64,000 nt of DNA from Bacteroidales bacterium. Lineage in GTDB: Bacteria; Bacteroidota; Bacteroidia; Bacteroidales; FEN-979. Below the pieces are notes generated by a model. That model made no database searches, was not told the DNA's origin, and saw only the letters and a program-made list of their open reading frames with translations. Within the stretch, counting starts at the first letter, position 1. Each line of letters begins with the position of its first letter. The stretch spans positions 1 through 64,000 of the forward strand of contig JANXZO010000051.1 of the NCBI GenBank assembly GCA_025355465.1, in the 5' to 3' direction. Positions 1 through 64,000 of the stretch are shown here, piece after piece. A program made the translations under genes and the position numbers.

Positions 1-141
1 TTTTCCAGGCTGCTAAAGCAAAAGCCCGGGGTTATCGAAGATCTGACACCATCAAAGCAATTATTTACCTGCTCACCGGAAAACTCGACTTTTCTAAAAT
101 CAATCCTCATTATGTTACCCACTCAAAGTGATAAAGAACCC
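1..141 (+). mobile_element. 3' end of an ISL3-like insertion sequence (transposase C-terminus and right end)
   Basis: The frame beginning at base 3 is open from the window edge to a TGA at 129-131. It encodes about 42 residues containing KARGYRRSDTIKAIIYLL and GKLDFSKINPH, a pattern I associate with the C-terminus of ISL3-family transposases. The bases overlapping and following the stop (116-141) read on the minus strand as GGGTTCTTTATCACTTTGAG followed by TGGGTA, which resembles an ISL3-type terminal inverted repeat. The element therefore appears to end near base 140-141, exactly where the T9SS reading frame resumes. The left end lies outside the window. The family assignment is from memory of the motif and moderately sure. 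Confidence 0.68.
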
Positions 142-1525
142 AGAACTGACAATAGGCCCGGGTAAGGCTCTTACTGTGAATGGAACTCTCACGAATAACC
201 ACGATAACGATGGGCTGGTTATAGAAAGCGATGATCAGGGAACAGGGTCCCTGATACAACACTCTTCCTCTGTTGGTGCAACGGTGGAAAGGTTCATCAC
301 AGGAAGTTCCACGCTTACTGAATATAAATATCACATGGTATCCATCCCGGTTTATTATGCAAGCCCGGAATCCGGACTCTTTTTAGGTTCATATCTTTAT
401 AAGCTGGACGCAATACATGTTGATCCAAATAATTCAAATTACTATGGTATATGGGAATCATTAGGAACACCAACGAATACGCCTCTCTACTGCAATACCG
501 GCTACATGATTTATTATCCAAACACTTCAACTACTTATACTTTTAAAGGTACCCTGAACACTGGCTCTTTCTCACTTTCAGTATCCAACGGCGGCACATA
601 TACATTCAACCTTGTCCCCAATCCGTACCCCTCTGCCATCAACTGGGGATCTTCAGGAGGATGGGTTAAAAACAATATCGGTGCAACTGCATATATCTGG
701 CCGGCAGGGGCAGGTAACTATACCACAATCACTGCAAGCAGCAATTATGACATTCCTGTCGGACAGTCCTTCATCGTGATGACAAGCGGTTCTCCCATTC
801 TTACGGTCAACAACAGTGCCTGCGTGCATAGTTCACAAGCCTTCTATAAATCGGCCCCTTCCAATCAACTTAAAATCTCCGCTCAATCCAATGCTTACTA
901 CGACGAGACTTTCGTAGCATTCAACTCAGCAGCAGGATCCGGTTTTGATCCGCTGCTCGATGGTTTCAAACTCTGGGGGCTGGAGGATGCGCCTCAGCTC
1001 TGGACCGAAAAAGGAGAATCACGGTTAAGTATAAACCAGCTGCCTGCACCATCAGCCGGGCTGGTGGTTCCGATGGACTTTAAAACAACCATCGCCGGAC
1101 CGGTTACCCTGGACTTCTCCGGCATGGAAAGCTTTGATCCGCCGCTTGCAATCAGGCTGAAAGACAATATCACCGGCTCGATGACCGACCTCCGACAGAA
1201 CAGCAATTATGTTTTCTCACACGACCCGGGCAATAACGAAAAGAGATTCAGTCTGATTTTTGGATATCCTGTCGGGATCAATTCGATCGCTTCCGGCGAT
1301 GGCAAGGCCTTCATCAGCAACGGAAGGATCTGTTTGGATATTCCATCGATGCAGGATCATTCTGCAACGATCACAATTTATGATATGCTGGGACAGGTCT
1401 TCCGCAGCGAGGAGAAGGCAATGGATGGAATCGTCAGCATGGAAGCCCCACAGGCACCCGGCCTGTACATTGTAACCGCCACCTGTGAAGGGCGGAATTT
1501 TGTAACTAAAGTCATCAACAAGTAA
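141..1525 (+). pseudogene. T9SS type A sorting-domain secreted protein, 5'-truncated by the IS
   Basis: About 460 codons of a surface or secreted protein remain. No signal peptide is present and the frame begins in the middle of a beta-solenoid-like segment (LTIGPGKALTVNGTLTNN), right at the end of the transposase remnant. A GTG at 128 could start translation, but it lies inside the IS end. The rest matches, segment for segment, the intact homologue at 29503-31971: the HSSQAFYKSAPS / HSGRVSYKSVDA region, the following APQL(W/Y) segment, and the final domain. The last 75 residues form a type IX secretion sorting domain (ITIYDMLGQVF ... GLYIVTATCEGRNFVTKVINK split over the end). Without a signal peptide the product should not be exported, so I call it a disrupted gene. 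Confidence 0.75.
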
Positions 1526-1537
1526 AACATACGCATC

Positions 1538-1792
1538 ATGAAAAAACATCTCTATTTTACTCTGGTCGCACTCTTTTTCAGTTTAAGTATGGCTGCACTG
1601 GCCGATGGACCTCCACCTCCTCCGGGAAACCCAAGCTCAGGTGGTGGTGGCGGTGGTCCCGTGGGCGCCCCGATCGATGGCGGTTTGGGCATCCTGCTGG
1701 CCATGGGAGTGGCTTATGGCGCGCGGAAATTATATGTGGCAAAGCGTTCTGAAAAGAGCGATGAGGAGATGGTCGCCGATCAGGAGCGATAA
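1538..1792 (+). CDS. Small PID-CTERM-like anchored protein
   Basis: This 84-residue protein has a signal peptide (residues 1-23), a short Pro/Gly-rich spacer (PPPPPGNP, then a Gly run), the motif GAPIDGGLGILLAMGVAYGA, and a basic tail (RKLYVAKR). Signal peptide, spacer, conserved PIDGG motif, hydrophobic helix and basic end form the tripartite layout of short C-terminal sorting signals. I recall the name PID-CTERM for this motif in Bacteroidota. It starts 12 bases after the T9SS gene and is nearly identical in its second half to the protein at 31968-32234, which also follows a T9SS gene. The function of these small proteins is unknown to me. Confidence 0.75.
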   Translation: MKKHLYFTLVALFFSLSMAALADGPPPPPGNPSSGGGGGGPVGAPIDGGLGILLAMGVAYGARKLYVAKRSEKSDEEMVADQER

Positions 1793-1811
1793 CTCAACGA
1801 CCTTAACAGTA

Positions 1812-2528
1812 TCAGCCGTTCTTGCTGATCTGCCTTAGCAATTCGGGTTTGATGATCCGGATTTTCCTGCCGTCGAGGTCGAGGATCCCCTCCTCCTTGA
1901 ATTTTGCCAGCACCCGGGCAGAGCTTTCGCGGGCGATACCGATCAGCTCCGCAAACTCCTGGCGGGTGAAGGGGATCTCAAATTCCTGACTTTCATAAAT
2001 GATGCGCGAAAAATAGAGCAGAGCATCGGCCACACGTCCATAGGTCTTCTTTTTGGCCTGGCTCATGAAGCGGTGGAAATTATTCAGGCTGTCGCGGCTC
2101 ACCGAAACCAGTATCTCGTAAGCAAAATTCCCGTTTTTTTTGATCAGACTGTTGAATACATTCAGGTCGATATAACACACTTTGATATCCTCCAGTGCGG
2201 CGTATGAGTAATTGTTCACGCGGTCGCCAAAGAGCGAGGGAAGTCCGAGGTAAGAGTATTTCTTTACGATCTGCAGGATCTGCTCCTTCTCGCTGCCGCT
2301 TTTGATATACTCCTTTACAAGTCCCGACTTAAGGTAGATGATGTGCGAGATCATGGTCCCTTCGTGCAGGATGATGTCGCCCTTGCGGAAGGTCGTCTCC
2401 GTCCGGTTGTCGTTGATCAGGTTGATCTCATTCAGATTCAGTACGGCGGCCGCACAAGATTTCTCCTTGCAATCTCTGCAGGTTACCCGTTTTCCCTCTG
2501 AATCCGCAAACAGACTCGTTTTTTTCAT
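1812..2528 (-). CDS. Crp/Fnr-family transcriptional regulator
   Basis: The product has 238 residues when started at the ATG at 2528 (MKKTSLFADS); an upstream alternative at 2588 would run through the putative operator. An N-terminal Cys group (CRDCKEKSC, Cys 17, 20 and 25) recalls the iron-sulfur-binding Cys of Fnr-like sensors. A cyclic-nucleotide-binding-type jelly roll follows (about 45-130, FRKGDIILHEGTMISHIIYL), then a long dimerisation helix and a C-terminal winged helix (FTRQEFAELIGIARESSARV, about 185-210). It is divergent from the NifX-like gene and sits beside a perfect TGTGA-N6-TCACA palindrome. I infer that it controls part of the neighbouring redox/metal cluster in response to oxygen or redox state; the ligand is not deducible. 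Confidence 0.88.
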   Translation of the reverse strand: MKKTSLFADSEGKRVTCRDCKEKSCAAAVLNLNEINLINDNRTETTFRKGDIILHEGTMISHIIYLKSGLVKEYIKSGSEKEQILQIVKKYSYLGLPSLFGDRVNNYSYAALEDIKVCYIDLNVFNSLIKKNGNFAYEILVSVSRDSLNNFHRFMSQAKKKTYGRVADALLYFSRIIYESQEFEIPFTRQEFAELIGIARESSARVLAKFKEEGILDLDGRKIRIIKPELLRQISKNG

Positions 2529-2580
2529 GCTGTCCCAGTGATAATTTCGTGCAAAGTTGCAAATAATTTTAATGAGAGCG

Positions 2581-2596
2581 TGTGACATTTATCACA
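2581..2596. promoter_or_regulatory. Perfect CRP-type palindrome TGTGACATTTATCACA
   Basis: The sequence is TGTGA-CATTTA-TCACA, a perfect inverted repeat of the classical Crp/Fnr-family half-site with a 6-base spacer. It lies 53 bases upstream of the Crp/Fnr start codon in the divergent intergenic region. It suits autoregulation, control of the NifX-like gene, or both. Confidence 0.6.
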
Positions 2597-2739
2597 TTCC
2601 TTGTTTAGTATTGATCACATGCTTCCGATGTCCTGTTCACATGAAACCATTGCATCCCGCACAGGTTTCCGTTCCAACAATCACTTCCGGTTCTACTCTT
2701 CCGACACATACCCTGAGTACTTTTGTCACCACAATTGAA

Positions 2740-2753
2740 TGTGATATTTCACC
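2740..2753. promoter_or_regulatory. Second GTGA/TCAC element upstream of the NifX-like gene
   Basis: TGTGATATTTCACC contains inverted GTGA and TCAC half-sites with a 4-base spacer, ending 15 bases before the ATG at 2769. It shares GTGAyATTT with the palindrome at 2581 and with the element at 4956. It may be a weak Crp/Fnr-type operator; the spacer length is unusual. Confidence 0.3.
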
Positions 2754-2768
2754 TTATCAGAAAATAGT

Positions 2769-3098
2769 ATGAAAATAGCCATTCCAACCGATGATGGAAT
2801 CCATATCGCAAGGCGGATGACCGCTGCAAAAGGGTTCCATGTTTTTGCCATTGAACTGGGGGAGATTGTTGACGAGGAGCTTCGCTGGATCAAGGCTGCC
2901 GACTTTGTTAACAATGGCAGATATGCCCTGATCAACGACTGTTCGGCTATCCTTTCCGGTCCTGATGACCGGGTGGAACAGGCCGGCCGGGCTCAGGTAC
3001 CGGTGATCCCGGTGGGTGGATCGAACATCACAAACATCATCTGGCATTACCTCGGTGAGGTTGCCCGGCAAAAAGCAGATACCTGCTGCTGTCCGTAA
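2769..3098 (+). CDS. NifX/NifB-type dinitrogenase iron-molybdenum cofactor family protein
   Basis: This 109-residue protein opens with MKIAIPTDDG, the usual first strand of the NifX/NifB C-terminal fold, and continues through INDCSAILSG and a GGSNITNIIWHYL segment. The end is Cys-rich (DTCCCP). Family members bind metal clusters or precursors, although most are not in nitrogen fixation. It is followed 15 bases later by a class V aminotransferase related to cysteine desulfurases, so a role in handling iron-sulfur or other thiophilic metal species is plausible. No nif structural genes are present. Confidence 0.72.
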   Translation: MKIAIPTDDGIHIARRMTAAKGFHVFAIELGEIVDEELRWIKAADFVNNGRYALINDCSAILSGPDDRVEQAGRAQVPVIPVGGSNITNIIWHYLGEVARQKADTCCCP

Positions 3099-3113
3099 AC
3101 AGCATTCATTTTC

Positions 3114-4643
3114 ATGAACCTGGAGCGATATTTTAGGAGATTCCGCGATCAAATCATCGGGCAGGAGCAGGTGTATCAAACCCCCTACGGCCGTAAAAAG
3201 ATGATCTATGCCGACTGGGTGGCCAGCGGCCGGCTATACCGGCCAATTGAGGAGAAGATCTCTTCGGTCATCGGACCTTTTGTAGGGAATACCCACACGG
3301 GTACCAGCGAAAGCGGCCGGTTGATGACCGAGGCTTACCATCTTGCCCGACGGAAGATCAAGGAGCATGTAAATGCCGGTGCCGGGGATGTGATCCTCAC
3401 CACAGGCTTCGGCATGACCGGCGCCGTGGTGAAATTCCAGCGTATCCTGGGATTGAAAGGGTGCGGTGAAATTTCACGGCACGAATGTCTCAAAGCGAAG
3501 GAGCGCCCCGTTGTGTTCATCACCCACATGGAGCACCATTCAAACCATACCTCCTGGTATGAGACCGCCGCCGATGTGGTCATCATCGAACCGGGAAAAG
3601 ATCTGCTGGTGGATCTGAACAACCTGGAGGCCGCTTTAAAAAAGTACCGGAACCGGAAAACAAAGATCGGCTCCTTTACCTCCTGCTCAAACGTTACCGG
3701 AATCCGGACCCCTTATCATGAGATGGCCCGACTGATGCACGAATATGGCGGGTATGCCTTCATCGACTTTGCAGCTTCCGCCCCTTACGACGACATCAAC
3801 ATGCACCCTTCCGATCCGCTGGAGCGGCTGGATGCCATCTTCTTCTCTCCCCATAAATTTCTGGGCGGACCCGGCTCTTCGGGTGTGCTGATCTTCAATT
3901 CTTCCCTCTACCACAGCAAAGTTCCCGATCAACCGGGCGGCGGAACCGTTGACTGGACCAACCGCTGGGGTGAATACAAATTTGTGGACGATATCGAAGC
4001 CCGCGAGGATGGTGGAACGCCCGGGTTTCTGCAGGCAATCCGAACTGCCCTGGCCATCGAACTGAAGAACCAGATGGGCGTCGAGAACATTCACCTCCGG
4101 GAACAGGAGCTGATCACAATCGCCTTTGCCGGGTTAAAGAAGATCCCCGGCCTTCACATTCTGGCCGACCAAAACGAGGAGCGCCTGGGAGTCATCTCAT
4201 TCTACCTCGACACCCTCCATTACAACCTGGTGGTGAGGATGCTGAGTGACCGTTTTGGCATTCAGGTAAGGGGAGGCTGTGTATGCGCCGGCACCTACGG
4301 TCATTATCTGCTCAATGTAAGCCAGGAAAAATCCAGGGCCATCACCGATAAGATAAACCACGGTGACCTTTCAGAAAAACCGGGATGGGTGCGGCTCTCC
4401 CTTCACCCGACCATGACGGATGGTGAATTGTCGTTCATCCTGGATGCCATCCGCCAGATTGAACTTCATCAACGCGAGTGGTCTGCCGATTATACCTATG
4501 TAAAGCAAACCAACGAGTTTCAGCCGCGGACCGGGGCCATGGGCCTGCTCCATGCCAGCTCCTTTCTCGAACTCGAACCTCCCCATCCCGCCGAAAGAGC
4601 ACTCGGCACCCTGGCGGGTTTGCCATTCCATCATCATGAATGA
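3114..4643 (+). CDS. Class V aminotransferase (cysteine-desulfurase-like PLP enzyme)
   Basis: The 509-residue protein has the fold-type I signature. The segment IDFAASAPY at about 218-226 carries the cofactor-ring aspartate, and SPHKFLGGPGSSGVL carries the Schiff-base lysine near residue 248. HMEHHSNHTSWYE and FVGNTHTGTSESGR are further conserved motifs. A loop RGGCVCAGTYGH near 386-396 contains Cys residues in the position where desulfurases hold the persulfide Cys. It is longer than IscS/SufS (about 400), with a C-terminal extension of about 90 residues. It probably forms an operon with the NifX-like gene. A sulfur-mobilising role is inferred; other class V reactions are possible. Confidence 0.82.
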   Translation: MNLERYFRRFRDQIIGQEQVYQTPYGRKKMIYADWVASGRLYRPIEEKISSVIGPFVGNTHTGTSESGRLMTEAYHLARRKIKEHVNAGAGDVILTTGFGMTGAVVKFQRILGLKGCGEISRHECLKAKERPVVFITHMEHHSNHTSWYETAADVVIIEPGKDLLVDLNNLEAALKKYRNRKTKIGSFTSCSNVTGIRTPYHEMARLMHEYGGYAFIDFAASAPYDDINMHPSDPLERLDAIFFSPHKFLGGPGSSGVLIFNSSLYHSKVPDQPGGGTVDWTNRWGEYKFVDDIEAREDGGTPGFLQAIRTALAIELKNQMGVENIHLREQELITIAFAGLKKIPGLHILADQNEERLGVISFYLDTLHYNLVVRMLSDRFGIQVRGGCVCAGTYGHYLLNVSQEKSRAITDKINHGDLSEKPGWVRLSLHPTMTDGELSFILDAIRQIELHQREWSADYTYVKQTNEFQPRTGAMGLLHASSFLELEPPHPAERALGTLAGLPFHHHE

Positions 4644-4681
4644 GAATGGAGAGGCCATTCCTCACTTCCCGGATGAGCCGC

Positions 4682-4918
4682 TTAACAGGCACAGGGCCGG
4701 TTTACAAAAAAGTATCCCAGAAATCCGCCAAAAGCAACACTGGCATAAGGATTACTTGTGATCGCACAACTTCCCGAAGCACACCCCACGTAATAATAGT
4801 AAAGGTAACCTCCAATACCCCCCAGAACGATAAAAAGGACTGGTTTCCAGAAATCCCAGGTTTTGAGTCTCTCCTTAACAGGCATCGGGGGTGTTTTTGT
4901 TTTGCAAGAATCAGCCAT
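4682..4918 (-). CDS. DUF6132-like small membrane protein
   Basis: The product has 78 residues from the ATG at 4918 (MADSCKTK); an upstream TTG lies inside the promoter. Two hydrophobic helices flank a Cys-bearing loop (YYYYVGCASGSCAITSNPY), and the C-terminus ends in RPCAC. This pattern matches what I recall as DUF6132. It is divergent from the methyltransferase operon and shares a symmetrical promoter region with it. Cys-rich membrane proteins of this type often accompany rhodanese and thiol genes; its exact role is unknown. Confidence 0.7.
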   Translation of the reverse strand: MADSCKTKTPPMPVKERLKTWDFWKPVLFIVLGGIGGYLYYYYVGCASGSCAITSNPYASVAFGGFLGYFFVNRPCAC

Positions 4919-4928
4919 GACTTTTTTT

Positions 4929-5000
4929 GGCAAAGGTAAAAATTATTTCGATTTGGTGATATTTATGCGATTTAATATTTAAATAATATTTACCTTTGCC
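4929..5000. promoter_or_regulatory. Face-to-face promoters built from a 20-bp inverted repeat
   Basis: GGCAAAGGTAAAAATTATTT (4929-4948) and AAATAATATTTACCTTTGCC (4981-5000) are inverted copies with 19 of 20 matches, 32 bases apart. Each carries a Bacteroidota -7 box TACCTTTG: one on the minus strand (4931-4938) for the DUF6132 gene, the other on the plus strand (4991-4998) for the methyltransferase operon. The symmetry suggests that one regulator governs both directions. Confidence 0.6.
4956..4974. promoter_or_regulatory. Candidate shared operator GTGATATTTATGCGATTTA
   Basis: This 19-base element lies 17 bases upstream of the minus-strand -7 box for the DUF6132 gene. A 16/19 match, GTGCTATTTAGGCGATTGA, occurs at 8901-8919 at almost the same distance (18 bases) from the -7 box of the rhodanese gene. 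The shared spacing supports one regulator at the -33 region. Confidence 0.5.
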
Positions 5001-5051
5001 GCATTGAAAATGAGAGCAGCGTACAAAGTTTAAGAATAGACTAAAAACCCA

Positions 5052-5681
5052 ATGGAAATTAAAGAGATAAACACCCGGTACAGCAAACTGGCCGATTCGG
5101 AATGCTGCCTTTCATGTGGCGGAGCGATCAATTATGCCCGGCCGGTTGCCGGTGAGGTGTGCGTGGATCTTGGCAGCGGCCGCGGAAATGATGTGGTAAG
5201 AATGGCCGGCCTTGTCGGAGAAACAGGTTTCGTTTACGGCATCGATATCTCCGACGGGATGCTTGAAAAGGCAAGGGCGAACGCAAAAAAATTCGGTGTC
5301 GCCAACGCCGGTTTTGTTCGCTGTGAACTCGAAAAAATTGAACTTCCCGACCGGGTTGCCGACCTGGTCATCTCCAATTGCACCCTCAACCATGCTGCCG
5401 ATAAGCAGTCGGTATGGAACGAGATCTACCGTATCCTTAAAAAGGGCGGGCGGTTTGTTGTAAGCGACATTTATGCCGTCGCCCCGGTTGCGGACGAATA
5501 CCGTAACGATCCTGTGGCTGTGGCTGAGTGCTGGGCCGGTGCAGTTACCCGTGACGAATATATGCATCACCTGGAAAAAGCCGGATTCGGCCTGGTCGAA
5601 ATCCTGGAGGAGTCGGCTCCTTATGCTAAAGGTCATGCCGAGGTAGCCAGTTTTACCATTGCCGGAATTAAAAAACAGTAA
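5052..5681 (+). CDS. ArsM-like SAM-dependent methyltransferase
   Basis: This 209-residue class I methyltransferase has motif I DLGSGRGND at 39-47, the acidic ribose-binding end of strand 2 (YGIDISDGML) and a Cys-rich start (CCLSCGG, Cys 18, 19 and 22). ISNCTLNHAADK and AECWAGAVTRDEY place Cys where arsenite methyltransferases keep their two arsenic-binding Cys (about 114 and 164). The protein is shorter than typical ArsM (about 280 or more) and lacks a C-terminal extension. It begins an operon with the small Cys peptide (47 bases later) and the radical SAM maturase. It could methylate arsenite, another thiophilic metal(loid), or the peptide itself. Confidence 0.75.
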   Translation: MEIKEINTRYSKLADSECCLSCGGAINYARPVAGEVCVDLGSGRGNDVVRMAGLVGETGFVYGIDISDGMLEKARANAKKFGVANAGFVRCELEKIELPDRVADLVISNCTLNHAADKQSVWNEIYRILKKGGRFVVSDIYAVAPVADEYRNDPVAVAECWAGAVTRDEYMHHLEKAGFGLVEILEESAPYAKGHAEVASFTIAGIKKQ

Positions 5682-5728
5682 CTTTGAAATAAATCCAGAT
5701 TCATTAATAAATAATCCAACCCTGAACC

Positions 5729-5836
5729 ATGAAAAACCTCGTAAAGAAAAAGATGGTCGTTAAAAAAGCGCCCGTAAAAAAAGTAGCGCAGTGCTGTGCA
5801 AAAACTTCGAAAACCGTGGTAGGCTGCCACGATTAG
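5729..5836 (+). CDS. 35-residue Lys/Cys-rich peptide, putative RiPP precursor
   Basis: An ATG at 5729 opens a 35-codon frame ending at TAG 5834-5836. The first 20 residues are strongly basic (MKNLVKKKMVVKKAPVKKVA) with no Cys. The last 15 hold CC (22-23), a small/Thr-rich segment (AKTSKTVVG) and a final CHD (Cys 33). Basic leader plus short Cys-bearing core, 13 bases before a radical SAM/SPASM gene with an N-terminal recognition-like domain, is the classical layout of a radical-SAM-modified peptide. The modification (thioether or other Cys crosslink) and function are not visible. I have no family name for it. Confidence 0.65.
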   Translation: MKNLVKKKMVVKKAPVKKVAQCCAKTSKTVVGCHD

Positions 5837-5849
5837 GCGGTAAAGATCA

Positions 5850-7190
5850 ATGATCTATTCCCGACACAACATATTTTCGAAGATCGCCGGATCGGAGAAT
5901 TTTTTCATCGTCAACCTCCTTCACGGAAGCGCCGATATTCTTAATTCTGCCGAAGGGAAAATGGTGAGCGATCTGCTCGAAGGCCGCGAAATTCCGGGTG
6001 AATTTCGCGAAAGCCTCACAGCACAGGGATACCTGGCCGATGAAAGGGAGGAGGAACTCCTCTACCGGAGCAGATACCTCGACTTCACCGACGAGCGCGA
6101 CGAAGAGGAAGTACAACTCTTTTTCGTTCCGAACTATAGTTGCAATTTTGCCTGCAGTTACTGCTATCAGGATGAATATGCCAATCCTGCGCAGGAGCTC
6201 ACCACCGGGATCATCGACGCTTTTTTCGATTACATCCGCCGCGAATTTGCAGGGCGGAAAAAATATGTGACCGTTTTCGGAGGCGAGCCGCTGCTGAATT
6301 CCGCCCGGCAAAAAGCCCTGATCACCTATCTGATCAAAAGGGCCAATGAAGCTGGTCTGGAGCTCTGCTTTGTAACCAACGGCCATTCGCTAGAGGAGTA
6401 TACCTCCATATTGAAGACAGCCAGTATCCGTGAAATCCAGGTTACCCTCGACGGCACGGGACCGGTACACAACATGCGTCGCTTTCTCAAGGGAGGCGGA
6501 GCAACCTTCGACAAGATCGTCGAAGGGATCGACGCCTGCCTGGAACAACAGCTGCCAGTCAACCTCCGGATGGTGATCGACCGTGAAAATATTGAAAGCC
6601 TGCCGGACCTCGCGCAGTTTGCAATCGGTAAAGGGTGGACCGGCAATGCGCTTTTTAAGACCCAGCTCGGCCGTAACTACGAGCTGCACCATTGCCAGGC
6701 AGATGCCGGAAAACTATTCAGCCGGATCTCCCTTTACGAATCCGTTTATGAGCTTGTAAAGAAACATCCTCACATCCCCGAATTTTATAAACCCGCCTAC
6801 TCTGTTTCGAAATTCATTTTTGAAAACGGCAGACTCCCCGATCCCCTCTTCGATGCCTGTCCCGCCTGCAAAACCGAATGGGCCTTCGACTATACGGGAC
6901 AGATCTATTCCTGCACAGCCACCGTTGGAAAACCCGGTGAGTCGCTGGGAACATTTTATCCGGCGGTTACCCGCAGGGATGAACTGATCGGCGTTTGGGA
7001 AAACCGCGATGTGACGAACCTTTCCGAATGCAGCGGCTGTAACCTGCAGCTGGCATGTGGCGGCGGATGCGGATCGGTGGCAAAGAATGCCTCCGGCACC
7101 ATCGGCTCCACCGACTGCCGCCCGGTGAAGGAGTTGCTGGAACTCGGGTTTTCAGCCTATTTTGACCAAAAACAACAACCTGATAGATGA
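5850..7190 (+). CDS. Radical SAM/SPASM peptide maturase
   Basis: The 446-residue protein has an N-terminal region (1-85, including FIVNLLHGSADILNSAEGKM) resembling the peptide-binding winged helix of RiPP maturases. The radical SAM motif is CNFACSYC (Cys 98, 102, 105), followed by the GGEPLLN SAM-binding segment and QVTLDG. The C-terminal SPASM region holds about seven to eight Cys (CPAC at 337-340, YSC, CSGC, then ACGGGC and DC) for auxiliary [4Fe-4S] clusters. SPASM enzymes typically modify small peptides. It follows the Cys peptide by 13 bases and overlaps the thioredoxin fusion by ATGA, so peptide, maturase and thiol protein are probably cotranscribed. Confidence 0.85.
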   Translation: MIYSRHNIFSKIAGSENFFIVNLLHGSADILNSAEGKMVSDLLEGREIPGEFRESLTAQGYLADEREEELLYRSRYLDFTDERDEEEVQLFFVPNYSCNFACSYCYQDEYANPAQELTTGIIDAFFDYIRREFAGRKKYVTVFGGEPLLNSARQKALITYLIKRANEAGLELCFVTNGHSLEEYTSILKTASIREIQVTLDGTGPVHNMRRFLKGGGATFDKIVEGIDACLEQQLPVNLRMVIDRENIESLPDLAQFAIGKGWTGNALFKTQLGRNYELHHCQADAGKLFSRISLYESVYELVKKHPHIPEFYKPAYSVSKFIFENGRLPDPLFDACPACKTEWAFDYTGQIYSCTATVGKPGESLGTFYPAVTRRDELIGVWENRDVTNLSECSGCNLQLACGGGCGSVAKNASGTIGSTDCRPVKELLELGFSAYFDQKQQPDR

Positions 7191-7963
7191 AAGAGATAAC
7201 ATCCGCCGAATTCGAGACCGAAGTCCTTGCCGGCGGCAAGGTAGTGCTCGATTTCTATTCAACCGAATGCCCGCCCTGCGAAGCGGTAGCCCCCAAATTC
7301 GAAGGGCTGGCAAAATTGTATGGCAACGACATCAAATTTCTGAAGATATTCAGGCAGCAGAACAGGGAGCTGGCCACAACCCTGGGGGTGAAATCCTCCA
7401 CAACATTGCTGTTTTTCGACGGCGGCGTTCAATCTCCCGTCACCCTTTCGGGCGGCATTAAGCGGAGCGACATCATCCGTCAGCTCGACACGATGCTGCC
7501 GGGCGGACAGGTATCCACCACCCATGAGGTTTCAAACTATCCCGGCTTCATTGAACCGCAACCGGGTTACATGCTATCCCACAACATGTCGGAGCAGCCC
7601 AAACTTTGCGGAACCGTGTACAAGGTGGCTGTGGATGTTTCCATGATTGATCTCGTAAAGAAAGAGGTGGTGGTGATCGGCAGCGGTAATTCAGCCGTTG
7701 AAGAAGCCGATTTCATCAGCCGGTTTGCCAGCAAAATTACCATGGTTCATCAGTTTGATGCCTTAACAGCCAATAAACAGGCCAAGGAGAAACTCTTCGC
7801 CAATCCGAAAATCGACGTGCTCTTCTCGCATGAACCCCGCTCCTTCGTTCGCGATGGAAACATGATGATCACCGAAGTCGAAGACCTAAAAACCAAAACA
7901 CGTACCCGTTTGTCCGGCGACGGAACCATTGCCGCCATCGCCATCGCAAAAGAGTTGAATTAA
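7187..7963 (+). CDS. Thioredoxin fused to a remnant thioredoxin reductase
   Basis: Residues 1-103 form a thioredoxin domain with active site ECPPCE (Cys 28 and 31), CPPC rather than the usual CGPC. From about residue 104 the sequence follows thioredoxin reductase, but with pieces absent. GGQVSTTHEVSNYPGF is present; the preceding FAD GxGxxG strand is replaced by thioredoxin; the CxTC redox pair region is skipped; the NADPH part (VVVIGSGNSAVEEADFISRF) is present; the C-terminal FAD GD motif is skipped; and the last helix (DGTIAAIAIAKEL) is present. All joins keep frame. The reductase cannot be active as such. The thioredoxin part may reduce disulfides for the Cys peptide system. Confidence 0.8.
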   Translation: MKEITSAEFETEVLAGGKVVLDFYSTECPPCEAVAPKFEGLAKLYGNDIKFLKIFRQQNRELATTLGVKSSTTLLFFDGGVQSPVTLSGGIKRSDIIRQLDTMLPGGQVSTTHEVSNYPGFIEPQPGYMLSHNMSEQPKLCGTVYKVAVDVSMIDLVKKEVVVIGSGNSAVEEADFISRFASKITMVHQFDALTANKQAKEKLFANPKIDVLFSHEPRSFVRDGNMMITEVEDLKTKTRTRLSGDGTIAAIAIAKELN

Positions 7964-7982
7964 CCGTTTAAACCTTATCACC

Positions 7983-8384
7983 ATGACTGCAAACCAAATG
8001 ATCATCGAACAGCTAAGTCCTTTTAACGTTCCCGTAACCGTTGAAAAACTGATCGCCGCCGCCACTGAAAGAGAGTGGCAGAACCCGGCCCTTCACAACC
8101 TTCAGCAATCGCTGGCCAAAGCGGGTAAAGAGGTTCGCCCGGTACAGGTTATCGAGATCTGCAAACCCGAATACTCAGGCCGGATGCTCGAACTGAGCGA
8201 CGAAAGGGTCGTATCAGTCATGATGCCCTGCCGCATTTCGGTCTATGAAAAAGCAGACGGAAAAACCTATGTCGCCCTGCTGAACATGGAGGCGATGGCA
8301 GGCGGATTGCCGTCAACGATTGCTTCGGCCGTGCAGGGCGCCTCCGACGAAACCTTCGCGATCGTTAAATCGGTAATAGGATAA
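7983..8384 (+). CDS. DUF302 domain protein
   Basis: This 133-residue soluble protein has the DUF302 pattern: an N-terminal VEKLIAAATEREW helix, a central VIEICKPEYSGRML strand region with a conserved Cys, MMPCRISVYEKADGKTYVAL, and a C-terminal helix. DUF302 proteins bind small ligands or metals and are frequent beside thiol and metal genes. It follows the thioredoxin fusion by 19 bases and is probably in the same transcript. Exact function is unknown. Confidence 0.8.
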   Translation: MTANQMIIEQLSPFNVPVTVEKLIAAATEREWQNPALHNLQQSLAKAGKEVRPVQVIEICKPEYSGRMLELSDERVVSVMMPCRISVYEKADGKTYVALLNMEAMAGGLPSTIASAVQGASDETFAIVKSVIG

Positions 8385-8387
8385 AGT

Positions 8388-8831
8388 TTATTCCAGCGGA
8401 TATCCGTAATCGGTCCAGTCAACCTTAAGATTTTGCTTCAGGTTAAGCAAACGCGCATTTTTGAATCCTTTCTCTTTGAGAAGTTCAAATGCAGGCCGGA
8501 TGTTCGGACAGTTGCGGAACGGGCAGCAGCCGCAGTAAATAACGACAATCTTATCTTTTGAAACGGATGCAAGCGATTTGCTCAGCTTCTCAAGATTGGC
8601 CCCGCTCGTCATACTGCCGATATTAATGGCACCTTTGATGTCGGCCAGCGGTCCGATGTTATAGATCACCGGTTTCTGCGATTTCACATTGTTGATCATG
8701 CTGGCCAGTGCGGCCGGTTCCATAAGGTCTTTGACCGTCCATGGCTCTCCGGTCTGGCCCGATACAATACCCGAAATGTGAACCAGAACCAGGGTAAGCG
8801 ATACAAAAAATAGTTGCTTCAAAGTTTTCAT
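8388..8831 (-). CDS. Exported rhodanese-like protein with Cys-rich active loop
   Basis: The 147-residue product has a signal peptide (MKTLKQLFFVSLTLVLVHIS ... SGQ) and one rhodanese fold (PVIYNIGPLADIKGAINIG, then KDKIVVIYCGCCPF). The active-site loop reads YCGCCPFRNCPN with four Cys, more than the single Cys of typical rhodaneses, so it may bind a metal or sulfur species in the periplasm. It converges on the DUF302 gene with 3 bases between stops. Its promoter shares a 19-base element with that of the DUF6132 gene. Confidence 0.78.
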   Translation of the reverse strand: MKTLKQLFFVSLTLVLVHISGIVSGQTGEPWTVKDLMEPAALASMINNVKSQKPVIYNIGPLADIKGAINIGSMTSGANLEKLSKSLASVSKDKIVVIYCGCCPFRNCPNIRPAFELLKEKGFKNARLLNLKQNLKVDWTDYGYPLE

Positions 8832-8874
8832 CTGTATTGAAATTTATAGGTGAATTTACCTCTTCCTTTTCCGG

Positions 8875-8919
8875 CAAAGATACAATATATTTTCAAATTA
8901 GTGCTATTTAGGCGATTGA
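8875..8919 (-). promoter_or_regulatory. Rhodanese promoter and shared operator
   Basis: The minus-strand -7 box TATCTTTG lies at 8875-8882, 44 bases upstream of the rhodanese ATG. GTGCTATTTAGGCGATTGA at 8901-8919 matches the 4956-4974 element at 16 of 19 bases and sits 18 bases from the -7 box. Confidence 0.5.
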
Positions 8920-8961
8920 TTTTGAATGATGAAAATACGAAATTTTCAGATGGAATATTAC

Positions 8962-8969
8962 TATCTTTG
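8962..8969 (+). promoter_or_regulatory. -7 promoter box TATCTTTG for the serine hydrolase gene
   Basis: TATCTTTG fits TAnnTTTG and lies 38 bases before the ATG at 9007. No clear -33 TTTG is seen at the proper distance. Confidence 0.45.
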
Positions 8970-9006
8970 ATGTTAATCATTAAACAAGTCCATCTAAAAC
9001 TAAAAC

Positions 9007-10131
9007 ATGAAAAGGCCTTTCTTTTTACTTATGACGTTATTGTGGGTCGGAATGGTTATGATCTCTTGCAGGAAAGATGAGGTGGTTGTTGACCCGAACC
9101 AGGCGACGATCGACCGACTGAAGTTTGCCGCCGATTCAGTGATACAGAACACAACGGTGCCCGGACTTGTTGCGCTGGTAGTGGATCACAAGAGGGGAAT
9201 CGATTGGCTCTATGCCGCCGGTGTCAGCAACACACAAACCGGGGCGCCGATGGATGCCAGTCATACCTTCCGGATTGCAAGCAATACCAAAACATTCACC
9301 ATAACTGTCTTGCTACAGCTCGTTGGTGAAGGAAAAATTTCCCTGAATGATAAGCTCTCGAAATATCTTCCTCAATACCCCGCCGCAGATAGCATGACAA
9401 TTTGCATGTTGGCCAATATGACCAGCGGCCTGTCCGATTATTTTGATGATGAACGCTGGGTCAACAGCTTTAAATCGACCCCGTTGCGGATATGGGAACC
9501 ATTGGAATTTGCGGACATGTCGTTTTCCCATCCACTGCTTTTTCAGCCGGGAACGGCCTTTAAATACACAAACACCAACACCATCATTCTCGGGGTGGTT
9601 ATCGGCATGGTTACCGGCAACAGCGTTGAAACTGAGATCAATAATCGTATCATCCAGCCGCTTCAGCTTGTAAACACAGGCATCAATCCGAACGGGACTT
9701 TATTGCCGGGAAATCATGGCAGGGGCTACGATTTCTCTGAACTGGGCATCACAGGAGATGTAACGGAATCGTATGATGTCTCAAATTCAGGAGCCGCCGG
9801 TGCAGCTTATGCCACTCCGCGGGAATTGCAGAAATATGTGGAGCGCCTTGTGGGCGGCGGATTACTGCCCGACACTCTGCAATACCGGAGGCTGAATAAA
9901 GATTATCAAATCATGAGTCCCATACAATCTTACGGACTTGGTCTTTCCAAGCTGGGTACCTTTTACGGACACAATGGGATTGTATGGGGTTATACTTCAT
10001 CCATGTGGCATAGTCTCGACAAGCAATGTACGGTGATCATCTACTACAATACATGCCAGGTTCCGCAGCAGTGGCCCGATAACCTCTTTCTGCGGTATAT
10101 GGAGATCCTCTACACGAAAACGAAATTTTAA
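9007..10131 (+). CDS. Beta-lactamase-related serine hydrolase lipoprotein
   Basis: This 374-residue protein has a lipoprotein signal (MVMISC, Cys 21). The class C beta-lactamase/penicillin-binding fold is shown by SNTK (Ser 92, Lys 95), the YTN motif in FKYTNTN, and HNG in YGHNGIVWGY. It is the type that hydrolyses D-Ala peptides or other esters and amides in the periplasm. The PSD gene begins 4 bases after its stop, so the two are likely cotranscribed. The substrate is unknown. Confidence 0.85.
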   Translation: MKRPFFLLMTLLWVGMVMISCRKDEVVVDPNQATIDRLKFAADSVIQNTTVPGLVALVVDHKRGIDWLYAAGVSNTQTGAPMDASHTFRIASNTKTFTITVLLQLVGEGKISLNDKLSKYLPQYPAADSMTICMLANMTSGLSDYFDDERWVNSFKSTPLRIWEPLEFADMSFSHPLLFQPGTAFKYTNTNTIILGVVIGMVTGNSVETEINNRIIQPLQLVNTGINPNGTLLPGNHGRGYDFSELGITGDVTESYDVSNSGAAGAAYATPRELQKYVERLVGGGLLPDTLQYRRLNKDYQIMSPIQSYGLGLSKLGTFYGHNGIVWGYTSSMWHSLDKQCTVIIYYNTCQVPQQWPDNLFLRYMEILYTKTKF

Positions 10132-10134
10132 TTC

Positions 10135-11142
10135 ATGGAGAGGAAAACCGTTCTGAACATTTCAAGGACTAAAAAGAGGTGGGGCCTCATTTTGCTTTTG
10201 CTTGCGGTCTTTGCCGTATTGGCGCTGTATCCGCTGCCGCTACAAAATCCCATCCAGTATTACAACAGGCAAACCGGCTTGTTGAAAACAGAGAAAGTGG
10301 CCGGCGAAAAGTGGTTGGTCTGGCTTTATAACAATCCGGTTGGCGAGGCAACATTGTGGACGCTGGTGAAAAGAAAAGTGGTCTCGTCTGTTTATGGCAA
10401 CAGCATGGATCGGCCATCCTCAACAAAAAAAATCCAACCTTTCGTGGAAGAATTTGATATTGACATGAGTGCCGCCCAAAAACAGGCTTTCAACTCGTTC
10501 AACGATTTCTTTACGAGGAAACTTAAGAATGATGCCAGACCCGTGGATACAACCTCAACCGTTGCGGTTTCACCTGCCGATGGAAAAATTCTGGCCTATG
10601 CAAACATCGGCAACAGCGATTTTTTCATCAAAGGATATCGCTTCGGTGTTTCATCGTTTTTAAATAATTCCAGCCTTGCTCAAAAATATCTTGATGGCAC
10701 TCTGGTGATCATCCGGCTTGCCCCACCCGACTACCACCGCTTCCATTTTCCCGTTAGCGGAAGCCTGTCTCCCATCACCCGGATTGACGGTGATTATTAT
10801 TCGGTTAACCCGCTTGCTTTACGAAAAATGGCAGAGATCTTCTGCCTGAACAAAAGAGAATTTACCATCATTTCAAACCCCTTGTTTGGCCCTGTTGTGA
10901 TGGCGGAAGTAGGCGCTACCATGGTCGGAAGTATCGTACAGACCTATACCGGGAACGTTGTAAAAAAAGGGCAAGAGAAAGGTTATTTCAAATTTGGAGG
11001 GTCTACGGTAGTGCTGCTGTTTGAAAAAAACAGAATCCGCATCGATGAAGATTTAATGATGAATACCTTAAAAGGTTACGAAACAGCCATCAAAGAAGGA
11101 GAAAAAATTGGTGTCACCTCCATCCCGCTTCCCGGGAGATAA
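10135..11142 (+). CDS. Phosphatidylserine decarboxylase family protein
   Basis: The 335-residue protein has an N-terminal membrane helix (about 17-36, LILLLLAVFAVLALYPL). The catalytic body has FNDFFTRKL, SPADGKIL (catalytic Asp region), PDYHRFHFPVSG (catalytic His) and GYFKFGGSTVVLLF, the GGST self-cleavage site that generates the pyruvoyl group. The layout follows the larger phosphatidylserine decarboxylases rather than the short Asd-type. It would make phosphatidylethanolamine or act on a related phospholipid. Confidence 0.85.
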   Translation: MERKTVLNISRTKKRWGLILLLLAVFAVLALYPLPLQNPIQYYNRQTGLLKTEKVAGEKWLVWLYNNPVGEATLWTLVKRKVVSSVYGNSMDRPSSTKKIQPFVEEFDIDMSAAQKQAFNSFNDFFTRKLKNDARPVDTTSTVAVSPADGKILAYANIGNSDFFIKGYRFGVSSFLNNSSLAQKYLDGTLVIIRLAPPDYHRFHFPVSGSLSPITRIDGDYYSVNPLALRKMAEIFCLNKREFTIISNPLFGPVVMAEVGATMVGSIVQTYTGNVVKKGQEKGYFKFGGSTVVLLFEKNRIRIDEDLMMNTLKGYETAIKEGEKIGVTSIPLPGR

Positions 11143-11172
11143 AGATCATTTCACTTTTTTTACTTCCGGAAG

Positions 11173-11687
11173 TTACCACGAGCCATCCGTGATAGCCTGC
11201 TCAGGCCAGTAGAACCTGAACATCAGGATGAATCCGCCCTCCGGTGCCGGAAGCCAGTTGGCCTCCTTTTCCTTTCCGGGATCCTCTTTTTGGATGTAAA
11301 AGTCAAGCGAACCGTCTTTGTTGTACTTGAAATCATACCTGGAGCTCAGCGTATACCGGTCGATCTTGTTGGGCACAAAGAAATAGCCTTCATCATACAG
11401 GGTCAGCGACCAGAATCCTTTCACGGGTGGAGTCTGCCCCTTGTCAAAATGGATCATATATTTGTTGGCACCGGATAAAGGCTCTCCTGAAAAATCCTTC
11501 GTGGCAACCGGATAAATGGCATCCTCCGGAGTTCCGGCACAATAGATCCTTCCCAGGATCCATGTAATGCTGTTGGCGCTTTGATCTCCTCCATTCCTTC
11601 CGGAACCTGTCCTTTCCAGCCCGGGGATCCGACCAGGCAGTAATTCAGTAAGTTATTCACAGATCCAATCGTATCCTGCGGGTACAT
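11173..11687 (-). pseudogene. Frameshifted remnant of a DUF1254/DUF1214 protein
   Basis: Two minus-strand frames join into one protein-like sequence. The upstream frame gives GWKGQVPEGMEEIKAPTA, the end of a DUF1254 region. Near 11575 the reading continues in another frame as NSITWILGRIYCAGTPEDA and then DUF1214 sequence (GFWSLTLYDEGYFFVPN ... NWLPAPEGGFILMFRFYWPE). Family proteins are about 450 residues; only about 165 codons survive, so the gene is both 5'-truncated and frameshifted. Confidence 0.72.
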
Positions 11688-11692
11688 TTTAG

Positions 11693-11700
11693 TATATTTG
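11693..11700 (+). promoter_or_regulatory. -7 promoter box TATATTTG before the lipoprotein gene
   Basis: TATATTTG fits TAnnTTTG and ends 11 bases before the ATG at 11712, predicting a very short leader. Confidence 0.4.
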
Positions 11701-11711
11701 TTGAAATACCG

Positions 11712-12173
11712 ATGAAAAGCATGAATAAAATTCTATCCCTCACGCTCATTGTATTGCTTTTTTCCTGTAAAAAGAGCAATGAAGTTCCCGCTGACAAACC
11801 ATTCCTTGGCTGGGAAAATGTAGTCTATCAGCCGGAGCTTACAAGCGTTATTGCTGTGTATGGGCAGAATGTTCTGGTCAGGGGAAGTCACCCGATCGAC
11901 GCCCGGGGTAATTTTGTTTACCAGCAGATCCTATCCACAGTCACAACAAAAGTTCCTGCCATAGATTTCAAAAACCATACGCTAATTGATGTCACAATGA
12001 TCGGCGGACAAGGAACAGGCGAATGGACTCAGTTGCAGCAAGAATTGCAGGCATACGGGCTTAGCGATACTGCCGTTCCTTCCGCATGGCCGCCCTATAC
12101 TATAGGGTATGTAGCAAAACCATTGGGGACACAGGTCAGCGGACATTTGGTCATGACAGAACCGGTGCGCTGA
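11712..12173 (+). CDS. Hypothetical lipoprotein, possibly truncated at its 3' end
   Basis: This 153-residue product has a lipoprotein signal (LTLIVLLFSC, Cys at about 19; MNKI at 11721 is an alternative start). The mature part has no family I recognise: it is rich in Val and Thr with LIDVTMIGGQGTGEWTQL. The frame stops at 12171 inside a stretch where another frame encodes a phosphatase-like tail, so the C-terminus may be an artefact of a deletion or frameshift. It is flanked on both sides by gene remnants. Confidence 0.55.
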   Translation: MKSMNKILSLTLIVLLFSCKKSNEVPADKPFLGWENVVYQPELTSVIAVYGQNVLVRGSHPIDARGNFVYQQILSTVTTKVPAIDFKNHTLIDVTMIGGQGTGEWTQLQQELQAYGLSDTAVPSAWPPYTIGYVAKPLGTQVSGHLVMTEPVR

Positions 12174-12304
12174 CCTTTGGGTGGCTGGTAAAATTCGGGG
12201 GATATACCAAAGAAGCGGCCATTGCCAAAGTGGACAGTGTATTCATTCCGAATGATCATTATATGGGAATGATCAACGATTACTATACATGGTTGCATCC
12301 TTAG
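12143..12304 (+). pseudogene. Tail of a tyrosine-phosphatase-like gene
   Basis: In the +1 frame relative to the lipoprotein gene, GHDRTGALTFGWLVKFGGYT is followed by a helix and a stop at 12304. HxxxDRTG-like sequence is the P-loop end of protein tyrosine phosphatases, but the catalytic Cys and everything before it are absent. I read it as a 3' remnant fused to the lipoprotein frame by a deletion. Confidence 0.45.
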
Positions 12305-12339
12305 TCTCATGAAATATCACTGGATCGCAGAAAAACAGC

Positions 12340-12786
12340 CGGGGAAGGATCATTCCCGGCATCGAATCCACCCAGTTGTCGTTGGTGCTGAAGGAGCCCT
12401 ATGGGGTCGTGGTGTGTATCGTCCCGTATAACTATCCGTTCTTGCTGATGGCATGGAAAGTGGCGCTGGCGAAGAGGTTGGCAATATCCTGGTTGCCCGT
12501 CCTGACGAATGTAACGCACTCAATGAAAGTGATGAGCGAAGAGACTTTCGGACCGGTCGCGCCCGTCATGGTCTACGATCACTTCGACGAGGTCAAGGCG
12601 GGAACTATCTGGATCAACGACCCCCTCACCGACAATGATGCCGGGCCCTTCGGCGGCATGAAGATGAGCGGATCAGGACGCGAGCTTGGGGTTGAGGGAC
12701 TGGAAGAATTTATGGAGACAAACCATATTCACTGGGACTTTGTTCAGCAGGAAAGCCCTGGTGGTATCTTCAGAATCAGCAACTGA
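12340..12786 (+). pseudogene. Aldehyde dehydrogenase remnant with internal deletion and frameshift
   Basis: RGRIIPGIESTQLSLVLKEP followed by YGVVVCIVPYNYPFLLMAWK is the NAD-domain start of an aldehyde dehydrogenase. GNILVARPDE then continues in a different frame (about 12477). Next comes KVMSEETFGPVAPVMVY, AGTIWINDP and GPFGGMKMSGSGRELG, the C-terminal end. The whole catalytic middle (about 250 residues with the Glu and Cys) is missing. About 130 of 480 residues remain. The C-terminus runs into the convergent CDF transporter gene. Confidence 0.8.
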
Positions 12787-13469
12787 TCCGCCTCTTTCAG
12801 CGGCAAATCGATCAGCGCTTCAAAGTTTTCTTTCATTACTTTTAGTGAATTGACAATCCAGTACGTTGCCACGATAACCGAAAACAAAATATCGATGACT
12901 CTCGCCTGCAGAGCCATGTTGTAATGCTGAAGATAGAGTGCGACCAGAAGTGAAACAGCAGATAAAATCGTTTCAATGAGACAGATCGTGTAATATACGT
13001 TATACGCTTTGAGGATCGGAGCGCACGCGTCGGACCGCTTCATAATCGAATTGGCCCACCATTTCATCATTATCAGGCGGAAGTTGATATAAAGAAAAGC
13101 AATCTGAGTATATCCGAAACTGATTTCCGGCGGGGCATTAACTGACGATTTCCAGATTGAATAAATGACTATTCCTGCTCCGGGCAAACTCAGGGCGGCC
13201 TGAAAAAAACTTATGAAATTTTCCTGTCTTCCGGTACCGTATGGAAATTTATAAGAGTTGTCTTTTATGGAAAGGTCCGGCGTAATGATCGCGAAAAAAT
13301 AGATGATGAGCGATAAGGAGTTTTGAAGCATGAAAGTAAAAATTATCACAGAATTTGAAATATCTGCGATATACAGACATATAAGAGTTTCCAACAGCAA
13401 GGTCCAGAAGCCTGCAATGAAAAACCTTTTAATCTCTTTTCTTGTTTTTAAAATGTCATCGGTAAACAT
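12744..13469 (-). CDS. Cation-diffusion-facilitator-like transporter, C-terminally truncated
   Basis: The product has 241 residues from the ATG at 13469, which has AGGA about 10 bases upstream. It has about five to six hydrophobic helices and a CDF-like segment (YKFPYGTGRQENFISFFQAA, compare HPYGYGR). The protein stops 22 residues after MKENFEALIDLP, where CDF proteins enter their cytoplasmic metal-binding domain; the last residues (PPGLSC) are read from DNA of the neighbouring aldehyde dehydrogenase remnant. Typical HxxxD metal sites in helices II and V are not evident. It may be a decaying gene. Confidence 0.6.
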   Translation of the reverse strand: MFTDDILKTRKEIKRFFIAGFWTLLLETLICLYIADISNSVIIFTFMLQNSLSLIIYFFAIITPDLSIKDNSYKFPYGTGRQENFISFFQAALSLPGAGIVIYSIWKSSVNAPPEISFGYTQIAFLYINFRLIMMKWWANSIMKRSDACAPILKAYNVYYTICLIETILSAVSLLVALYLQHYNMALQARVIDILFSVIVATYWIVNSLKVMKENFEALIDLPLKEADQLLILKIPPGLSC

Positions 13470-13485
13470 TACTGTTCCTGTTTTT

Positions 13486-13584
13486 TTAGGCAATTATTGA
13501 TAGATTCTTTTGAATTAAATCCTTCAGCGCTTCTGTTTTTATGGGTTTTGAGATGTAATCATTACAGCCGGCAGAGTACTTCAT
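13486..13584 (-). pseudogene. Receiver-domain fragment
   Basis: A 32-codon frame encodes SAGCNDYISKPIKTEALKDL and a short tail, the last strand and helix of a response-regulator receiver domain (G-x-x-DYISKPI). Nothing upstream in frame restores the Asp-bearing part. It is upstream of and codirectional with the CDF-like gene, and is one of five gene remnants in this 2.5 kb. Confidence 0.65.
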
Positions 13585-13727
13585 TGGCTTTTCCAATCGT
13601 TTTAGGGATTTCTTTTTTTCTGCCTTTAAGTAATCCGTTCAGATCGGACTGATGGTGAAAGTTTACCGGTTTTTCTTTAATTTTAAGATCTGAAACCGGA
13701 GTTGCAACCCAGGAAAAAAGGAACATT

Positions 13728-14537
13728 TTGAAACGAATTTTTACCTCCATCTTTTTCATTTTTTCTTTCATTACGCTTGTGGCTCAGCCGGAAGCCACTA
13801 CGACTGATCGTAATCCCACCTCCATCCCTGATCTCGAACTGCCCGGAGCCAATGCCAAGGATGAGATCGTACGGCACACTGCCTACACACTCTCCTACAA
13901 CAAAACCTACCATGTCGCCAACTGGGTCGCTTACGAACTTACAGCGGAAGAAACGGTATCGGTGGTAAACCGGAATAACAAATTTGTCCCCGATCCCTTG
14001 CTTACGTGCTGTACCATTTCCAATGCAGACTACCAGGGCGCTGGTTATGATCGCGGACATCTGGCGCCGGCGGGGGATATGTCATTTTCCACTGAAACCA
14101 TGAAGGAGTCATTCTATCTCTCAAACATGGCGCCCCAAAATCCCGGCTTCAACCGTGGCATCTGGAAAAAACTGGAAGAGCAAGTCAGGCAGTGGGCTGT
14201 TGAAGATAAAGCGGTATATGTCGTCACGGGAACGATCCTGACAAAAGGGCTGCCAACTATCGGCCCGGACGAGATCACCGTTCCTGCGCTGTTTTACAAG
14301 GTTATTCTGGATTATTCTGCGCCTGAGATCAAAGCCATCGGGTTTATCCTGCCCAATGAAGGTTCGCAAGAACCATTGCAGCACTATGCAGTGAGTGTCG
14401 ACAGTGTGGAGAAGATCACAGGTACAGATTTCTTCTACCAGCTACCCGGGGATCAGGAAAGGATTATCGAAAGTACGGTTGACCTGAGCAAATGGAGTTG
14501 GACATCCTCCTCCACACACTCATCCGGGAAGAAATAA
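13728..14537 (+). CDS. Secreted DNA/RNA non-specific endonuclease (NUC1 type)
   Basis: This 269-residue protein has a signal peptide (1-19, ending LVAQ). The His-Me nuclease motif is YDRGHLAPAGD (catalytic His 111), followed by FYLSNMAPQNPGFNRGIWKK with the metal-binding Asn. A Ser/Thr-rich tail closes the protein. It cuts single- and double-stranded DNA and RNA outside the cytoplasm, probably for nucleotide scavenging. No immunity gene is adjacent. Confidence 0.9.
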   Translation: MKRIFTSIFFIFSFITLVAQPEATTTDRNPTSIPDLELPGANAKDEIVRHTAYTLSYNKTYHVANWVAYELTAEETVSVVNRNNKFVPDPLLTCCTISNADYQGAGYDRGHLAPAGDMSFSTETMKESFYLSNMAPQNPGFNRGIWKKLEEQVRQWAVEDKAVYVVTGTILTKGLPTIGPDEITVPALFYKVILDYSAPEIKAIGFILPNEGSQEPLQHYAVSVDSVEKITGTDFFYQLPGDQERIIESTVDLSKWSWTSSSTHSSGKK

Positions 14538-14558
14538 ACATGCAAATAAGAGGCTAAT

Positions 14559-15674
14559 TTGGTTGAAGAAAATTACGATCTGGCCATTTTGGGAGGCGGT
14601 CCGGCAGGTACAGCCTGCGCACTCTCCTTAAAGGAGTCGGGACTGCGGATTGCTTTAATTGAAAAGCAGGAGTTCCCCAAAGACAAGGTTTGCGGTGATT
14701 CCATTCCCGGAGAGGCTATTCAAATCTTAAAGAACATTCTCCCTGATTTCGATATAGAGTTCGGGAGGATTTTGCAAAAACTGAAGATCACAAGATCGGC
14801 ATTCCACTACAACAACAGGGTATTCCGGCAGCATTGGGACAATGAGGCCTACACTTGCCGGAGGTTGTATTTTGACGAGTTTTTATTATCTCAGGTCGCC
14901 TCGCAGCCGCTTACCCGCATTTTCAGAGGAGCCAAAATCGGGGACATCATCGGAAGATCTGATGGTTTTGAATTAACAACAACAGACGGGAAACTGAAAA
15001 TAGGCTGTCGCATGATCGCGGGTTGCGATGGCATCAACGGTCTTACTTCGAGGGTCCTGGCCGGGAATACAATCAGCAGAAAGCACCATGTTTCAGCAGT
15101 CAGGGCTTATTTCAACGGAGTTTCAGGGATTCATGACGACCAAACAGAGTTTTACGCCGGTGCGAAGTACGGCTCCGGGTACTTCTGGATTTTTCCCATC
15201 TACGGAGGATTGGTGAATGCCGGGTTTGGAATGTTATCCAATGAAATATCATCAGCCAACATCAATCTGAAGAAAGCTTTTTCAGCCATTTTGCTGGGAG
15301 AGGGTTTGCTGCATGAAAAGTTCAGACTGGCTGAACAATGCGGTCCGCTTGAAAGCCGGGGCATCCCCCTGGGATCATACACCCCGGTAAGGTCGGGCGA
15401 GAGATTTGTTCTGGCCGGCGATGCCGCATCACTGGCCGATCCCCTGAGCGGCGCCGGCATCGGGAACGCAATTGTAAGCGGGAATGCAGCGGCCCTGCAA
15501 GTCATGCGATGTTTCAGATCAGGAGATTTCAGCAGTCAGACAATGAAAGCCTATGACCTTGATTTAAAGAAAAAGCTTGGAATGGAACTCAGGAAAAACA
15601 CAATCATTATGAAAACCCTCAGCAAGTTCCCTTTCATTCCCCATCTTGCTTTTTTATTCGGAGAAAAGATTTGA
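14559..15674 (+). CDS. Geranylgeranyl-reductase-type FAD-dependent oxidoreductase
   Basis: The 371-residue product starts at a TTG (14559) preceded by AAGAGG; no ATG is better placed. It has the FAD motif LAILGGGPAGTACALSL at about 7-23, VCGDSIPGEA, and the second FAD motif GDAASLADPLSGAGIGNAI near 286-304. This is the pattern of the geranylgeranyl reductase / digeranylglycerophospholipid reductase-like flavoproteins. The physiological isoprenoid or polyene substrate is not evident. Confidence 0.82.
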   Translation: MVEENYDLAILGGGPAGTACALSLKESGLRIALIEKQEFPKDKVCGDSIPGEAIQILKNILPDFDIEFGRILQKLKITRSAFHYNNRVFRQHWDNEAYTCRRLYFDEFLLSQVASQPLTRIFRGAKIGDIIGRSDGFELTTTDGKLKIGCRMIAGCDGINGLTSRVLAGNTISRKHHVSAVRAYFNGVSGIHDDQTEFYAGAKYGSGYFWIFPIYGGLVNAGFGMLSNEISSANINLKKAFSAILLGEGLLHEKFRLAEQCGPLESRGIPLGSYTPVRSGERFVLAGDAASLADPLSGAGIGNAIVSGNAAALQVMRCFRSGDFSSQTMKAYDLDLKKKLGMELRKNTIIMKTLSKFPFIPHLAFLFGEKI

Positions 15675-15729
15675 ACCTTACAAGTCCCGGGTACTTTTTT
15701 TTATCGGCAAACCCCTGTTAACTTAGCCC

Positions 15730-16029
15730 ATGGTCAGAAAATTGATTGTAGTGTTGGTGCTTGTGTCAATGAATACAGGAGCATTGGCGTATGTGGAAGT
15801 GGTCGGAGATAGTTTGACTTATCCACCGAAGAAAGTGGTCACGGTTGATACCCTGGGCAAGTATCGCAAACTTGCGACAGGGTGCCAGGAATGCTGCGTG
15901 ATGATGGAGAAGGGGATGAAGTCAGAAGGTGTGATTGGCTATATCTGGAAGCATCTGGATGTGTTTCTGCCGAAAATCGCTTTCATAGTGCTATATATGT
16001 TCTGGCTCAGACGAAGAGCAAGGCAATAG
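15730..16029 (+). CDS. Hypothetical small membrane protein
   Basis: The 99-residue protein has a signal-like N-terminus (1-20), a segment with Cys clusters (GCQECCVMMEKG), one C-terminal helix (IAFIVLYMFWL) and a basic end (RRRARQ). No family is recognised. It is followed by another small secreted protein 22 bases later. Confidence 0.55.
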   Translation: MVRKLIVVLVLVSMNTGALAYVEVVGDSLTYPPKKVVTVDTLGKYRKLATGCQECCVMMEKGMKSEGVIGYIWKHLDVFLPKIAFIVLYMFWLRRRARQ

Positions 16030-16038
16030 AGAAATCGT

Positions 16039-16046
16039 TACCTTTG
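16039..16046 (+). promoter_or_regulatory. -7 box TACCTTTG directly before a start codon (leaderless mRNA likely)
   Basis: TACCTTTG ends only 5 bases before the ATG at 16052, so transcription would begin at or next to the start codon. Confidence 0.5.
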
Positions 16047-16051
16047 ACCTG

Positions 16052-16465
16052 ATGAATAGAGCCCTCTCTATATTCCTGTCGGTTTATCTGCTCGTTGGTT
16101 CAGTTTTGCTGCCTAAAGGTGATTTTTCATTTACAACCCAGTTATCCAAACTTTACGATGAGTTCGTCCAGGTCAATGGATCCACTTCCTTTGATGAGTT
16201 CTTGGAAGAAGAGTTTCTGGAACCCTTCTCCCTTCCTGAAAATAATTCAGCAGATGAGCCATTTGAAAAAGAATGTCATCCTGTTCCCATAGATTTGATC
16301 ACTGTCGATGCAAACACCACCTTTTACACGGTGGAAGCGGTAATTGAGATTCAACCTGAAACACTCCCTGTAATCACATATACTCCCTATTCGGAGAATT
16401 TTACAAGTACTGATCCTGATGCGGTGTTTCACCCTCCAAGACCATTGTCTCTTTCAATCGCATAG
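16052..16465 (+). CDS. Hypothetical secreted acidic protein
   Basis: The 137-residue protein has an N-terminal hydrophobic signal (ALSIFLSVYLLVGSVLLP) and an acidic, Pro-rich body with no family I recognise. It lies in the AT-rich stretch and is probably leaderless. Confidence 0.5.
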   Translation: MNRALSIFLSVYLLVGSVLLPKGDFSFTTQLSKLYDEFVQVNGSTSFDEFLEEEFLEPFSLPENNSADEPFEKECHPVPIDLITVDANTTFYTVEAVIEIQPETLPVITYTPYSENFTSTDPDAVFHPPRPLSLSIA

Positions 16466-16502
16466 AGTTTATTCATTTTCAAAACAATAAAATTATTCAA
16501 TC

Positions 16503-16976
16503 ATGAAAAAGATAATTGTATTGCTGTCGGCATGTTTGCTGATCAGTTTGATGGGGTATACCCAAAAGATTACATCTGAAAAGGTTCCTGCTCCAGTGAA
16601 ACAGGCGTTTACGAAGAAATTTCCTGGCGCAACTGATGTCAAATATGAAATGGAGAAGAAAGATTATGAAATCAACTTCAAGGAAAAAGGTGTGGAAATG
16701 TCAGCTAATTTCGATGCAACAGGCAAATGGCTTGAAACGGAAACAGAAATAAAAGAATCCGATTTACCAAAAGAAGTTTCTGCTTCTGTTGCCAAGAACT
16801 TTGCTGGGTTCAAGATTGCAGAGGTTGCCAAAACCGAAACGCCTGACAAGGGAATGATCTATGAAATGGACTTGAAGAAAGATAAAGAAGGGTTCGAAGT
16901 CCAGTTTTCTCCAAAGGGTGATATTCTTAAAAAAACACCTTTAAAAAAAGAGAAGGAGAAGGATGAAAAGGATTGA
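16503..16976 (+). CDS. PepSY-like (DUF2874) periplasmic protein
   Basis: This 157-residue protein has a signal peptide (1-20) and two PepSY-like repeats, VPAPVKQAFTKKFPGATDVKY and VSASVAKNFAGFKIAEVAKT-type, each followed by strands that begin YEINF or YEMDL. Such proteins occur in Bacteroidota envelopes and may bind or inhibit peptides. The C-terminus is very Lys/Glu-rich. A hairpin terminator follows. Confidence 0.75.
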   Translation: MKKIIVLLSACLLISLMGYTQKITSEKVPAPVKQAFTKKFPGATDVKYEMEKKDYEINFKEKGVEMSANFDATGKWLETETEIKESDLPKEVSASVAKNFAGFKIAEVAKTETPDKGMIYEMDLKKDKEGFEVQFSPKGDILKKTPLKKEKEKDEKD

Positions 16977-17000
16977 TCTGATTGATTAATGCCTACTGTG

Positions 17001-17035
17001 GAAACGCCTATCTGAGATTTCGGGTAGGCGTTTTC
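17001..17035 (+). terminator. Hairpin terminator after the PepSY-like gene
   Basis: AAACGCCTA (17002-17010) pairs with TAGGCGTTT (17025-17033), a 9-bp stem followed by T-rich sequence, 25 bases after the stop codon. Confidence 0.65.
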
Positions 17036-17115
17036 ATTGTAGTGTTGTGATCATGTCTTTTACCTATGTGCTTTGAATCTATTTTAATGGCAATCCAAAA
17101 TTCAATCTGAATTAT

Positions 17116-17123
17116 TACTTTTG
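17116..17123 (+). promoter_or_regulatory. -7 promoter box TACTTTTG
   Basis: TACTTTTG fits TAnnTTTG, 36 bases before the ATG at 17160. Confidence 0.4.
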
Positions 17124-17159
17124 GCGTTGATTTTTTAACTTAAACTCTCTTTGATAACC

Positions 17160-17723
17160 ATGGACAAAGCAGAAAAAGCAGCAATTGAAAACAGAAAGCA
17201 TCAAATCATCAGTCTGATCAGGGAATTTTGTACGGAAAGACTTGATGATGATTACTTTGAATTATCTGTCAGACTTGTTGAAAAACTTGGCAGAAAAAGA
17301 ACCGTGCCGTTTATGAGCGGTAAAATTGAAATATGGTCTGCTGCCGTGATACATGCCCTGGGCTCAATTAATTTTCTATTTGATAAATCGTTCCAGCCAT
17401 ACGTTACTGTTGAAGAAATCAATGATTTCTTTGGAACGAATAAGTCCTCATCGGCAGGAAAATCAAAGATTATCAGGGATTTATTGAACCTTGGATATTT
17501 CGACGGTGAATTCTCGACTAACCGAATGAAAGAGAATAATCCATTTGATCAGATGATGATGGTGAATGGATTCATTACATTTAAAACACCATCCGAGCTG
17601 CGACAATTTGTTCCCGAAATAAATGCAGAACAGAAGGAGTTAAAGACACCTCCCAGGAAAACAAAGAAACCAATTCCTGAAACTGAAAGTACCGATATGG
17701 ATTTATTCGCAGAGCTGGAATAA
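17160..17723 (+). CDS. DUF6398-like protein
   Basis: The product has 187 residues from the ATG at 17160; an in-frame TTG lies 9 bases upstream. The core LIREFCTERLDDDYFELSVRL, KRTVPFMSGKIEIWSAAVIHAL and NDFFGTNKSSSAGKSKIIRDL has the look of DUF6398, with a winged-helix-like middle part. The C-terminus is Lys/Pro-rich and disordered-looking. It is in the AT-rich block beside tRNA-Asn, with the next gene 47 bases downstream. Role unknown; a nucleic-acid-linked function is only a guess. Confidence 0.65.
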   Translation: MDKAEKAAIENRKHQIISLIREFCTERLDDDYFELSVRLVEKLGRKRTVPFMSGKIEIWSAAVIHALGSINFLFDKSFQPYVTVEEINDFFGTNKSSSAGKSKIIRDLLNLGYFDGEFSTNRMKENNPFDQMMMVNGFITFKTPSELRQFVPEINAEQKELKTPPRKTKKPIPETESTDMDLFAELE

Positions 17724-17770
17724 GGGTTCTAAAAGATTTCTATTGGCATTTAAAACACTTCACAAAGATT

Positions 17771-18439
17771 ATGAGTTTTAAAATAGGAGATAGTGTTACC
17801 GTTAAGGCTGGCATTAAAGCGCCTGATGCAGAAAATATTGAAATTGGGGGTTGGCAGGGACGGGTAATCGAAATCGACACTGAATCATTTGAATCTACCC
17901 TGGTTAATATAGAATGGGATTCGTTGACAATAGACCAAATGCCATCCAAATTTATTGAACAATCAGAAATTGACGGTCTGGAATGGCGGGAGATGAATTT
18001 GTATGAATCAGAATTGACAAAATCCGTTACAAGGGATAAGAAAGCAAATGTAAAGGAGGCCCAGGAGAGGCAATTAGAAAAACTTTATAGGGCTTCTTTG
18101 GACGAAGAGGGTCAAAGAATTTCAAAAGTATTGGCAGGGACAAATCGGAAGGATGAGATGGCTTGTTTACAGAAATGGGTCAACCATCTTGATAAAGAAT
18201 TAATTTTTCCTATCCAGGCTATAGTCACAGAAACGGAAAATAGTCGGATAATTGATTATGAGGATGAGGTTCAGATAAAGTCGCTGCCCCACATTGTTGA
18301 TATGTATGGTATCATCGCCACCATAAAGCATGAAGGAAAAAAACTGGAATTTCCGCTTTGCGATTTGGAAGTGATTGATAAAAAATCAAAAGGGTATCAA
18401 TTGATAAACGATTATTGCACCTGGTTTGGAAACAGATAG
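17771..18439 (+). CDS. Hypothetical protein with SH3-like modules
   Basis: The 222-residue protein begins MSFKIGDSVTVKAGIKAPD with GGWQGRVIEID, a KOW/SH3-like start seen in some proteins labelled calcium-binding. A helical middle (about 75-140) and a second small barrel (VDMYGIIATIKHEGKKLEFPLCDLEVI) follow. No catalytic motif is visible. AT-rich like its neighbour. Confidence 0.55.
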   Translation: MSFKIGDSVTVKAGIKAPDAENIEIGGWQGRVIEIDTESFESTLVNIEWDSLTIDQMPSKFIEQSEIDGLEWREMNLYESELTKSVTRDKKANVKEAQERQLEKLYRASLDEEGQRISKVLAGTNRKDEMACLQKWVNHLDKELIFPIQAIVTETENSRIIDYEDEVQIKSLPHIVDMYGIIATIKHEGKKLEFPLCDLEVIDKKSKGYQLINDYCTWFGNR

Positions 18440-18594
18440 TTTCATTATCCTGGAATGTAAATTCTGCTGTGCTACCTCCTAATTGAAATATTCCATTTGA
18501 AATTCAACCTTTATTCTGAATTTTGTTAACAAATATTCACCCTGTAAATCAGAGTATTAAATTCTGTTCTGTTTGGTCACCTCAAAAATACTTC

Positions 18595-18616
18595 TGGGGC
18601 AAATTTTGGGGCAAAT
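18595..18616. repeat. 10-bp direct repeat TGGGGCAAAT beyond the tRNA-Asn 3' side
   Basis: TGGGGCAAAT occurs at 18595-18604 and again at 18607-18616, about 50 to 70 bases past the 3' end of tRNA-Asn. With the AT-rich genes alongside it may be the trace of an integration site. The stretch 18440-18594 holds no gene that I can support. Confidence 0.4.
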
Positions 18617-18620
18617 AAAA

Positions 18621-18652
18621 AAGGGTTTCAGTTGTTGCCTTCTGAAACCCTT
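18621..18652 (-). terminator. Intrinsic terminator of tRNA-Asn
   Basis: AAGGGTTTCAG (18621-18631) pairs perfectly with CTGAAACCCTT (18642-18652). On the minus strand the hairpin is followed by TTTTATTTG, a classical terminator just after the tRNA. Confidence 0.8.
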
Positions 18653-18662
18653 GTCATTTCAG

Positions 18663-18736
18663 CTCCCCCTGCTAGACTTGAACTAGCGACCCTCTGATTA
18701 ACAGTCAGATGCTCTAACCAACTGAGCTAAGGAGGA
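18663..18736 (-). tRNA. tRNA-Asn (GTT)
   Basis: The minus strand folds as a 74-base cloverleaf. The acceptor TCCTCCT pairs with AGGGGGA, the D arm is AGCTCAGTTGGTTAGAGC, the anticodon loop CTGTTAA carries GTT, and the T arm is GCTAG-TTCAAGT-CTAGC. The discriminator is G and no CCA is encoded. Confidence 0.93.
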
Positions 18737-18747
18737 ATTTGAGGGTG

Positions 18748-18755
18748 CAAAATTA
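18748..18755 (-). promoter_or_regulatory. -7 promoter box TAATTTTG for tRNA-Asn
   Basis: CAAAATTA on the plus strand reads TAATTTTG on the minus strand, 11 bases upstream of the tRNA 5' end. The stretch 18756-18991 contains no supported gene. Confidence 0.45.
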
Positions 18756-19009
18756 CGAAAAGTCCTTAATAATGCAATAGGCAACATGATTTTTCATCCC
18801 TTCTGACAATTATTTCTCTGTCAACATCCACTGGAATATTTATGAAAAAAACCCTTTTAGCAGTCTGTTTGAAACAAATGACGGCCTATGTTATTCATTT
18901 TCAGTAATATTCTGATAACAACAAACTGTTAATAAAGTTCCTTCCACAGGCAACCATCTGCTTTGCTGTTATTTTATCTTTACGCCTTGCTGTGAAAAAG
19001 AAAACAAGA

Positions 19010-20245
19010 ATGAGAAAACTGTTTCTGCTGCTTTCTCCGATCATCCTGATTTTTATTACCAATACTTCCCATTCGCAAACACAGGGGGTGCTGGGAAAAC
19101 GTTTTTTCGATAACTGGTCCATCGGGGTCAGTGCAGGCCCCAATGTCTTTTTCGGTGATCTGAAAGTTCACAAATTCTGGCCGGCAACCGAAAACATGAA
19201 CGAATGGAGGGCGGCCGGCAGCTTTTATCTCATCAAACAATTTACCCATGTTTTTGCACTCCGCGGACAAATTATTTACGGCCAGATTGCAGGAACAAAA
19301 CGTCTTTATACCAACGGAGCTACATGTAACCAATATTTTGAAGGGTCCCTCGCCGAACCGAACCTGAATTTGATCATCAACTTTATGAACATATTCGGCT
19401 ATAAACCCGAACGCAGGTTCTTTCTTTACGGTACCGTCGGTATTGGCATGGCTTTCTGGCATACCCAGAAATATGACCTGGTGACCCGTGCGAAAATCGG
19501 GGAGGCTGGAAAGAACTTCCCCGACTGGACCAAAGAAGCCGTGATCCCCGCAGGTCTGGGTGCCTGGTACAGCATTGGCGATAAGGTGAATCTGGGTCTT
19601 GAATGGACCCTGCACGCGGTCAATTCCGACAGGCTGGATGCGACTGTGGGAGGATACAAATACGATATGTTTTCGTTCCTCTCTTTTAATGTTACCTTCA
19701 ACTTCAACAAGCCGAACCCGGGAAAACTAAAATCAGCCAACATGGGGAAAAATATGGGCCCCGTGCCTCCGAAACAGAATCTGCCGGAGCTGAAACCGAT
19801 GTCGAAACCGGAACAGAAGGATTTATACCAGCAGCGCCCGGCATTGCAACCACCCGTGAAAAAAGATTCCATGATAATTAAAAAACCGGAATTAAAAAAT
19901 GAGGACGCTGCAGGACAAATTACGGAAGGCATCGGGGTGAACGGCGAAACAGGGGCCGATATTCAGTCTGGCCCGGTGATGCAGGGGATCTCCTACCGGG
20001 TTCAGGTTTTCGCCTTTAAAACTGATGAATATACGGCGGAAGCCATTCGGGCAAAATTTCACGTCAGACAGCCGGTTTATAAGGAGTTCACCGAAGGCTG
20101 GTATCGCTTTACCACAGGTTCATTCAAGTCTCTTAAAACGGCCCAGTCACTCATGCATCAGCTCAGAAATAAAAATGGGGTAAAAGATGCCTTTGTTGCA
20201 AAGTATAAAGACGGGGTCAGAACACCTACAAATCCAAAACCATAA
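19010..20245 (+). CDS. Outer-membrane-type protein with C-terminal SPOR domain
   Basis: The product has 411 residues from the ATG at 19010; a GTG at 18992 is an alternative. A signal peptide (LFLLLSPIILIFITNTSHSQ) precedes an outer-membrane beta-barrel-like region with aromatic strand ends (about 25-235). A Pro/Lys linker (about 240-310) leads to a SPOR-like module, SYRVQVFAFKTDEYTAEAIR ... YRFTTGSFKSLKTAQSLM. SPOR domains bind denuded peptidoglycan, so this protein may tie outer membrane and wall together. Confidence 0.72.
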   Translation: MRKLFLLLSPIILIFITNTSHSQTQGVLGKRFFDNWSIGVSAGPNVFFGDLKVHKFWPATENMNEWRAAGSFYLIKQFTHVFALRGQIIYGQIAGTKRLYTNGATCNQYFEGSLAEPNLNLIINFMNIFGYKPERRFFLYGTVGIGMAFWHTQKYDLVTRAKIGEAGKNFPDWTKEAVIPAGLGAWYSIGDKVNLGLEWTLHAVNSDRLDATVGGYKYDMFSFLSFNVTFNFNKPNPGKLKSANMGKNMGPVPPKQNLPELKPMSKPEQKDLYQQRPALQPPVKKDSMIIKKPELKNEDAAGQITEGIGVNGETGADIQSGPVMQGISYRVQVFAFKTDEYTAEAIRAKFHVRQPVYKEFTEGWYRFTTGSFKSLKTAQSLMHQLRNKNGVKDAFVAKYKDGVRTPTNPKP

Positions 20246-20289
20246 AATCTGATCGGGAAGTTGATTTAAAAGGGAATAACCAGGCCTAT

Positions 20290-21936
20290 CTAACAGTGTG
20301 ACTGTTTGGCCATTGCTACGTCTGAGGTCGGGTTTGCGGTCATCCGCTGATTGTAGGCATTTTCATCCAAATGTTCCAGTGCGTTGATAGATTTGTTAGT
20401 GGCTGTAACGATATACGCCTTCTGTTTTTGAAAATGGATGAACATGGCCGCCAGGTTAACTGCTGCTTCAATGCCCATGGGGTTCCTGGTTATGACCGTA
20501 AAGAACATTTTCCAGTAGTAAAATCCGGTTTGTTTCGAAAATCCTGCCTCCCTGCATACCCGTAAAAAGGAGCGCATATAAACAAGCCATGTTGAGAAGT
20601 TTGGCTTGTGCCGGTATTTGGGACGAATATTCAATCCGGTGTAGATCACCCTTCGGTAATAATTCGCCGGGTCAAACGCGGCATCGATCACCGTGATGTA
20701 ATTTTGGTATATCTCCTTCCTGGGGATCAGTGTGGCAAAATTAAGCCCGCTGGTCATCTGGTCGATATCCGTTTCCTGCACCGACTGCGCCGACAGGTGA
20801 AATAACCTGCCTTCCGCTTCAAGCCGCCGCGTAAGCTGTGTATTGGGCAGGGCATACAACAACCCGATCATGGCCATACAGATGCCCGATTCCTGGATTG
20901 ACTCGATCATGTTTGAGGCGATCTTCCTGCTTTCACTGTCAAATCCGATGATGTACCCCCCGTTGCTCACCATGCCGTAGGATAGAATTTTCCTCACAGC
21001 ATCAGCCACGGGTTTATTTACATTCTGGTTCTTATTATTGAGCGCAAGCGTATCGTTTTCGGGAGTTTCTATTCCCAGGAATACATACCGGAAATCGCAA
21101 TCCTGCATGAGTTGCAGCAATTCGTCATCATCGGCCAGGTTAACGGAAGCTTCGGTGGTGAAGTAAAAAGGGTACTTACGTGCAATGGTCCATGCCTTGA
21201 TCTCGCGCAACAGCTCTTTGACCTTTTTCTTGTTGCCGATAAAATTATCGTCGACCATGTCAATGTGGCCACGGTAACCAAGATCGTAAAGCGCCTGAAG
21301 TTCCTTCAATATCTGTGTGGTCGTTTTAAACCGGGGCGTGCGTCCGAACAATTCAATAACGTCGCAGAATTCGCAATTGAAGGGGCAGCCGCGAATAAAC
21401 TGCATACCGATCATGATATAATTCCGAAACCTGATCAGGTCATAACGCGGCACCACCGACTGAAGCATGTCGGCTCGCTCCTCCGATACATAAGTGCCCG
21501 AAGTCTTGCCAGCCGCAAGGTCATTCAGGAACATCGGAATGGTAATTTCTCCCTCCCCGAGAACCAGAAAATCAGCCTCCCTGTAGAGATCGGGCTGGGA
21601 AGTGGGATCGGGGCCGCCAACAACAACAATCCTGTTATGATCATGCGCCCTGCCAATGAATTCAAGCATGCTTTTCTGCTGGGGAAGCATTCCTCCCGTA
21701 CAAACAATATCCGCCCAAAGGAGGTGTTCGTCTAGCAGGCGCTCTACATTCTCATCCACAAGTTTAAAGGTCCAGTGCTGTGGAAAAAGCCCGGCAACCG
21801 TAAGCAATCCCAGCGGTGCAGCAGGGTACTTCGCACCTACGATGTCACAAACATCCTGGTAATTCCAAAAACTGAATGCGGAAAATTTGGTCTGAACCAG
21901 TAGACATTTAGTAGGCCCTCCGTACAATTCCTTCAT
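20290..21936 (-). CDS. B12-binding-domain radical SAM protein (DUF4070-like tail)
   Basis: The product has 548 residues from the ATG at 21936, which has GAGGGGAGG just upstream. A second ATG at 21960 would be leaderless. An N-terminal cobalamin-binding-type Rossmann region (about 30-150, IVVVGGPDPT, LGEGE) precedes the radical SAM barrel with RGCPFNCEFC (Cys 184, 188, 191), then DNFIGNKKKVKEL and FLGIETPENDTL. The C-terminal part (YYRRV region) resembles DUF4070. Such enzymes methylate or rearrange unactivated carbons. It is divergent from a second radical SAM gene, so both may serve one pathway; the substrate is unknown. Confidence 0.82.
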   Translation of the reverse strand: MKELYGGPTKCLLVQTKFSAFSFWNYQDVCDIVGAKYPAAPLGLLTVAGLFPQHWTFKLVDENVERLLDEHLLWADIVCTGGMLPQQKSMLEFIGRAHDHNRIVVVGGPDPTSQPDLYREADFLVLGEGEITIPMFLNDLAAGKTSGTYVSEERADMLQSVVPRYDLIRFRNYIMIGMQFIRGCPFNCEFCDVIELFGRTPRFKTTTQILKELQALYDLGYRGHIDMVDDNFIGNKKKVKELLREIKAWTIARKYPFYFTTEASVNLADDDELLQLMQDCDFRYVFLGIETPENDTLALNNKNQNVNKPVADAVRKILSYGMVSNGGYIIGFDSESRKIASNMIESIQESGICMAMIGLLYALPNTQLTRRLEAEGRLFHLSAQSVQETDIDQMTSGLNFATLIPRKEIYQNYITVIDAAFDPANYYRRVIYTGLNIRPKYRHKPNFSTWLVYMRSFLRVCREAGFSKQTGFYYWKMFFTVITRNPMGIEAAVNLAAMFIHFQKQKAYIVTATNKSINALEHLDENAYNQRMTANPTSDVAMAKQSHC

Positions 21937-21964
21937 GCCCTCCCCTCTCACAGTAATCATGGCA

Positions 21965-22042
21965 CAAAGGTAATGAAATTATTGTGGTTGCTTACAGCTG
22001 ATTGTCAGAATATTATAACAATCCGTATTAAGTGTATCTTTG
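21965..22042. promoter_or_regulatory. Divergent -7 boxes for the two radical SAM genes
   Basis: CAAAGGTA at 21965-21972 is a minus-strand TACCTTTG, 28 bases upstream of the ATG at 21936. TATCTTTG at 22035-22042 is a plus-strand box, 21 bases before the ATG at 22064. The pair supports divergent transcription from one intergenic region. Confidence 0.5.
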
Positions 22043-22063
22043 ACTGCAAATTGACACAGTACC

Positions 22064-24268
22064 ATGGAGAATGGTCATTCGGTGCTTTTCATCACCCCTC
22101 CCTTTACACAGATCAACACCCCTTACCCGGCAACACCATACCTCAAAGGGTTCCTGAATCTTCATCATGTAGTTTCACACCAGTTGGATCTTGGGTTGGA
22201 GGTGATCCTGAAAATCTTTTCGCAGGAGGGGATGAAAGAGGTCTTCAGTGAAGCAGGCCGGGTGCCGCACCGGCTTTCGGAAAACTGCAGACGCATAGTG
22301 GCCATGCAACAGGAGTATATCGGCACCATCGACGCTGTTATCAGGTTCCTTCAGGGTAAGGATGCTGCTGTTGCCCATTTGATCTGTGGGCGAAAGTGGC
22401 TTCCGGAAGCAGGACGTTTCGCCCAGACAGCTGATCTCAACGAGTCGTTTGGAACCATGGGCATCAGCGATAAAGCCCGGCATCTTGCAACACTCTACCT
22501 CGAAGATATATCTGATCTTATTACCATGGCGATCGATACGGATTTTGGTTTCAGCCGCTATGCCGAACGACTTGGTCGGTCGCCGGCTACCTTCACTGAG
22601 CTTGCCAACAAACTTTCAGGCCCGGAAACCTTCACCGATCGCATCCTTTTGCGTCTGCTCGAAGAAAAGATCCGGCAATTCTCCCCTTCGGTTGCAGCCC
22701 TGTCGGTGCCCTTTCCCGGCAACCTGTACAGTGCATTGCGATGCGGTAACTGGCTGAAACAAAATCACCCGGCCATTAAGGTGGTCTCAGGTGGCGGATA
22801 TGCAAGTACCGAGTTGCGCTCCATCACGGATGCACGGCTTTTTGATAATCTTGATTACCTCATCCTCGATGATGGCGAAGTGCCGTTGCTGAACCTGCTG
22901 GAGCATCTGACGGGAAAAAGGGAGCTGACCAGGCTCAAACGCACTTTTGCCCTGCACCACGGCATCGTTCATTTTTTTGACGGCTCGGCGGATCCGGATT
23001 GTCTGCCTTCCGAAACTGGCACGCCCGATTATGAAGGACTTCCGCTCGCGAGCTACCTGCCAGTCATCGAGATGGCCAATCCCATGCATCGACTTTGGAG
23101 CGATGGCCGCTGGAACCGCCTTACCCTGGCCCATGGCTGTTACTGGGGAAAATGTACCTTTTGCGATGGTACCCTTGATTACATCCGACGCTATCAGCCC
23201 AACAAGGCTGTGGATATTTGCGACAGGATGGAAACGATGATCGCGCAGACCGGCAATACGGGTTTCCACTTTGTGGATGAAGCCGCCCCGCCTGCCTTGT
23301 TGCGCGACCTCTCCTTGGAGATTCTTCGGCGTGGCATGAATGTCTCCTGGTGGACCAACATCCGATTTGAGAAAACCTTCACCCGCGACCTCTGCTTATT
23401 GATTAAGACAGCCGGCTGTATCGCAGTTTCCGGGGGACTCGAAGTTGCCTCCGACCGAATCCTGAATCTCATCAACAAGGGGGTGACCATTTCCCGGGCT
23501 GTAGTAGTGGCTAATCATTTTACCCGGGCAGGAGTCCTTGTGCATGCCTATCTTATGTATGGGTTCCCTACCCAGACAGCCCAGGAGACCATCGACTCGC
23601 TCGAAGTGGTGAGGCAACTCTTTAAGCTCAACCTGGTGCAATCCGGATTCTGGCATCTATTTGTGATGACGGCACACAGCCCGGTGGGCCAGGATCCTGA
23701 AAAATTTGGCGTGATCAGTCTGTCCCGGGAGAACGGCTCATTTGCCAACAACGACCTTCAGCATGCCGATCCGGGAGGATGTAACCATGAGCTGTTTGGT
23801 GAAGGGTTGAAAAAAGCGCTGTACAACTATATGCATGGCATCTGTTTCGATTTCCCGCTTCAGGAATGGTTTGAATTCGATGTGCCGCACACCACCCTTG
23901 CGCCGCGTTATATTGAAGCGCAAATCAATCGGATGGAAGAGGTCCCGCTGGTTCCCGGCACTAAAGTAGTATGGCTTGGGGGAGTTTGTTCCATGACAAA
24001 ATACGAGCGGACAAAGAAGGGCAAAAATATCCGCATGGCTGCCCTCATCCTTCACAACAGAGACCGGGAAGTAAAGATAACGCTGGGCGATTTGCACGGA
24101 GAATGGCTCAATCGCCGGTTTGCAGCAATGAGTGTCCGCAACCGTGAAGTCACAACTATCGAAATGCTGCAGCATGATTTCCTGGAGCAGTTTTCTAACG
24201 GATTCGACCTGTTCTGGAACAGTGCTGCCCTGAAAACCCTGCGCGAAAATGGATTGATCCTGCTATAA
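22064..24268 (+). CDS. Large B12-binding-type radical SAM protein
   Basis: The 734-residue protein opens with SVLFITPPFTQINTPYPATP, the usual start of the cobalamin-binding radical SAM class, and has a Rossmann-like region (SGGGYASTELR, YLILDDGEVPLL). The radical SAM motif is CYWGKCTFC (Cys 359, 363, 366), followed by FHFVDEAAPP and SGGLEVASDRIL. The C-terminal 200 residues have no recognised domain. It is divergent from the 548-residue radical SAM gene. The product is probably a methylated or rearranged small molecule; no other pathway gene is nearby. Confidence 0.78.
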   Translation: MENGHSVLFITPPFTQINTPYPATPYLKGFLNLHHVVSHQLDLGLEVILKIFSQEGMKEVFSEAGRVPHRLSENCRRIVAMQQEYIGTIDAVIRFLQGKDAAVAHLICGRKWLPEAGRFAQTADLNESFGTMGISDKARHLATLYLEDISDLITMAIDTDFGFSRYAERLGRSPATFTELANKLSGPETFTDRILLRLLEEKIRQFSPSVAALSVPFPGNLYSALRCGNWLKQNHPAIKVVSGGGYASTELRSITDARLFDNLDYLILDDGEVPLLNLLEHLTGKRELTRLKRTFALHHGIVHFFDGSADPDCLPSETGTPDYEGLPLASYLPVIEMANPMHRLWSDGRWNRLTLAHGCYWGKCTFCDGTLDYIRRYQPNKAVDICDRMETMIAQTGNTGFHFVDEAAPPALLRDLSLEILRRGMNVSWWTNIRFEKTFTRDLCLLIKTAGCIAVSGGLEVASDRILNLINKGVTISRAVVVANHFTRAGVLVHAYLMYGFPTQTAQETIDSLEVVRQLFKLNLVQSGFWHLFVMTAHSPVGQDPEKFGVISLSRENGSFANNDLQHADPGGCNHELFGEGLKKALYNYMHGICFDFPLQEWFEFDVPHTTLAPRYIEAQINRMEEVPLVPGTKVVWLGGVCSMTKYERTKKGKNIRMAALILHNRDREVKITLGDLHGEWLNRRFAAMSVRNREVTTIEMLQHDFLEQFSNGFDLFWNSAALKTLRENGLILL

Positions 24269-24279
24269 ACAGAAAACCG

Positions 24280-24384
24280 CTATCTCTTTGCAGCCTTTTT
24301 TTCCTGCTTGGCAGCACGCTTTTCCTTCAGGGACTTGGTGGGTTCCTTTTTCTTTTCCTTGGTCGGACTCTTTTCTTTTCCCAT
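24280..24384 (-). CDS. 34-residue Lys/Glu-rich basic protein
   Basis: ATG at 24384 opens a 34-codon frame ending TAG at 24280-24282. The protein begins MGKEKSPTKEKKKEPTKSLK and ends KKAAKR, with no hydrophobic segment. Similar tiny basic proteins occur in Bacteroidota and may bind nucleic acid. It is convergent with the radical SAM gene. Confidence 0.5.
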   Translation of the reverse strand: MGKEKSPTKEKKKEPTKSLKEKRAAKQEKKAAKR

Positions 24385-24422
24385 GGCTGTGAGTTTTTTG
24401 TTTGTGTAAAAATAGCAAAAAA

Positions 24423-24662
24423 TTACATGCCGGGCATGATGCGGTGCCACATCTGATCCTCTTCGCTGTAGTATTCATATTCCGGCTCCCTGACATGAAT
24501 TTCGTTCCAGTCGATGAGTCTGCCACTAACAAGATCACAGATAAGATAATCTGAATAAGCCTCCTTTTCGGCACCTTTCACGGCATCTGCCACGGTTTCG
24601 AAGATCATCGACCTTCCCAGTGAGTGGCCGTTTTTAGTAGTGATGTTGAAAATTTCTACCAT
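24423..24662 (-). CDS. Hypothetical 79-residue protein
   Basis: The frame MVEIFNITTKNGHSLGRSMI ... ends WHRIMPGM. It is a compact, acidic, soluble-looking protein with a beta-alpha-beta feel (IFETVADAVKGAEKEAYSDY). No family is recognised. It is divergent from the WYL regulator. Confidence 0.55.
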   Translation of the reverse strand: MVEIFNITTKNGHSLGRSMIFETVADAVKGAEKEAYSDYLICDLVSGRLIDWNEIHVREPEYEYYSEEDQMWHRIMPGM

Positions 24663-24710
24663 TTTTCGTTGTGTTTATGAAACAAAATTCCAACTTCACA
24701 CCGTAATCTA

Positions 24711-24742
24711 TTTGAGGAGTAAATTATTCCTCACTATATTTG
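24711..24742 (+). promoter_or_regulatory. Complete promoter TTTG-N20-TATATTTG
   Basis: TTTG at 24711-24714 and TATATTTG at 24735-24742 are 20 bases apart, matching the Bacteroidota -33/-7 arrangement. The -7 box ends 17 bases before ATG 24760, which argues against an upstream start for the WYL gene. Confidence 0.65.
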
Positions 24743-24759
24743 GAGACAGATTTCCGACA

Positions 24760-25770
24760 ATGCCTTTATCAAAAAACTCATTTATTCGCTACCAGGTCAT
24801 TGATGCCTGTTTGCGGAACAGGCAACGCCCGTTTCCGGCACTTGAGCTCCTGATCGAAAAATGCCAGGAACGTCTGGATAAAACAATCTCCCGGTCTACC
24901 CTTGAAAAGGATCTGCGTGCCATGAAGGAGCTGCCCGAACCCGGTTACTATGCCCCCATTGCCTATGACCGTGGAAACAGGGGTTATTGTTATACCGACC
25001 CCGGTTATTCGATCAGCAACATCATGCTGAAAGAAGCGGATATCGACGCCATTGAATTTGCCGCCCGGATCCTGCGGCAATTCAGGGGATTTTCTATTGT
25101 CGGACGATATGCTGAGGCCATCGACCGGATCCTGGATGTGGTAGATGTTCGCCGACTTCTCAGCCAGGAGGAGTTTGAGGAGTATGTTCAATTTGAAACG
25201 CCGGTATATGTTGAAGGATCTGGATTCATTGAACCGGTGATCAGTGCGATCAAAGAAAGGCAGGTCCTGAAGATCGGGCATCAGCCTTTTACAAAAGCAG
25301 CGCCTGTAACCCGTATTGTTCACCCTTATCTGCTCAAGGAGTACAGGAATCGCTGGTACCTTGTTGGCCTCGACGATGAGATCGATCAGATCAGGACATT
25401 CGGTCTCGATCGTATCAAATCGCTCGAGATGATTGCTGTTCCATTCCGCCGTTCAGCATTCAGTGTAAAGGAATATTTCAGGTACACCATCGGCATGATC
25501 GCCCCGCAAAAGACACCACCTGTTATAAAACTGGAATTTAAAAAACAACAGGCACAGTACCTGTTAACCCAACCCATCCATGCGACGCAAAAAGTACTAC
25601 GTGAAACCAGGGAAACCATTGTTTTCGGCTTTGAGGTGCATCCCACTTACGAATTCATGGCCTTCATTCTGGGCTATGGCAAAGATGTAAGGATTCTTTC
25701 ACCACCCGCATTAAGAATCGTTATAAAAACCCTCATTGGCGAGATGTCGGAGTTGTACTCCCGGAAATGA
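24760..25770 (+). CDS. WYL-domain transcriptional regulator
   Basis: The product has 336 residues from ATG 24760, chosen from the promoter. The N-terminal HTH (SKNSFIRYQVIDACLRN, then STLEKDLRAMKEL) is followed by a WYL-type ligand domain with VHPYLLKEYRNRWYLVGLDD and a WCX-like C-terminal part (VHPTYEFMAFILGYGKDVRI). WYL regulators bind nucleotides or nucleic acid ligands and often control defence genes, but no defence genes are adjacent here. Confidence 0.85.
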   Translation: MPLSKNSFIRYQVIDACLRNRQRPFPALELLIEKCQERLDKTISRSTLEKDLRAMKELPEPGYYAPIAYDRGNRGYCYTDPGYSISNIMLKEADIDAIEFAARILRQFRGFSIVGRYAEAIDRILDVVDVRRLLSQEEFEEYVQFETPVYVEGSGFIEPVISAIKERQVLKIGHQPFTKAAPVTRIVHPYLLKEYRNRWYLVGLDDEIDQIRTFGLDRIKSLEMIAVPFRRSAFSVKEYFRYTIGMIAPQKTPPVIKLEFKKQQAQYLLTQPIHATQKVLRETRETIVFGFEVHPTYEFMAFILGYGKDVRILSPPALRIVIKTLIGEMSELYSRK

Positions 25771-25834
25771 ACCGGGGGCAGAACAGCTGATTACTGGATG
25801 CCCCCGGCTTCAAATGGATCGTTGCTGTTTCCGT

Positions 25835-26569
25835 CTATTGAATGTTCGTCCTGATATCTGAATTGTAACCATTGACAATGTCCGTCCATTCGTCCATGGC
25901 AGTTTGCCAGGAACCCTCCCCGTAGAGTTTTTCGAAAGCTGCCTTTGGTCCGGGATCCTTTTGCCAGCCGGCGTAAGTGTCAAAACTCCAGATGATGGCT
26001 ACATCTGGACCGTCCTTGAAATGGAGATTGTTCTCGAGTACGATGAAGGCTATCGTTCCTATCGATTCGTAGGCCTTCTTCATCTTCTCACACAGCGCCT
26101 TAAACCGGTAGTACTGTTTTGGTTTTAGATCTATTCCATATGATTCATAATGTTTGGCCTTCTTGAAAATATCCAGTCCATAGGATAGGTCGGGGTTGTA
26201 GTTAAACCAGCTTACAGGTCCGTATTCACTTACCAGCGGATCTACGTTTGTGCTCCAGTCCTCGTGGTGGCCATTCTCTTTGGCTGGACGGGTATCCATT
26301 GAACCATAGGGTACAGGTCCGAAAACCCAGATATACCAGCCCGCCTTCGGACCATATTCAATTTTTCTAAACCTGGCTGCATAGGGTCCCTCGGGATGAT
26401 ATTTTTTGTTATGGGCCAATACAGCCGCTTCAAATTTGTCTTCCATCCCTCTTTTGGGCAGGATCAGCATGCTTTCTACGCTCAACGGGGTACTCTCAGG
26501 AGCGGATTGGGAGAAGGTATTTACGGCAAAACACCCCGCAATAAACAACAACATCATGTACTTCTTCAT
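25835..26569 (-). CDS. Hypothetical secreted protein
   Basis: The 244-residue protein has a signal peptide (1-20, FAVNTFSQ). Two related halves contain ESMLILPKRGMEDKFEAAV and IGTIAFIVLENNLHF strands, suggesting a dimeric alpha/beta-barrel-like fold, but I cannot name a family. Many Trp and Tyr residues are present (PKAGWYIWVFGPV). Its promoter resembles TATCTTCG at about 26610. Confidence 0.6.
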   Translation of the reverse strand: MKKYMMLLFIAGCFAVNTFSQSAPESTPLSVESMLILPKRGMEDKFEAAVLAHNKKYHPEGPYAARFRKIEYGPKAGWYIWVFGPVPYGSMDTRPAKENGHHEDWSTNVDPLVSEYGPVSWFNYNPDLSYGLDIFKKAKHYESYGIDLKPKQYYRFKALCEKMKKAYESIGTIAFIVLENNLHFKDGPDVAIIWSFDTYAGWQKDPGPKAAFEKLYGEGSWQTAMDEWTDIVNGYNSDIRTNIQ

Positions 26570-26792
26570 ATCAATGAATTTTAAATGAATACCTGGTTAA
26601 TTGAAAATAATGGCGAAGATACATCATAAATTGTCTATTTGTATCTGGTCTTATTAAATATTATGATATAAGTGATGAAATATCAATCGTGTAACGCAAT
26701 GATTATGGCTTGTAAATTGGTGATTACGGCGGGTGGATATTTTGATTTATGACCTGCCCATTCGAAACTGGCGCAGGCATTCATTGAGGGAG

Positions 26793-26867
26793 TGGGACGT
26801 ACTGGATTCGAACCAGTGACCTCATGCGTGTGAAGCATGCGCTCTGAACCGGCTGAGCTAACGTCCC
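26793..26867 (-). tRNA. tRNA-Val (CAC)
   Basis: The minus strand gives a 75-base cloverleaf. The acceptor GGGACGT pairs with ACGTCCC and the discriminator is A. The anticodon stem CATGC/GCATG encloses TTCACAC with anticodon CAC. The T arm is ACTGG-TTCGAAT-CCAGT. No CCA is encoded. Confidence 0.92.
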
Positions 26868-26874
26868 GGCGCTA

Positions 26875-26882
26875 CAAAGATA
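26875..26882 (-). promoter_or_regulatory. -7 promoter box TATCTTTG for tRNA-Val
   Basis: CAAAGATA on the plus strand reads TATCTTTG on the minus strand, 7 bases upstream of the tRNA. Confidence 0.5.
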
Positions 26883-26893
26883 AAAAAAAGGAT

Positions 26894-27931
26894 TTATTCT
26901 TTGGTGAGGGAATGAAAGACTTCGCCGGAAAGTTCACTGATTACCTTCGATTGCTCTTTCATGTCTGATCCTCTTGTCATGATCGTCAGAAGATAGGGTT
27001 CTTTCTTGTCATAGATGATCCCGGACTCGGAGAAGTCCATAACACTGTTCTTGCCCCGTTCACCAAATTTATGTGCAATCATTATCCCGGCCGGGATCGG
27101 CTTGACAAGCCCGTCTTTGAACTTGCTTTGTATCATGAGGCTGAGTGCGAATTCCGACATCTCTTCGCCAACGTAGGTAGCATTGTAAAGGACCCGCAAA
27201 AATTTTGAATACTCTCTTGGACTGATCACATACTCAAGGTCGTTGATGTCGTCGGGGGGCATGGATAGGTCAACGAACATCTGGTGAAAGGCAGCACCGT
27301 CGAGGTGTTGGCACAATGTATTGGTAGCCAGGTTATCTGATTCGATGATCATAGAACGAATCAACGCTGATACTTTATAACTCCTCCCGGGAATGATAGT
27401 TTCCCCTTCAAATTCCTGCTTTGGAAATTCCTGTGCAGGTTTTCGACAGAAAAATTCCTGTGCCAGTGTTCCCGGATGCAACTCCTCCTGCTTGAGGTAA
27501 TATAGCATGATGGCCACTTTCATCAGACTCCCGGGAAGGTAGGTCTCATTTCCGTTGAGATTCATCCAGCTTCCGTCGCTGAGTCGCTTCAGATAAACAG
27601 AGGCATTGGTGATAATGCCTTTTTGTTTAAAACTTGTAATGGTTTGAGAAAGTCTCCCTTTCAGCGACAGGTATTCTGGCGATTCCGCATCAATATCGGC
27701 GAGGATCAGGGGCCGTACCAGATTGTGTTCACCCTTACGAATCAAAATTAACGAAGAGTTGGCGGATGTTGCCTGGGCATGGATATTTTCACCGTTTTCT
27801 TTCTCCCCTCCGGCTGCTGGTTTTATCTCCAGGAAAAGCAGCGAACCGATCAATACGACAAGGGCAATGAATGCACCGGCGATTAGGGTAAGCTCTTTTT
27901 GCTGTACAAGCAAAGTGGCAGGCTTCTTCAT
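26894..27931 (-). CDS. Class A beta-lactamase-like serine hydrolase, membrane-anchored
   Basis: The product has 345 residues from ATG 27931; a TTG lies upstream. An N-terminal membrane anchor (about 14-35) is followed by PGSLMK (Ser 135, Lys 138), ESDN in place of SDN, and HKFG near the KTG position (no clean KTG). This marks the serine beta-lactamase/transpeptidase-like fold, but the altered KTG makes antibiotic hydrolysis uncertain. A wall-related or other hydrolase role is as likely. Confidence 0.75.
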   Translation of the reverse strand: MKKPATLLVQQKELTLIAGAFIALVVLIGSLLFLEIKPAAGGEKENGENIHAQATSANSSLILIRKGEHNLVRPLILADIDAESPEYLSLKGRLSQTITSFKQKGIITNASVYLKRLSDGSWMNLNGNETYLPGSLMKVAIMLYYLKQEELHPGTLAQEFFCRKPAQEFPKQEFEGETIIPGRSYKVSALIRSMIIESDNLATNTLCQHLDGAAFHQMFVDLSMPPDDINDLEYVISPREYSKFLRVLYNATYVGEEMSEFALSLMIQSKFKDGLVKPIPAGIMIAHKFGERGKNSVMDFSESGIIYDKKEPYLLTIMTRGSDMKEQSKVISELSGEVFHSLTKE

Positions 27932-27957
27932 AGTTGCGTGAGTAGACAATAGTGAAG

Positions 27958-27965
27958 CAAAGTTA
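27958..27965 (-). promoter_or_regulatory. -7 promoter box TAACTTTG
   Basis: CAAAGTTA on the plus strand is TAACTTTG on the minus strand, 26 bases upstream of ATG 27931. Confidence 0.45.
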
Positions 27966-28035
27966 GGGTATTACCTTAACGTAAGAGGTGGTTTTCTGTG
28001 AAAAGTTGCCTGGGGGGCAAAAAATAACCTTCGTA

Positions 28036-29424
28036 TTATAAACCGTATTTATCAACCAGGTACACAAGGGCTGTCATTCCTGCACTCCCGAGTTGCAGTT
28101 CCCGGCAGTTAACTTTATCAAATGTATCGGAGGCTGCATGGTGATAATCAAAATAACGTTGTGAATCCACCACCAGTCCAACCAGCGGAACACCCATCTG
28201 CTTCAGTCCGCGGATGTCGACCCCGCTGCCGCCTTTCTCGAAAGACCAGATCCCATAGGGTAAAAAGAGTGATTTCCAACTTTGTATCTTTTTTATCACC
28301 TGTTCGCTTGCATCAATCGAAAACCCGGAAGGTGTGAATCCACCGCGATCGGCTTCGATGCCGATGATGTGTTTTTGTTTTTTCCCAAGCTGAAGTGCGC
28401 GTTCCGTGTAGGCTGCTCCGCCGCGCTGAGCGTATTCCTCATCCATGAATAGCACACAACGCAGGGTGTGCCTTGGTTTGATATTCAGCTGCCGGAACAA
28501 ACGAAGGATCTCAAGGCATTGAACCACCCCGGCTCCATCGTCATGGGCGCCCTGGCCAATGTCCCAGGAGTCGATGTGGCCGCCAAAGACGATCACCTCA
28601 TCAGGAAACTCACCGCCCCTGATCTCTCCTACGAGGTTATAACTTTCTGTTTCCGGGAGCTCTTCGCAAGTGGTGCGCATGAAAAGGTTAAGCTCCGGAT
28701 CGTTCTTCAGCCTGAAGCTGATCTTGTCGGCATCGTTGGTGGAAACTGCCAGCGCAGGAATCTTTTGCACCGAATCTGCATAGTGTTGTATTCCGGTATG
28801 CGGAAAATCGTCACGGGCCAGGGTGAGCGAACGCACCAGGACCCCAACCGCACCGTACCGGGCTGCCTGCATGGCGCCCTGCGACCGCTGATCGGCCGCT
28901 CCGCCGTATGAGTCAAAGGTATAAATAGGCGCCGGATCGGCTGGCCGGTTAAAAAAGACAATCTTGCCTTCAATTTTTTTCCTTCCCAGCTTTTTCAGCT
29001 CTTCAAAACTCTTCACCTCAACCACTTTTGCCGTAATCCCTGCCTTTCCGGTGCCCACAGAACTTCCCAACGCTACAATATGCAGGTCGAGATCTTCAAA
29101 CCCTTTGGCTTTTACCTTTCCGCTTGCCGGTTCACCACGAACCCAATGTTTTACCATCAACGGCTGAAAATAGATCGAATCGAGTTCCATTGATTCCATA
29201 ACCTTCTGTCCGTAATCTAAGGCTTTGGCAACCTGAGGCGAGCCACAAAGTCGTCCTCCGATCTGGTTGCAAAGATGATCTAACCGGTTGTAGGCAACAG
29301 GATGCGACAAAGCCTCCGTATAAAACTTTCGAAGAACTGACGAATCTGTTTCCTGGGCATACGAAGCGTAAGAGCCCGCAAAGTAGAGGGCAACCTGCAA
29401 GAGCATTACGAAAGGTAAGCGCAT
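28036..29424 (-). CDS. M28-family zinc aminopeptidase with PA domain, exported
   Basis: The product has 462 residues from ATG 29424; the longer frame has no ATG upstream. A signal peptide (FVMLLQVALYFAGSYASYAQ) precedes a PA-type insert (about 110-230, KIEGKIVFFNRP). The catalytic zinc-site motifs are GGHIDSWDIGQGAHDDGAG, FMDEEY, EADRGG and DYHHAASDTFD. This peptidase trims peptides outside the cytoplasm. Confidence 0.9.
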   Translation of the reverse strand: MRLPFVMLLQVALYFAGSYASYAQETDSSVLRKFYTEALSHPVAYNRLDHLCNQIGGRLCGSPQVAKALDYGQKVMESMELDSIYFQPLMVKHWVRGEPASGKVKAKGFEDLDLHIVALGSSVGTGKAGITAKVVEVKSFEELKKLGRKKIEGKIVFFNRPADPAPIYTFDSYGGAADQRSQGAMQAARYGAVGVLVRSLTLARDDFPHTGIQHYADSVQKIPALAVSTNDADKISFRLKNDPELNLFMRTTCEELPETESYNLVGEIRGGEFPDEVIVFGGHIDSWDIGQGAHDDGAGVVQCLEILRLFRQLNIKPRHTLRCVLFMDEEYAQRGGAAYTERALQLGKKQKHIIGIEADRGGFTPSGFSIDASEQVIKKIQSWKSLFLPYGIWSFEKGGSGVDIRGLKQMGVPLVGLVVDSQRYFDYHHAASDTFDKVNCRELQLGSAGMTALVYLVDKYGL

Positions 29425-29442
29425 GTTAAAAGTTTTGGAAAA

Positions 29443-29450
29443 CAAAAGTA
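29443..29450 (-). promoter_or_regulatory. -7 promoter box TACTTTTG
   Basis: CAAAAGTA on the plus strand is TACTTTTG on the minus strand, 18 bases upstream of ATG 29424. Confidence 0.45.
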
Positions 29451-29502
29451 CCAAAAGCAGTTTACCTTTTGACTTCAAAACCGATTAAGCATTAAAAACC
29501 AT

Positions 29503-31971
29503 ATGAGAACTTTCAGCATATTGTTGTTGGCATGGCAGTTTTGCCTCCCTCCCGGACCAGTTGACGCCGGGGAATTACAGACTGCGCAGTCGGGTAGCTG
29601 GACAAGCTCCGCTACTTGGCTCGGGGGCATTATCCCGGCAATGACCGACAATGTGACCATCAAAAGCCAGCATTCGGTCACGCTTCCTGCCAGCGGTACA
29701 CGCTGCTGTGCCGGTCTGACCATCGAAGCAGGCGGAAAACTCTGGTCGAACAGCTCCTCCGTCACGCCGAGGTACCTAGATGTTTATGGAAATATCACCT
29801 GTAACGGGACTATCGGTAATGGAAACACCTATGACGCTCTTGCTTTCAACATCGAAGGGGCAGCTTGCCTGGTGTCAGGGAGCGGCACGTTCGATGCCGC
29901 ACGGATGCGGAAAATATACCAGGATAATATCACTACTGCACTCACGATTGCCACCAGTGTGCGACTCCACTTTGGCGGTGTTGCGTTGTATAACAATGCA
30001 CCTTCCTCTTATCTTAATGTAACCATTCAGTCAGGCGCTTTGCTGGAGTGCACCGGCAACGGCACAGCAGGCGGCAACCTGGCAATCGATGGAACGAATG
30101 GGGCAGGAGCATCCTTGTCGGCAGGATCGGTGGTGGTGAACGGAACCCTTACATTGACCGGAAAACTCTATCTCCAGACAAACAATACAAATATCTCCTA
30201 CCCTGTATCCCTTTTGATCGGAAGCGGCGGAGTTGTTAATTCAGATTCGATTGTATGCGGAAACAGCGGAGTTGCGGGCCATGCCACCACAATGAATACG
30301 GGTGGTTTGCTAAACCTTACCGGCGGCGATTGGGGAGTTATCGGCACAACAAACAATATTTTCAACTTCAATACCGGGTCCATTATTTCCTATTCAGGAA
30401 GTGTGTCGCAGTCGATCGGCAATCCTTCACCCTATGCCAATCTGGTTGTTTCCGGGACCGGTCAAAAGTCCATTGGCAGGGAGGTATCGGTGATGGGCAA
30501 TCTTGAAATTCAGAATGGATCGACCCTGCTTGTAAATGACGGGAAATCGCTTACGGTTGCAGGCTCCCTCTCGCTTGCCGGCGAAGAGTGTCTGGTTTTG
30601 AAAGCCGTTGCAGATACAATCGCGGCAGGTTCGCTGATTGTGGGAGGTACTGTAACTGGCACCGGGACTATCAAAGTTGAACATTTCCTGTCAAAATACA
30701 ACGCGCTGGCTGATGCCCGGTTCCATCTACTATCTTCTCCGGTCACAAATCAGCAGATACAACCCGGATTTGTCGAAAACCCACCCCTTGCTGACGTTGA
30801 TTTTTACCGTTGGAATGAGCCCTTTTCGCTATGGCAGAATACCAAGGCGGAAGTCGGTGGCTGGAACACCTCCTTTCAGCCGGGCGATGACCGAACTTTT
30901 CATTCTGGCACCGGATACCTTGTTGCCCAACCGGTGGATGTTATCAAAACTTTTTCCGGGCATCTCAACCCGGGTGATGTGGCCCCTGAAATCACCAATA
31001 CGGGCGAAGGATTCAACCTGGTGGGAAATCCATTTACTTCGGCGTTGTTGGGAGAGATCGTCAGCTGGACGAAGTCTGGGGTCGCCAATGCAATCTGGGT
31101 GTGGGACAGCAATTCAGGAAACTATCTAACCTGGAACGGGTCGGCCGGGAGTCTTGCAGGGGGAGTTATCCCGGCGATGCAGGGTTTTTTCATCCAGGCC
31201 AATGGCCCGGCACCCGCCATCTCGCTGCCCGCAACCTCCTGCATCCATAGTGGCAGGGTTTCTTATAAAAGCGTTGATGCTCCACTGCTGCAGCTAAAAC
31301 TCACAGACAACGGCTATAAAGATGAGGCCATTATTGCTTCGGGGGATGGGCTCGATTATGGTGTGAATTCCGGGTTTGATGTGATGAAACTGGACGGTCA
31401 TCCTGCGGCTCCCCAACTCTACTTTTTAAGCGCGGACCGCCGATGGTCGGTAAAAGGAGTTCCTGATGGTGGAAGGCCTTTCGCTATCCCGGTTGGGTTT
31501 TATACTAAAAATGGAGGACGGTTTTCGATAACAGCTTGCCGACCTGAAATGACGGCAGGAGGTGTATTGTTAAGGCTTGAAGACCGGGTAAAAGGTCTCT
31601 TTACAACCTTAAACCAGGGTGCCAGTTATACATTTACCACGGATTCGGGAATCCAGGAAGATCGTTTTGTGCTTCACTTCGGGAATCCCGAAGCTACGAT
31701 GGAGGTTAACCCCCTTCAGGGTGCAACCATTCACATGGTCAGCAACCGTCTTGTGGTAAGTGGAATCCCCGAAACTGATCCCCTTCCTGAAATCACTGTT
31801 TACGATATTTGCGGCCGCCATCTGCTGCAATCGCAGTGTTGCCCCGGAAGGACCGAAACAGTGTTAAACCTCCCGCCCGGGGTCTACCTCGGCGTTCTGA
31901 CCTGGCAGGGAAAAAACTTGATTCGCAAAATTTACTTACCCTGTAATCATCCAGTAAACCTGACAAAATGA
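29503..31971 (+). CDS. T9SS type A sorting-domain beta-solenoid protein
   Basis: The 822-residue protein has a signal peptide (1-23, ending PVDAG). An N-terminal module reads AQSGSWTSSATWLGGIIPAM; many short Gly/Asn-rich beta repeats (IEAGGKLWSNSS, NGTLTLTGKL) suggest a right-handed helix. A large region around 380-730 shared with the truncated gene at 141-1525 and a T9SS sorting domain (EITVYDICGRHLLQ ... GVYLGVLTWQGKNLIRKI) follow. It is a surface or secreted protein. Its stop overlaps the PID-CTERM start (ATGA). Confidence 0.85.
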   Translation: MRTFSILLLAWQFCLPPGPVDAGELQTAQSGSWTSSATWLGGIIPAMTDNVTIKSQHSVTLPASGTRCCAGLTIEAGGKLWSNSSSVTPRYLDVYGNITCNGTIGNGNTYDALAFNIEGAACLVSGSGTFDAARMRKIYQDNITTALTIATSVRLHFGGVALYNNAPSSYLNVTIQSGALLECTGNGTAGGNLAIDGTNGAGASLSAGSVVVNGTLTLTGKLYLQTNNTNISYPVSLLIGSGGVVNSDSIVCGNSGVAGHATTMNTGGLLNLTGGDWGVIGTTNNIFNFNTGSIISYSGSVSQSIGNPSPYANLVVSGTGQKSIGREVSVMGNLEIQNGSTLLVNDGKSLTVAGSLSLAGEECLVLKAVADTIAAGSLIVGGTVTGTGTIKVEHFLSKYNALADARFHLLSSPVTNQQIQPGFVENPPLADVDFYRWNEPFSLWQNTKAEVGGWNTSFQPGDDRTFHSGTGYLVAQPVDVIKTFSGHLNPGDVAPEITNTGEGFNLVGNPFTSALLGEIVSWTKSGVANAIWVWDSNSGNYLTWNGSAGSLAGGVIPAMQGFFIQANGPAPAISLPATSCIHSGRVSYKSVDAPLLQLKLTDNGYKDEAIIASGDGLDYGVNSGFDVMKLDGHPAAPQLYFLSADRRWSVKGVPDGGRPFAIPVGFYTKNGGRFSITACRPEMTAGGVLLRLEDRVKGLFTTLNQGASYTFTTDSGIQEDRFVLHFGNPEATMEVNPLQGATIHMVSNRLVVSGIPETDPLPEITVYDICGRHLLQSQCCPGRTETVLNLPPGVYLGVLTWQGKNLIRKIYLPCNHPVNLTK

Positions 31972-32234
31972 AAACGAAACAAAGCCTTGGTCCACGGCTA
32001 AAAATTGGAAGATATCTCGAAAAATGGATCGCTGTTTTTTACCTGTTAATGCTCCCTGTAATCCAATGTAAGGCTGATGATCCGGGGCCTCCTCCTCCAC
32101 CGGGAGTACATGGCCAAAGCGGAAACCAGGCACCAGCCGGAGCTCCGATTGACGGAGGGCTGGGGATGTTAATCGCCATGGGAGGAGTGTACGGAGCACG
32201 TAAGTTGTATCGTGCAAAAAAAAATCAATCGTAA
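31968..32234 (+). CDS. Small PID-CTERM-like anchored protein (second copy)
   Basis: The 88-residue protein has an N-terminal helix (WIAVFYLLMLPVIQCKA), a PPPPPG spacer, AGAPIDGGLGMLIAMGGVYG and a basic tail (ARKLYRAKK). It matches the protein at 1538-1792 over the final 40 residues. The ATGA overlap with the T9SS gene implies translational coupling. Confidence 0.75.
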   Translation: MKTKQSLGPRLKIGRYLEKWIAVFYLLMLPVIQCKADDPGPPPPPGVHGQSGNQAPAGAPIDGGLGMLIAMGGVYGARKLYRAKKNQS

Positions 32235-32236
32235 AA

Positions 32237-32656
32237 TTAAACGTTTGCCATTTCGCAAAGGTTTTTCAATACCGTACGCACCAGCACTTCTCGTTCGAGC
32301 GGTTTCGCCAGATAGTCTGAAAACCCTGCCTCCAGCAGACGATCCTTGTCATTTGGCATGGCATAAGCGGTCTGTGCAACGAACGGTATCTGAACGTAAG
32401 ATTTGTGGGTCCTGCGGATCTCCTCCATGAGAGAGAGGCCATTCCACGGAAATGGAATACTAATATCGAAAAGCATCAGATCAAAACCGCCGCCTTCAAC
32501 CATCCGCTGGTTTATTTCCCTGAGCGCAGAATCACCATCGGAAACCGCTGTGATATTGCAAATACCCCGAAGCCAGATTTTAAGGATCGTGGTTGTTGGA
32601 ACATCATCCTCAAGGAGGAGAATAGAAGGAATGGAGTTGTCAATTATTGTAGTCAT
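32237..32656 (-). CDS. Single receiver-domain response regulator
   Basis: The 139-residue protein is one REC domain: acidic pair in ILLLEDDVP, phospho-acceptor Asp in LMLFDISIP, the T/A in VAQTAYA, and the Lys in DYLAKPL. It lacks an output domain. It overlaps the upstream gene by 17 bases, and the pair looks like the two ends of a hybrid kinase. Confidence 0.82.
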   Translation of the reverse strand: MTTIIDNSIPSILLLEDDVPTTTILKIWLRGICNITAVSDGDSALREINQRMVEGGGFDLMLFDISIPFPWNGLSLMEEIRRTHKSYVQIPFVAQTAYAMPNDKDRLLEAGFSDYLAKPLEREVLVRTVLKNLCEMANV

Positions 32657-33329
32657 TACTTAGATCGGCAATTTTATTTAGTAAGGAAAAAAGGTGCCTG
32701 GCATTATCATCGATATATTGAACCTGCCGCTGCAGCTGAGGTTTATCCTGAGTTTCTTCTTTCATCATGGCCGAAATCCCCATGATGCCATACATGGGCT
32801 CCCTGATCTGGTTGCTGATATTTGAAATAACAGTATTTTTATGTTTTACAGCCTCTTCGGCCTGATCCCGTGCTTTTTCAAGCTCGCAGGTTCGTTCCTG
32901 AACGATATTCTCAAGCTCCTCCTGATATTTTCGTAACTGTTTTTCAAGCTTTTTCTGATATACCGCTAGCCTGATATTTATCACAGCTTGCTGTATGTCA
33001 AACGGTTTGAGCAAGAACGCATACGGTTTTGATTTGAATGCCTCCTCAAAAATATCGATCTGGCTTAACCCGGTCAGAAACAATAGTGCACAGGGGTATT
33101 TTTCTGTGATAATTTTTGCTGCATCGAGCCCGGTCATCTTACCGGCAAGCGATATATCCATAAGAATTACGTCGGCATTTTCAATATCAGGTCTCCCGAG
33201 ATATTCCAACCCTTCCTCAGCTTTCCCAAACATAGCAGTAACCTCATACCCATATTGGGTCAGCTGCCGTTTTAAATCATTGGCAAGCAGAAATTCATCC
33301 TCAAAAATAATGACTTTGGTCGCTTTCAT
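32640..33329 (-). CDS. Receiver plus HisKA-like protein lacking the His and the ATPase domain
   Basis: The product has 229 residues from ATG 33329. Residues 1-120 form a REC domain (IIFEDEFLLANDLK, VILMDISLAGK, FLLKPFDI). A coiled coil (about 120-165) and a HisKA-like helix hairpin follow, with SNISNQIREPMYGIMG where ANMSHEIRTPMNG is normal, so the phospho-accepting His is Asn. The protein ends without a HATPase domain. It cannot act as a kinase by itself; it may be a dimeric receiver adaptor or a decaying hybrid kinase. Confidence 0.75.
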   Translation of the reverse strand: MKATKVIIFEDEFLLANDLKRQLTQYGYEVTAMFGKAEEGLEYLGRPDIENADVILMDISLAGKMTGLDAAKIITEKYPCALLFLTGLSQIDIFEEAFKSKPYAFLLKPFDIQQAVINIRLAVYQKKLEKQLRKYQEELENIVQERTCELEKARDQAEEAVKHKNTVISNISNQIREPMYGIMGISAMMKEETQDKPQLQRQVQYIDDNARHLFSLLNKIADLSNDYNN

Positions 33330-33415
33330 GGAGAAAAAGAGGGCCACTAATGTACGAAGAAAAACGTAAAATTGACCTATCAGCCAAAAATAAACGTAAA
33401 TCAGGTCTGATTCTG

Positions 33416-34276
33416 TCAGCCCTTATAGTGCTCCTTTATCTCGCGCAGCTGGTCCGGGGATAATCCTTGGGGCTCCGCTCCGGCCGATTTGCACAGGAAG
33501 TAAATTTTTGCAGATTTGGCAAGAATATCGATGGTTTCGAATGCCCCTGAGAGCGTATTGCCTACCGCCATACAACCATGTTTTTCCCAAAGGACTACCT
33601 GATGGGATTCGAGGCCGGTGAGGGTGGCTCGGGCGATCTTCTCCGTTCCTGGCAGGGTATAGGGAATAAAACCCACGCCTTTGGGAACAAACATAATCGT
33701 TTCCGGATGCATCCCCCACAGCAGACTGTTCAATGTGGCTTCTGAGGTGAATTCCGGAAGTTGTGTAAGCGCAATTAGTTCAAGGACATGGGCGTGAAGA
33801 ACAACTTTTTCAGAAGATCTTTTCTGTAACAGCATTTGTTGTATGCAGAGGTGGGCTGGCAGCTCCGAGCTGGGTTTAACCAGGGGTTCCTCCCCCGGAT
33901 GACAGATGATATGGTAGGCCGTGCCGGATTCGTTTACAAAAACAAAACAGACATTGGCTGCGGGTTGTTTGGCCATGTTTCGCATGCGTGAACCCGCTGC
34001 ACTTACCAGAAAAAGCTGATGTGCAAGTTCAGGATAGGTTTTAGCAAGGGGGAGAAAAGGATAGGTGCTCAATCTTTCGAGTTCCTTGTCGGTAAACAGT
34101 TCGGTTACCCGAATGGATAAATTCCCGGCGTTCCTTTCTGCCCAGCCTCTATCCCACAGGTATTGGGCCACTTCTGAGACCTCCTGGAGAAGTGTCTTTA
34201 TCTCTTTTTTCTGAAAAATATCATTGGTGAAATTCAGAAGGTTGTCGATGTTCAGAAGATTTTCGATATTTACCAT
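33416..34276 (-). CDS. rhaD: Rhamnulose-1-phosphate aldolase-like class II aldolase
   Basis: The 286-residue protein carries LWDRGWAERNAGNLSIRV, VLHAHV with zinc-binding His, an acidic catalytic region, and EKHGCMAVG with the third zinc His. The length and motifs fit RhaD, which splits L-rhamnulose-1-phosphate into DHAP and L-lactaldehyde. No other rhamnose genes are here, so the substrate could be another sugar phosphate. Its start overlaps the end of tadA. Confidence 0.78.
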   Translation of the reverse strand: MVNIENLLNIDNLLNFTNDIFQKKEIKTLLQEVSEVAQYLWDRGWAERNAGNLSIRVTELFTDKELERLSTYPFLPLAKTYPELAHQLFLVSAAGSRMRNMAKQPAANVCFVFVNESGTAYHIICHPGEEPLVKPSSELPAHLCIQQMLLQKRSSEKVVLHAHVLELIALTQLPEFTSEATLNSLLWGMHPETIMFVPKGVGFIPYTLPGTEKIARATLTGLESHQVVLWEKHGCMAVGNTLSGAFETIDILAKSAKIYFLCKSAGAEPQGLSPDQLREIKEHYKG

Positions 34277-34734
34277 GTTTTCCGTTTGGCTTTAAAAAAA
34301 ATTTTGATCAGTTCGCTGCATTCCTTTGCCAGGATTCCTGCACTGAGAATGGTTTTCGGATGTAATATCTGGGTATCTGTCCGCCGGTAACCACGTTTTT
34401 CATCAGCCGCTCCGTAGGTGATTTTTCCGATTTGTGTCCAGAAGGAAGCACCGGCACACATCATGCACGGTTCGAGGGTAACGTAGAGGGTACATTCATT
34501 GAGATACTTTCCTCCCAGGAAACCTGAGGCCGCAGTAAACGCCTGCATTTCAGCATGGGCGGTAACATCGTTGAGCGTTTCTGTCAGGTTGTGCGCTCGG
34601 GCAATGATCCTTCTGTCGCACACAACCACCGCTCCAATCGGAACCTCGTTCTTTTCAAGGGCCTTTCTGGCCTCATTCAAGGCTTCGTTCATGAAGTATT
34701 CATCGGAAAATAAAGGATACGAAACCCGCTCCAT
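34270..34734 (-). CDS. tadA: tRNA-specific adenosine deaminase
   Basis: The 154-residue cytidine/adenosine deaminase fold has the zinc motifs THAEMQAF-type (AHAEMQAF with catalytic Glu) and EPCMMCAGA. This is TadA, which forms inosine at the wobble position. Normal length. Confidence 0.88.
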   Translation of the reverse strand: MERVSYPLFSDEYFMNEALNEARKALEKNEVPIGAVVVCDRRIIARAHNLTETLNDVTAHAEMQAFTAASGFLGGKYLNECTLYVTLEPCMMCAGASFWTQIGKITYGAADEKRGYRRTDTQILHPKTILSAGILAKECSELIKIFFKAKRKTW

Positions 34735-34751
34735 AGGCCTGTTTGTGCTGA

Positions 34752-37517
34752 TCAGATTCTGATGATTCTTTCGGTATATACCCTCCTGCCATTTATTTTA
34801 AGCGAGATGAAATAGCGGCCGCATGGCTGGCTTCCAAGGTCTACCTTCGTGGAGATTGACCCCCCGGAAGTATGCTCCTGCCTGCTGAATATCAATCGAC
34901 CGGAGGCGTCGATTACCTCTGTTTCCAATTCACCTCCCTCGCTCAGTGTGGCGAAAACATTGACGGTTCCGCTGGTGGGATTCGGAAAGACCATGGACCC
35001 TTTGGCGGTCTGTTCCGCAATGCCTGTGGTAACATCCCAGGTGGCAGTAAACAACCCTCTGCCATGGGTCGCAGCCAGTACCGTGTTGTCGGAGGTTCGT
35101 ATTTGCAGCATGTCGACGCGAACATTTGCCAGTCCGTTGTTGACCGGTATCCATGAAACATTCCCCTGGGCCATTCCGCTCGACTCCCAAATTCCCATTT
35201 CCGTAGCCAGTAAGACATGTTTGGCAGATTGAGGATGAAAAATGGCCCAACGGATGGGCATGTCGGGCAGGTTGGCCTCGACATTCTGCCAGGATTGTCC
35301 GGCATCATAAGTTTGAAAAACCGAAGTCACACCATAACTGGAAAACGTTACGAGAAGCGTGTCTTCCGAGCCTCCGATCGCAATGCTGGAAAGGTTGGCT
35401 GTGGGAAAGGAAGATCCCGTTATTTCGGTGACAACAGGCGCATTTGACTGGGCTTCTGTTACCTTGAGCAGTCGCCCCGATTGGGATCCTACAAACAGCG
35501 TTGCCTTTCCGGCAGGTGAATGTTGCGAATATTTCACGGCGGAGAAATAAACACTGGATCCTGTTCCCATGCTCAGATAGGTTCCAACCGTATTGGATGT
35601 AAGGCTGGTCAGCCTGAGTAAATGGTCCTGGTAATTTCCGACATAATCTACCGCATTACAATAAAGTGTGTTGAGTTTGTAGTCAAGGTCGGCAGGACTA
35701 ACGAACGTTCCACAGGACCAGTTAAAAGCCGCATTCTGGAAATTTCCGTTCATGTAAATATAATACTGGTTATAATAAATTGAGGTAATGGAGAGTGAGG
35801 GATTATCCTTATCGTAGAAGCAATAAGCCCCATCGCCTCCGCTTACCATATCGGAAATAGTTAGCGGATTCCCGGTATAATAAAGCGACCCGTTATCCTG
35901 CAGCCCTCCGTAGAATGTATCTGTTCCCGCGTTGGGATGGATGGCGCAGGAGTAGAACTGCAGGGTATTGTAGTTGTTGTTGTGCTCTTCCATGGTGGGC
36001 GCAGCATTGGTGCCATTGGCGGTGTAAAATACACCACCGTCGCTCCCGAACAGAATCACGCTGGAAGATCCGGGTTTAAACACGATGATGTGCTGATCGG
36101 CATGAATATAGTCGGGTCCCCCGCCGCTGTACATTTTCGACCAGTCACTCACCCTTGTCCAGGTACTCCCGCCATCGTTCGATTTATGCATGTCAAGTCC
36201 CCCGGCGTAAATACGATCAGCATTGTTTGGGTCTACCGCCACATCCAGTGCGTGCCAGGCAATGGTGGCAAAGTTCGACCCGGAGGTAATATCCATGGGG
36301 ATGGATTGCTTTGTCCAGTTTTGTCCTCTGTCAGCGGACCTTAGAACATGGTAGCAGTTGAAATACTTGAAATTATTCGAGGGTTCCACATATCCCGAAG
36401 CAATGAGAGCATAAACTATGTTGCTGTTGGAAGGAGCGGTTGCGAGTACCACACGGCCGGGAATGTTATTTGAGGTGCCATTTTCTATTTCAAGCTTGTA
36501 TTGGTCATTGATGGTCCAGTTGATTCCATCATCGGAGTATAATAAGGTGGCTGCCCCTTCGTCATTCAGGTTTGGCCTTGTCCCTACAAATATCCTTCCA
36601 TCCGTGGCCATGCCGATGTCACTCACCGCATAAGGCACTGTTGAACCAATGATATTCGGGAGGACCTGTGTCCAGGTCGCCCCTCCATCTGCAGAGCGAA
36701 AAAGTCCATCGGAGGGCATACTCTGATGGCTTGTCTCCTTATACAGTCCCGATGCAACCCCGGCGTAGATCACACCGGCTCCGTTCTCCGTTCTCACGAC
36801 GATCCGGGTAACATAGGCAAAGTTAACCGTGGAGGTTAGTTGATTCCAGGTTTGACCGCCATCTATCGATTTCCATATTCCGGTACCGAGACCGGAACTT
36901 TCGCGATAGGTTTGCAGTGCAGTCTCCGCTTCACCCGTTCCGATATAGAAAACCTGGTGATTGCCCGGATCGTAAGCCATACAACGCACCGAGAGGTTGC
37001 TCCAGAAATCACCCACCGGAACCCAGGGGCTGAATTGCGATGTGATATCCGGGTTGTACCATAAGCCCCCTGTAATCCCGCCAGCCCAAACTTTTTTCCG
37101 AGAAAGGTCATTGGGATCGTACATGATCATCCGGGTCCGGCCTCCCATGTCGGCTCCGTAATTGGTCCATTGCATGGTAGAAATTCCTTTCAACGCCTGC
37201 ATTGCCCTGACCTGATTAAAAGCGGTGAGCATGCGTTCCCTGGGAACGGTTCCTGTTGCCGGATCGAATGTCATGAGAAACTCCTGGAAGGCAGCCATTT
37301 GTGGCTGATCCTGCCCCTTGCGGTCTTCCTTTTTTCCTTCTTTTCCCACGGGAGCCTTTTTATTCAGCATCTCGAGTCGTGACTCAAAAATCTTTCGCTG
37401 GTCGGCACCGTTTCGTATTGTTCCTGTTACAAAAATGATTCCGGTGACAAGCAGGAAAAGTCCGGCCATGCTCAGAGACAGCGGCCTGCGAAGAGAATTC
37501 GGGAAAATGTTTTTCAT
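34752..37517 (-). CDS. Secreted BNR/beta-propeller protein with T9SS sorting domain
   Basis: The 921-residue protein has an N-terminal membrane/signal segment (about 13-33, SLSMAGLFLLVTGIIFVTG). Repeated GLFRSADGGATWTQV / SNDGGSTWTRVS / SADRGQNWTKQ blocks are BNR (Asp-box) repeats and form a propeller. The C-terminus is a T9SS type A sorting domain (VFPNPTSGTVNVFATLSEGG ... RVYTERIIRI). No catalytic motif separates it from sialidases or photosystem-assembly-like propellers, so the activity is left open. Confidence 0.82.
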   Translation of the reverse strand: MKNIFPNSLRRPLSLSMAGLFLLVTGIIFVTGTIRNGADQRKIFESRLEMLNKKAPVGKEGKKEDRKGQDQPQMAAFQEFLMTFDPATGTVPRERMLTAFNQVRAMQALKGISTMQWTNYGADMGGRTRMIMYDPNDLSRKKVWAGGITGGLWYNPDITSQFSPWVPVGDFWSNLSVRCMAYDPGNHQVFYIGTGEAETALQTYRESSGLGTGIWKSIDGGQTWNQLTSTVNFAYVTRIVVRTENGAGVIYAGVASGLYKETSHQSMPSDGLFRSADGGATWTQVLPNIIGSTVPYAVSDIGMATDGRIFVGTRPNLNDEGAATLLYSDDGINWTINDQYKLEIENGTSNNIPGRVVLATAPSNSNIVYALIASGYVEPSNNFKYFNCYHVLRSADRGQNWTKQSIPMDITSGSNFATIAWHALDVAVDPNNADRIYAGGLDMHKSNDGGSTWTRVSDWSKMYSGGGPDYIHADQHIIVFKPGSSSVILFGSDGGVFYTANGTNAAPTMEEHNNNYNTLQFYSCAIHPNAGTDTFYGGLQDNGSLYYTGNPLTISDMVSGGDGAYCFYDKDNPSLSITSIYYNQYYIYMNGNFQNAAFNWSCGTFVSPADLDYKLNTLYCNAVDYVGNYQDHLLRLTSLTSNTVGTYLSMGTGSSVYFSAVKYSQHSPAGKATLFVGSQSGRLLKVTEAQSNAPVVTEITGSSFPTANLSSIAIGGSEDTLLVTFSSYGVTSVFQTYDAGQSWQNVEANLPDMPIRWAIFHPQSAKHVLLATEMGIWESSGMAQGNVSWIPVNNGLANVRVDMLQIRTSDNTVLAATHGRGLFTATWDVTTGIAEQTAKGSMVFPNPTSGTVNVFATLSEGGELETEVIDASGRLIFSRQEHTSGGSISTKVDLGSQPCGRYFISLKINGRRVYTERIIRI

Positions 37518-37561
37518 GCGAGAAATTGACTTATGGAGTATGGGATAAACCCTGAAATAAA

Positions 37562-37569
37562 CAAAGTTA
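37562..37569 (-). promoter_or_regulatory. -7 promoter box TAACTTTG
   Basis: CAAAGTTA on the plus strand is TAACTTTG on the minus strand, 44 bases upstream of the BNR gene start. Confidence 0.45.
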
Positions 37570-37577
37570 GTATATTT

Positions 37578-38282
37578 TTATCGGGGTTGTTGATTTGAAG
37601 CCCGCAGCATGGCCTCAATTTCCGGGATCTGAAATGCATCGCGCAGGTGAAATTGTCCAATCCGGGTGCGGCACAAGGCAGCAAGATGAGCCCCACAGCC
37701 CAACATCTGGCCAAGGTCCCTCGCCACAGCGCGGATATAGGTCCCTTTGCTGCAGGCAATGCGGAAGTCGACTTCTGGCAACGCTATCCTGGTGATCTCA
37801 AAAGCGGTGACGGTAATGTTCCTTGCTTTCAGTTCAACCGCAATGTCGTTTCTTGCGAAGGTGTAGGCCCTGCGTCCATCCACCCACTTTGCTGAGTACG
37901 CAGGAGGGATCTGGTCATAGTTCCCGGTAAGTCTGACCGCCGCATCCGAGATATTTTGTTCTGTGAGGGCACCGAGTGGAAAGGTTTGGTCGGGCTCGGT
38001 TTCCAGGTCAAAGGAGGGAGTGGTTGCCCCAAGTCTGAAGGTCCCGGTATATTCCTTTTCAAGCCCCTGGAACTCATCAATCCTTTTGGTGAATTTACCA
38101 GTACAAAGGATAAGAAGTCCGGTAGCCAGCGGATCAAGGGTTCCTGCATGTCCGATCTTTGATTTCTTTATACCAAGTTCGCTTCTGATAAGCGAGCGGA
38201 GTTTTCCAACTACATCGAAGGAGGTCCAGGTTAAAGGCTTGTCGACAAGGAGAATCTCTCCCTGTTCAAACTGAAAGGACAT
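37578..38282 (-). CDS. truB: tRNA pseudouridine-55 synthase
   Basis: The 234-residue protein has the TruB motifs KIGHAGTLDPLATGLL with the catalytic Asp, VDKPLTWTSFD, and SKGTYIRAVARDLG. It converts U55 in the T loop. It lacks a long C-terminal PUA domain, as in many bacteria. Its start overlaps the uppP stop by one base. Confidence 0.93.
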   Translation of the reverse strand: MSFQFEQGEILLVDKPLTWTSFDVVGKLRSLIRSELGIKKSKIGHAGTLDPLATGLLILCTGKFTKRIDEFQGLEKEYTGTFRLGATTPSFDLETEPDQTFPLGALTEQNISDAAVRLTGNYDQIPPAYSAKWVDGRRAYTFARNDIAVELKARNITVTAFEITRIALPEVDFRIACSKGTYIRAVARDLGQMLGCGAHLAALCRTRIGQFHLRDAFQIPEIEAMLRASNQQPR

Positions 38283-39088
38283 TACTGTATGCTTAAAGTG
38301 TGGCCGGTAATCAGGAAAATGATCAGGAATAAACCTACGATAATACGGTAATAGCCAAATGCGCGGAAACCGTGTTTGGTAAGGTAACTGATGAAGGCTT
38401 TGATGGCGATGATGGCCACAATAAAACCGACGGTATTACCAAGTACCAGCAACTGAATGTTATGGGTGGTCAATATTTCGGGGGTATCTTTCCAGGCATC
38501 CCAAAGACTTTTGGCAAAGGCCCCGGCCAGGGTAGGTACCGCCAGGAAAAAGGAGAACTCGGCAGCCGCTTTGCGGGTCATTTTCTGCTGCATCCCGCCG
38601 ATGATTGTAGCCGCACTGCGGCTGAATCCCGGAAAAACGACAGCAAGCAACTGAAACAGCCCGATAATGAAGGAACTTTTATAGGAGATCTTGCCGTCGT
38701 CTTCAATCGTCCCGTTTTTAAACCAGCCATCGACAAACAGAAGTACGATGCCGCCGAGCAACATCACGATGCTTATGAACAGCGGCGTTTCAAGCACCCT
38801 GTCAATATGCTTTTTCAGTAGCACCCCGACAATGGCTGCCGGGATGAAGGCAACAACAAGTTTCAGATAAAAATCAAGTTTTTTGAAATCCAGAAATTTC
38901 CGCCAATAGAGGATGATCACAGAGATTATGGTTCCGAATTGGATATTTTCAATAAAAAGCTTGGTGAAATTACTTTTTTCAATACCCAGGATGGCGGAGG
39001 TGAGGGCCATGTGTCCGGTACTGGAAATAGGAAGGAATTCTGTGAGCCCTTCAACAATGGCGATAATGATCGCCTGGATCAATGTCAT
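38282..39088 (-). CDS. uppP: Undecaprenyl-diphosphatase
   Basis: The 268-residue polytopic protein has [15 protein letters not shown] near its N-terminus and [14 protein letters not shown] in its second half, the BacA/UppP motifs with catalytic Glu, His and Arg. It recycles undecaprenyl diphosphate for wall synthesis. One-base overlaps on both sides mark a tight operon. Confidence 0.95.
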
Positions 39089-39387
39089 TAATCTTTCGGT
39101 TTTTTCATGATGGCGAAAATCTCGATCACATAGCCGGCAAGGATCAGTATCGGGGCCAGAGTAAGTCTTTGAAAGCTGAAAAGTTCATAGCTGAATTTGG
39201 TCGGATCATCAGAACCACCTCCAATCATCAGCAGGAAACCGACCACGATGAAAGCAAGGCCGATGAGCATAAGCCGGTAGTTTTCTTTGCCAAAAGCAAA
39301 TTCACCCAAACGCTGGGGGGCGATAGGCTGTTTTGCAAGTGTATCTGCAGGTTTCGGGGGAGAGTTTTTCTTCTTATACTTTTCCAT
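39088..39387 (-). CDS. DUF3098 membrane protein
   Basis: The 99-residue protein has [22 protein letters not shown], an [11 protein letters not shown] loop and a second helix ([20 protein letters not shown]). This is DUF3098, found upstream of uppP in Bacteroidota. Two membrane helices are present; function unknown. Confidence 0.88.
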
Positions 39388-39409
39388 AACTCATTTGGCA
39401 TTGAGTTGA

Positions 39410-39417
39410 CAAAGGTA
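39410..39417 (-). promoter_or_regulatory. -7 promoter box TACCTTTG of the DUF3098-uppP-truB operon
   Basis: CAAAGGTA on the plus strand is TACCTTTG on the minus strand, 22 bases upstream of ATG 39387. Confidence 0.5.
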
Positions 39418-39435
39418 ATCATTCTTTTCTAAAAA

Positions 39436-40314
39436 TTATGTGTAGAGCAAATCTGTGCTGATCCGCAGGTATTTTCTGACCGCGAACCAGGTAGATGTCC
39501 AGGAAAGAATCGCGCCCAGTAAAAAGATGCCCGCCACCAGAATCACAAGAATGAGCGGATCTTCAAGTTCCATTAATTCGGGCATCTGGTCGATGGCGAA
39601 ATAGGTTACCAGCACAAGCAAGGCAATGGCAAAAATTGCACTGATACAGCCATGCAGAACGCTGCGGGCCACAATCGGCTTGCGAATGAATCCCTCTGTC
39701 GCCCCGACAAGCTGCATGCTCCGGATGATGAACCGTTTAGAATATACCATCAAACGGATGGTATTGTTTATTAATACCATGGCGATAAAGAGAAGAACGC
39801 CTGTAAAAGCCAGCAGGATCAGACTGATTTTTTCGAGATTCTTGTTGATTATATCAACAAGCGACCGCTGGTAGAAAACCTCTTTGACCTCCGGAATGGC
39901 CAGAAGACGCCGTTCAATTCGTGCCAGGGAGTCGGAATTTGCATAGGGGGCTTTAATCCGGAGCTCAATGCTTGGAAGCAAGGGGTTGTATCCGAGAAAT
40001 CCGATGAAATCCTCTCCAAGTTCATCCTGCAGTTTATCGGCCGCTCTTTCCCGTGTAATAAACTCCGAAGACTTAACATAGGCGGCAACATCAAGCCTCT
40101 TTTTTAATTCCAGCACCGCAGGTTCCTTCACTCCCTCCTTTATCATGATCGAGAAGCCGATGTTTTCCTTCACATAATCCGAAAGCTTTTTTGCATGAAG
40201 GATGATCATGCCCAGAAATCCCAATAAAAACAGCACCAGGGTGATGCTGATAATGGTTGTGACATAGGAGGTAGCGATGCGCCGCTGGTAATAGCGTTCT
40301 TCCTGTTGCAGCAT
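39436..40314 (-). CDS. ftsX: Cell-division ABC-transporter-like permease
   Basis: The product has 292 residues from ATG 40314; an in-frame TTG at 40344 is less likely. Four transmembrane helices flank an extracellular domain (about 55-150, containing LPSIELRIKAPYANSDSL). The late helix segment has the FtsX-type VALINNTIRL motif in the form AMVLINNTIRLMVYSKRF. FtsX with FtsE controls peptidoglycan hydrolases at the septum; ftsE is not in this window. Confidence 0.88.
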   Translation of the reverse strand: MLQQEERYYQRRIATSYVTTIISITLVLFLLGFLGMIILHAKKLSDYVKENIGFSIMIKEGVKEPAVLELKKRLDVAAYVKSSEFITRERAADKLQDELGEDFIGFLGYNPLLPSIELRIKAPYANSDSLARIERRLLAIPEVKEVFYQRSLVDIINKNLEKISLILLAFTGVLLFIAMVLINNTIRLMVYSKRFIIRSMQLVGATEGFIRKPIVARSVLHGCISAIFAIALLVLVTYFAIDQMPELMELEDPLILVILVAGIFLLGAILSWTSTWFAVRKYLRISTDLLYT

Positions 40315-40348
40315 AGGGTTGAAATGCGTGATAAAATTACGCAATATT

Positions 40349-41695
40349 TTACTTCGCCCCCCTCTTTTCCTGCTTAATCAGCTCTTTTTGTGCTTTGGAG
40401 ATAAAGCCCATGGTTGATTTAAGGCCGCTCAGGGTGCTTTTCCACAAGAAGTTAAATATTCCCTTCGATTTATCGCGTGTGAAGTAAACTGTTCCGGTAT
40501 GCATTTTTCCGGAACGTGTCGGGTTATCGTTGTTAACTACCAGGTCATTGGCCACGAAATTGATCACCCCTTTTTTGATCTTCCCCCAGGTATTATTCTT
40601 CTTGTCTATCATGCTGATGGATAGATTTTTGTAGTAAAATAACAGCTTTCCCTGCGCCGCGTTATCGTTGGCATAAACCTGTGGAATGATGAGTTTGTTT
40701 ATCTGTCCGCTTTTCACTTCTGCCGGCAGCAGTTTCGAAAGCATGGGGTTGATCTCACAGAGGTCGAACTCTCCGATCATGGCGGAAAAGGTGAACGCGT
40801 TTCCCGGATCACCAAATTTGAACCTTAGCGTGGCATCGAGCTTTAGCGTTCCCATCAGGTAGGCAGTTCCTCTAAGTTCTGAGACATAGCCTGCGTTTAG
40901 CAGCAACGAATCATTGGTTACACCGGTCATTGTGGCACTCATTCTGCTGAAGAATAGCGTTCCCGGTTCTGCACCTATCTGTTCGCTATAAGTAGCTTTA
41001 CCGTTGGTAAGTTTTACGGTGTCGATTTTCAGGTAGTCCTTCAGGCTTCTGATCGCATCCTGTGGCATGGGTGGCCTGAATCCTGGCCTGGGCAGGATCC
41101 GCTTGTCCCGATAATCGTCGAGCAGTAAACTGTCAATTTCCATCAGCCCCGCATTGATCTTTCCGGCCAGAATCAGCTCCCTGAAATTGAAGCGTTCAAC
41201 ATGAAGCGAGGGAACCTTGATATCCATTCGGTCGGTTTGATAACCAAATTTCCGGGTATAGTCGTAACGATTGAAAAGTGGTTCCAGGTGAAAATTCTTT
41301 ACATACAGGGACTTTTGTCCGGTTGAAAGGCCAACTTCTCCCAGGGATATTTTGTTCAGCCCGTTTTTCGTATTCACTGCGATACCCACGAGATGGATAC
41401 TGAAATCCTCTGCATTAAAAAGGTTTCGGGTTCCGGTGTGTGATGAGTCAACCAGGATGTTCCTTATGGCGATGTAACAGGTGGGGATTGCCATAAGCTT
41501 TGCTTTGGGCTTGTCTTCACTGCTTTCGCGCTTCACGGTATCGATGATAAAAATGCGTAGCATCTTTCCGTAATGCAGATACCCGTAAGCAAATATAGCT
41601 GCCTAGACAACGATCAGTACCGCCAGAATCCACAGGATGATCCTGAGAAACAGACGTAATTTTCCCTTTGGGTGCTTGGATTCCGGATTTGTCAT
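40349..41695 (-). pseudogene. AsmA-like protein, shorter copy with an in-frame amber codon
   Basis: The frame starts at ATG 41695, whose TGA-overlapping position (ATGA with the upstream gene) shows it is the true start. It reads MTNPESKHPKGKLRLFLRII and a membrane helix (LWILAVLIVV), then hits TAG at 41603-41605 (codon 31) and continues in frame as AAIFAYGYLHYGKMLRIF to a normal stop at 40349. Total 448 sense codons. Its last 190 residues match the C-terminus of the 1320-residue gene upstream (FNFLWKSTLSGLKSTMGF versus FNFVWKSTLSGIKSTAGF). Either it is a point-mutated pseudogene or the TAG is a sequence error; an internal ATG at 41563 could restart a form without its anchor. Confidence 0.75.
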
Positions 41696-44600
41696 TGTTT
41701 CATTTTCTTTTCCGCCCGGCGGATCTGCCGCTGGATTTTAGTATTGAATCCGGCAGTTGATTTGATTCCGCTCAGGGTGCTTTTCCATACGAAATTAAAA
41801 AACCCTTTTGATTTGTTGCGTTCAAAATAGACGACGCCGGTGCGCATTCGTCCGTTGTCATTCGGATTATTGTCGGGAAGGAGTATGTTTGCCACCTCTG
41901 TGAGCACCGACTGCTCCAATTTGTCTATCGTACTGGAAACGGGTTTATCCAGGCTGACCCTTAGACCGTAAAAGTTCATGTCCATAAACCCTCTGGCAAT
42001 GTTGTTGTTGGCATGGATGTGCTTGATTTCGGTTTTTGGAGACACGCCTCTTGCAACCGATACCGGCAAAAGTTTCGTCAGCATGGGATTGAGTTCGCGA
42101 AGGTCGAGCCACCCAACTGAAGCACGCAGCGTAAAACTATCCCTGGGATGGTCAAGCGGGAACCAAAACAACGCTTCTACCCGGGTTTTCCCCATCAGTG
42201 CAGCCGTTCCGTGTACATTCAGTGCGGCGGACTGCAGGGGGGCTGCCACCGGGCCCATGGTGGAAAATCCTGTTACCAGGAGGTTCATCTGGTCGAAGAA
42301 AAGCCGGCCGGGTTCACTGCCGGTTTGCTCCTCGTAGGCAGCAAAGGCCCCTGTGATCGTGATTGTGTCGATTTGCGCAGGAAAGTTTATTTTCCGGATC
42401 ATCTGCTGCGGCATCAAAGGGGTTGGTCCCGCTGGCAAATTTACCCGCTTGTCGCGGTATGACGAAAACCGCATCCCGCTTACACGAAAGTTACCGGCAT
42501 AAAGCCGGCCCTGGGCGAGAAGCCTTCTGAAATTGACGCGCTCCAGATCAATTCTGGGAATTTTCAGCTCCAGTTGATCTGTTTCGAATCCCGCTCTGGC
42601 CGGGAAATCCGTACGGTTGAAATTGGAGGTCAGTGTAACTGAATCCACGAAGGCAGTTTTTTCATTGGAGGAAAATCCAAACCTGCGAAAGGAAAAAGTA
42701 TACAAACTGTCCTTTAAAGTCCTGCTGAAGCCGGACGCGGAGAATTCGATATTTTCTGTATTAAAAAGTGGCGTTTGCTGGGGGTTGGACCGGGTTACAG
42801 AATCCACCTTCACCTGTTTCGCCCGCAAAAGAATCCCTTTCAGCGACAAGGTGTTTTGTTTCCCGTTTTCGATGGTGAGAACCCCCATTTCGGCATTGTT
42901 GATTTCAATCGTCCGGATTCTCAGCGTTTCCATGAATGGCGGAAGGTGAAGCACGTAAGGCTGCAAGGGGTCACCAACAGTCTTCGATTTCGCTTCTGCT
43001 TTTCTTAATTCGGCGGCAAATACCGGGCTCTGTAGCCGGATATTGTCAAATATCCACTCATTGTCAAAAATTGCCCTGTCGAAGTAGAATCCTGTCACCT
43101 TCGCCTCCGGAATCGTTGCAGAAAAAGACATTTTTTTTTCAGGAAGGTCCGAAAGCTTTCTCAGCGGGGTGAGCTTTAAACCATAAAACGTAATGTCTGC
43201 CGGATAGGAATGAACATCCAGCTCCCGGCATTCGAGGGCATAGTTACTGTCGGCAAATACCGCCCTGAACGGAAAGACCTTCAATTGCAGGGAGTCGAAG
43301 CTGATAAGGCCATCCTTTTTATCTTTCAAAGGCAAATGGACCCTGGCATTCAACAACCCGAAATCAACATCTTTGAGTGAAAAATAGGAGGCTTTCCTGT
43401 TCTCAAGGCCATCGTAAGAAAATGCTCCATGCCTGACCACCATCCTGCCTACTTCAAAATCCCGGATAAACTTGTCTGTATGAAGAAGCGCTGTCTCCTC
43501 TGCAGGACCTTCCGGAAGAGGATTGTTTTCTGTCTTCAGCCTCAGAGAGGGTTCTTCAAGGCTGATCACGTTTGCCTTAAGTACTTTGTCGAGAAACAAC
43601 TTCCTGTGATTCAGTCCGGTGAGACGTAACTTCTGAAGTGTAAAATCGATGGAGACCGGTGGTCGTCCTTCATAACCGGCTGCAATATAACCAGGGCCGC
43701 CTGCTTTGTCGAAACTGATCTCCTCGGCTTCTATCAAGGAATCGGTGGTGATAACCTTGGCGTGCCAGATCTTGAGATGGCGCATACCGTCGGGCGATGT
43801 AAGCGTAACACCGCGAAGGTCGAGACTGAAATCACGACTGTAAAAATATCCCTGCTGGTTCAACCCATGTACCGAATCGATCAGAAACTGCTGCATATCA
43901 AGATCGAACCGGGCACCAGCAATTTTCTCACTCACCTGGTCCTGTTCACGCAAAAACATTCCGTGTCCGTTTTGGATGCTGATCGAATTTCCTTTCACCA
44001 CGTAAACATATTTTTTCAGAAGATCATAAACGAAATCCTCATTTTCTTCGGTAAAGAAATCTTCCGGTCTTTTGAATCGGGGATCGTTGTTTTTGGGAGC
44101 ACGGTAGCGGGTTAACTTGAAATCGGGCTCCTGTATCTCCAGCCTGTCAAAATCAAAGTCGCGGTAGTTGAACAGTTTTTTCAGGTTTATCCTGCTAAAT
44201 ACAACCCTCGGAAGAAGGAGACTGATTGTATTCTTGCGATCAGCTGTTGCCCTGAGGTCCATGTTTTTATCAGGAAAGATAAGACCGTCGCTGATCTCAA
44301 TCTGCGATTTTGCAGTGGAAATCCCGATCCTGGCAGCGCTCAGCACATGGACCTTATCCCGCAGTCTCAGGTTGAACCTTTGCAGTGAAAGGTCAATGTC
44401 GCGGGCATAAAGAATTTTCCTTTTGTCAAGATGGGCTGTTGAATCCAGATAAAACCCGATCAGGTCGAGGTCGGCCGAACCTATTCTCAGTTCAGGGCCA
44501 TGGTCGTCAAGGAACGCGTAATATTCGAATGCCGCCTGTCGTATCAGCAAAGTATCGATTGCCACCGATCTCAGGGCTCCCGAAATAATTGTGTACATCC

Positions 44601-45654
44601 TGGCAATTTTGAACTTCTCCTTCTTTTTCCTGACTTTACTGCTTTCACGGACCAACAGGTTGTGATAAATTTTCATGGAGAAGTTCGTCAGGGCAAGGTT
44701 CTGTATCTTCACTTTTTTCTCGATGAGCGCCTCGTACAGATTGATTCCTTCAATGGAAAAAGCGGGCAGAAAGAACTGAAAAAAATCACCACGCGGACGA
44801 TTATGCAGCCCGCGTAATGAAAAATTGGGTCGCATGGATAGATTCTTTCCATAAAGCCGGCTTCTGCTGAGTGAAAAACCCAGTTCGCTGGCTTTAATGA
44901 AATAGAGACTATCGGCCATGATGTATTCGAAGTTGTGCACCATCCAGTCAATATCGCGCGAATAGAAAACCCGTTCACGGTTGTAATAGCTGAATGGATT
45001 TACAGAAACATCGCGAAGGATCGTGGAAAATTCATACTCCCCGGTGGAAAGCTTTCCTGTTTTTTGACGGAATGATGTCAATAATAGTCCATGGTTCACG
45101 ACTACCGAATCGATATGAAAATCCTTGAACAATCCGGAAACAGCCGGGTAAATGTCATCATAAATAACACGCCAGCGGGCCTTGCGTGCCGTCGCTGTAT
45201 CGGGAAACCCAACAATACTTATTTGCGGCCGTTCGAAAAGCAATTGCCTCAGAGTAACCCGGTGCTGGTCATAAATCTGCCAGAAGTGTATCCGGTCGAT
45301 CGTAAATGAGTTTATAAAGACCTGATAGAGGGAGTTTGAAATTTTTCCTTTTAGCTTTAGCCGATTGTATACCTGGGTGTCGGGAATGAGCGCAAAACTG
45401 TCGATGGTAACTTTTCCGGTCATGATGTTGAAATTCATCCTGCGAAAATCAACACGGTAAAGCCCCTTCGTGGCAACCTGAATTTTTTTCTGTAGAAAGT
45501 CACGCAGAAACCTTTCGCCGAAATAGTTAAAACCGAAAAACAAAGCAAAATAGGAAAGAACAGAGAAAAGTACCAAAGAGGCAAAAATTTTCTGCAAAAG
45601 ATGGCGACGGCGTTTAGGAAGGTGCGTTTTTTTTTCCGGTTCCTCTTCTGACAT
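41692..45654 (-). CDS. Giant AsmA/DUF748-like envelope protein
   Basis: The 1320-residue protein has a basic N-terminus and one membrane helix (about 25-48, IFASLVLFSVLSYFALFFGF). The rest is long, beta-rich and repetitive, with recurring patterns such as VRIDLERVNFRRLL and (N/E)PDFKLTRYR. It resembles the AsmA-like lipid-transfer bridge proteins that span the periplasm. Its C-terminus ends in the WKSTLSGIKS signature shared with the next gene. The likely role is phospholipid or other lipid movement between membranes, by family analogy only. Confidence 0.7.
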   Translation of the reverse strand: MSEEEPEKKTHLPKRRRHLLQKIFASLVLFSVLSYFALFFGFNYFGERFLRDFLQKKIQVATKGLYRVDFRRMNFNIMTGKVTIDSFALIPDTQVYNRLKLKGKISNSLYQVFINSFTIDRIHFWQIYDQHRVTLRQLLFERPQISIVGFPDTATARKARWRVIYDDIYPAVSGLFKDFHIDSVVVNHGLLLTSFRQKTGKLSTGEYEFSTILRDVSVNPFSYYNRERVFYSRDIDWMVHNFEYIMADSLYFIKASELGFSLSRSRLYGKNLSMRPNFSLRGLHNRPRGDFFQFFLPAFSIEGINLYEALIEKKVKIQNLALTNFSMKIYHNLLVRESSKVRKKKEKFKIARMYTIISGALRSVAIDTLLIRQAAFEYYAFLDDHGPELRIGSADLDLIGFYLDSTAHLDKRKILYARDIDLSLQRFNLRLRDKVHVLSAARIGISTAKSQIEISDGLIFPDKNMDLRATADRKNTISLLLPRVVFSRINLKKLFNYRDFDFDRLEIQEPDFKLTRYRAPKNNDPRFKRPEDFFTEENEDFVYDLLKKYVYVVKGNSISIQNGHGMFLREQDQVSEKIAGARFDLDMQQFLIDSVHGLNQQGYFYSRDFSLDLRGVTLTSPDGMRHLKIWHAKVITTDSLIEAEEISFDKAGGPGYIAAGYEGRPPVSIDFTLQKLRLTGLNHRKLFLDKVLKANVISLEEPSLRLKTENNPLPEGPAEETALLHTDKFIRDFEVGRMVVRHGAFSYDGLENRKASYFSLKDVDFGLLNARVHLPLKDKKDGLISFDSLQLKVFPFRAVFADSNYALECRELDVHSYPADITFYGLKLTPLRKLSDLPEKKMSFSATIPEAKVTGFYFDRAIFDNEWIFDNIRLQSPVFAAELRKAEAKSKTVGDPLQPYVLHLPPFMETLRIRTIEINNAEMGVLTIENGKQNTLSLKGILLRAKQVKVDSVTRSNPQQTPLFNTENIEFSASGFSRTLKDSLYTFSFRRFGFSSNEKTAFVDSVTLTSNFNRTDFPARAGFETDQLELKIPRIDLERVNFRRLLAQGRLYAGNFRVSGMRFSSYRDKRVNLPAGPTPLMPQQMIRKINFPAQIDTITITGAFAAYEEQTGSEPGRLFFDQMNLLVTGFSTMGPVAAPLQSAALNVHGTAALMGKTRVEALFWFPLDHPRDSFTLRASVGWLDLRELNPMLTKLLPVSVARGVSPKTEIKHIHANNNIARGFMDMNFYGLRVSLDKPVSSTIDKLEQSVLTEVANILLPDNNPNDNGRMRTGVVYFERNKSKGFFNFVWKSTLSGIKSTAGFNTKIQRQIRRAEKKMKQ

Positions 45655-45675
45655 GATCGCAATGGGTTAATTACC

Positions 45676-45719
45676 CAAAGATATACATTTCCGGTATTCC
45701 TGCGTTTTTGATAACTTTG
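45676..45719. promoter_or_regulatory. Divergent -7 boxes for the AsmA-like genes and leuS
   Basis: CAAAGATA at 45676-45683 is a minus-strand TATCTTTG for the AsmA-like operon. TAACTTTG at 45712-45719 precedes the leuS ATG by 19 bases. Confidence 0.5.
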
Positions 45720-45738
45720 CGGCCCCTAAACAGAACAA

Positions 45739-48471
45739 ATGGATTATAATTTCACGGAAATAGAAAAAAAATGGCAGAAGTACTGGGTGGATCACAAAAC
45801 CTACAAAACCGAAATTGATCTTTCCCGGCCCAAATTTTATGTTCTCGACATGTTCCCCTACCCTTCCGGTGCCGGGTTGCACGTTGGTCATCCGCTGGGG
45901 TATATTGCTTCTGATATCTATTCCCGTTACAAACGGCTGAAGGGTTTTAATGTGCTTCATCCGATGGGCTATGATGCCTATGGTTTGCCGGCCGAACAGT
46001 ATGCAATCCAAACAGGCACACATCCTGCCATCACAACAGAAAAGAATCTTGCCCGCTATCGTGAGCAGATGGACAAGATCGGGTTCTGCTATGACTGGGA
46101 TCGTGAAGTGAAAACATGTGATCCGGATTATTACAAATGGACACAGTGGACCTTCATTCAGTTGTTTCACCACTGGTACAACCCTGTTTCGCAGAAAGCC
46201 GAACCGGTTGCAGAACTTGTAAAGGAATTCGAACAAAAGGGTGGAGAAGATTTTACTGCGGATACCTGGGTCTCGTTTCCGGAAGCAACACAGCAAAAAA
46301 TTCTGATGAATTACAGGCTCGCCTACCTTTCGGATGCGATGGTAAACTGGTGTCCCGAACTGGGAACTGTGCTGGCCAACGACGAAGTTGCCAATGGTTT
46401 TTCTGTACGTGGAGGCCATCCGGTTGAGCGCAAACTGATGCGCCAATGGTTCCTCCGCATCACTTCTTATGCTCAACGGCTGCTCAACGGCCTCGACAAC
46501 ATCGATTTTTCAGATTCCCTGCGGGAGATGCAACGTAACTGGATTGGCAGGTCCGAAGGAGCCGAAATCAGTTTTGCCATCCCGGAATGTGATCATTCAC
46601 TTGAAATATTTACAACGCGCCCCGATACCATTTTTGGTGCCACATTCATGGTGGTAGCGCCCGAACACGAGTTGATCTCCGAAATAACCACCCCCGAACG
46701 CAAAGTGGCCGTTGCCCGGTATGTACATGATGCCATGAACCGCTCGGAGCGTGAAAGAATGGCCGAAGTGAAGCACATCAGTGGTGAGTTCACAGGTGCA
46801 TACTGTCTGAATCCATTTAACGGAAAACCCATTCCAATTTGGGTGGCCGACTATGTTCTGGCTGGCTACGGAACAGGTGCCATCATGGCTGTTCCGGCCC
46901 ACGACAGCCGCGATTATGCCTTCGCGAAACACTTTCATTTACCAATCATCGAGGTGGTGTCGGGCGGTGATATTTCCGAAAATTCCTATGATGCAAAAGA
47001 AGGCATTCTGGTGAATTCCGAATTTATCAACGGAATGCAGGTAAAAGCCGCCATCAGCACCGTAATCCAAAAAGTCGACGAACTGGGTATTGGAAAGGGA
47101 AGGGTCAATTTCCGTCTTCGTGATGCCATTTTCAGCCGCCAGCGTTACTGGGGAGAACCCTTTCCCGTTTATTTCAAAGAAGACGTTGCCTGCACACTAG
47201 ACGAAAGTGACCTCCCGTTGCTTTTGCCGCCGGTAGATGCTTACCTGCCTACCGCCTCAGGGGAGCCCCCGCTTGCACGTGCCAAAAACTGGACAACCCG
47301 CGCGGGATATCCTCTTGAAACCAGCACCATGCCCGGTTTTGCCGGTTCAAGTGGCTATTATTACAGGTATATGGATCCTCACAACCAACAGGAATATTTC
47401 TCCAAGGAAGCCGTGAATTACTGGCAGAATGTGGATCTGTACATTGGTGGCGATGAGCATGCCACAGGGCACCTGATTTATGCCCGTTTCTGGAACAAAT
47501 TCCTATTCGATATTGGTCTGGCGATTTCTGAAGAACCCTTTAAAAAACTTGTGAACCAGGGCAAGATCCAGGGTCGCTCAAGCCTGGTATACAGGATAAA
47601 AAGAACCAACACTTTTGTCTCCCATGGCCTGAAAGAGCAATACGAAACCACACCCATGCATGTTGATGTTAGTTTTGTCGACAACGACGTACTGGACACA
47701 GAAGCGTTCCGAAACTGGCGTTCTGATCTTACGGCTTCAGAATTCATCCTGGAAGAGGGTAAATACATTTGCGGTTATGCTATCGAAAAAATGTCGAAAT
47801 CGCTTTACAATGTAGTAAATCCCGACAGTCTCATTGAACGGTATGGTGCCGATACTTTCCGCCTTTATGAAATGTTCCTCGGTCCACTGGAACAGTCGAA
47901 ACCCTGGGACACCAACGGTATTGAAGGCGTGTTCCGCTACATTCGTAAATTCTGGAGGCTTTACCACGATGATCAGAACCTGTTCCGCGTGGCTGAAGAA
48001 AAACCTGATGCGGCCGAGTTGCGTACATTGCATAAAACAATTAAAAAGATCCAGGAAGATATCGAAAGGCTCTCCTTCAATACGGCTGTCAGCAGTTTCA
48101 TGATATGTGTAAATGAACTTACTGACCTGAAATGTTCAAAACGCGCCATTCTGCAAGAGCTGGTCGTTCTGATGGCTCCTTATGCCCCGCACATTGCTGA
48201 AGAGCTATGGAATCTGTTGGGAAATGAGGGAAGTGTCACACAGGCAAAATTTCCGGAATTCAATCCGCAATTTTTGGTAGAAAACACCTTCGAATACCCT
48301 GTCTCATTCAATGGCAAAATGCGCTTTAAACTTGAACTGCCGGCCGAATTATCCGTAGCCGAAATTGAGAAAGCTGCATTTTCAGCAAAAGAGTCAGAAA
48401 AATGGCTTGAAGGAAAAGTACCGAAAAAAGTGATCATTGTACCGAAAAAAATTATCAATTTCGTGTTGTAA
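45739..48471 (+). CDS. leuS: Leucyl-tRNA synthetase
   Basis: The 910-residue class I enzyme has the HIGH-type motif [17 protein letters not shown] at about 37-53 and KMSKS ([12 protein letters not shown]) near residue 685. An editing domain (about 230-430, [20 protein letters not shown]) is present. An inserted segment before KMSKS (about 620-680, [20 protein letters not shown]) is the leucine-specific domain. Normal length. Confidence 0.96.
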
Positions 48472-49295
48472 TGGTTCGTTATCTCCCTGGATATCTCCTT
48501 ATTTTTAGCCTTTTTCTTTACGGTTTCACATGTGCGTTCCCGCCGGCAATATTTGGTCAGTCCTTGAAACCAGTCAGGAACGAGGCGTTCATCCGGGGTG
48601 AAAAGCTGAAATACCGTGTATATTATGATTCTTATGTAACAGGTAAAGTTACGGCCGGAATCGCCACCCTGGAAGTAAGTCCGGAGGTCAGTCAGATCGA
48701 AGGCAGGAATGTTTACCACATGATTGGCGAGGGTCATTCAAAAGGGGCGTTTAGCTGGTTCTTCAAAGTGAACGATCGTTTTGAAAGCTGGGTCGATACA
48801 GAGTACCTGGTACCCTGGGTCTTTATGCGCCGTACCCACGAAGGTGATTATAAGTACCAGGACGATGTGAAATTCAACCAGTACTCAGGATCAGTTTCAA
48901 GTACCCGCGCCAACAAAAAGATCCCGTCCGGTACGCAGGACCTTATTTCAGCATTCTATTATGCCCGTACTTTCGATTTCAGCAATGTAAAGACCGGCGA
49001 CAATTTCCCTGTTTCATTTTTCCTGGATGATTCGGTGTATGTTTCTCAGATACAGTTTGTGGGGCGCGAGGAGGTAATTACTGACCTTGGCAGGTTTCGA
49101 TGCCTGCGCCTCAAACCGATGGTGGCAACCGGAAACGTATTTAGTCAGCCATATCCCATGGATATTTGGGTGACCGACGACAAAAACCATATTCCGGTAT
49201 TGGGAAAATCAGAAGTGGTGGTGGGTTCCGTAAAACTGGAACTGATTAAATACTCAGGACAGGCCAGCCCGGTATCTGCGCTGGTAAAAGAATAA
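48471..49295 (+). CDS. DUF3108 exported protein
   Basis: The 274-residue protein has a signal peptide (LLIFSLFLYGFTCAFPPAIF). FIRGEKLKYRVYYDSYVTGK opens a beta-rich domain of the DUF3108 type, ending DIWVTDDKNHIPVLGKSEVV. It shares one base with the leuS stop. The function is unknown. Confidence 0.8.
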   Translation: MVRYLPGYLLIFSLFLYGFTCAFPPAIFGQSLKPVRNEAFIRGEKLKYRVYYDSYVTGKVTAGIATLEVSPEVSQIEGRNVYHMIGEGHSKGAFSWFFKVNDRFESWVDTEYLVPWVFMRRTHEGDYKYQDDVKFNQYSGSVSSTRANKKIPSGTQDLISAFYYARTFDFSNVKTGDNFPVSFFLDDSVYVSQIQFVGREEVITDLGRFRCLRLKPMVATGNVFSQPYPMDIWVTDDKNHIPVLGKSEVVVGSVKLELIKYSGQASPVSALVKE

Positions 49296-49306
49296 TGTGA
49301 TAACCC

Positions 49307-49801
49307 CTAGAAACGTCTTGTAAACGGCATCGGTTTGCGCATCCGAATCAACAGCAGAAGCGGAATAATTACGTATGGCAGATTAAATGCGAGAAATTTG
49401 GCCGGGTTCAGGCATCTCCATTCGGGTTCGCCAAAAAATTCAACCCCGAACACAACCACGCCGGTTATGACCGAAATTGCTGTGGCGTAAACAACTGCGG
49501 GCAACTGAATCCAGTTCTTCCCGCGATAAAGTGCAAAGGCCAGAACGAGGTAAAACGGCCCATAAACAAATGCCGACAAGCCGGTAACAAACCGCATCCA
49601 AACGGGTGCATTTAAAATCAGCGGATCACAATTATTGGCGTACCAGAAGTTGGCCCTGCCCCAGTAATAGGGACTGTCGGGGCGAACCGGAATGCCCAAC
49701 GTGGGGACTGCATCGGAGATGCCTGATGTAACTGCAAACGTGAGAAAAATAAAGATGAAAAAGATATCAATTCCTCGTTGTGATAAGGGAAGATTTTGCA
49801 T
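49307..49801 (-). CDS. EXPERA/TMEM97-like four-helix membrane protein
   Basis: The 164-residue protein has four helices and ends with NPAKFLAFNLPYVIIPLLLL, the pattern of the EXPERA (emopamil-binding) fold. IFFIFIFLTFAVTSGISD in helix 1 and VWMRFVTGLSAFVYGPFYL in helix 2 agree. Eukaryotic members are sterol isomerases and sigma-2 receptors; bacterial roles are unknown. Confidence 0.72.
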   Translation of the reverse strand: MQNLPLSQRGIDIFFIFIFLTFAVTSGISDAVPTLGIPVRPDSPYYWGRANFWYANNCDPLILNAPVWMRFVTGLSAFVYGPFYLVLAFALYRGKNWIQLPAVVYATAISVITGVVVFGVEFFGEPEWRCLNPAKFLAFNLPYVIIPLLLLIRMRKPMPFTRRF

Positions 49802-49985
49802 GGTTTGATTTATTATGCAGGGTTGTGTTCTCTGCTTTTACTTGTCTAAAGCCGGCAAAAATAGTTGTTTTTACCAAACACCTGCTTCAAATAATGAATT
49901 TCGACTCCCGGCACAATCTTTGTCACAGAACGCCGCTTATTACTAATATTGTATTTTGAATCATTCCTGATAAAAAATTATCATT

Positions 49986-52900
49986 ATGAAAATCAACCAT
50001 TCCTTTCTCATTGTTTTGGTAACACTGCCGCTTTTTATTAACCCGGGGTTTACGCAAACAACCAAAAACGCAGCTTCTGCCGGAAAGCAGAATATTCATT
50101 TGTGGAAATCGGTTGATTCACTCCTAAACCTCAGTCAGCCCAAATCGGCTCTTGCCATTGTCGAGAAAATCTATGCCCAGTCTCGAAAGGAGCAAAATGA
50201 TCCTCAGTTCCTCAAAGCTATGCTCTATCGCATCAGACTGAACTCAGATTTCCAGGAAGATTTTATTATCCAGACCCTTCGCAACTTGCAAAACGAAATG
50301 CGTGTCGCCGCAGAGCCTGCTGCTTCAGTGCTGCATTCCATAATTGCAGAAGTATACTGGAAATATTACCAAAACAATGAATTTCGCTTCCGCAACCGCA
50401 GTGCAGTGGACCATGGAAGTGGCACCAGTACCCTGCGTTCCGACAGCATAGCGACCTGGGACCTAAGCACCATTTCAGAGGCAATTGCCAATGAATACCT
50501 GCTTTCGTTAGCCTCTGAAAAACTGCTGAAAGGGATCCCTGTATCCGCATTTAGTGCGATCCTTGAATTACCGGCCGGCAGCGCGGGAAATTTGACAAAA
50601 CGAGCGGAAGCCCCCACAGATAACTCAAGACCTACACTTTTTGATTTTCTGGCTTTCCGGGCGCTCGATTATTTTACCTCCGACCCTGTATTTCCGGGTC
50701 AGCCTGATGCGCGATTCAGCCTGGACCGGCCGGATTTTTTTTCCCCCACAAAGAAATTTGTCTCCCTGCTGGGCGGCCCAATCTCATTTGGCGCCCATTT
50801 CCTGAAATCCGATTCCATCTCCCCATACTACCTGAGCTTCCGGATATATCAGTCACTGGCCGCTTTTCACATCCATGACAAGGATCCAAATGCCCTGATT
50901 GCCACAGAACTGGACCGGCTGGCACTGATGAAAAAAAATGCCCCCGGAACCGACAGTCTTTACCTTCCTGCCCTTAAACAGCTCGAGATCGATTACCTCT
51001 CCTCCCCATTTTCCACAAACGTCTCCTTTGCAATAGCCGATTTTCTTCGTTCCTCCGGGGAAAAATATTCCCCGCTGTTGTCAAATGACCACAAGTGGGA
51101 TCTTAAGTCGGCTGTTGAATCTTGCGATAAAGCCATTCGTCTTTTCCCAAACTCAATCGGTGCAAAAAATTGTAAAATTCTGAATCAGACCATCCGTTCA
51201 TCCACCCTAACACTAACAACAGAGGACGCTGTTCCTGCAGAAAAACCCTCCCTCGCGCTCCTTGCATTTAACAACATAAATCTTTTACACTTCCGTCTTA
51301 TAAAAGCCGACCCGGATACCTATTATGAAAAATCCGGTTCGATGAAACGGGAAGATTTTTATAAATACATCTCCACTCTTTCGATTTATCAGGAATGGAC
51401 ACTGAGCCTGCCTTCTGATGGTGATCTGCAGCGTCAGACCATGGAAATTGCGGTGCCCGGATGCCCTTCCGGGTTCTTTATTCTGATCTGCTCCGTTGAT
51501 AAAAAATTTGTTGATACCCGGCAGCCTTACGCCATCACCCCTTTCTGGTCGACCCGGATCAGCTATATTCACAAACGAAACAACGACGGAAGCATTTCCA
51601 TGAACCTGCTCGACCGGGAGACCGGGACAGCACTTAAGAATGTAAGGGCTGAAGCCTGGTTCAGAAGCTACAACTACGCCTCTCGAAAATACCAGTCGAT
51701 CAAACTTGGGGAATATACTTCCGATGAAACGGGACTCATCCTGATGCCTTCTGATAATGACAATTCGCGCAGCAACAGTATCTATTTCCGAATCCTTTTG
51801 AAAGACGACCTGCTGATCACACAAGGTTTTTACCAGTATCCGGTCAGTGAGCCTTCAGAATATTCTTCCATTCAAACAAGTTTCTTCACAGACCGGGCCA
51901 TTTACAGACCCGGACAAACAATTTATTTCAAGGGAATTGTACTTCAGAAAACCGGAGAAAAACCCAAAATCAAACCAGGTCATATTACCAAAGTGACGTT
52001 TTATGATGTGAACGGACAAAAAATAGCAGAACAAAGTTATGTTTCCGGCGACTTCGGTTCATTTCATGGTTCCTTTACTGCCCCCACAGGATTACTGACC
52101 GGTCAGATGACAATATCCAATGAATCGGGATCGGTAAGCATTTCGGTTGAGGAGTACAAGAGACCTACCTTTGAAGTAATATATAGTCCACTCGAAGGTA
52201 ATTACAAGCTGGGAGAAACTGTCACCGTTGCCGCGAAAGCAACAGCCTATGCCGGCAACAGTATAGATGGTGCTACCGTGAAATACCGTGTGGTGAGAAC
52301 GGCCAGGTTTCCCTGGTGGGGACGTGGCGGGTATTGGCCAATGCCATCCTCCCCTGAAACAGAAATCGCCAGCGGACTCATAAAAACCCTTGCCGACGGT
52401 AGCTTCTCTTTCAGCTTTTCTGCCATCCCCGATCCGTCAGTAGAAAAATCCTCGGCTCCGGTTTTCGATTACGAAGTTTTTGCCGATGTAACCGACTTGG
52501 GAGGCGAAAGCCAGGCGGCACAACAAACCATCTCCGTAGGCTACAAATCCCTGCTTATTTCAGCTACCATTCCAGCGCTGGTGAACCTGAGCAAAGATTC
52601 CGTTTTTAAGCTCAGCACAACCAACCTGAATGGCCGAAATACCCCCGTCAATGTTACCTTTAGTCTGCAACGTTTGCAGCAACCCGACCGGGCATTTAAA
52701 TCACGCATGTGGACCCAGCCCGATCTGTATTCCATGACGAAGGAGGAATTCCACAGCAAATTTCCGTTTGACATCTTTCGCGATGAGGACAATCCGGAAA
52801 CCTGGAATTCTGAAGGCGTTGAGATCGTTAAAATATTCAATACGGCAACCGATTCGTTGATCAATATCCAGGACCCGACAATTGGTAAACTGAAACCAGG

Positions 52901-55900
52901 ATCATACAAGGTTACCCTCAGTGCTAAAGATCCATTCGGACAGACTGTTGAGAATAAGATCATTTTTACTGTGTTTGATCCGGCTTCCCTAAAGGTTCCT
53001 GTGAATAAAATGAGTTGGTTCGTTCCATTGAAAACCTCCGGGGAGCCAGGCGAAAAGGCCATTTTTCTGATCGGGAGCCGGGAGGAAAATGTAAACGTAA
53101 TGTATGAGATCCGGCTACATGACAGCCTTGTTTCAAGACAATGGATCAACCTCAACAACCGCGCTGCACGGCTTGAAATACAGATTGAAGAGCGTTACCG
53201 TGGAAATTTTGCCGTAAATTTTGTCTTTGTAAAGCACAACAGGGTTTTCCAGTATAGTCAGTTAATCACTGTACCTTATACCAATAAAAATCTAGACATC
53301 ACTTTTGAAACTTTCCGGTCGAAACTTTCACCCGGGGCAAAAGAGGAGTGGAATCTAACCATTGCAGGTTCGCAAAAAAAAGTTGCAGAAGCTGAACTTG
53401 TTACCACCATGTACGATGCTTCCCTTGATGTCTTCCGACCCAACAATTGGTCGTTTGATCTTTATCCCAGGTATTTCCCTGTTTATCCTTGGGATATAAA
53501 CGATGCTTTCCGGTCGTCGGGTGCAGCATGGGCAGGCGGAGCAGGCACGGACGGTACTTATTCAATGGCCTCCACCTATCGGCTCAACTGGTTTGGCCTC
53601 TCCTATTTTACGGGCTACAACTACGATGGATACAGAAGAACCCGAAGCCAGATACCCCTCTCTCTGGATGCTTCACAAAGCGACCATGCGGTGGGTGGAA
53701 AGGCAGAGGAAAAAATGGCACCGCAAGAGGTAATACAAACCGTTGCTGATTCCGGCACCATCTCCGGCCGGGCAGACGGCCGAACTCCAAAATCACCAAA
53801 TGAGTTGATGGGAGGGATTCAGATCCGGAAGGATTTTAGGGAAACAGCCTTCTTTTATCCTTCGCTGGTCACAGACAGCACTGGCAATCTGATCTTGAAA
53901 TTCACAGCACCCGAATCGCTGACACGATGGAAAATGATGGGACTGGCCATCACCAAAAATCTGGAATACGGCTCTTTTGAAAAGGAGCTGGTTACCAGAA
54001 AAGAGCTGATGGTATTTCCCAATGCTCCACGATTTGTAAGGCAGGGCGACACCCTGGTTTTTACCACCAGAATCGTAAACCTGTCTGACCATGATCTTGC
54101 CGGTGAAATACAACTACAGCTTTTCAACGGATTGACCATGAAACCTTTGGACAGCCTGATCAAACAGCAAGAAAAATCAGGCAGTTTCAAATCTCCCTGG
54201 ACTGCCGGCAAAGGGTTGGCTACAAGCGTATCATGGACCGTCAGCATTCCCACCGGAACCGATCTTTCTGTTTTGATTTACCGGATTACAGCCAGGTCGG
54301 GCAATTTCAGCGATGGAGAAGAAAAGGCAATACCGGTTTTGACCAATCGGATGATGGTTACAGAATCCCAACCACTTCCAGTTCGCGGAAAGGGAACTTT
54401 TGATTTTTCGTTCGAAAAACTGTTGAGATCCGGAGAATCCCGCGGTGAAAGTGGAACCTTGAAGAATTACCGGTTCACCCTCGAATTCGCCTCCAACCCG
54501 GCCTGGTATGCCATCCAGGCGCTTCCGACGCTCAACGAAAAGCAATATGACAATGCCGATGCCATCTTTTCGGCATTTTACTCCAACAGCATTGCATCAC
54601 ACATTGCCAACTCAAGTCAGAAGATCAAAGCTGTGTTTGAGGCCTGGAAAAACCTCACCCCGGATGCACTTCTGTCAAATCTCGAGAAGAATGAAGATCT
54701 GAAATCAGCCCTGTTAAAGGAGACTCCCTGGATTTTTGAGGCAACGAGTGAGACGGAAAGGAAACAGAGGCTTGGATTGTTTTTTGATCCCGACAACCTG
54801 AATTCAAACCTGCAGGAGAGTCTGAAAAAATTACAGAAACTGCAGAAACCCGGCGGGGGTTGGACCTGGTTTGAAGGCATGCCCGAAAGCCGCTGGATTA
54901 CGCAGAATATTATTACCGGTTTTGGACACCTTGGCCAGCTTGGTGTTCCGGGTATTCGCACCAATGGGCCGATCTTTAATATGATTACAAATGCTATTCG
55001 ATATCTTGACAAAGAGTTGTTTATGGACTATGACAACCTCAGGAAAAATAACCAGCTCAAGCCAGAGGAGAACCATTTATCGTCCGCGCAGATCCAGTAT
55101 CTCTACGCACGAAGTTATTTTCAGGACATAAAGATGGAGGATGAAGGGTGCAGAAAGGCATTTGAGTATTACCAGCAACAGGCTGCAAAATTCTGGCAGC
55201 CGAACGACCGGTACCTGCAGGGAATGATAGCGTTGGCATTAAACCGGCTTGGAAATAAAGAGACCCCGGGCCTAATTGTGAAATCCCTGTCGCAGAATGC
55301 AATTCATTCTCCGGAAATGGGAATGTACTGGGCAGGTGAACCGGGATATTCATGGTATCAGGCTCCAGTTGAAACCCAAGCCATGATGATGGAGGTTTTT
55401 GATGAAATAACCCGGGATGAGAAATCGGTTGAAGAGATGAAGATCTGGCTGCTGAAACAAAAACAAACACAATCGTGGCGCTCTTCCCGTGCAACCGTTG
55501 AAGCTGTTTATGCACTGCTGTTGCGAGGCTCCGACCTACTCTCAGAAGAACCGGGAGTTATTATTTCCCTTGGAAACGAGAAGATCGACTCGCGAAAACT
55601 GACGGATGTAAAAACCGAAGCAGGAACCGGATACTTCCGCAAAACCTGGCAGGGATCAGCGGTAAATCCGGAAATGGGACTCATTAAAATTACAAAGACT
55701 TCGGATGGTACAGCATGGGGTTCAGCATATTGGCAATATTTTGAAAACCTTGACAAGATCACGCCTGCGGCTACGCCGATGAAACTTGAAAAACAACTTT
55801 TCCTCGAGACCAATACACCCGCCGGGCCTGTTCTTGTTGCGCTTGCAGAAAACCAGCCGCTTCATCGCGGCGACAAGATCAGGGTGCGCATTATCCTGAA

Positions 55901-56231
55901 GATCGACCGTAATCTGGAATTCGTTCACATGAAGGATATGCGGGCATCAGCTTTTGAGCCTGGAATTTCGGCCAAATCCGGGTTTTCGGATGATCGCACC
56001 AATCTTTCCGGTTACCGCTACCAGGATGGACTCGGGTATTATCAATCCACTACAGATGTAGCTACAAACTTCTTTTTCGAATTCCTGCCAAAAGGAACCT
56101 ATGTGTTTGAATACCCGCTGAAAGCCAACACTGCCGGCGAATATTCAAACGGCATTACAACAATCCAGTGTCTTTATGCCCCCGAATTTTCGGCCCATTC
56201 TGAAGGAATCAGGGTGCGGGTGAACGAATAA
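49986..56231 (+). CDS. Alpha-2-macroglobulin family protein without thioester
   Basis: The 2081-residue protein has a signal peptide (FLIVLVTLPLFINPGFTQ). A helical/TPR-like N-terminal part (about 50-420) precedes macroglobulin domains with SFFTDRAIYRPGQTIYFKG (about 632-650). The A2M core is FFYPSLVTDSTGNLILKF (about 1290) and LTRWKMMGLAIT (about 1315). A helical toroid region (about 1480-1900) holds the segment GGGWTWFEGMPESRW, but CxEQ is absent. It is a large periplasmic or surface-anchored protein in Bacteroidota, likely a protease trap or a partner of a peptidoglycan enzyme. No pbpC neighbour is present. Confidence 0.88.
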   Translation: MKINHSFLIVLVTLPLFINPGFTQTTKNAASAGKQNIHLWKSVDSLLNLSQPKSALAIVEKIYAQSRKEQNDPQFLKAMLYRIRLNSDFQEDFIIQTLRNLQNEMRVAAEPAASVLHSIIAEVYWKYYQNNEFRFRNRSAVDHGSGTSTLRSDSIATWDLSTISEAIANEYLLSLASEKLLKGIPVSAFSAILELPAGSAGNLTKRAEAPTDNSRPTLFDFLAFRALDYFTSDPVFPGQPDARFSLDRPDFFSPTKKFVSLLGGPISFGAHFLKSDSISPYYLSFRIYQSLAAFHIHDKDPNALIATELDRLALMKKNAPGTDSLYLPALKQLEIDYLSSPFSTNVSFAIADFLRSSGEKYSPLLSNDHKWDLKSAVESCDKAIRLFPNSIGAKNCKILNQTIRSSTLTLTTEDAVPAEKPSLALLAFNNINLLHFRLIKADPDTYYEKSGSMKREDFYKYISTLSIYQEWTLSLPSDGDLQRQTMEIAVPGCPSGFFILICSVDKKFVDTRQPYAITPFWSTRISYIHKRNNDGSISMNLLDRETGTALKNVRAEAWFRSYNYASRKYQSIKLGEYTSDETGLILMPSDNDNSRSNSIYFRILLKDDLLITQGFYQYPVSEPSEYSSIQTSFFTDRAIYRPGQTIYFKGIVLQKTGEKPKIKPGHITKVTFYDVNGQKIAEQSYVSGDFGSFHGSFTAPTGLLTGQMTISNESGSVSISVEEYKRPTFEVIYSPLEGNYKLGETVTVAAKATAYAGNSIDGATVKYRVVRTARFPWWGRGGYWPMPSSPETEIASGLIKTLADGSFSFSFSAIPDPSVEKSSAPVFDYEVFADVTDLGGESQAAQQTISVGYKSLLISATIPALVNLSKDSVFKLSTTNLNGRNTPVNVTFSLQRLQQPDRAFKSRMWTQPDLYSMTKEEFHSKFPFDIFRDEDNPETWNSEGVEIVKIFNTATDSLINIQDPTIGKLKPGSYKVTLSAKDPFGQTVENKIIFTVFDPASLKVPVNKMSWFVPLKTSGEPGEKAIFLIGSREENVNVMYEIRLHDSLVSRQWINLNNRAARLEIQIEERYRGNFAVNFVFVKHNRVFQYSQLITVPYTNKNLDITFETFRSKLSPGAKEEWNLTIAGSQKKVAEAELVTTMYDASLDVFRPNNWSFDLYPRYFPVYPWDINDAFRSSGAAWAGGAGTDGTYSMASTYRLNWFGLSYFTGYNYDGYRRTRSQIPLSLDASQSDHAVGGKAEEKMAPQEVIQTVADSGTISGRADGRTPKSPNELMGGIQIRKDFRETAFFYPSLVTDSTGNLILKFTAPESLTRWKMMGLAITKNLEYGSFEKELVTRKELMVFPNAPRFVRQGDTLVFTTRIVNLSDHDLAGEIQLQLFNGLTMKPLDSLIKQQEKSGSFKSPWTAGKGLATSVSWTVSIPTGTDLSVLIYRITARSGNFSDGEEKAIPVLTNRMMVTESQPLPVRGKGTFDFSFEKLLRSGESRGESGTLKNYRFTLEFASNPAWYAIQALPTLNEKQYDNADAIFSAFYSNSIASHIANSSQKIKAVFEAWKNLTPDALLSNLEKNEDLKSALLKETPWIFEATSETERKQRLGLFFDPDNLNSNLQESLKKLQKLQKPGGGWTWFEGMPESRWITQNIITGFGHLGQLGVPGIRTNGPIFNMITNAIRYLDKELFMDYDNLRKNNQLKPEENHLSSAQIQYLYARSYFQDIKMEDEGCRKAFEYYQQQAAKFWQPNDRYLQGMIALALNRLGNKETPGLIVKSLSQNAIHSPEMGMYWAGEPGYSWYQAPVETQAMMMEVFDEITRDEKSVEEMKIWLLKQKQTQSWRSSRATVEAVYALLLRGSDLLSEEPGVIISLGNEKIDSRKLTDVKTEAGTGYFRKTWQGSAVNPEMGLIKITKTSDGTAWGSAYWQYFENLDKITPAATPMKLEKQLFLETNTPAGPVLVALAENQPLHRGDKIRVRIILKIDRNLEFVHMKDMRASAFEPGISAKSGFSDDRTNLSGYRYQDGLGYYQSTTDVATNFFFEFLPKGTYVFEYPLKANTAGEYSNGITTIQCLYAPEFSAHSEGIRVRVNE

Positions 56232-56306
56232 GGGAATATTGGGCCCTGTGAAAGTAAATTTTTGTGTTTTTTGCCTTATCTTTACGCTAACATAAGGACG
56301 CCTGGC

Positions 56307-57320
56307 ATGACGGAACCCGAATCAACCCAAGAAATCCTTTTCCGATCGATAAGGAGTGGGCTGGCGCCCAACATTTATTTTGTTCATGAATTGTCGGAGC
56401 TTCTTGAAATAAGCTATGACAGTGCTTACAGAAGGATCCGGGGTGAAAAGGAGTTGTCGCTGGAAGAGTTAAAAAAAGTCTGTCTCCATTACAAAATATC
56501 AATTGATTCTCTCTTTAATTTCAAAAACAATAACGTTATTTTTAATTCACTGGCCATTGGTGAAGATGGGCTTGACATTGAAATGTGGTTGAAGTCGTTG
56601 CTGGTTTCCATAAAAAAAATACATGCCGCCGCAGATCGGGAGATCATTTATGCTGCCATGGATATTCCGGTATTTTACTATTTCGAATTCCCTGAAATTG
56701 CCGCGTTCAAGATCTATTTCTGGAACAAGGCCCTGATACCGTCAGGTGGTGATGAGAAAAAAATGTTCACCCTGGAAGTTCCCGAAAACCTGTATGAAAT
56801 TGGTCGTCAGCTGCTCTCACTTTACGTTAAAATACCCACCATTGAGATCTGGAGCGAGGAGACAATTTCCAGTGTGCTGCGACAGATTGAATACTGCTTC
56901 GTTTCCGGTTTCTTCGCCCGGAAGGAGGATGTTTTTCGTTTGTGCGATGTTCTCGAATCGTGGCTGAATCATGTCCAAACCCAGGCTGAACAGGGGTTTC
57001 AGTTTGTGCATGGCAGCACTTTACGGGGAGTTGAAAACAATTACCGATTATATCACAACGAGGTGCTGGTCAGCGATAATACCATTCTGGTTAAAGCCGA
57101 TGGCCAGAAGACCTCGTACAATACCTATAATGTGATCAATCAGTTGATCACAACCAACCCGGTTTTTTGTGACCAGATCGAAAATTCTCTTCGCAATTTA
57201 ATGCAGAAATCTACCATGATAAGTGGTACATCAGCCAAAGAGCGTTACCGCTTTTTCAACACACTGCACGAAAAGGTGAAGGCCCTGAGGTCCCGAATTG
57301 AACGGTTGGCGGAAAATTAA
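56307..57320 (+). CDS. XRE-type helix-turn-helix regulator with long C-terminal domain
   Basis: The product has 337 residues from ATG 56307; the frame extends 15 codons upstream. The N-terminal helix-turn-helix (NIYFVHELSELLEISYDSAYRRI, about 20-50) binds DNA. The C-terminal 240 residues are helical with a DIEMWLKSLL start and no known motif. TATCTTTAC upstream at 56275 may be a -7 element. It follows the macroglobulin gene by 75 bases. Confidence 0.75.
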   Translation: MTEPESTQEILFRSIRSGLAPNIYFVHELSELLEISYDSAYRRIRGEKELSLEELKKVCLHYKISIDSLFNFKNNNVIFNSLAIGEDGLDIEMWLKSLLVSIKKIHAAADREIIYAAMDIPVFYYFEFPEIAAFKIYFWNKALIPSGGDEKKMFTLEVPENLYEIGRQLLSLYVKIPTIEIWSEETISSVLRQIEYCFVSGFFARKEDVFRLCDVLESWLNHVQTQAEQGFQFVHGSTLRGVENNYRLYHNEVLVSDNTILVKADGQKTSYNTYNVINQLITTNPVFCDQIENSLRNLMQKSTMISGTSAKERYRFFNTLHEKVKALRSRIERLAEN

Positions 57321-57375
57321 TCCCTTACACCTCACCTTAAACCTGTTGCTTTTGAGGTGGAAGACAACATCCTGC

Positions 57376-58206
57376 CTACTTAACCTCAATAACACGGGAA
57401 GGAAGGCTTAACAAGGCATTTTTATAGGAGGTCACGGCATTGCGAAACAAAATAGCCATCACAACAGTCATGAGTCCTCCGGGAATTAACAGAATGGCGC
57501 TGGCAATCTTGTTTACCGATTCAGCATTCACCCCTCCCCTGATAATTGGTACCAGTTTGGAGGGATCAGCCTTGGATGGCATCCCCCTTACCAGGTTGGA
57601 ATAGATGTCGATGATACAAACACCGGGTTTCAGCCACCCTGGCTCAATGTATTCCGGATTTTTTGTCACAACCACCAGGATGTCGGCTCTTTTGCAATGA
57701 TTCACAAGGTTCTTTGAGCTCTTATTGACAAAGGTAACGGAACAATCATCCGGTACCACTTGCGAAGCAGCGGTACGAACAATCATCTTGGTTTGCGTGT
57801 TTGAAAAGAATTCGTCGTTGAGTACGTAAACCCACTCCTGATCCTTTTCGGTCTGAACGCCGGCCTCGCTGAACATCTCGAACAGGGCTGGGGGCAGGCA
57901 CATCGGATATCGTCCTGCCTGGATGTCGGGGATCATGGTTCCCATCATATTTAAAGGGTGAATTCCTTCAACCTCTTTTACAGGATCTATCCTGTTAACA
58001 ATGCGAACAGGATTCAACTGCAGTGGCAACGGTTGCAGAAGGACAATAGCGTGAATATCCTCATCTGCATTCAGCCTGTCGATGACCTGAAAAACCTCCC
58101 CTTCTGCAGCCTCGTTCGAAATGATTTCGGTTTTAACATTTATGCCCATCGACTGTGCCATCTGAACATGGAGCGGAATATTATATTTTGCCAGTAGGAC
58201 ACACAT
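57376..58206 (-). CDS. Degenerate FolD-like protein with missing N-terminal start
   Basis: Residues around VIDRLNADEDIHAIVLLQP, VEGIHPLNMMG, PMCLPPALFEMF and LIPGGLMTVVMAILFRNAV match the methylene-tetrahydrofolate dehydrogenase/cyclohydrolase (FolD). Only 276 codons follow an ATG. In-frame sequence with FolD character (LTEIAVLREQNGRVPGIAFIGF) continues upstream to a TGA at 58285-58287 without an ATG. The catalytic YxxxK is altered (YNIPL) and the GRSxIVGxP NADP motif is replaced. It is either a divergent paralogue or a decaying gene. Confidence 0.6.
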   Translation of the reverse strand: MCVLLAKYNIPLHVQMAQSMGINVKTEIISNEAAEGEVFQVIDRLNADEDIHAIVLLQPLPLQLNPVRIVNRIDPVKEVEGIHPLNMMGTMIPDIQAGRYPMCLPPALFEMFSEAGVQTEKDQEWVYVLNDEFFSNTQTKMIVRTAASQVVPDDCSVTFVNKSSKNLVNHCKRADILVVVTKNPEYIEPGWLKPGVCIIDIYSNLVRGMPSKADPSKLVPIIRGGVNAESVNKIASAILLIPGGLMTVVMAILFRNAVTSYKNALLSLPSRVIEVK

Positions 58207-58401
58207 GAATCCGATAAATGCAATTCCGGGTACTCTTCCGTTCTGCTCCCTAAGAACAGCAATTTCAGTAAGTCCTGCGGGTAATCAGGATAATATGCGC
58301 GAAAAGTGCCGGAATAAATAAACGTAATTGGAAAAATTGCAACGCGGGAATGGCCAGACCTGATTTTTTGCATCAAATCAGATTTTATTACCCCTTCTTC
58401 C

Positions 58402-58409
58402 TACCTTTG
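58402..58409 (+). promoter_or_regulatory. -7 promoter box TACCTTTG of aspS
   Basis: TACCTTTG lies 20 bases before the ATG at 58430. Confidence 0.5.
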
Positions 58410-58429
58410 CGCAAATTAATTTTGATTTT

Positions 58430-60175
58430 ATGCTCCGGACACATACCTGCGGTGAACTGAATATGGCCCATGTGGGTCAGATCGTAAATTTGGCTGGCTG
58501 GCTTCAGCGTTCGCGCGATATGGGAGGCCTGACCTTCATCGACCTGAGAGACCGCTATGGAATAACACAGCTTGTTTTCAATATGGAGATAAACAGCGCC
58601 CTGTGCATGGAGGCCCGGAAATTGGGCCGCGAATTCGTGCTCTCCGTGACCGGAAAAGTAGCTGAACGAAGCAACAAAAATCCGAAAATGGCTACCGGGG
58701 ATGTGGAAATGCTTGTGGATAGCTTTACCGTCCTTAACGTTTCGAAAACACCACCATTTACCATCGAAGACAACACCGATGGCGGCGAGGAGTTGAGAAT
58801 GAAATACCGCTATCTTGACCTTCGGCGCGGTGTAAACCGCAAAAACCTGGAACTTCGTCACAAGCTGGGTATCGAAACAAGGAATTATCTCAATGAATTG
58901 AAATTTATGGAGATAGAAACACCCTATCTCATCAAATCAACGCCCGAAGGAGCGCGCGATTTTGTAGTACCCTCGCGAATGAACAATGGACAGTTTTATG
59001 CCCTCCCCCAGTCGCCCCAAACTTTCAAGCAATTGCTGATGGTGGCCGGGTATGATCGCTATTTTCAGATCGTGAGATGCTTCCGCGATGAAGACCTCCG
59101 TGCAGACCGTCAGCCTGAATTCACACAGATTGACTGCGAAATGGCCTTCGTTACGCAGGAAGATATACTGCAAACTTTCGAAGGACTTGCAAGACACCTC
59201 TTCAGGGTTGTGCTGAATATCGAAACAGGCGAATTTCCCCGTATGTCTTACGATCAGGCAATGAAGCTTTATGGATGCGACAAGCCTGATCTGCGATTTG
59301 GAATGGTTTTTTCGGAACTGAACGATATTGTAAAAGGCAAAGATTTCAAGGTGTTCGACGATGCGGAACTCATTGTTGGGATCAATGCTGCCGGATGCAG
59401 CGAATATTCCCGTAAACAGCTTGATGAGCTTACCGATTTTGTGAAGAGGCCACAGGTTGGGGCAACCGGGCTTGTTTATTTACGGTATGCCACAGACGGA
59501 ACATTGAAGTCTTCTGTAGACAAATTCTACTCGCCGGAAGATCTCCGGGCTATCGCAACCAAGTGCGGTGCACTGCCTGGCGACCTTGTACTCATCCTCG
59601 CCGGGCGGACGGATAAAACACGGTCGGCTTTGTGTGATCTTCGGCTGGAGATGGGAAACCGGCTCGGGTTAAGAAAGGCCAGTGAATTCAAACCACTATG
59701 GGTAACTGATTTCCCTTTGTTTGAATGGGATGAGGAGACCCGTCGTTTCTATGCCAAACACCATCCGTTCACCTCTCCTGTGCCTGAGGATATTCCCTTG
59801 CTTGATACAAATCCGGTGGCAATGCGGGCCAATGCGTACGACCTGGTGATAAATGGAACCGAGATAGGTGGCGGATCTATCCGAATTCACAACAAAGATT
59901 TACAGAAAAAAATGTTTACCGTGCTGGGCTTTTCAGACGAGGATTCATCAAACCAGTTCGGCTTCCTGATGAACGCTTTCGAATACGGAGCACCACCGCA
60001 TGGAGGTATTGCTTTTGGATTCGACAGGTGGACAACCATTTTTGGCGGGGGAGAATCGATTCGCGACTATATCGCCTTCCCTAAAAATAACTCGGGACGC
60101 GATGTAATGATTGACTCCCCTTCTGCAATTAAAGAGGAACAGCTGAAAGAATTGAATATTAGGCTTACTCCTTAA
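58430..60175 (+). CDS. aspS: Aspartyl-tRNA synthetase
   Basis: The 581-residue class II enzyme has an OB-fold anticodon-binding start ([26 protein letters not shown]). Motif 2 is [21 protein letters not shown] and motif 3 is [15 protein letters not shown] bacterial GAD insertion (about 290-400) is present. Normal bacterial length; it converges with the small lipoprotein gene by an 11-base overlap. Confidence 0.96.
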
Positions 60176-60542
60176 GCTCTTTCATGAAATTCTCACGATC
60201 TTCCTTAGAGAGACTTTTACAGTTGAGCATGGCTTTGCGTAACTCTTGCCCGAATGCTTTTGTAAAATCTTCCTTTTTAGTCTTATCGCCCCATTTCGTG
60301 TTGAATTCCTGGTAAAGGATCGTCATTTCAATCTGGGTGTTTTTTGCATCCTGGCGCAGTTTCCACACAAGGTCTGAGTCCTGCGGATTTGCTGCCTTTA
60401 GCTGGTTCATAATGTTGATGCTCTTACACATTGCTGTTCCGATTTTACCGGCATCTTCCTTCAAATCATATTTATTGCCGCAACTCGTTGTCCCAAGCAT
60501 TCCAACAATCATCAGGGAGTAAAACAAATATTTTATTTTCAT
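60165..60542 (-). CDS. Hypothetical small lipoprotein
   Basis: The 125-residue protein has a lipobox (GMLGTTSC, Cys 21). The mature part is helical and highly charged ([20 protein letters not shown]). No family is recognised. Its 3' end overlaps aspS by 11 bases. Confidence 0.65.
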
Positions 60543-60556
60543 GGTCGAAATTTTTG

Positions 60557-60564
60557 CAAAAGTA
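60557..60564 (-). promoter_or_regulatory. -7 promoter box TACTTTTG
   Basis: CAAAAGTA on the plus strand is TACTTTTG on the minus strand, 14 bases upstream of the lipoprotein ATG at 60542. Confidence 0.45.
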
Positions 60565-60608
60565 ACAGAATATTCCTTCTTTAATTCAGGTTTTCCTGAA
60601 AGAAACCA

Positions 60609-61205
60609 TTAAACTATTTCAAAAACCGGAATGATCTCCTCGTAATCGGGATCCCTCATCGCATTGATAAGCTTAACCCCCTGGTAGCTCTTCAGATCCG
60701 AAACTCGGATCACCCTTTCAGAAATTCTTTCTTCGTCCAAAAGTCTGGCCCGGCAGGTTCCCGGTAAAAGCGGCGTTGACGGTGTAATCCAGTGCTTGCC
60801 ATCAAAAAAAATCAGGTTCGAAATTGTGGTGTCTGTGATAAATTCATCCTTCACAATAATAATTTCGTCGCAACCTCCCCGTTGGTTCAATAAACTATTC
60901 AGGATTGACCTGTCGAGATATTTTACCGGGTAATTCACATCGTTGCATTTAACCAGTCGCAAAGAGGAAATACGACGCTTATCATGACGTTTATAGGAAA
61001 TCGCCCCCATTCCGGGCCCATATTCCACCTTGCACCGAACAACGCCTTTCGACAGCTCCCCGGGAACATTTATCCTTTGCCACAAGCCAACAGGGCTTGC
61101 AATTCCCCATATCTCTTTCCGGGCCTGGTTCATCCGCTGTTCGTGCCACCTCAGGTTTAAGGGAACACCATCCCTAAGGCAGAGCGTTTCAAACAATTGG
61201 GACAT
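60609..61205 (-). CDS. pabC: Aminotransferase class IV, aminodeoxychorismate lyase-like
   Basis: The product has 198 residues from ATG 61205. VKYLDRSILNSLLNQRGGCD includes the PLP Lys region, and ITDTTISNLIFFDGKHWITP with PSTPLLPGTCRARLL is the class IV signature. It overlaps pabB by 17 bases and should release 4-aminobenzoate from aminodeoxychorismate. It is shorter than the typical 270 residues, with most missing from the N-terminus. Confidence 0.75.
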   Translation of the reverse strand: MSQLFETLCLRDGVPLNLRWHEQRMNQARKEIWGIASPVGLWQRINVPGELSKGVVRCKVEYGPGMGAISYKRHDKRRISSLRLVKCNDVNYPVKYLDRSILNSLLNQRGGCDEIIIVKDEFITDTTISNLIFFDGKHWITPSTPLLPGTCRARLLDEERISERVIRVSDLKSYQGVKLINAMRDPDYEEIIPVFEIV

Positions 61206-62169
61206 ATACCTTCTGGATAAGTTCTTCGTACTCCTTCTTCGCATCGCTCAAGGCAGTAATACCACCTCCGCTACGGTAATACAACCTTCCGTCCTGCTCC
61301 TCGATAAACCGTATCATGACAGCCGAATCCAGGTTCCTTCCGTCGAAATAGCCGAAAATTCCCGTGTAAAATCCGCGATTAAATGGTTCGGTTTCAAGAA
61401 TAATCTCAAGGGTGCGTTTCTTGGGGGCACCCGTCACAGATCCGGCTGGCAACAAGGTGAAGATCAGTTCGCCGAGTTTACCAGGATAGTCGGTGGGTAA
61501 ATTTCCCGATATTTCAGAACTAACCTGGAGCAACTCCTTCCTGTTGGTGTGGATCCGGTCAATGTACCGGAATCTTTCAACTTTAATGCCGGTTGAAACC
61601 ATCGAAAGGTCATTCCGGATAAGATCCACAATGGTGTTGTGTTCAAAAAATTCCTTTTCGTCCCCCAGAATTTGTGTCTCGGCGTCCGGAATAGTCGCAT
61701 CTATGGTTCCTTTCATCGGATAGGAGAAAATCTTTCCATCCTTTATCCTGATAAAGATTTCGGGTGAGAATACCGCAAAACTACCCTCCAGGAATAGTTT
61801 ATATGGTGCCTGGCTGATGTTATAAATCTCTTCCAGCGAAAGACTTGTCCTGATTTTTGTCGGAAAGGTGAGGTTCAGGAGATAAGTATCTCCGCGTTTC
61901 AGGTGGGCCATCACTTTTTCAAAAGCGTTGTCATATTCTTCAAATGACAGTGGATCAAGGGTAAATGAGAATGCTTTTGTTGGATTTTGCGATGGTGCCA
62001 CGGGGAATGAATTGCCTGTCGAATATCGGATTCTGCTGGCTTCAGCCGACCGGGGTGAAAGAACGATAGCTTTGGTGGCGGAAAAATCTATCACAAACAC
62101 AAAAGGCTCTTGTCTCTTTGCAAAATCATTAATTTTACCGATTGCCTCTTCCCTGGATAAATAATTCAT
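61189..62169 (-). CDS. pabB: Aminodeoxychorismate synthase component I
   Basis: The product has 326 residues from ATG 62169. The chorismate-binding fold is shown by FSYPMKGTIDATIPDAET (KGT motif), VDLIRNDLSMVSTG (DLIRNDL), LPAGSVTGAPKKRTLEII and YTGIFGYFDG. It converts chorismate to aminodeoxychorismate with the adjacent amidotransferase. Longer starts at 62199 or 62241 would run into pabA. The start codon abuts the pabA start codon. Confidence 0.9.
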   Translation of the reverse strand: MNYLSREEAIGKINDFAKRQEPFVFVIDFSATKAIVLSPRSAEASRIRYSTGNSFPVAPSQNPTKAFSFTLDPLSFEEYDNAFEKVMAHLKRGDTYLLNLTFPTKIRTSLSLEEIYNISQAPYKLFLEGSFAVFSPEIFIRIKDGKIFSYPMKGTIDATIPDAETQILGDEKEFFEHNTIVDLIRNDLSMVSTGIKVERFRYIDRIHTNRKELLQVSSEISGNLPTDYPGKLGELIFTLLPAGSVTGAPKKRTLEIILETEPFNRGFYTGIFGYFDGRNLDSAVMIRFIEEQDGRLYYRSGGGITALSDAKKEYEELIQKVYVPIV

Positions 62170-62748
62170 ATGACGCGGATCCTGCTGCTCAACAACCATG
62201 ATTCCTTTACCTACAACCTGGCGGAACTTTTGCGGATTCACGGCAAAGTTACTTTTAAAATTATAACTCCCGAAAGGGTTGTTTCAGAAAGGGTTGATGA
62301 GTATGACGGGATCATTTTTTCGCCAGGACCCGGCCGGCCGGATGAACACCCTGTAATGAACGATCTTTTGCAGGCCTATGCAGCAAAAAAACCCATCCTT
62401 GGGATCTGTCTTGGGATGCAGACAATGGCTATCCATTTCGGCGCCTCTATGATCAATTTGGGCAGCGTGATACATGGCCAACCAAGGCAATTAAAGGTGC
62501 TTGATCCCGGTCATTTTTTGTTCGTCGGTATTTCCCCGCAACCTGTTGTAGGGCTATACCATTCATGGGCTGTCAGCCAGGAGAATTTGCCGGAAAATCT
62601 TGATATTATAGCCTTGTCATCAGATGACATTATCATGGCCCTTGCCCATAAAAAATTTGATATCTGCGGCGTTCAGTTTCATCCCGAATCGATTATGACC
62701 CCGCAGGGTCAGATAATGTTGAACAACTGGATTGCCCACATTCAATAG
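62170..62748 (+). CDS. pabA: Glutamine amidotransferase of aminodeoxychorismate/anthranilate synthase
   Basis: The 192-residue class I amidotransferase has ILLLNNHDSFTYNLAELLR at its start, IFSPGPGRPDEHP, the nucleophile in GICLGMQTM (Cys 79) and HPES with the catalytic His. It supplies ammonia to PabB, which is transcribed divergently. trpG is an alternative name; the locus favours the folate pathway. Confidence 0.9.
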   Translation: MTRILLLNNHDSFTYNLAELLRIHGKVTFKIITPERVVSERVDEYDGIIFSPGPGRPDEHPVMNDLLQAYAAKKPILGICLGMQTMAIHFGASMINLGSVIHGQPRQLKVLDPGHFLFVGISPQPVVGLYHSWAVSQENLPENLDIIALSSDDIIMALAHKKFDICGVQFHPESIMTPQGQIMLNNWIAHIQ

Positions 62749-62784
62749 GGTCAGCTCGGAAGGTCTGCCCAATGGTCGATTCGC

Positions 62785-62815
62785 TTGTCCATCAAGGCTC
62801 CATTGATTACCTTTG
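62785..62815 (+). promoter_or_regulatory. Promoter TTG-N20-TACCTTTG before the U32 gene
   Basis: TTG at 62785-62787 and TACCTTTG at 62808-62815 are separated by 20 bases. The -7 box ends 14 bases before GTG 62830, predicting a short leader and supporting that start. Confidence 0.55.
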
Positions 62816-62829
62816 CAAAAAAAAAATCT

Positions 62830-64000
62830 GTGCAGAAAATAGAGATTACTGCGCCCGTTGGCACTTGGGAATCAGTCATAACGGCCATCCATGCAGGAGC
62901 CGACTCCGTTTACTTTGGGGTAGGGGTGCTGAATATGCGTGCCCATTCATCGGTCAATTTCTCCCTGCGCGACCTGGAAAAAATAACCAAGATCTGCCGG
63001 GAACACGGCGTTCGCACTTACCTCACCATGAATACAATCATCTACGACAAGGAGGTAATGCTGATGAAAAAAATGATCGACTCGGCGAAAAAGAACGGGA
63101 TCTCTGCCATCATTGCCTCCGACCAGGCGGTCATTCAGTATGCCCGTTCAGTGGGGATGAATATTCACATGAGTACGCAGACTAATATTTCTAACCTGGA
63201 AGCTGTGAAGTATTGGTCGCAGTATGCAGACGTGATGGTCACTGCACGGGAGCTAAGCCTCACACAGGTAGCCTCCATCACCCGGGCAATAAAAAGAAAT
63301 AAAATCAAAGGAGCTTCCGGTGAGTCCGTTCGTATCGAGATATTTGCCCATGGTGCCCTCTGCATGGCCATCTCCGGCAAATGTTACCTGAGCCTTGATC
63401 AGTATAATGCTTCCGCCAACCGCGGTTCCTGTTACCAACTCTGCCGGCGACCTTATAAAGTGACCGATTCCGATGGCGAGGTCGAACTGGAAGTCGACAA
63501 CGAGTATATCATGTCGCCAAAAGATTTGTGCACAATCGGGTTTCTTGATAAAATCTTGACTGCCGGCGTTTCAATATTGAAGATCGAAGGACGCGGACGG
63601 AGTCCTGAATACGTCAAAACGGTCGTGGAGTGCTATCGGGAGGCAGCAACCGCGGTTGAAGAAGGAACTTACTCGCAGGAAAAGGTTTCCGGCTGGCTGA
63701 AACGGCTTGAACGGGTATACAACCGTGGTTTTTGGGATGGTTATTACCTGGGTAGAAAAATGGGCGAGTGGTCCGAAAAACACGGCTCCGTAGCCACCGA
63801 ATACAAGGAGTATGTTGGAAAGATAACCAACTATTTTAAAAAACTGAAGGTGGCCGAGATAAAGATGGAGTCCGGACACCTTGCTCCCGGCGACCGTGTT
63901 TATATTCAGGGCCCAACCACAGGGGTAATTGAGTTTACAGTTCCGGAAATCCGGGTGGATCTGATTTCTGTTGCAAAAACTGTCAAAGGCGATAACTGTA
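62830..64000 (+). CDS. U32-family peptidase-like protein, cut by the window end
   Basis: From GTG 62830 (VQKIEITAPVGTWESVITAI) the frame is open to the window end. A TTG at 62803 in the same frame is an alternative. The U32 motif EIFAHGALCMAISGKCYLS, SANRGSCYQLCRRPYKV and LKIEGRGRSPEYVKTVVECY are all present. U32 proteins are linked to collagen degradation and, more often, to tRNA or rRNA hydroxylation with iron-sulfur clusters (four conserved Cys). At least 390 residues are visible; the C-terminus lies outside. Confidence 0.88.
   Translation, partial: MQKIEITAPVGTWESVITAIHAGADSVYFGVGVLNMRAHSSVNFSLRDLEKITKICREHGVRTYLTMNTIIYDKEVMLMKKMIDSAKKNGISAIIASDQAVIQYARSVGMNIHMSTQTNISNLEAVKYWSQYADVMVTARELSLTQVASITRAIKRNKIKGASGESVRIEIFAHGALCMAISGKCYLSLDQYNASANRGSCYQLCRRPYKVTDSDGEVELEVDNEYIMSPKDLCTIGFLDKILTAGVSILKIEGRGRSPEYVKTVVECYREAATAVEEGTYSQEKVSGWLKRLERVYNRGFWDGYYLGRKMGEWSEKHGSVATEYKEYVGKITNYFKKLKVAEIKMESGHLAPGDRVYIQGPTTGVIEFTVPEIRVDLISVAKTVKGDNC

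Follow-up and report, generated by a model that had tools for sequence, protein, structure and literature searches.

A Four-Gene Cassette of Bacteroidota Read as a New Family of Radical SAM RiPP with an ArsM-Type Methyltransferase

Introduction

The described systems closest to the cassette analyzed here are CteA/CteB and the SCIFF ranthipeptides, in which a maturase with radical SAM and SPASM domains likewise acts with a short, conserved cysteine peptide. SCIFF peptides are widespread in Clostridia and are made by CteB-type maturases, and their link to quorum sensing goes back to one report cited in reviews (PMC8326336, PMC8102284). The cassette differs from these systems in a precursor with three invariant cysteines that ends in GCHD, and in the addition of a methyltransferase and a thioredoxin–thioredoxin reductase (Trx-TrxR). 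Further likenesses are found in CefB (NF038107, Cys-every-fifth) and the TIGR04463 maturases, and in the PapB ranthipeptide maturases (NF047865), which share radical SAM and SPASM domains with the maturase described below. The PapB class has a CX3D spacing, which is absent from the core of the cassette peptide.

For the remaining two genes, the reference points are ArsM and AS3MT, with which the methyltransferase has its fold and three arsenic-ligand cysteines in common, and ordinary Trx/TrxR. One paper assigns the ligand role to the three ArsM cysteines and describes S-methylation by AS3MT, the ArsM of animals, of cysteines in its own chain; free histones were not methylated by AS3MT, and its automethylation rose with glutathione and not with thioredoxin, its reductase, or NADPH alone (PMC9013690). 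Thioredoxin and thioredoxin reductase are cited in the same paper as in vitro helpers of arsenic methylation (PMC9013690).

Results

The window, the whole 64,000-nucleotide stretch of DNA that was analyzed, carries all four proposed frames at the expected positions: methyltransferase, peptide, radical SAM/SPASM protein, and thioredoxin fusion. The features are as follows.

5052..5681, + strand: short ArsM-type SAM methyltransferase, 209 aa (model and structure matches, invariant cysteines, genome co-occurrence)
5729..5836, + strand: precursor peptide, 35 aa, MKNLVKKKMVVKKAPVKKVAQCCAKTSKTVVGCHD (homologous frames near related maturases)
5786..5833, + strand: presumed core, AQCCAKTSKTVVGCHD (80 unique peptides and pN/pS; cleavage from the leader presumed)
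5850..7190, + strand: radical SAM/SPASM peptide maturase, 446 aa (models, aligned cysteines, fold)
5850..6098, + strand: putative RRE-like (PqqD-like) N-terminal domain of the maturase (predicted secondary structure; name taken from topology)
6141..6164, + strand: radical SAM cluster motif C98-x3-C102-x2-C105 (invariant, 56/56 aligned maturases)
6858..7118, + strand: SPASM region with C337, C340, C355, C394, C397, C403, C407, and C423 (invariant, 56/56)
7187..7963, + strand: thioredoxin (CPPC) with a thioredoxin reductase remnant, 258 aa (three in-frame deletions relative to relatives)
7983..8384, + strand: DUF302 protein, a frequent fifth gene (51/81 loci)
4682..4933, − strand: small DUF6132-like protein, a common but nonspecific neighbor (45/81 loci)

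The maturase and thioredoxin frames overlap by exactly ATGA (7187–7190), and exactly 13 bases (5837–5849) separate the peptide from the maturase. A RiPP-type cassette of four genes with no export gene among them, as put forward in the sequence-only reading, was supported, and the cassette is here interpreted as representing a new radical SAM RiPP family.

A relative of the peptide was found near a related maturase in 105 of 110 loci. Because the frame recurs with the same C-terminal pattern near related maturases, it is not a chance frame. Many peptides of the short loci L003–L031 are identical to those of longer loci; with L001 and these 29 loci left out of the count, 76 of 81 loci have the peptide. 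Relatives, mostly 31–39 aa long, begin for the most part with MK[SNT]L[IV]KK, continue with a variable Lys-rich linker, and end in a conserved core, which 80 unique peptides define as A-[Q/L]-C-C-A-K-x-S-x4-G-C-H-D, with three invariant cysteines spaced CC-x9-C. The constancy of the core arises partly by construction, since the search pattern demanded CCAK-x6-GCHD; a looser pattern (CCAK, 2–14 residues, C, up to 6 more, stop) also recovered 105 of 110 loci. Two of the five loci that lack the peptide (L068 and L105) lie on contigs starting at or inside the maturase, and a search of the L068 genome gave no peptide match. In the other three (L074, L083, and L085), which have the maturase and Trx-TrxR only, the peptide and methyltransferase adjoin each other elsewhere in the genome.

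The peptide is under purifying selection, with a pN/pS of 0.098 from 1500 of 3570 sequence pairs, an estimate that ignores multiple hits and the tree. The 33 core peptides are encoded by 85 distinct core DNA sequences, and each invariant core position is seen with at least two synonymous codons. Two outcomes had been named in advance as fatal to the proposal, the lack of a homologous peptide beside related maturases and a 35-codon frame that is not conserved; both were looked for and neither occurred. The division into leader and core, and a cut between them, are presumed. No NCBIfam model names the peptide and no known precursor model matched it. Viral contigs gave two pattern matches, neither of them a relative; the 23 plasmid records were all below 60% identity, those listed being at most 29.3%; and no paper in the open-licence literature was found to print the core letters.

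The same constancy bears on whether the product is an ordinary exported RiPP, such as an antimicrobial, with its transporter encoded elsewhere. The maturase class, that of sactipeptide and ranthipeptide makers, would fit such a product. However, the core is almost invariant across classes, which is not usual for antibiotics; none of the four genes encodes a transporter or protease, and the flank census described below, with 25 of its 105 families listed, shows neither an ABC exporter nor a peptidase family among those listed. An ordinary exported RiPP is therefore considered highly improbable.

Genome searches covered the order and the phylum of the window. Among 393 genomes of the order, the peptide (48 genomes), the maturase (at least 49% identity; 48), and the short ArsM (at least 48%; 47) occur together in 47, based on sets copied by hand from match lists, cut-offs set by eye at gaps in those lists, and counts that ignore phylogeny. 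The exceptions are G263, with a maturase fragment from contig base 11, and G037, which carries the peptide alone, an observation that counts against the reading favored here. A draw of 395 genomes from the phylum gave five besides the window's own with a strong peptide match (E < 1e-10), all with methyltransferase, maturase, and Trx-TrxR nearby, two of them in a different gene order; one of the five, G552, is apparently the source of locus L109. So far the cassette has been seen in Bacteroidota. Weak peptide matches in five further phylum genomes (G436, G586, G659, G731, and G732; E 9e-4 to 9e-3) were taken as chance, and the stretches read from G436, G731, and G732 hold no cassette gene.

As expected of a RiPP system, a short conserved precursor frame stands beside the maturase in many genomes, and the maturase has intact radical SAM (CX3CX2C) and SPASM cysteines, all of them invariant in the 56 aligned sequences. 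In the structural model, the secondary structure of its N-terminal segment is predicted to run strand-strand-strand-helix-helix-helix, a topology that suggests an RRE-like (PqqD-like) domain. No NCBIfam model names this maturase. The two top models, NF038107 (147.1 bits against a cut-off of 600) and TIGR04463 (134.6 against 525), were matched by all 56 maturases scanned, and the window protein stays below the cut-offs of both; it also falls short of the models for PapB (NF047865, 114.3 against 340), SCIFF (TIGR03974, 70 against 425), and CbpA/CbpB maturases (TIGR04163, 55.6 against 375). The precursors differ too: where CefA/CefB peptides have a cysteine at every fifth position and SCIFF ranthipeptides have six cysteines in ~45 residues, the cassette peptide has CC-x9-C spacing and three invariant cysteines in mostly 31–39 residues.

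By sequence and fold, the closest solved relative of the maturase is CteB (5WGG/5WHY), which raises the possibility of a SCIFF-like regulatory ranthipeptide, that is, a signal or regulator rather than a cofactor, for which the methyltransferase and thioredoxin would do no more than tailoring or protection. The Clostridia-wide, CteB-made SCIFF peptides and their reported quorum-sensing link would be a precedent (PMC8326336, PMC8102284). Against this stand the mere three invariant cysteines, a patchy distribution (47 of 393 order genomes), the lack of an exporter among the four genes, and the almost strict co-occurrence with an ArsM-type enzyme and a thiol reductase, which regulation leaves unexplained. 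A regulatory peptide thus appears quite unlikely.

The sequence-only reading had also described an ArsM-like methyltransferase with conserved cysteines, and this description held. C22, C110, and C160, presumably the As(III)-ligand positions, align to the three As(III)-ligand cysteines of solved ArsM and are invariant in 46 of 46 sequences, C18–C19 being nearly so; every one of the 13 solved structures closest in fold is an arsenite methyltransferase. The protein is, however, only ~210 aa long, aligns with solved ArsM chains over no more than their first ~250 residues, and scores 180.8 bits against the cut-off of 263 for the arsenite methyltransferase model NF008823. The short group, found in 47 of 393 order genomes and in every one with the peptide, is set apart from longer ArsM-like genes by an identity gap (at least 48% versus at most 43%) rather than by a tree.

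These properties could indicate arsenic or selenium handling, with a trithiol peptide that delivers As(III) to the ArsM-type enzyme in place of glutathione and Trx-TrxR as reductant of the methylation cycle. The invariant ligand cysteines and the arsenite methyltransferase folds favor it, as does the core, whose vicinal cysteine pair plus a third cysteine is reminiscent of As(III) sites, for example in ArsD. The in vitro helper role cited for Trx/TrxR with AS3MT points the same way (PMC9013690). Associations across genomes were compared between 26 of the 47 cassette genomes and 25 without the cassette, hand-picked from families holding both kinds and counted without regard to phylogeny. In this comparison the arsenite exporter Acr3 is not associated with the cassette (21/26 versus 23/25), and the window's own genome has none. 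No arsenic family is among the 25 listed of 105 flank-census families, a plain thiol carrier would need no radical maturase, and at least 23 of the 47 cassette genomes have a separate ArsM-like gene (at most 43% identity), which may take care of ordinary arsenic methylation. After the Acr3 comparison and the flank census, arsenic detoxification was lowered as the main reading, and it is now regarded as unlikely.

The fourth gene is, in relatives, a complete Trx-TrxR of ~422 aa that, unlike ordinary Trx/TrxR, carries a thioredoxin fused to the N-terminal side of the reductase. The features it has in common with ordinary Trx/TrxR, namely the CPPC motif of the thioredoxin, the glycines of the FAD sites, CATC, and the NAD(P) site, are invariant in 26 aligned fusions. 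The window copy lacks 51, 53, and 60 codons through three in-frame deletions and keeps the NAD(P) domain, whereas the FAD sites and the redox CxxC (CATC) that mark thioredoxin reductases in its relatives are lost. The earlier label of thioredoxin fusion was accordingly corrected to a Trx-TrxR remnant; the frame position and the ATGA overlap stood. A full-length fusion is present in 25 of the 26 chosen cassette genomes, the exception being the window's own with its deleted copy, versus 0 of the 25 family-matched genomes; other matches of the fusion query are 37–44% identical and cover the reductase part only.

Around the cassette, the DUF6132, DUF302, rhodanese, and NifX-like genes had been taken to fit thiophilic metal chemistry. 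DUF302 and DUF6132 are indeed frequent neighbors, yet a link to the cassette itself is seen for DUF302 alone: copies at least 59% identical occur in 16 of 26 cassette genomes versus 0 of 25 matched genomes, and DUF302 is an optional fifth gene. DUF6132 is found in 23 of 26 versus 15 of 25 genomes and was rejected as a specific part; it is divergent in the window, and 41 of 44 copies elsewhere are co-directional with the maturase. NifX-like and rhodanese genes, searched with the window's own proteins, lie beside the cassette in two of 81 loci each, window included, and are scattered; neither was supported as a part, and the upstream NifX gene was rejected. Clusters read by eye placed NifX-type genes in 9 and 6 loci and rhodanese in 8. 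A class V aminotransferase/desulfurase, likewise upstream, was rejected as a part (17/26 versus 16/25; beside the cassette in 6 of 81 loci, window included). Hdr/Qmo-like genes, an idea prompted by two peptide copies standing without a maturase, were not supported as obligate partners (17/26 versus 14/25).

A flank census of 150 ORFs drawn at random from 374 candidates, with 25 of 105 families listed and no background set, counted thioredoxin (19), OsmC (6), NifX-type (5), DUF1847 (5), rhodanese (4), Pyr_redox_2 (4), Cys/Met PLP (3), and TauE/SafE sulfite exporter (2) families. In these counts, made without a background set, thioredoxin- and sulfur-type genes are prominent; many of the neighbors have general redox functions, and a stress regulon could account for them. 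Thiophilic metal chemistry is possible: thioredoxin- and sulfur-type genes stand out in the surroundings, and Acr3 is not associated with the cassette.

Discussion

Many uncultured bacteria carry the cassette, which appears to produce a very small, near-constant cysteine peptide inside the cell. Given a core that is nearly constant from class to class and the lack of an exporter among the four genes, a cofactor-like thiol carrier in thiol/sulfane-sulfur metabolism is the most likely product, a reading held with somewhat more than even confidence. What the analysis shows is the presence of the genes, their conservation, their near-strict co-occurrence, and the intact catalytic residues. The sulfur role would follow from the neighboring genes, counted without a background set, and the absence of a genome-wide association of the desulfurase and Hdr/Qmo-like genes argues against it. 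An intracellular location of the product is probable, as is a role as a thiol/sulfane-sulfur or soft-element cofactor. The modified peptide is probably a new kind of tool with which the cell handles sulfur or metal-like elements, and not an antibiotic.

We infer the crosslinks, the methylation target, the function, and every chemical step of the following scheme, together with its intracellular location and sulfur role. The RRE-like domain of the maturase would bind the precursor (31–39 aa) via the conserved MKSL[IV]KK start, and the radical SAM/SPASM domains would then introduce at least one thioether (or other) crosslink into the core A-Q-C-C-A-K-x-S-x4-G-C-H-D. The short ArsM-type enzyme may methylate a core cysteine, or a soft element held by the three core cysteines, candidates being As, Se, or a sulfane sulfur. 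The NADPH-dependent Trx-TrxR fusion would keep the thiols of peptide and methyltransferase reduced. Since the reductase part is broken in the window, this last step cannot run on NADPH through the fusion in that genome. For the scheme speak the methylation by AS3MT of its own cysteines and the in vitro help cited for Trx/TrxR; against it speak the unmethylated free histones and an automethylation that thioredoxin, its reductase, or NADPH alone did not raise (PMC9013690).

More tentatively, with odds below even, the mature peptide might be a coenzyme made by the ribosome. As a crosslinked trithiol, it would carry sulfane sulfur or a metalloid through the sulfur metabolism of these Bacteroidota, loaded or capped by a dedicated ArsM-type enzyme and recycled by its own Trx-TrxR, and would thus play among peptides the part of glutathione, bacillithiol, or coenzyme M. 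To our knowledge, radical SAM peptides that serve inside the cell have rarely been explained, and here a compact, co-inherited set includes modifying enzymes, a methyltransferase and a thiol reductase, that point to the chemistry of the product. One small operon makes it testable whether an ArsM-type enzyme can act on a peptide or peptide-bound element and whether a RiPP can be a thiol or sulfur coenzyme, and the 80 natural precursor variants provide material to map maturase requirements. Two genomes (G331 and G262) carry a second methyltransferase–TrxR pair, with no peptide or maturase on the fetched stretches, so these two genes may also serve a separate purpose, which counts against the scheme.

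Four adjacent genes and their family matches

The sequence-only reading had proposed a four-gene, RiPP-type cassette: an ArsM-like methyltransferase, a tiny Lys/Cys peptide, a radical SAM/SPASM maturase, and a thioredoxin fusion, the last of which is a thioredoxin–thioredoxin reductase (Trx-TrxR) fusion in relatives. The positions it gave for the four frames, the ATGA overlap of the last two, and the 13-base gap before the maturase were all exact when the window sequence was re-read.

5052-5681, plus strand: methyltransferase; top model NF008823, arsenite methyltransferase (180.8 bits; cut-off 263)
5729-5836, plus strand: 35-residue peptide; no NCBIfam family matched, sole Pfam match the BTK motif (E 0.017, below cut-off)
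5850-7190, plus strand: radical SAM protein with SPASM region, 446 residues; top model CefB (147.1 versus 600 bits)
7187-7963, plus strand: 258-residue protein; model matches to thioredoxin and part of thioredoxin reductase

No NCBIfam model names the peptide or the maturase, and for all 25 listed models the window maturase scores far too low to pass the threshold. The comparison with known precursor models suggested in that reading, carried out with 55 peptides, yielded just two isolated hits, at E values of 0.1 and 0.12.

The precursor peptide

Judged by its conservation, the peptide is a genuine gene. A maturase search of one genome per species (84,980 species) gave 245 stretches with a relative, of which the best 80 were kept; where their titles name a group, it is Bacteroidales, other Bacteroidetes, Ignavibacteria, or Kapaibacterium, and a few are titled just "uncultured bacterium." Judging by these relatives, the window probably comes from the same group. 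Together with loci from other searches these formed a set of 110 loci, or 81 once the short loci are omitted, and a peptide lies near the maturase in 105 and 76 of them, respectively. Its stop codon lies between 1 base inside the maturase start and 426 bases before it (median 73). Among 80 unique peptides, 78 have an ATG start and 31-39 residues; as read, L081 (26 residues, near a contig edge) and L024 (31 residues) lack an ATG. The N-terminus is mostly MK[SNT]L[IV]KK, and all 80 finish with the core A-[Q/L]-C-C-A-K-x-S-x4-G-C-H-D, whose codons show pN 0.080 and pS 0.82 (pN/pS 0.098). Thus neither outcome named beforehand as speaking against the proposal, absence of a peptide frame beside related maturases or an unconserved frame, occurred.

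Co-occurrence and splitting of the set

The genomic distribution indicates that the four genes form one set, the co-occurrence that the sequence-only reading had proposed to look for. Across 393 Bacteroidales genomes, the peptide profile matches 48, the maturase (at least 49% identity) 48, and the short ArsM (at least 48% identity) 47, and all three are present in 47. The exceptions are G037, with the peptide alone, and G263, where the maturase match is a fragment starting at contig position 11. Eight more genomes with only distant maturase matches (27-33% identity) were left out of the count. For Trx-TrxR, 51 genomes were hand-chosen from families containing both kinds, and the full-length fusion (at least 65% identity over the whole length) was found in 25 of 26 with the cassette versus 0 of 25 without. 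A draw of 395 Bacteroidota genomes yielded five besides the window's with the peptide at E <1e-10, each with all four genes close by, two of them with the fusion ahead of the methyltransferase; one of the five, G552, is apparently the source of locus L109, since the two contigs are equally long.

The sole cassette genome among the 26 lacking the full-length fusion is the window's own. Relative to its homologs, the window protein is missing 51, 53, and 60 codons at three places, all in frame and, in our reading of the alignment, flanked by short direct repeats. The protein thus no longer has the FAD sites or CATC but keeps its thioredoxin and NAD(P) parts. These deletions may be a real loss that reshaped the protein, or they may be an artifact of collapse during assembly.

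At L074, L083, and L085, the maturase and Trx-TrxR have no adjoining methyltransferase or whole peptide, with a peptide-frame tail visible at the contig edge in L085. Peptide and methyltransferase adjoin each other elsewhere in these genomes (for L083 apparently ~10 kb off on the same contig), so the set can split into methyltransferase–peptide and maturase–reductase halves. Second methyltransferase and Trx-TrxR pairs occur at L134:6555-8585 (G262) and L133:1994-5529 (G331), and the stretches retrieved there contain neither a peptide nor a maturase; in G262 the methyltransferase-like protein no longer carries the SAM motif DLGSGRG. Peptide copies without a maturase lie near L132:7680 (G311, a second copy) and L131:8340 (G037), one of them directly preceding DUF302; read by eye, both are near DUF302, OsmC, and Hdr/Qmo-, DsrE-, and TusA-like genes.

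Conserved residues and predicted folds

From residue conservation and predicted models, the cassette enzymes look active. Invariant in 56 maturases are C98, C102, and C105, as are C337, C340, C355, C394, C397, C403, C407, and C423, and likewise C282. The AlphaFold2 model of the maturase (mean pLDDT 81; <50 at 388-423) begins with a three-strand, three-helix domain that may be an RRE, and its top solved folds are CteB structures, followed by anaerobic sulfatase maturase, in agreement with the sequence search. Methyltransferase C22, C110, and C160, invariant in 46 proteins, align with conserved cysteines of solved ArsM, and the 13 best fold matches of its model (pLDDT 89) are arsenite methyltransferases. 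Across 26 Trx-TrxR fusions, neither the two redox CxxC motifs nor the glycines at the FAD and NAD(P) sites vary. Many methyltransferase relatives (for example L032:2079-2723) carry a short Cys-rich C-terminal tail (for instance CNCQH or CGCGN), which the window protein lacks.

The cassette product is very probably a RiPP. In a plausible scheme, the N-terminal domain of the maturase would bind the precursor, the maturase would crosslink the CC...C core by radical chemistry, the ArsM-type enzyme would act on the peptide or its bound cargo, and Trx-TrxR would perform reduction. Among the open-licence papers searched, none contains the letters of the core, and an earlier mention, for example in the radical SAM RiPP atlas, is possible. 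Arsenite methyltransferase, radical SAM, and RiPP come together there only in a selenoprotein review, whose available passages list them apart; the accessible passages of a Bacteroidales RiPP survey describe no such gene set.

Neighboring genes

Searches with the window's proteins found DUF302 in 51 and DUF6132 in 45 of the 81 loci. DUF302 at 59% identity or more is present in 16 of 26 cassette genomes versus 0 of 25 without, which argues for an optional fifth gene; DUF6132 was rejected as a specific part (23 of 26 versus 15 of 25). Other neighbor clusters were named by the Pfam match of a single member each: a second thioredoxin (37 of 81 loci; the representative's start is signal-like by eye), an IS1595-type zinc-ribbon protein (26), a YgaP-type membrane protein (15), a Pyr_redox_2 flavoprotein (14), and DUF1847 (13). 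Crp/Fnr-type regulators are found in 18 loci. A Pfam census of 150 of 374 flank ORFs, with 25 of 105 families listed, gave, as raw counts with no background set, thioredoxin 19, IS1595 zinc ribbon 12, AhpC-TSA profile 10, Crp 8, OsmC 6, DUF134 6, DUF1847 5, NifX-type 5, rhodanese 4, and TauE 2.

The IS1595-zinc-ribbon gene (L078:4258-4734 and 25 other loci) encodes 137-173 residues (78 at a contig edge in L099), on the opposite strand ~0.9-2.5 kb upstream of the maturase. Its product is probably too small for a transposase core and is perhaps a domesticated transposase serving as a regulator. A look-alike, by eye, at L143:6706-7149 is divergent from a split methyltransferase–peptide pair. Window 3114-4643 encodes a class V aminotransferase/cysteine-desulfurase-like protein that partially matches the model of encapsulin cargo desulfurases (NF041166, 94.7 versus 800 bits). 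It is present in cassette genomes and in genomes lacking the cassette alike.

A possible role with arsenic or sulfur

Because the methyltransferase has the fold and ligand cysteines of ArsM, and passages of PMC9013690 cite thioredoxin/thioredoxin reductase as aiding AS3MT in vitro, the cassette might handle arsenic or selenium. This is unlikely: Acr3 exceeds its cut-off in 21 of 26 cassette genomes versus 23 of 25 without, with no match in the genome of the window, no arsenic family is among the 25 of 105 families listed for the 150 flank ORFs, and at least 23 of the 47 cassette genomes have a separate ArsM-like gene. According to the same passages, AS3MT methylates itself at cysteine sulfurs, so a peptide cysteine is conceivable as a methyltransferase substrate. 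They also report that free histones are not methylated, and that automethylation is raised by glutathione and not by thioredoxin, its reductase, or NADPH alone, which argues against a ready transfer of this activity to the cassette.

A sulfur or thiol-cofactor role is a better, still tentative, proposal. All of its support comes from the neighboring genes, and neither of two sulfur-type genes tested genome-wide (26 cassette genomes, 25 without) was associated with the cassette. More generally, the near-constant product, the lack of an exporter among the cassette genes, and the tie to a thiol reductase fit a cofactor better than a weapon. The nearest functional analogue is the SCIFF peptides, whose role, in passages of PMC8326336 and PMC8102284, is reported to be signaling.
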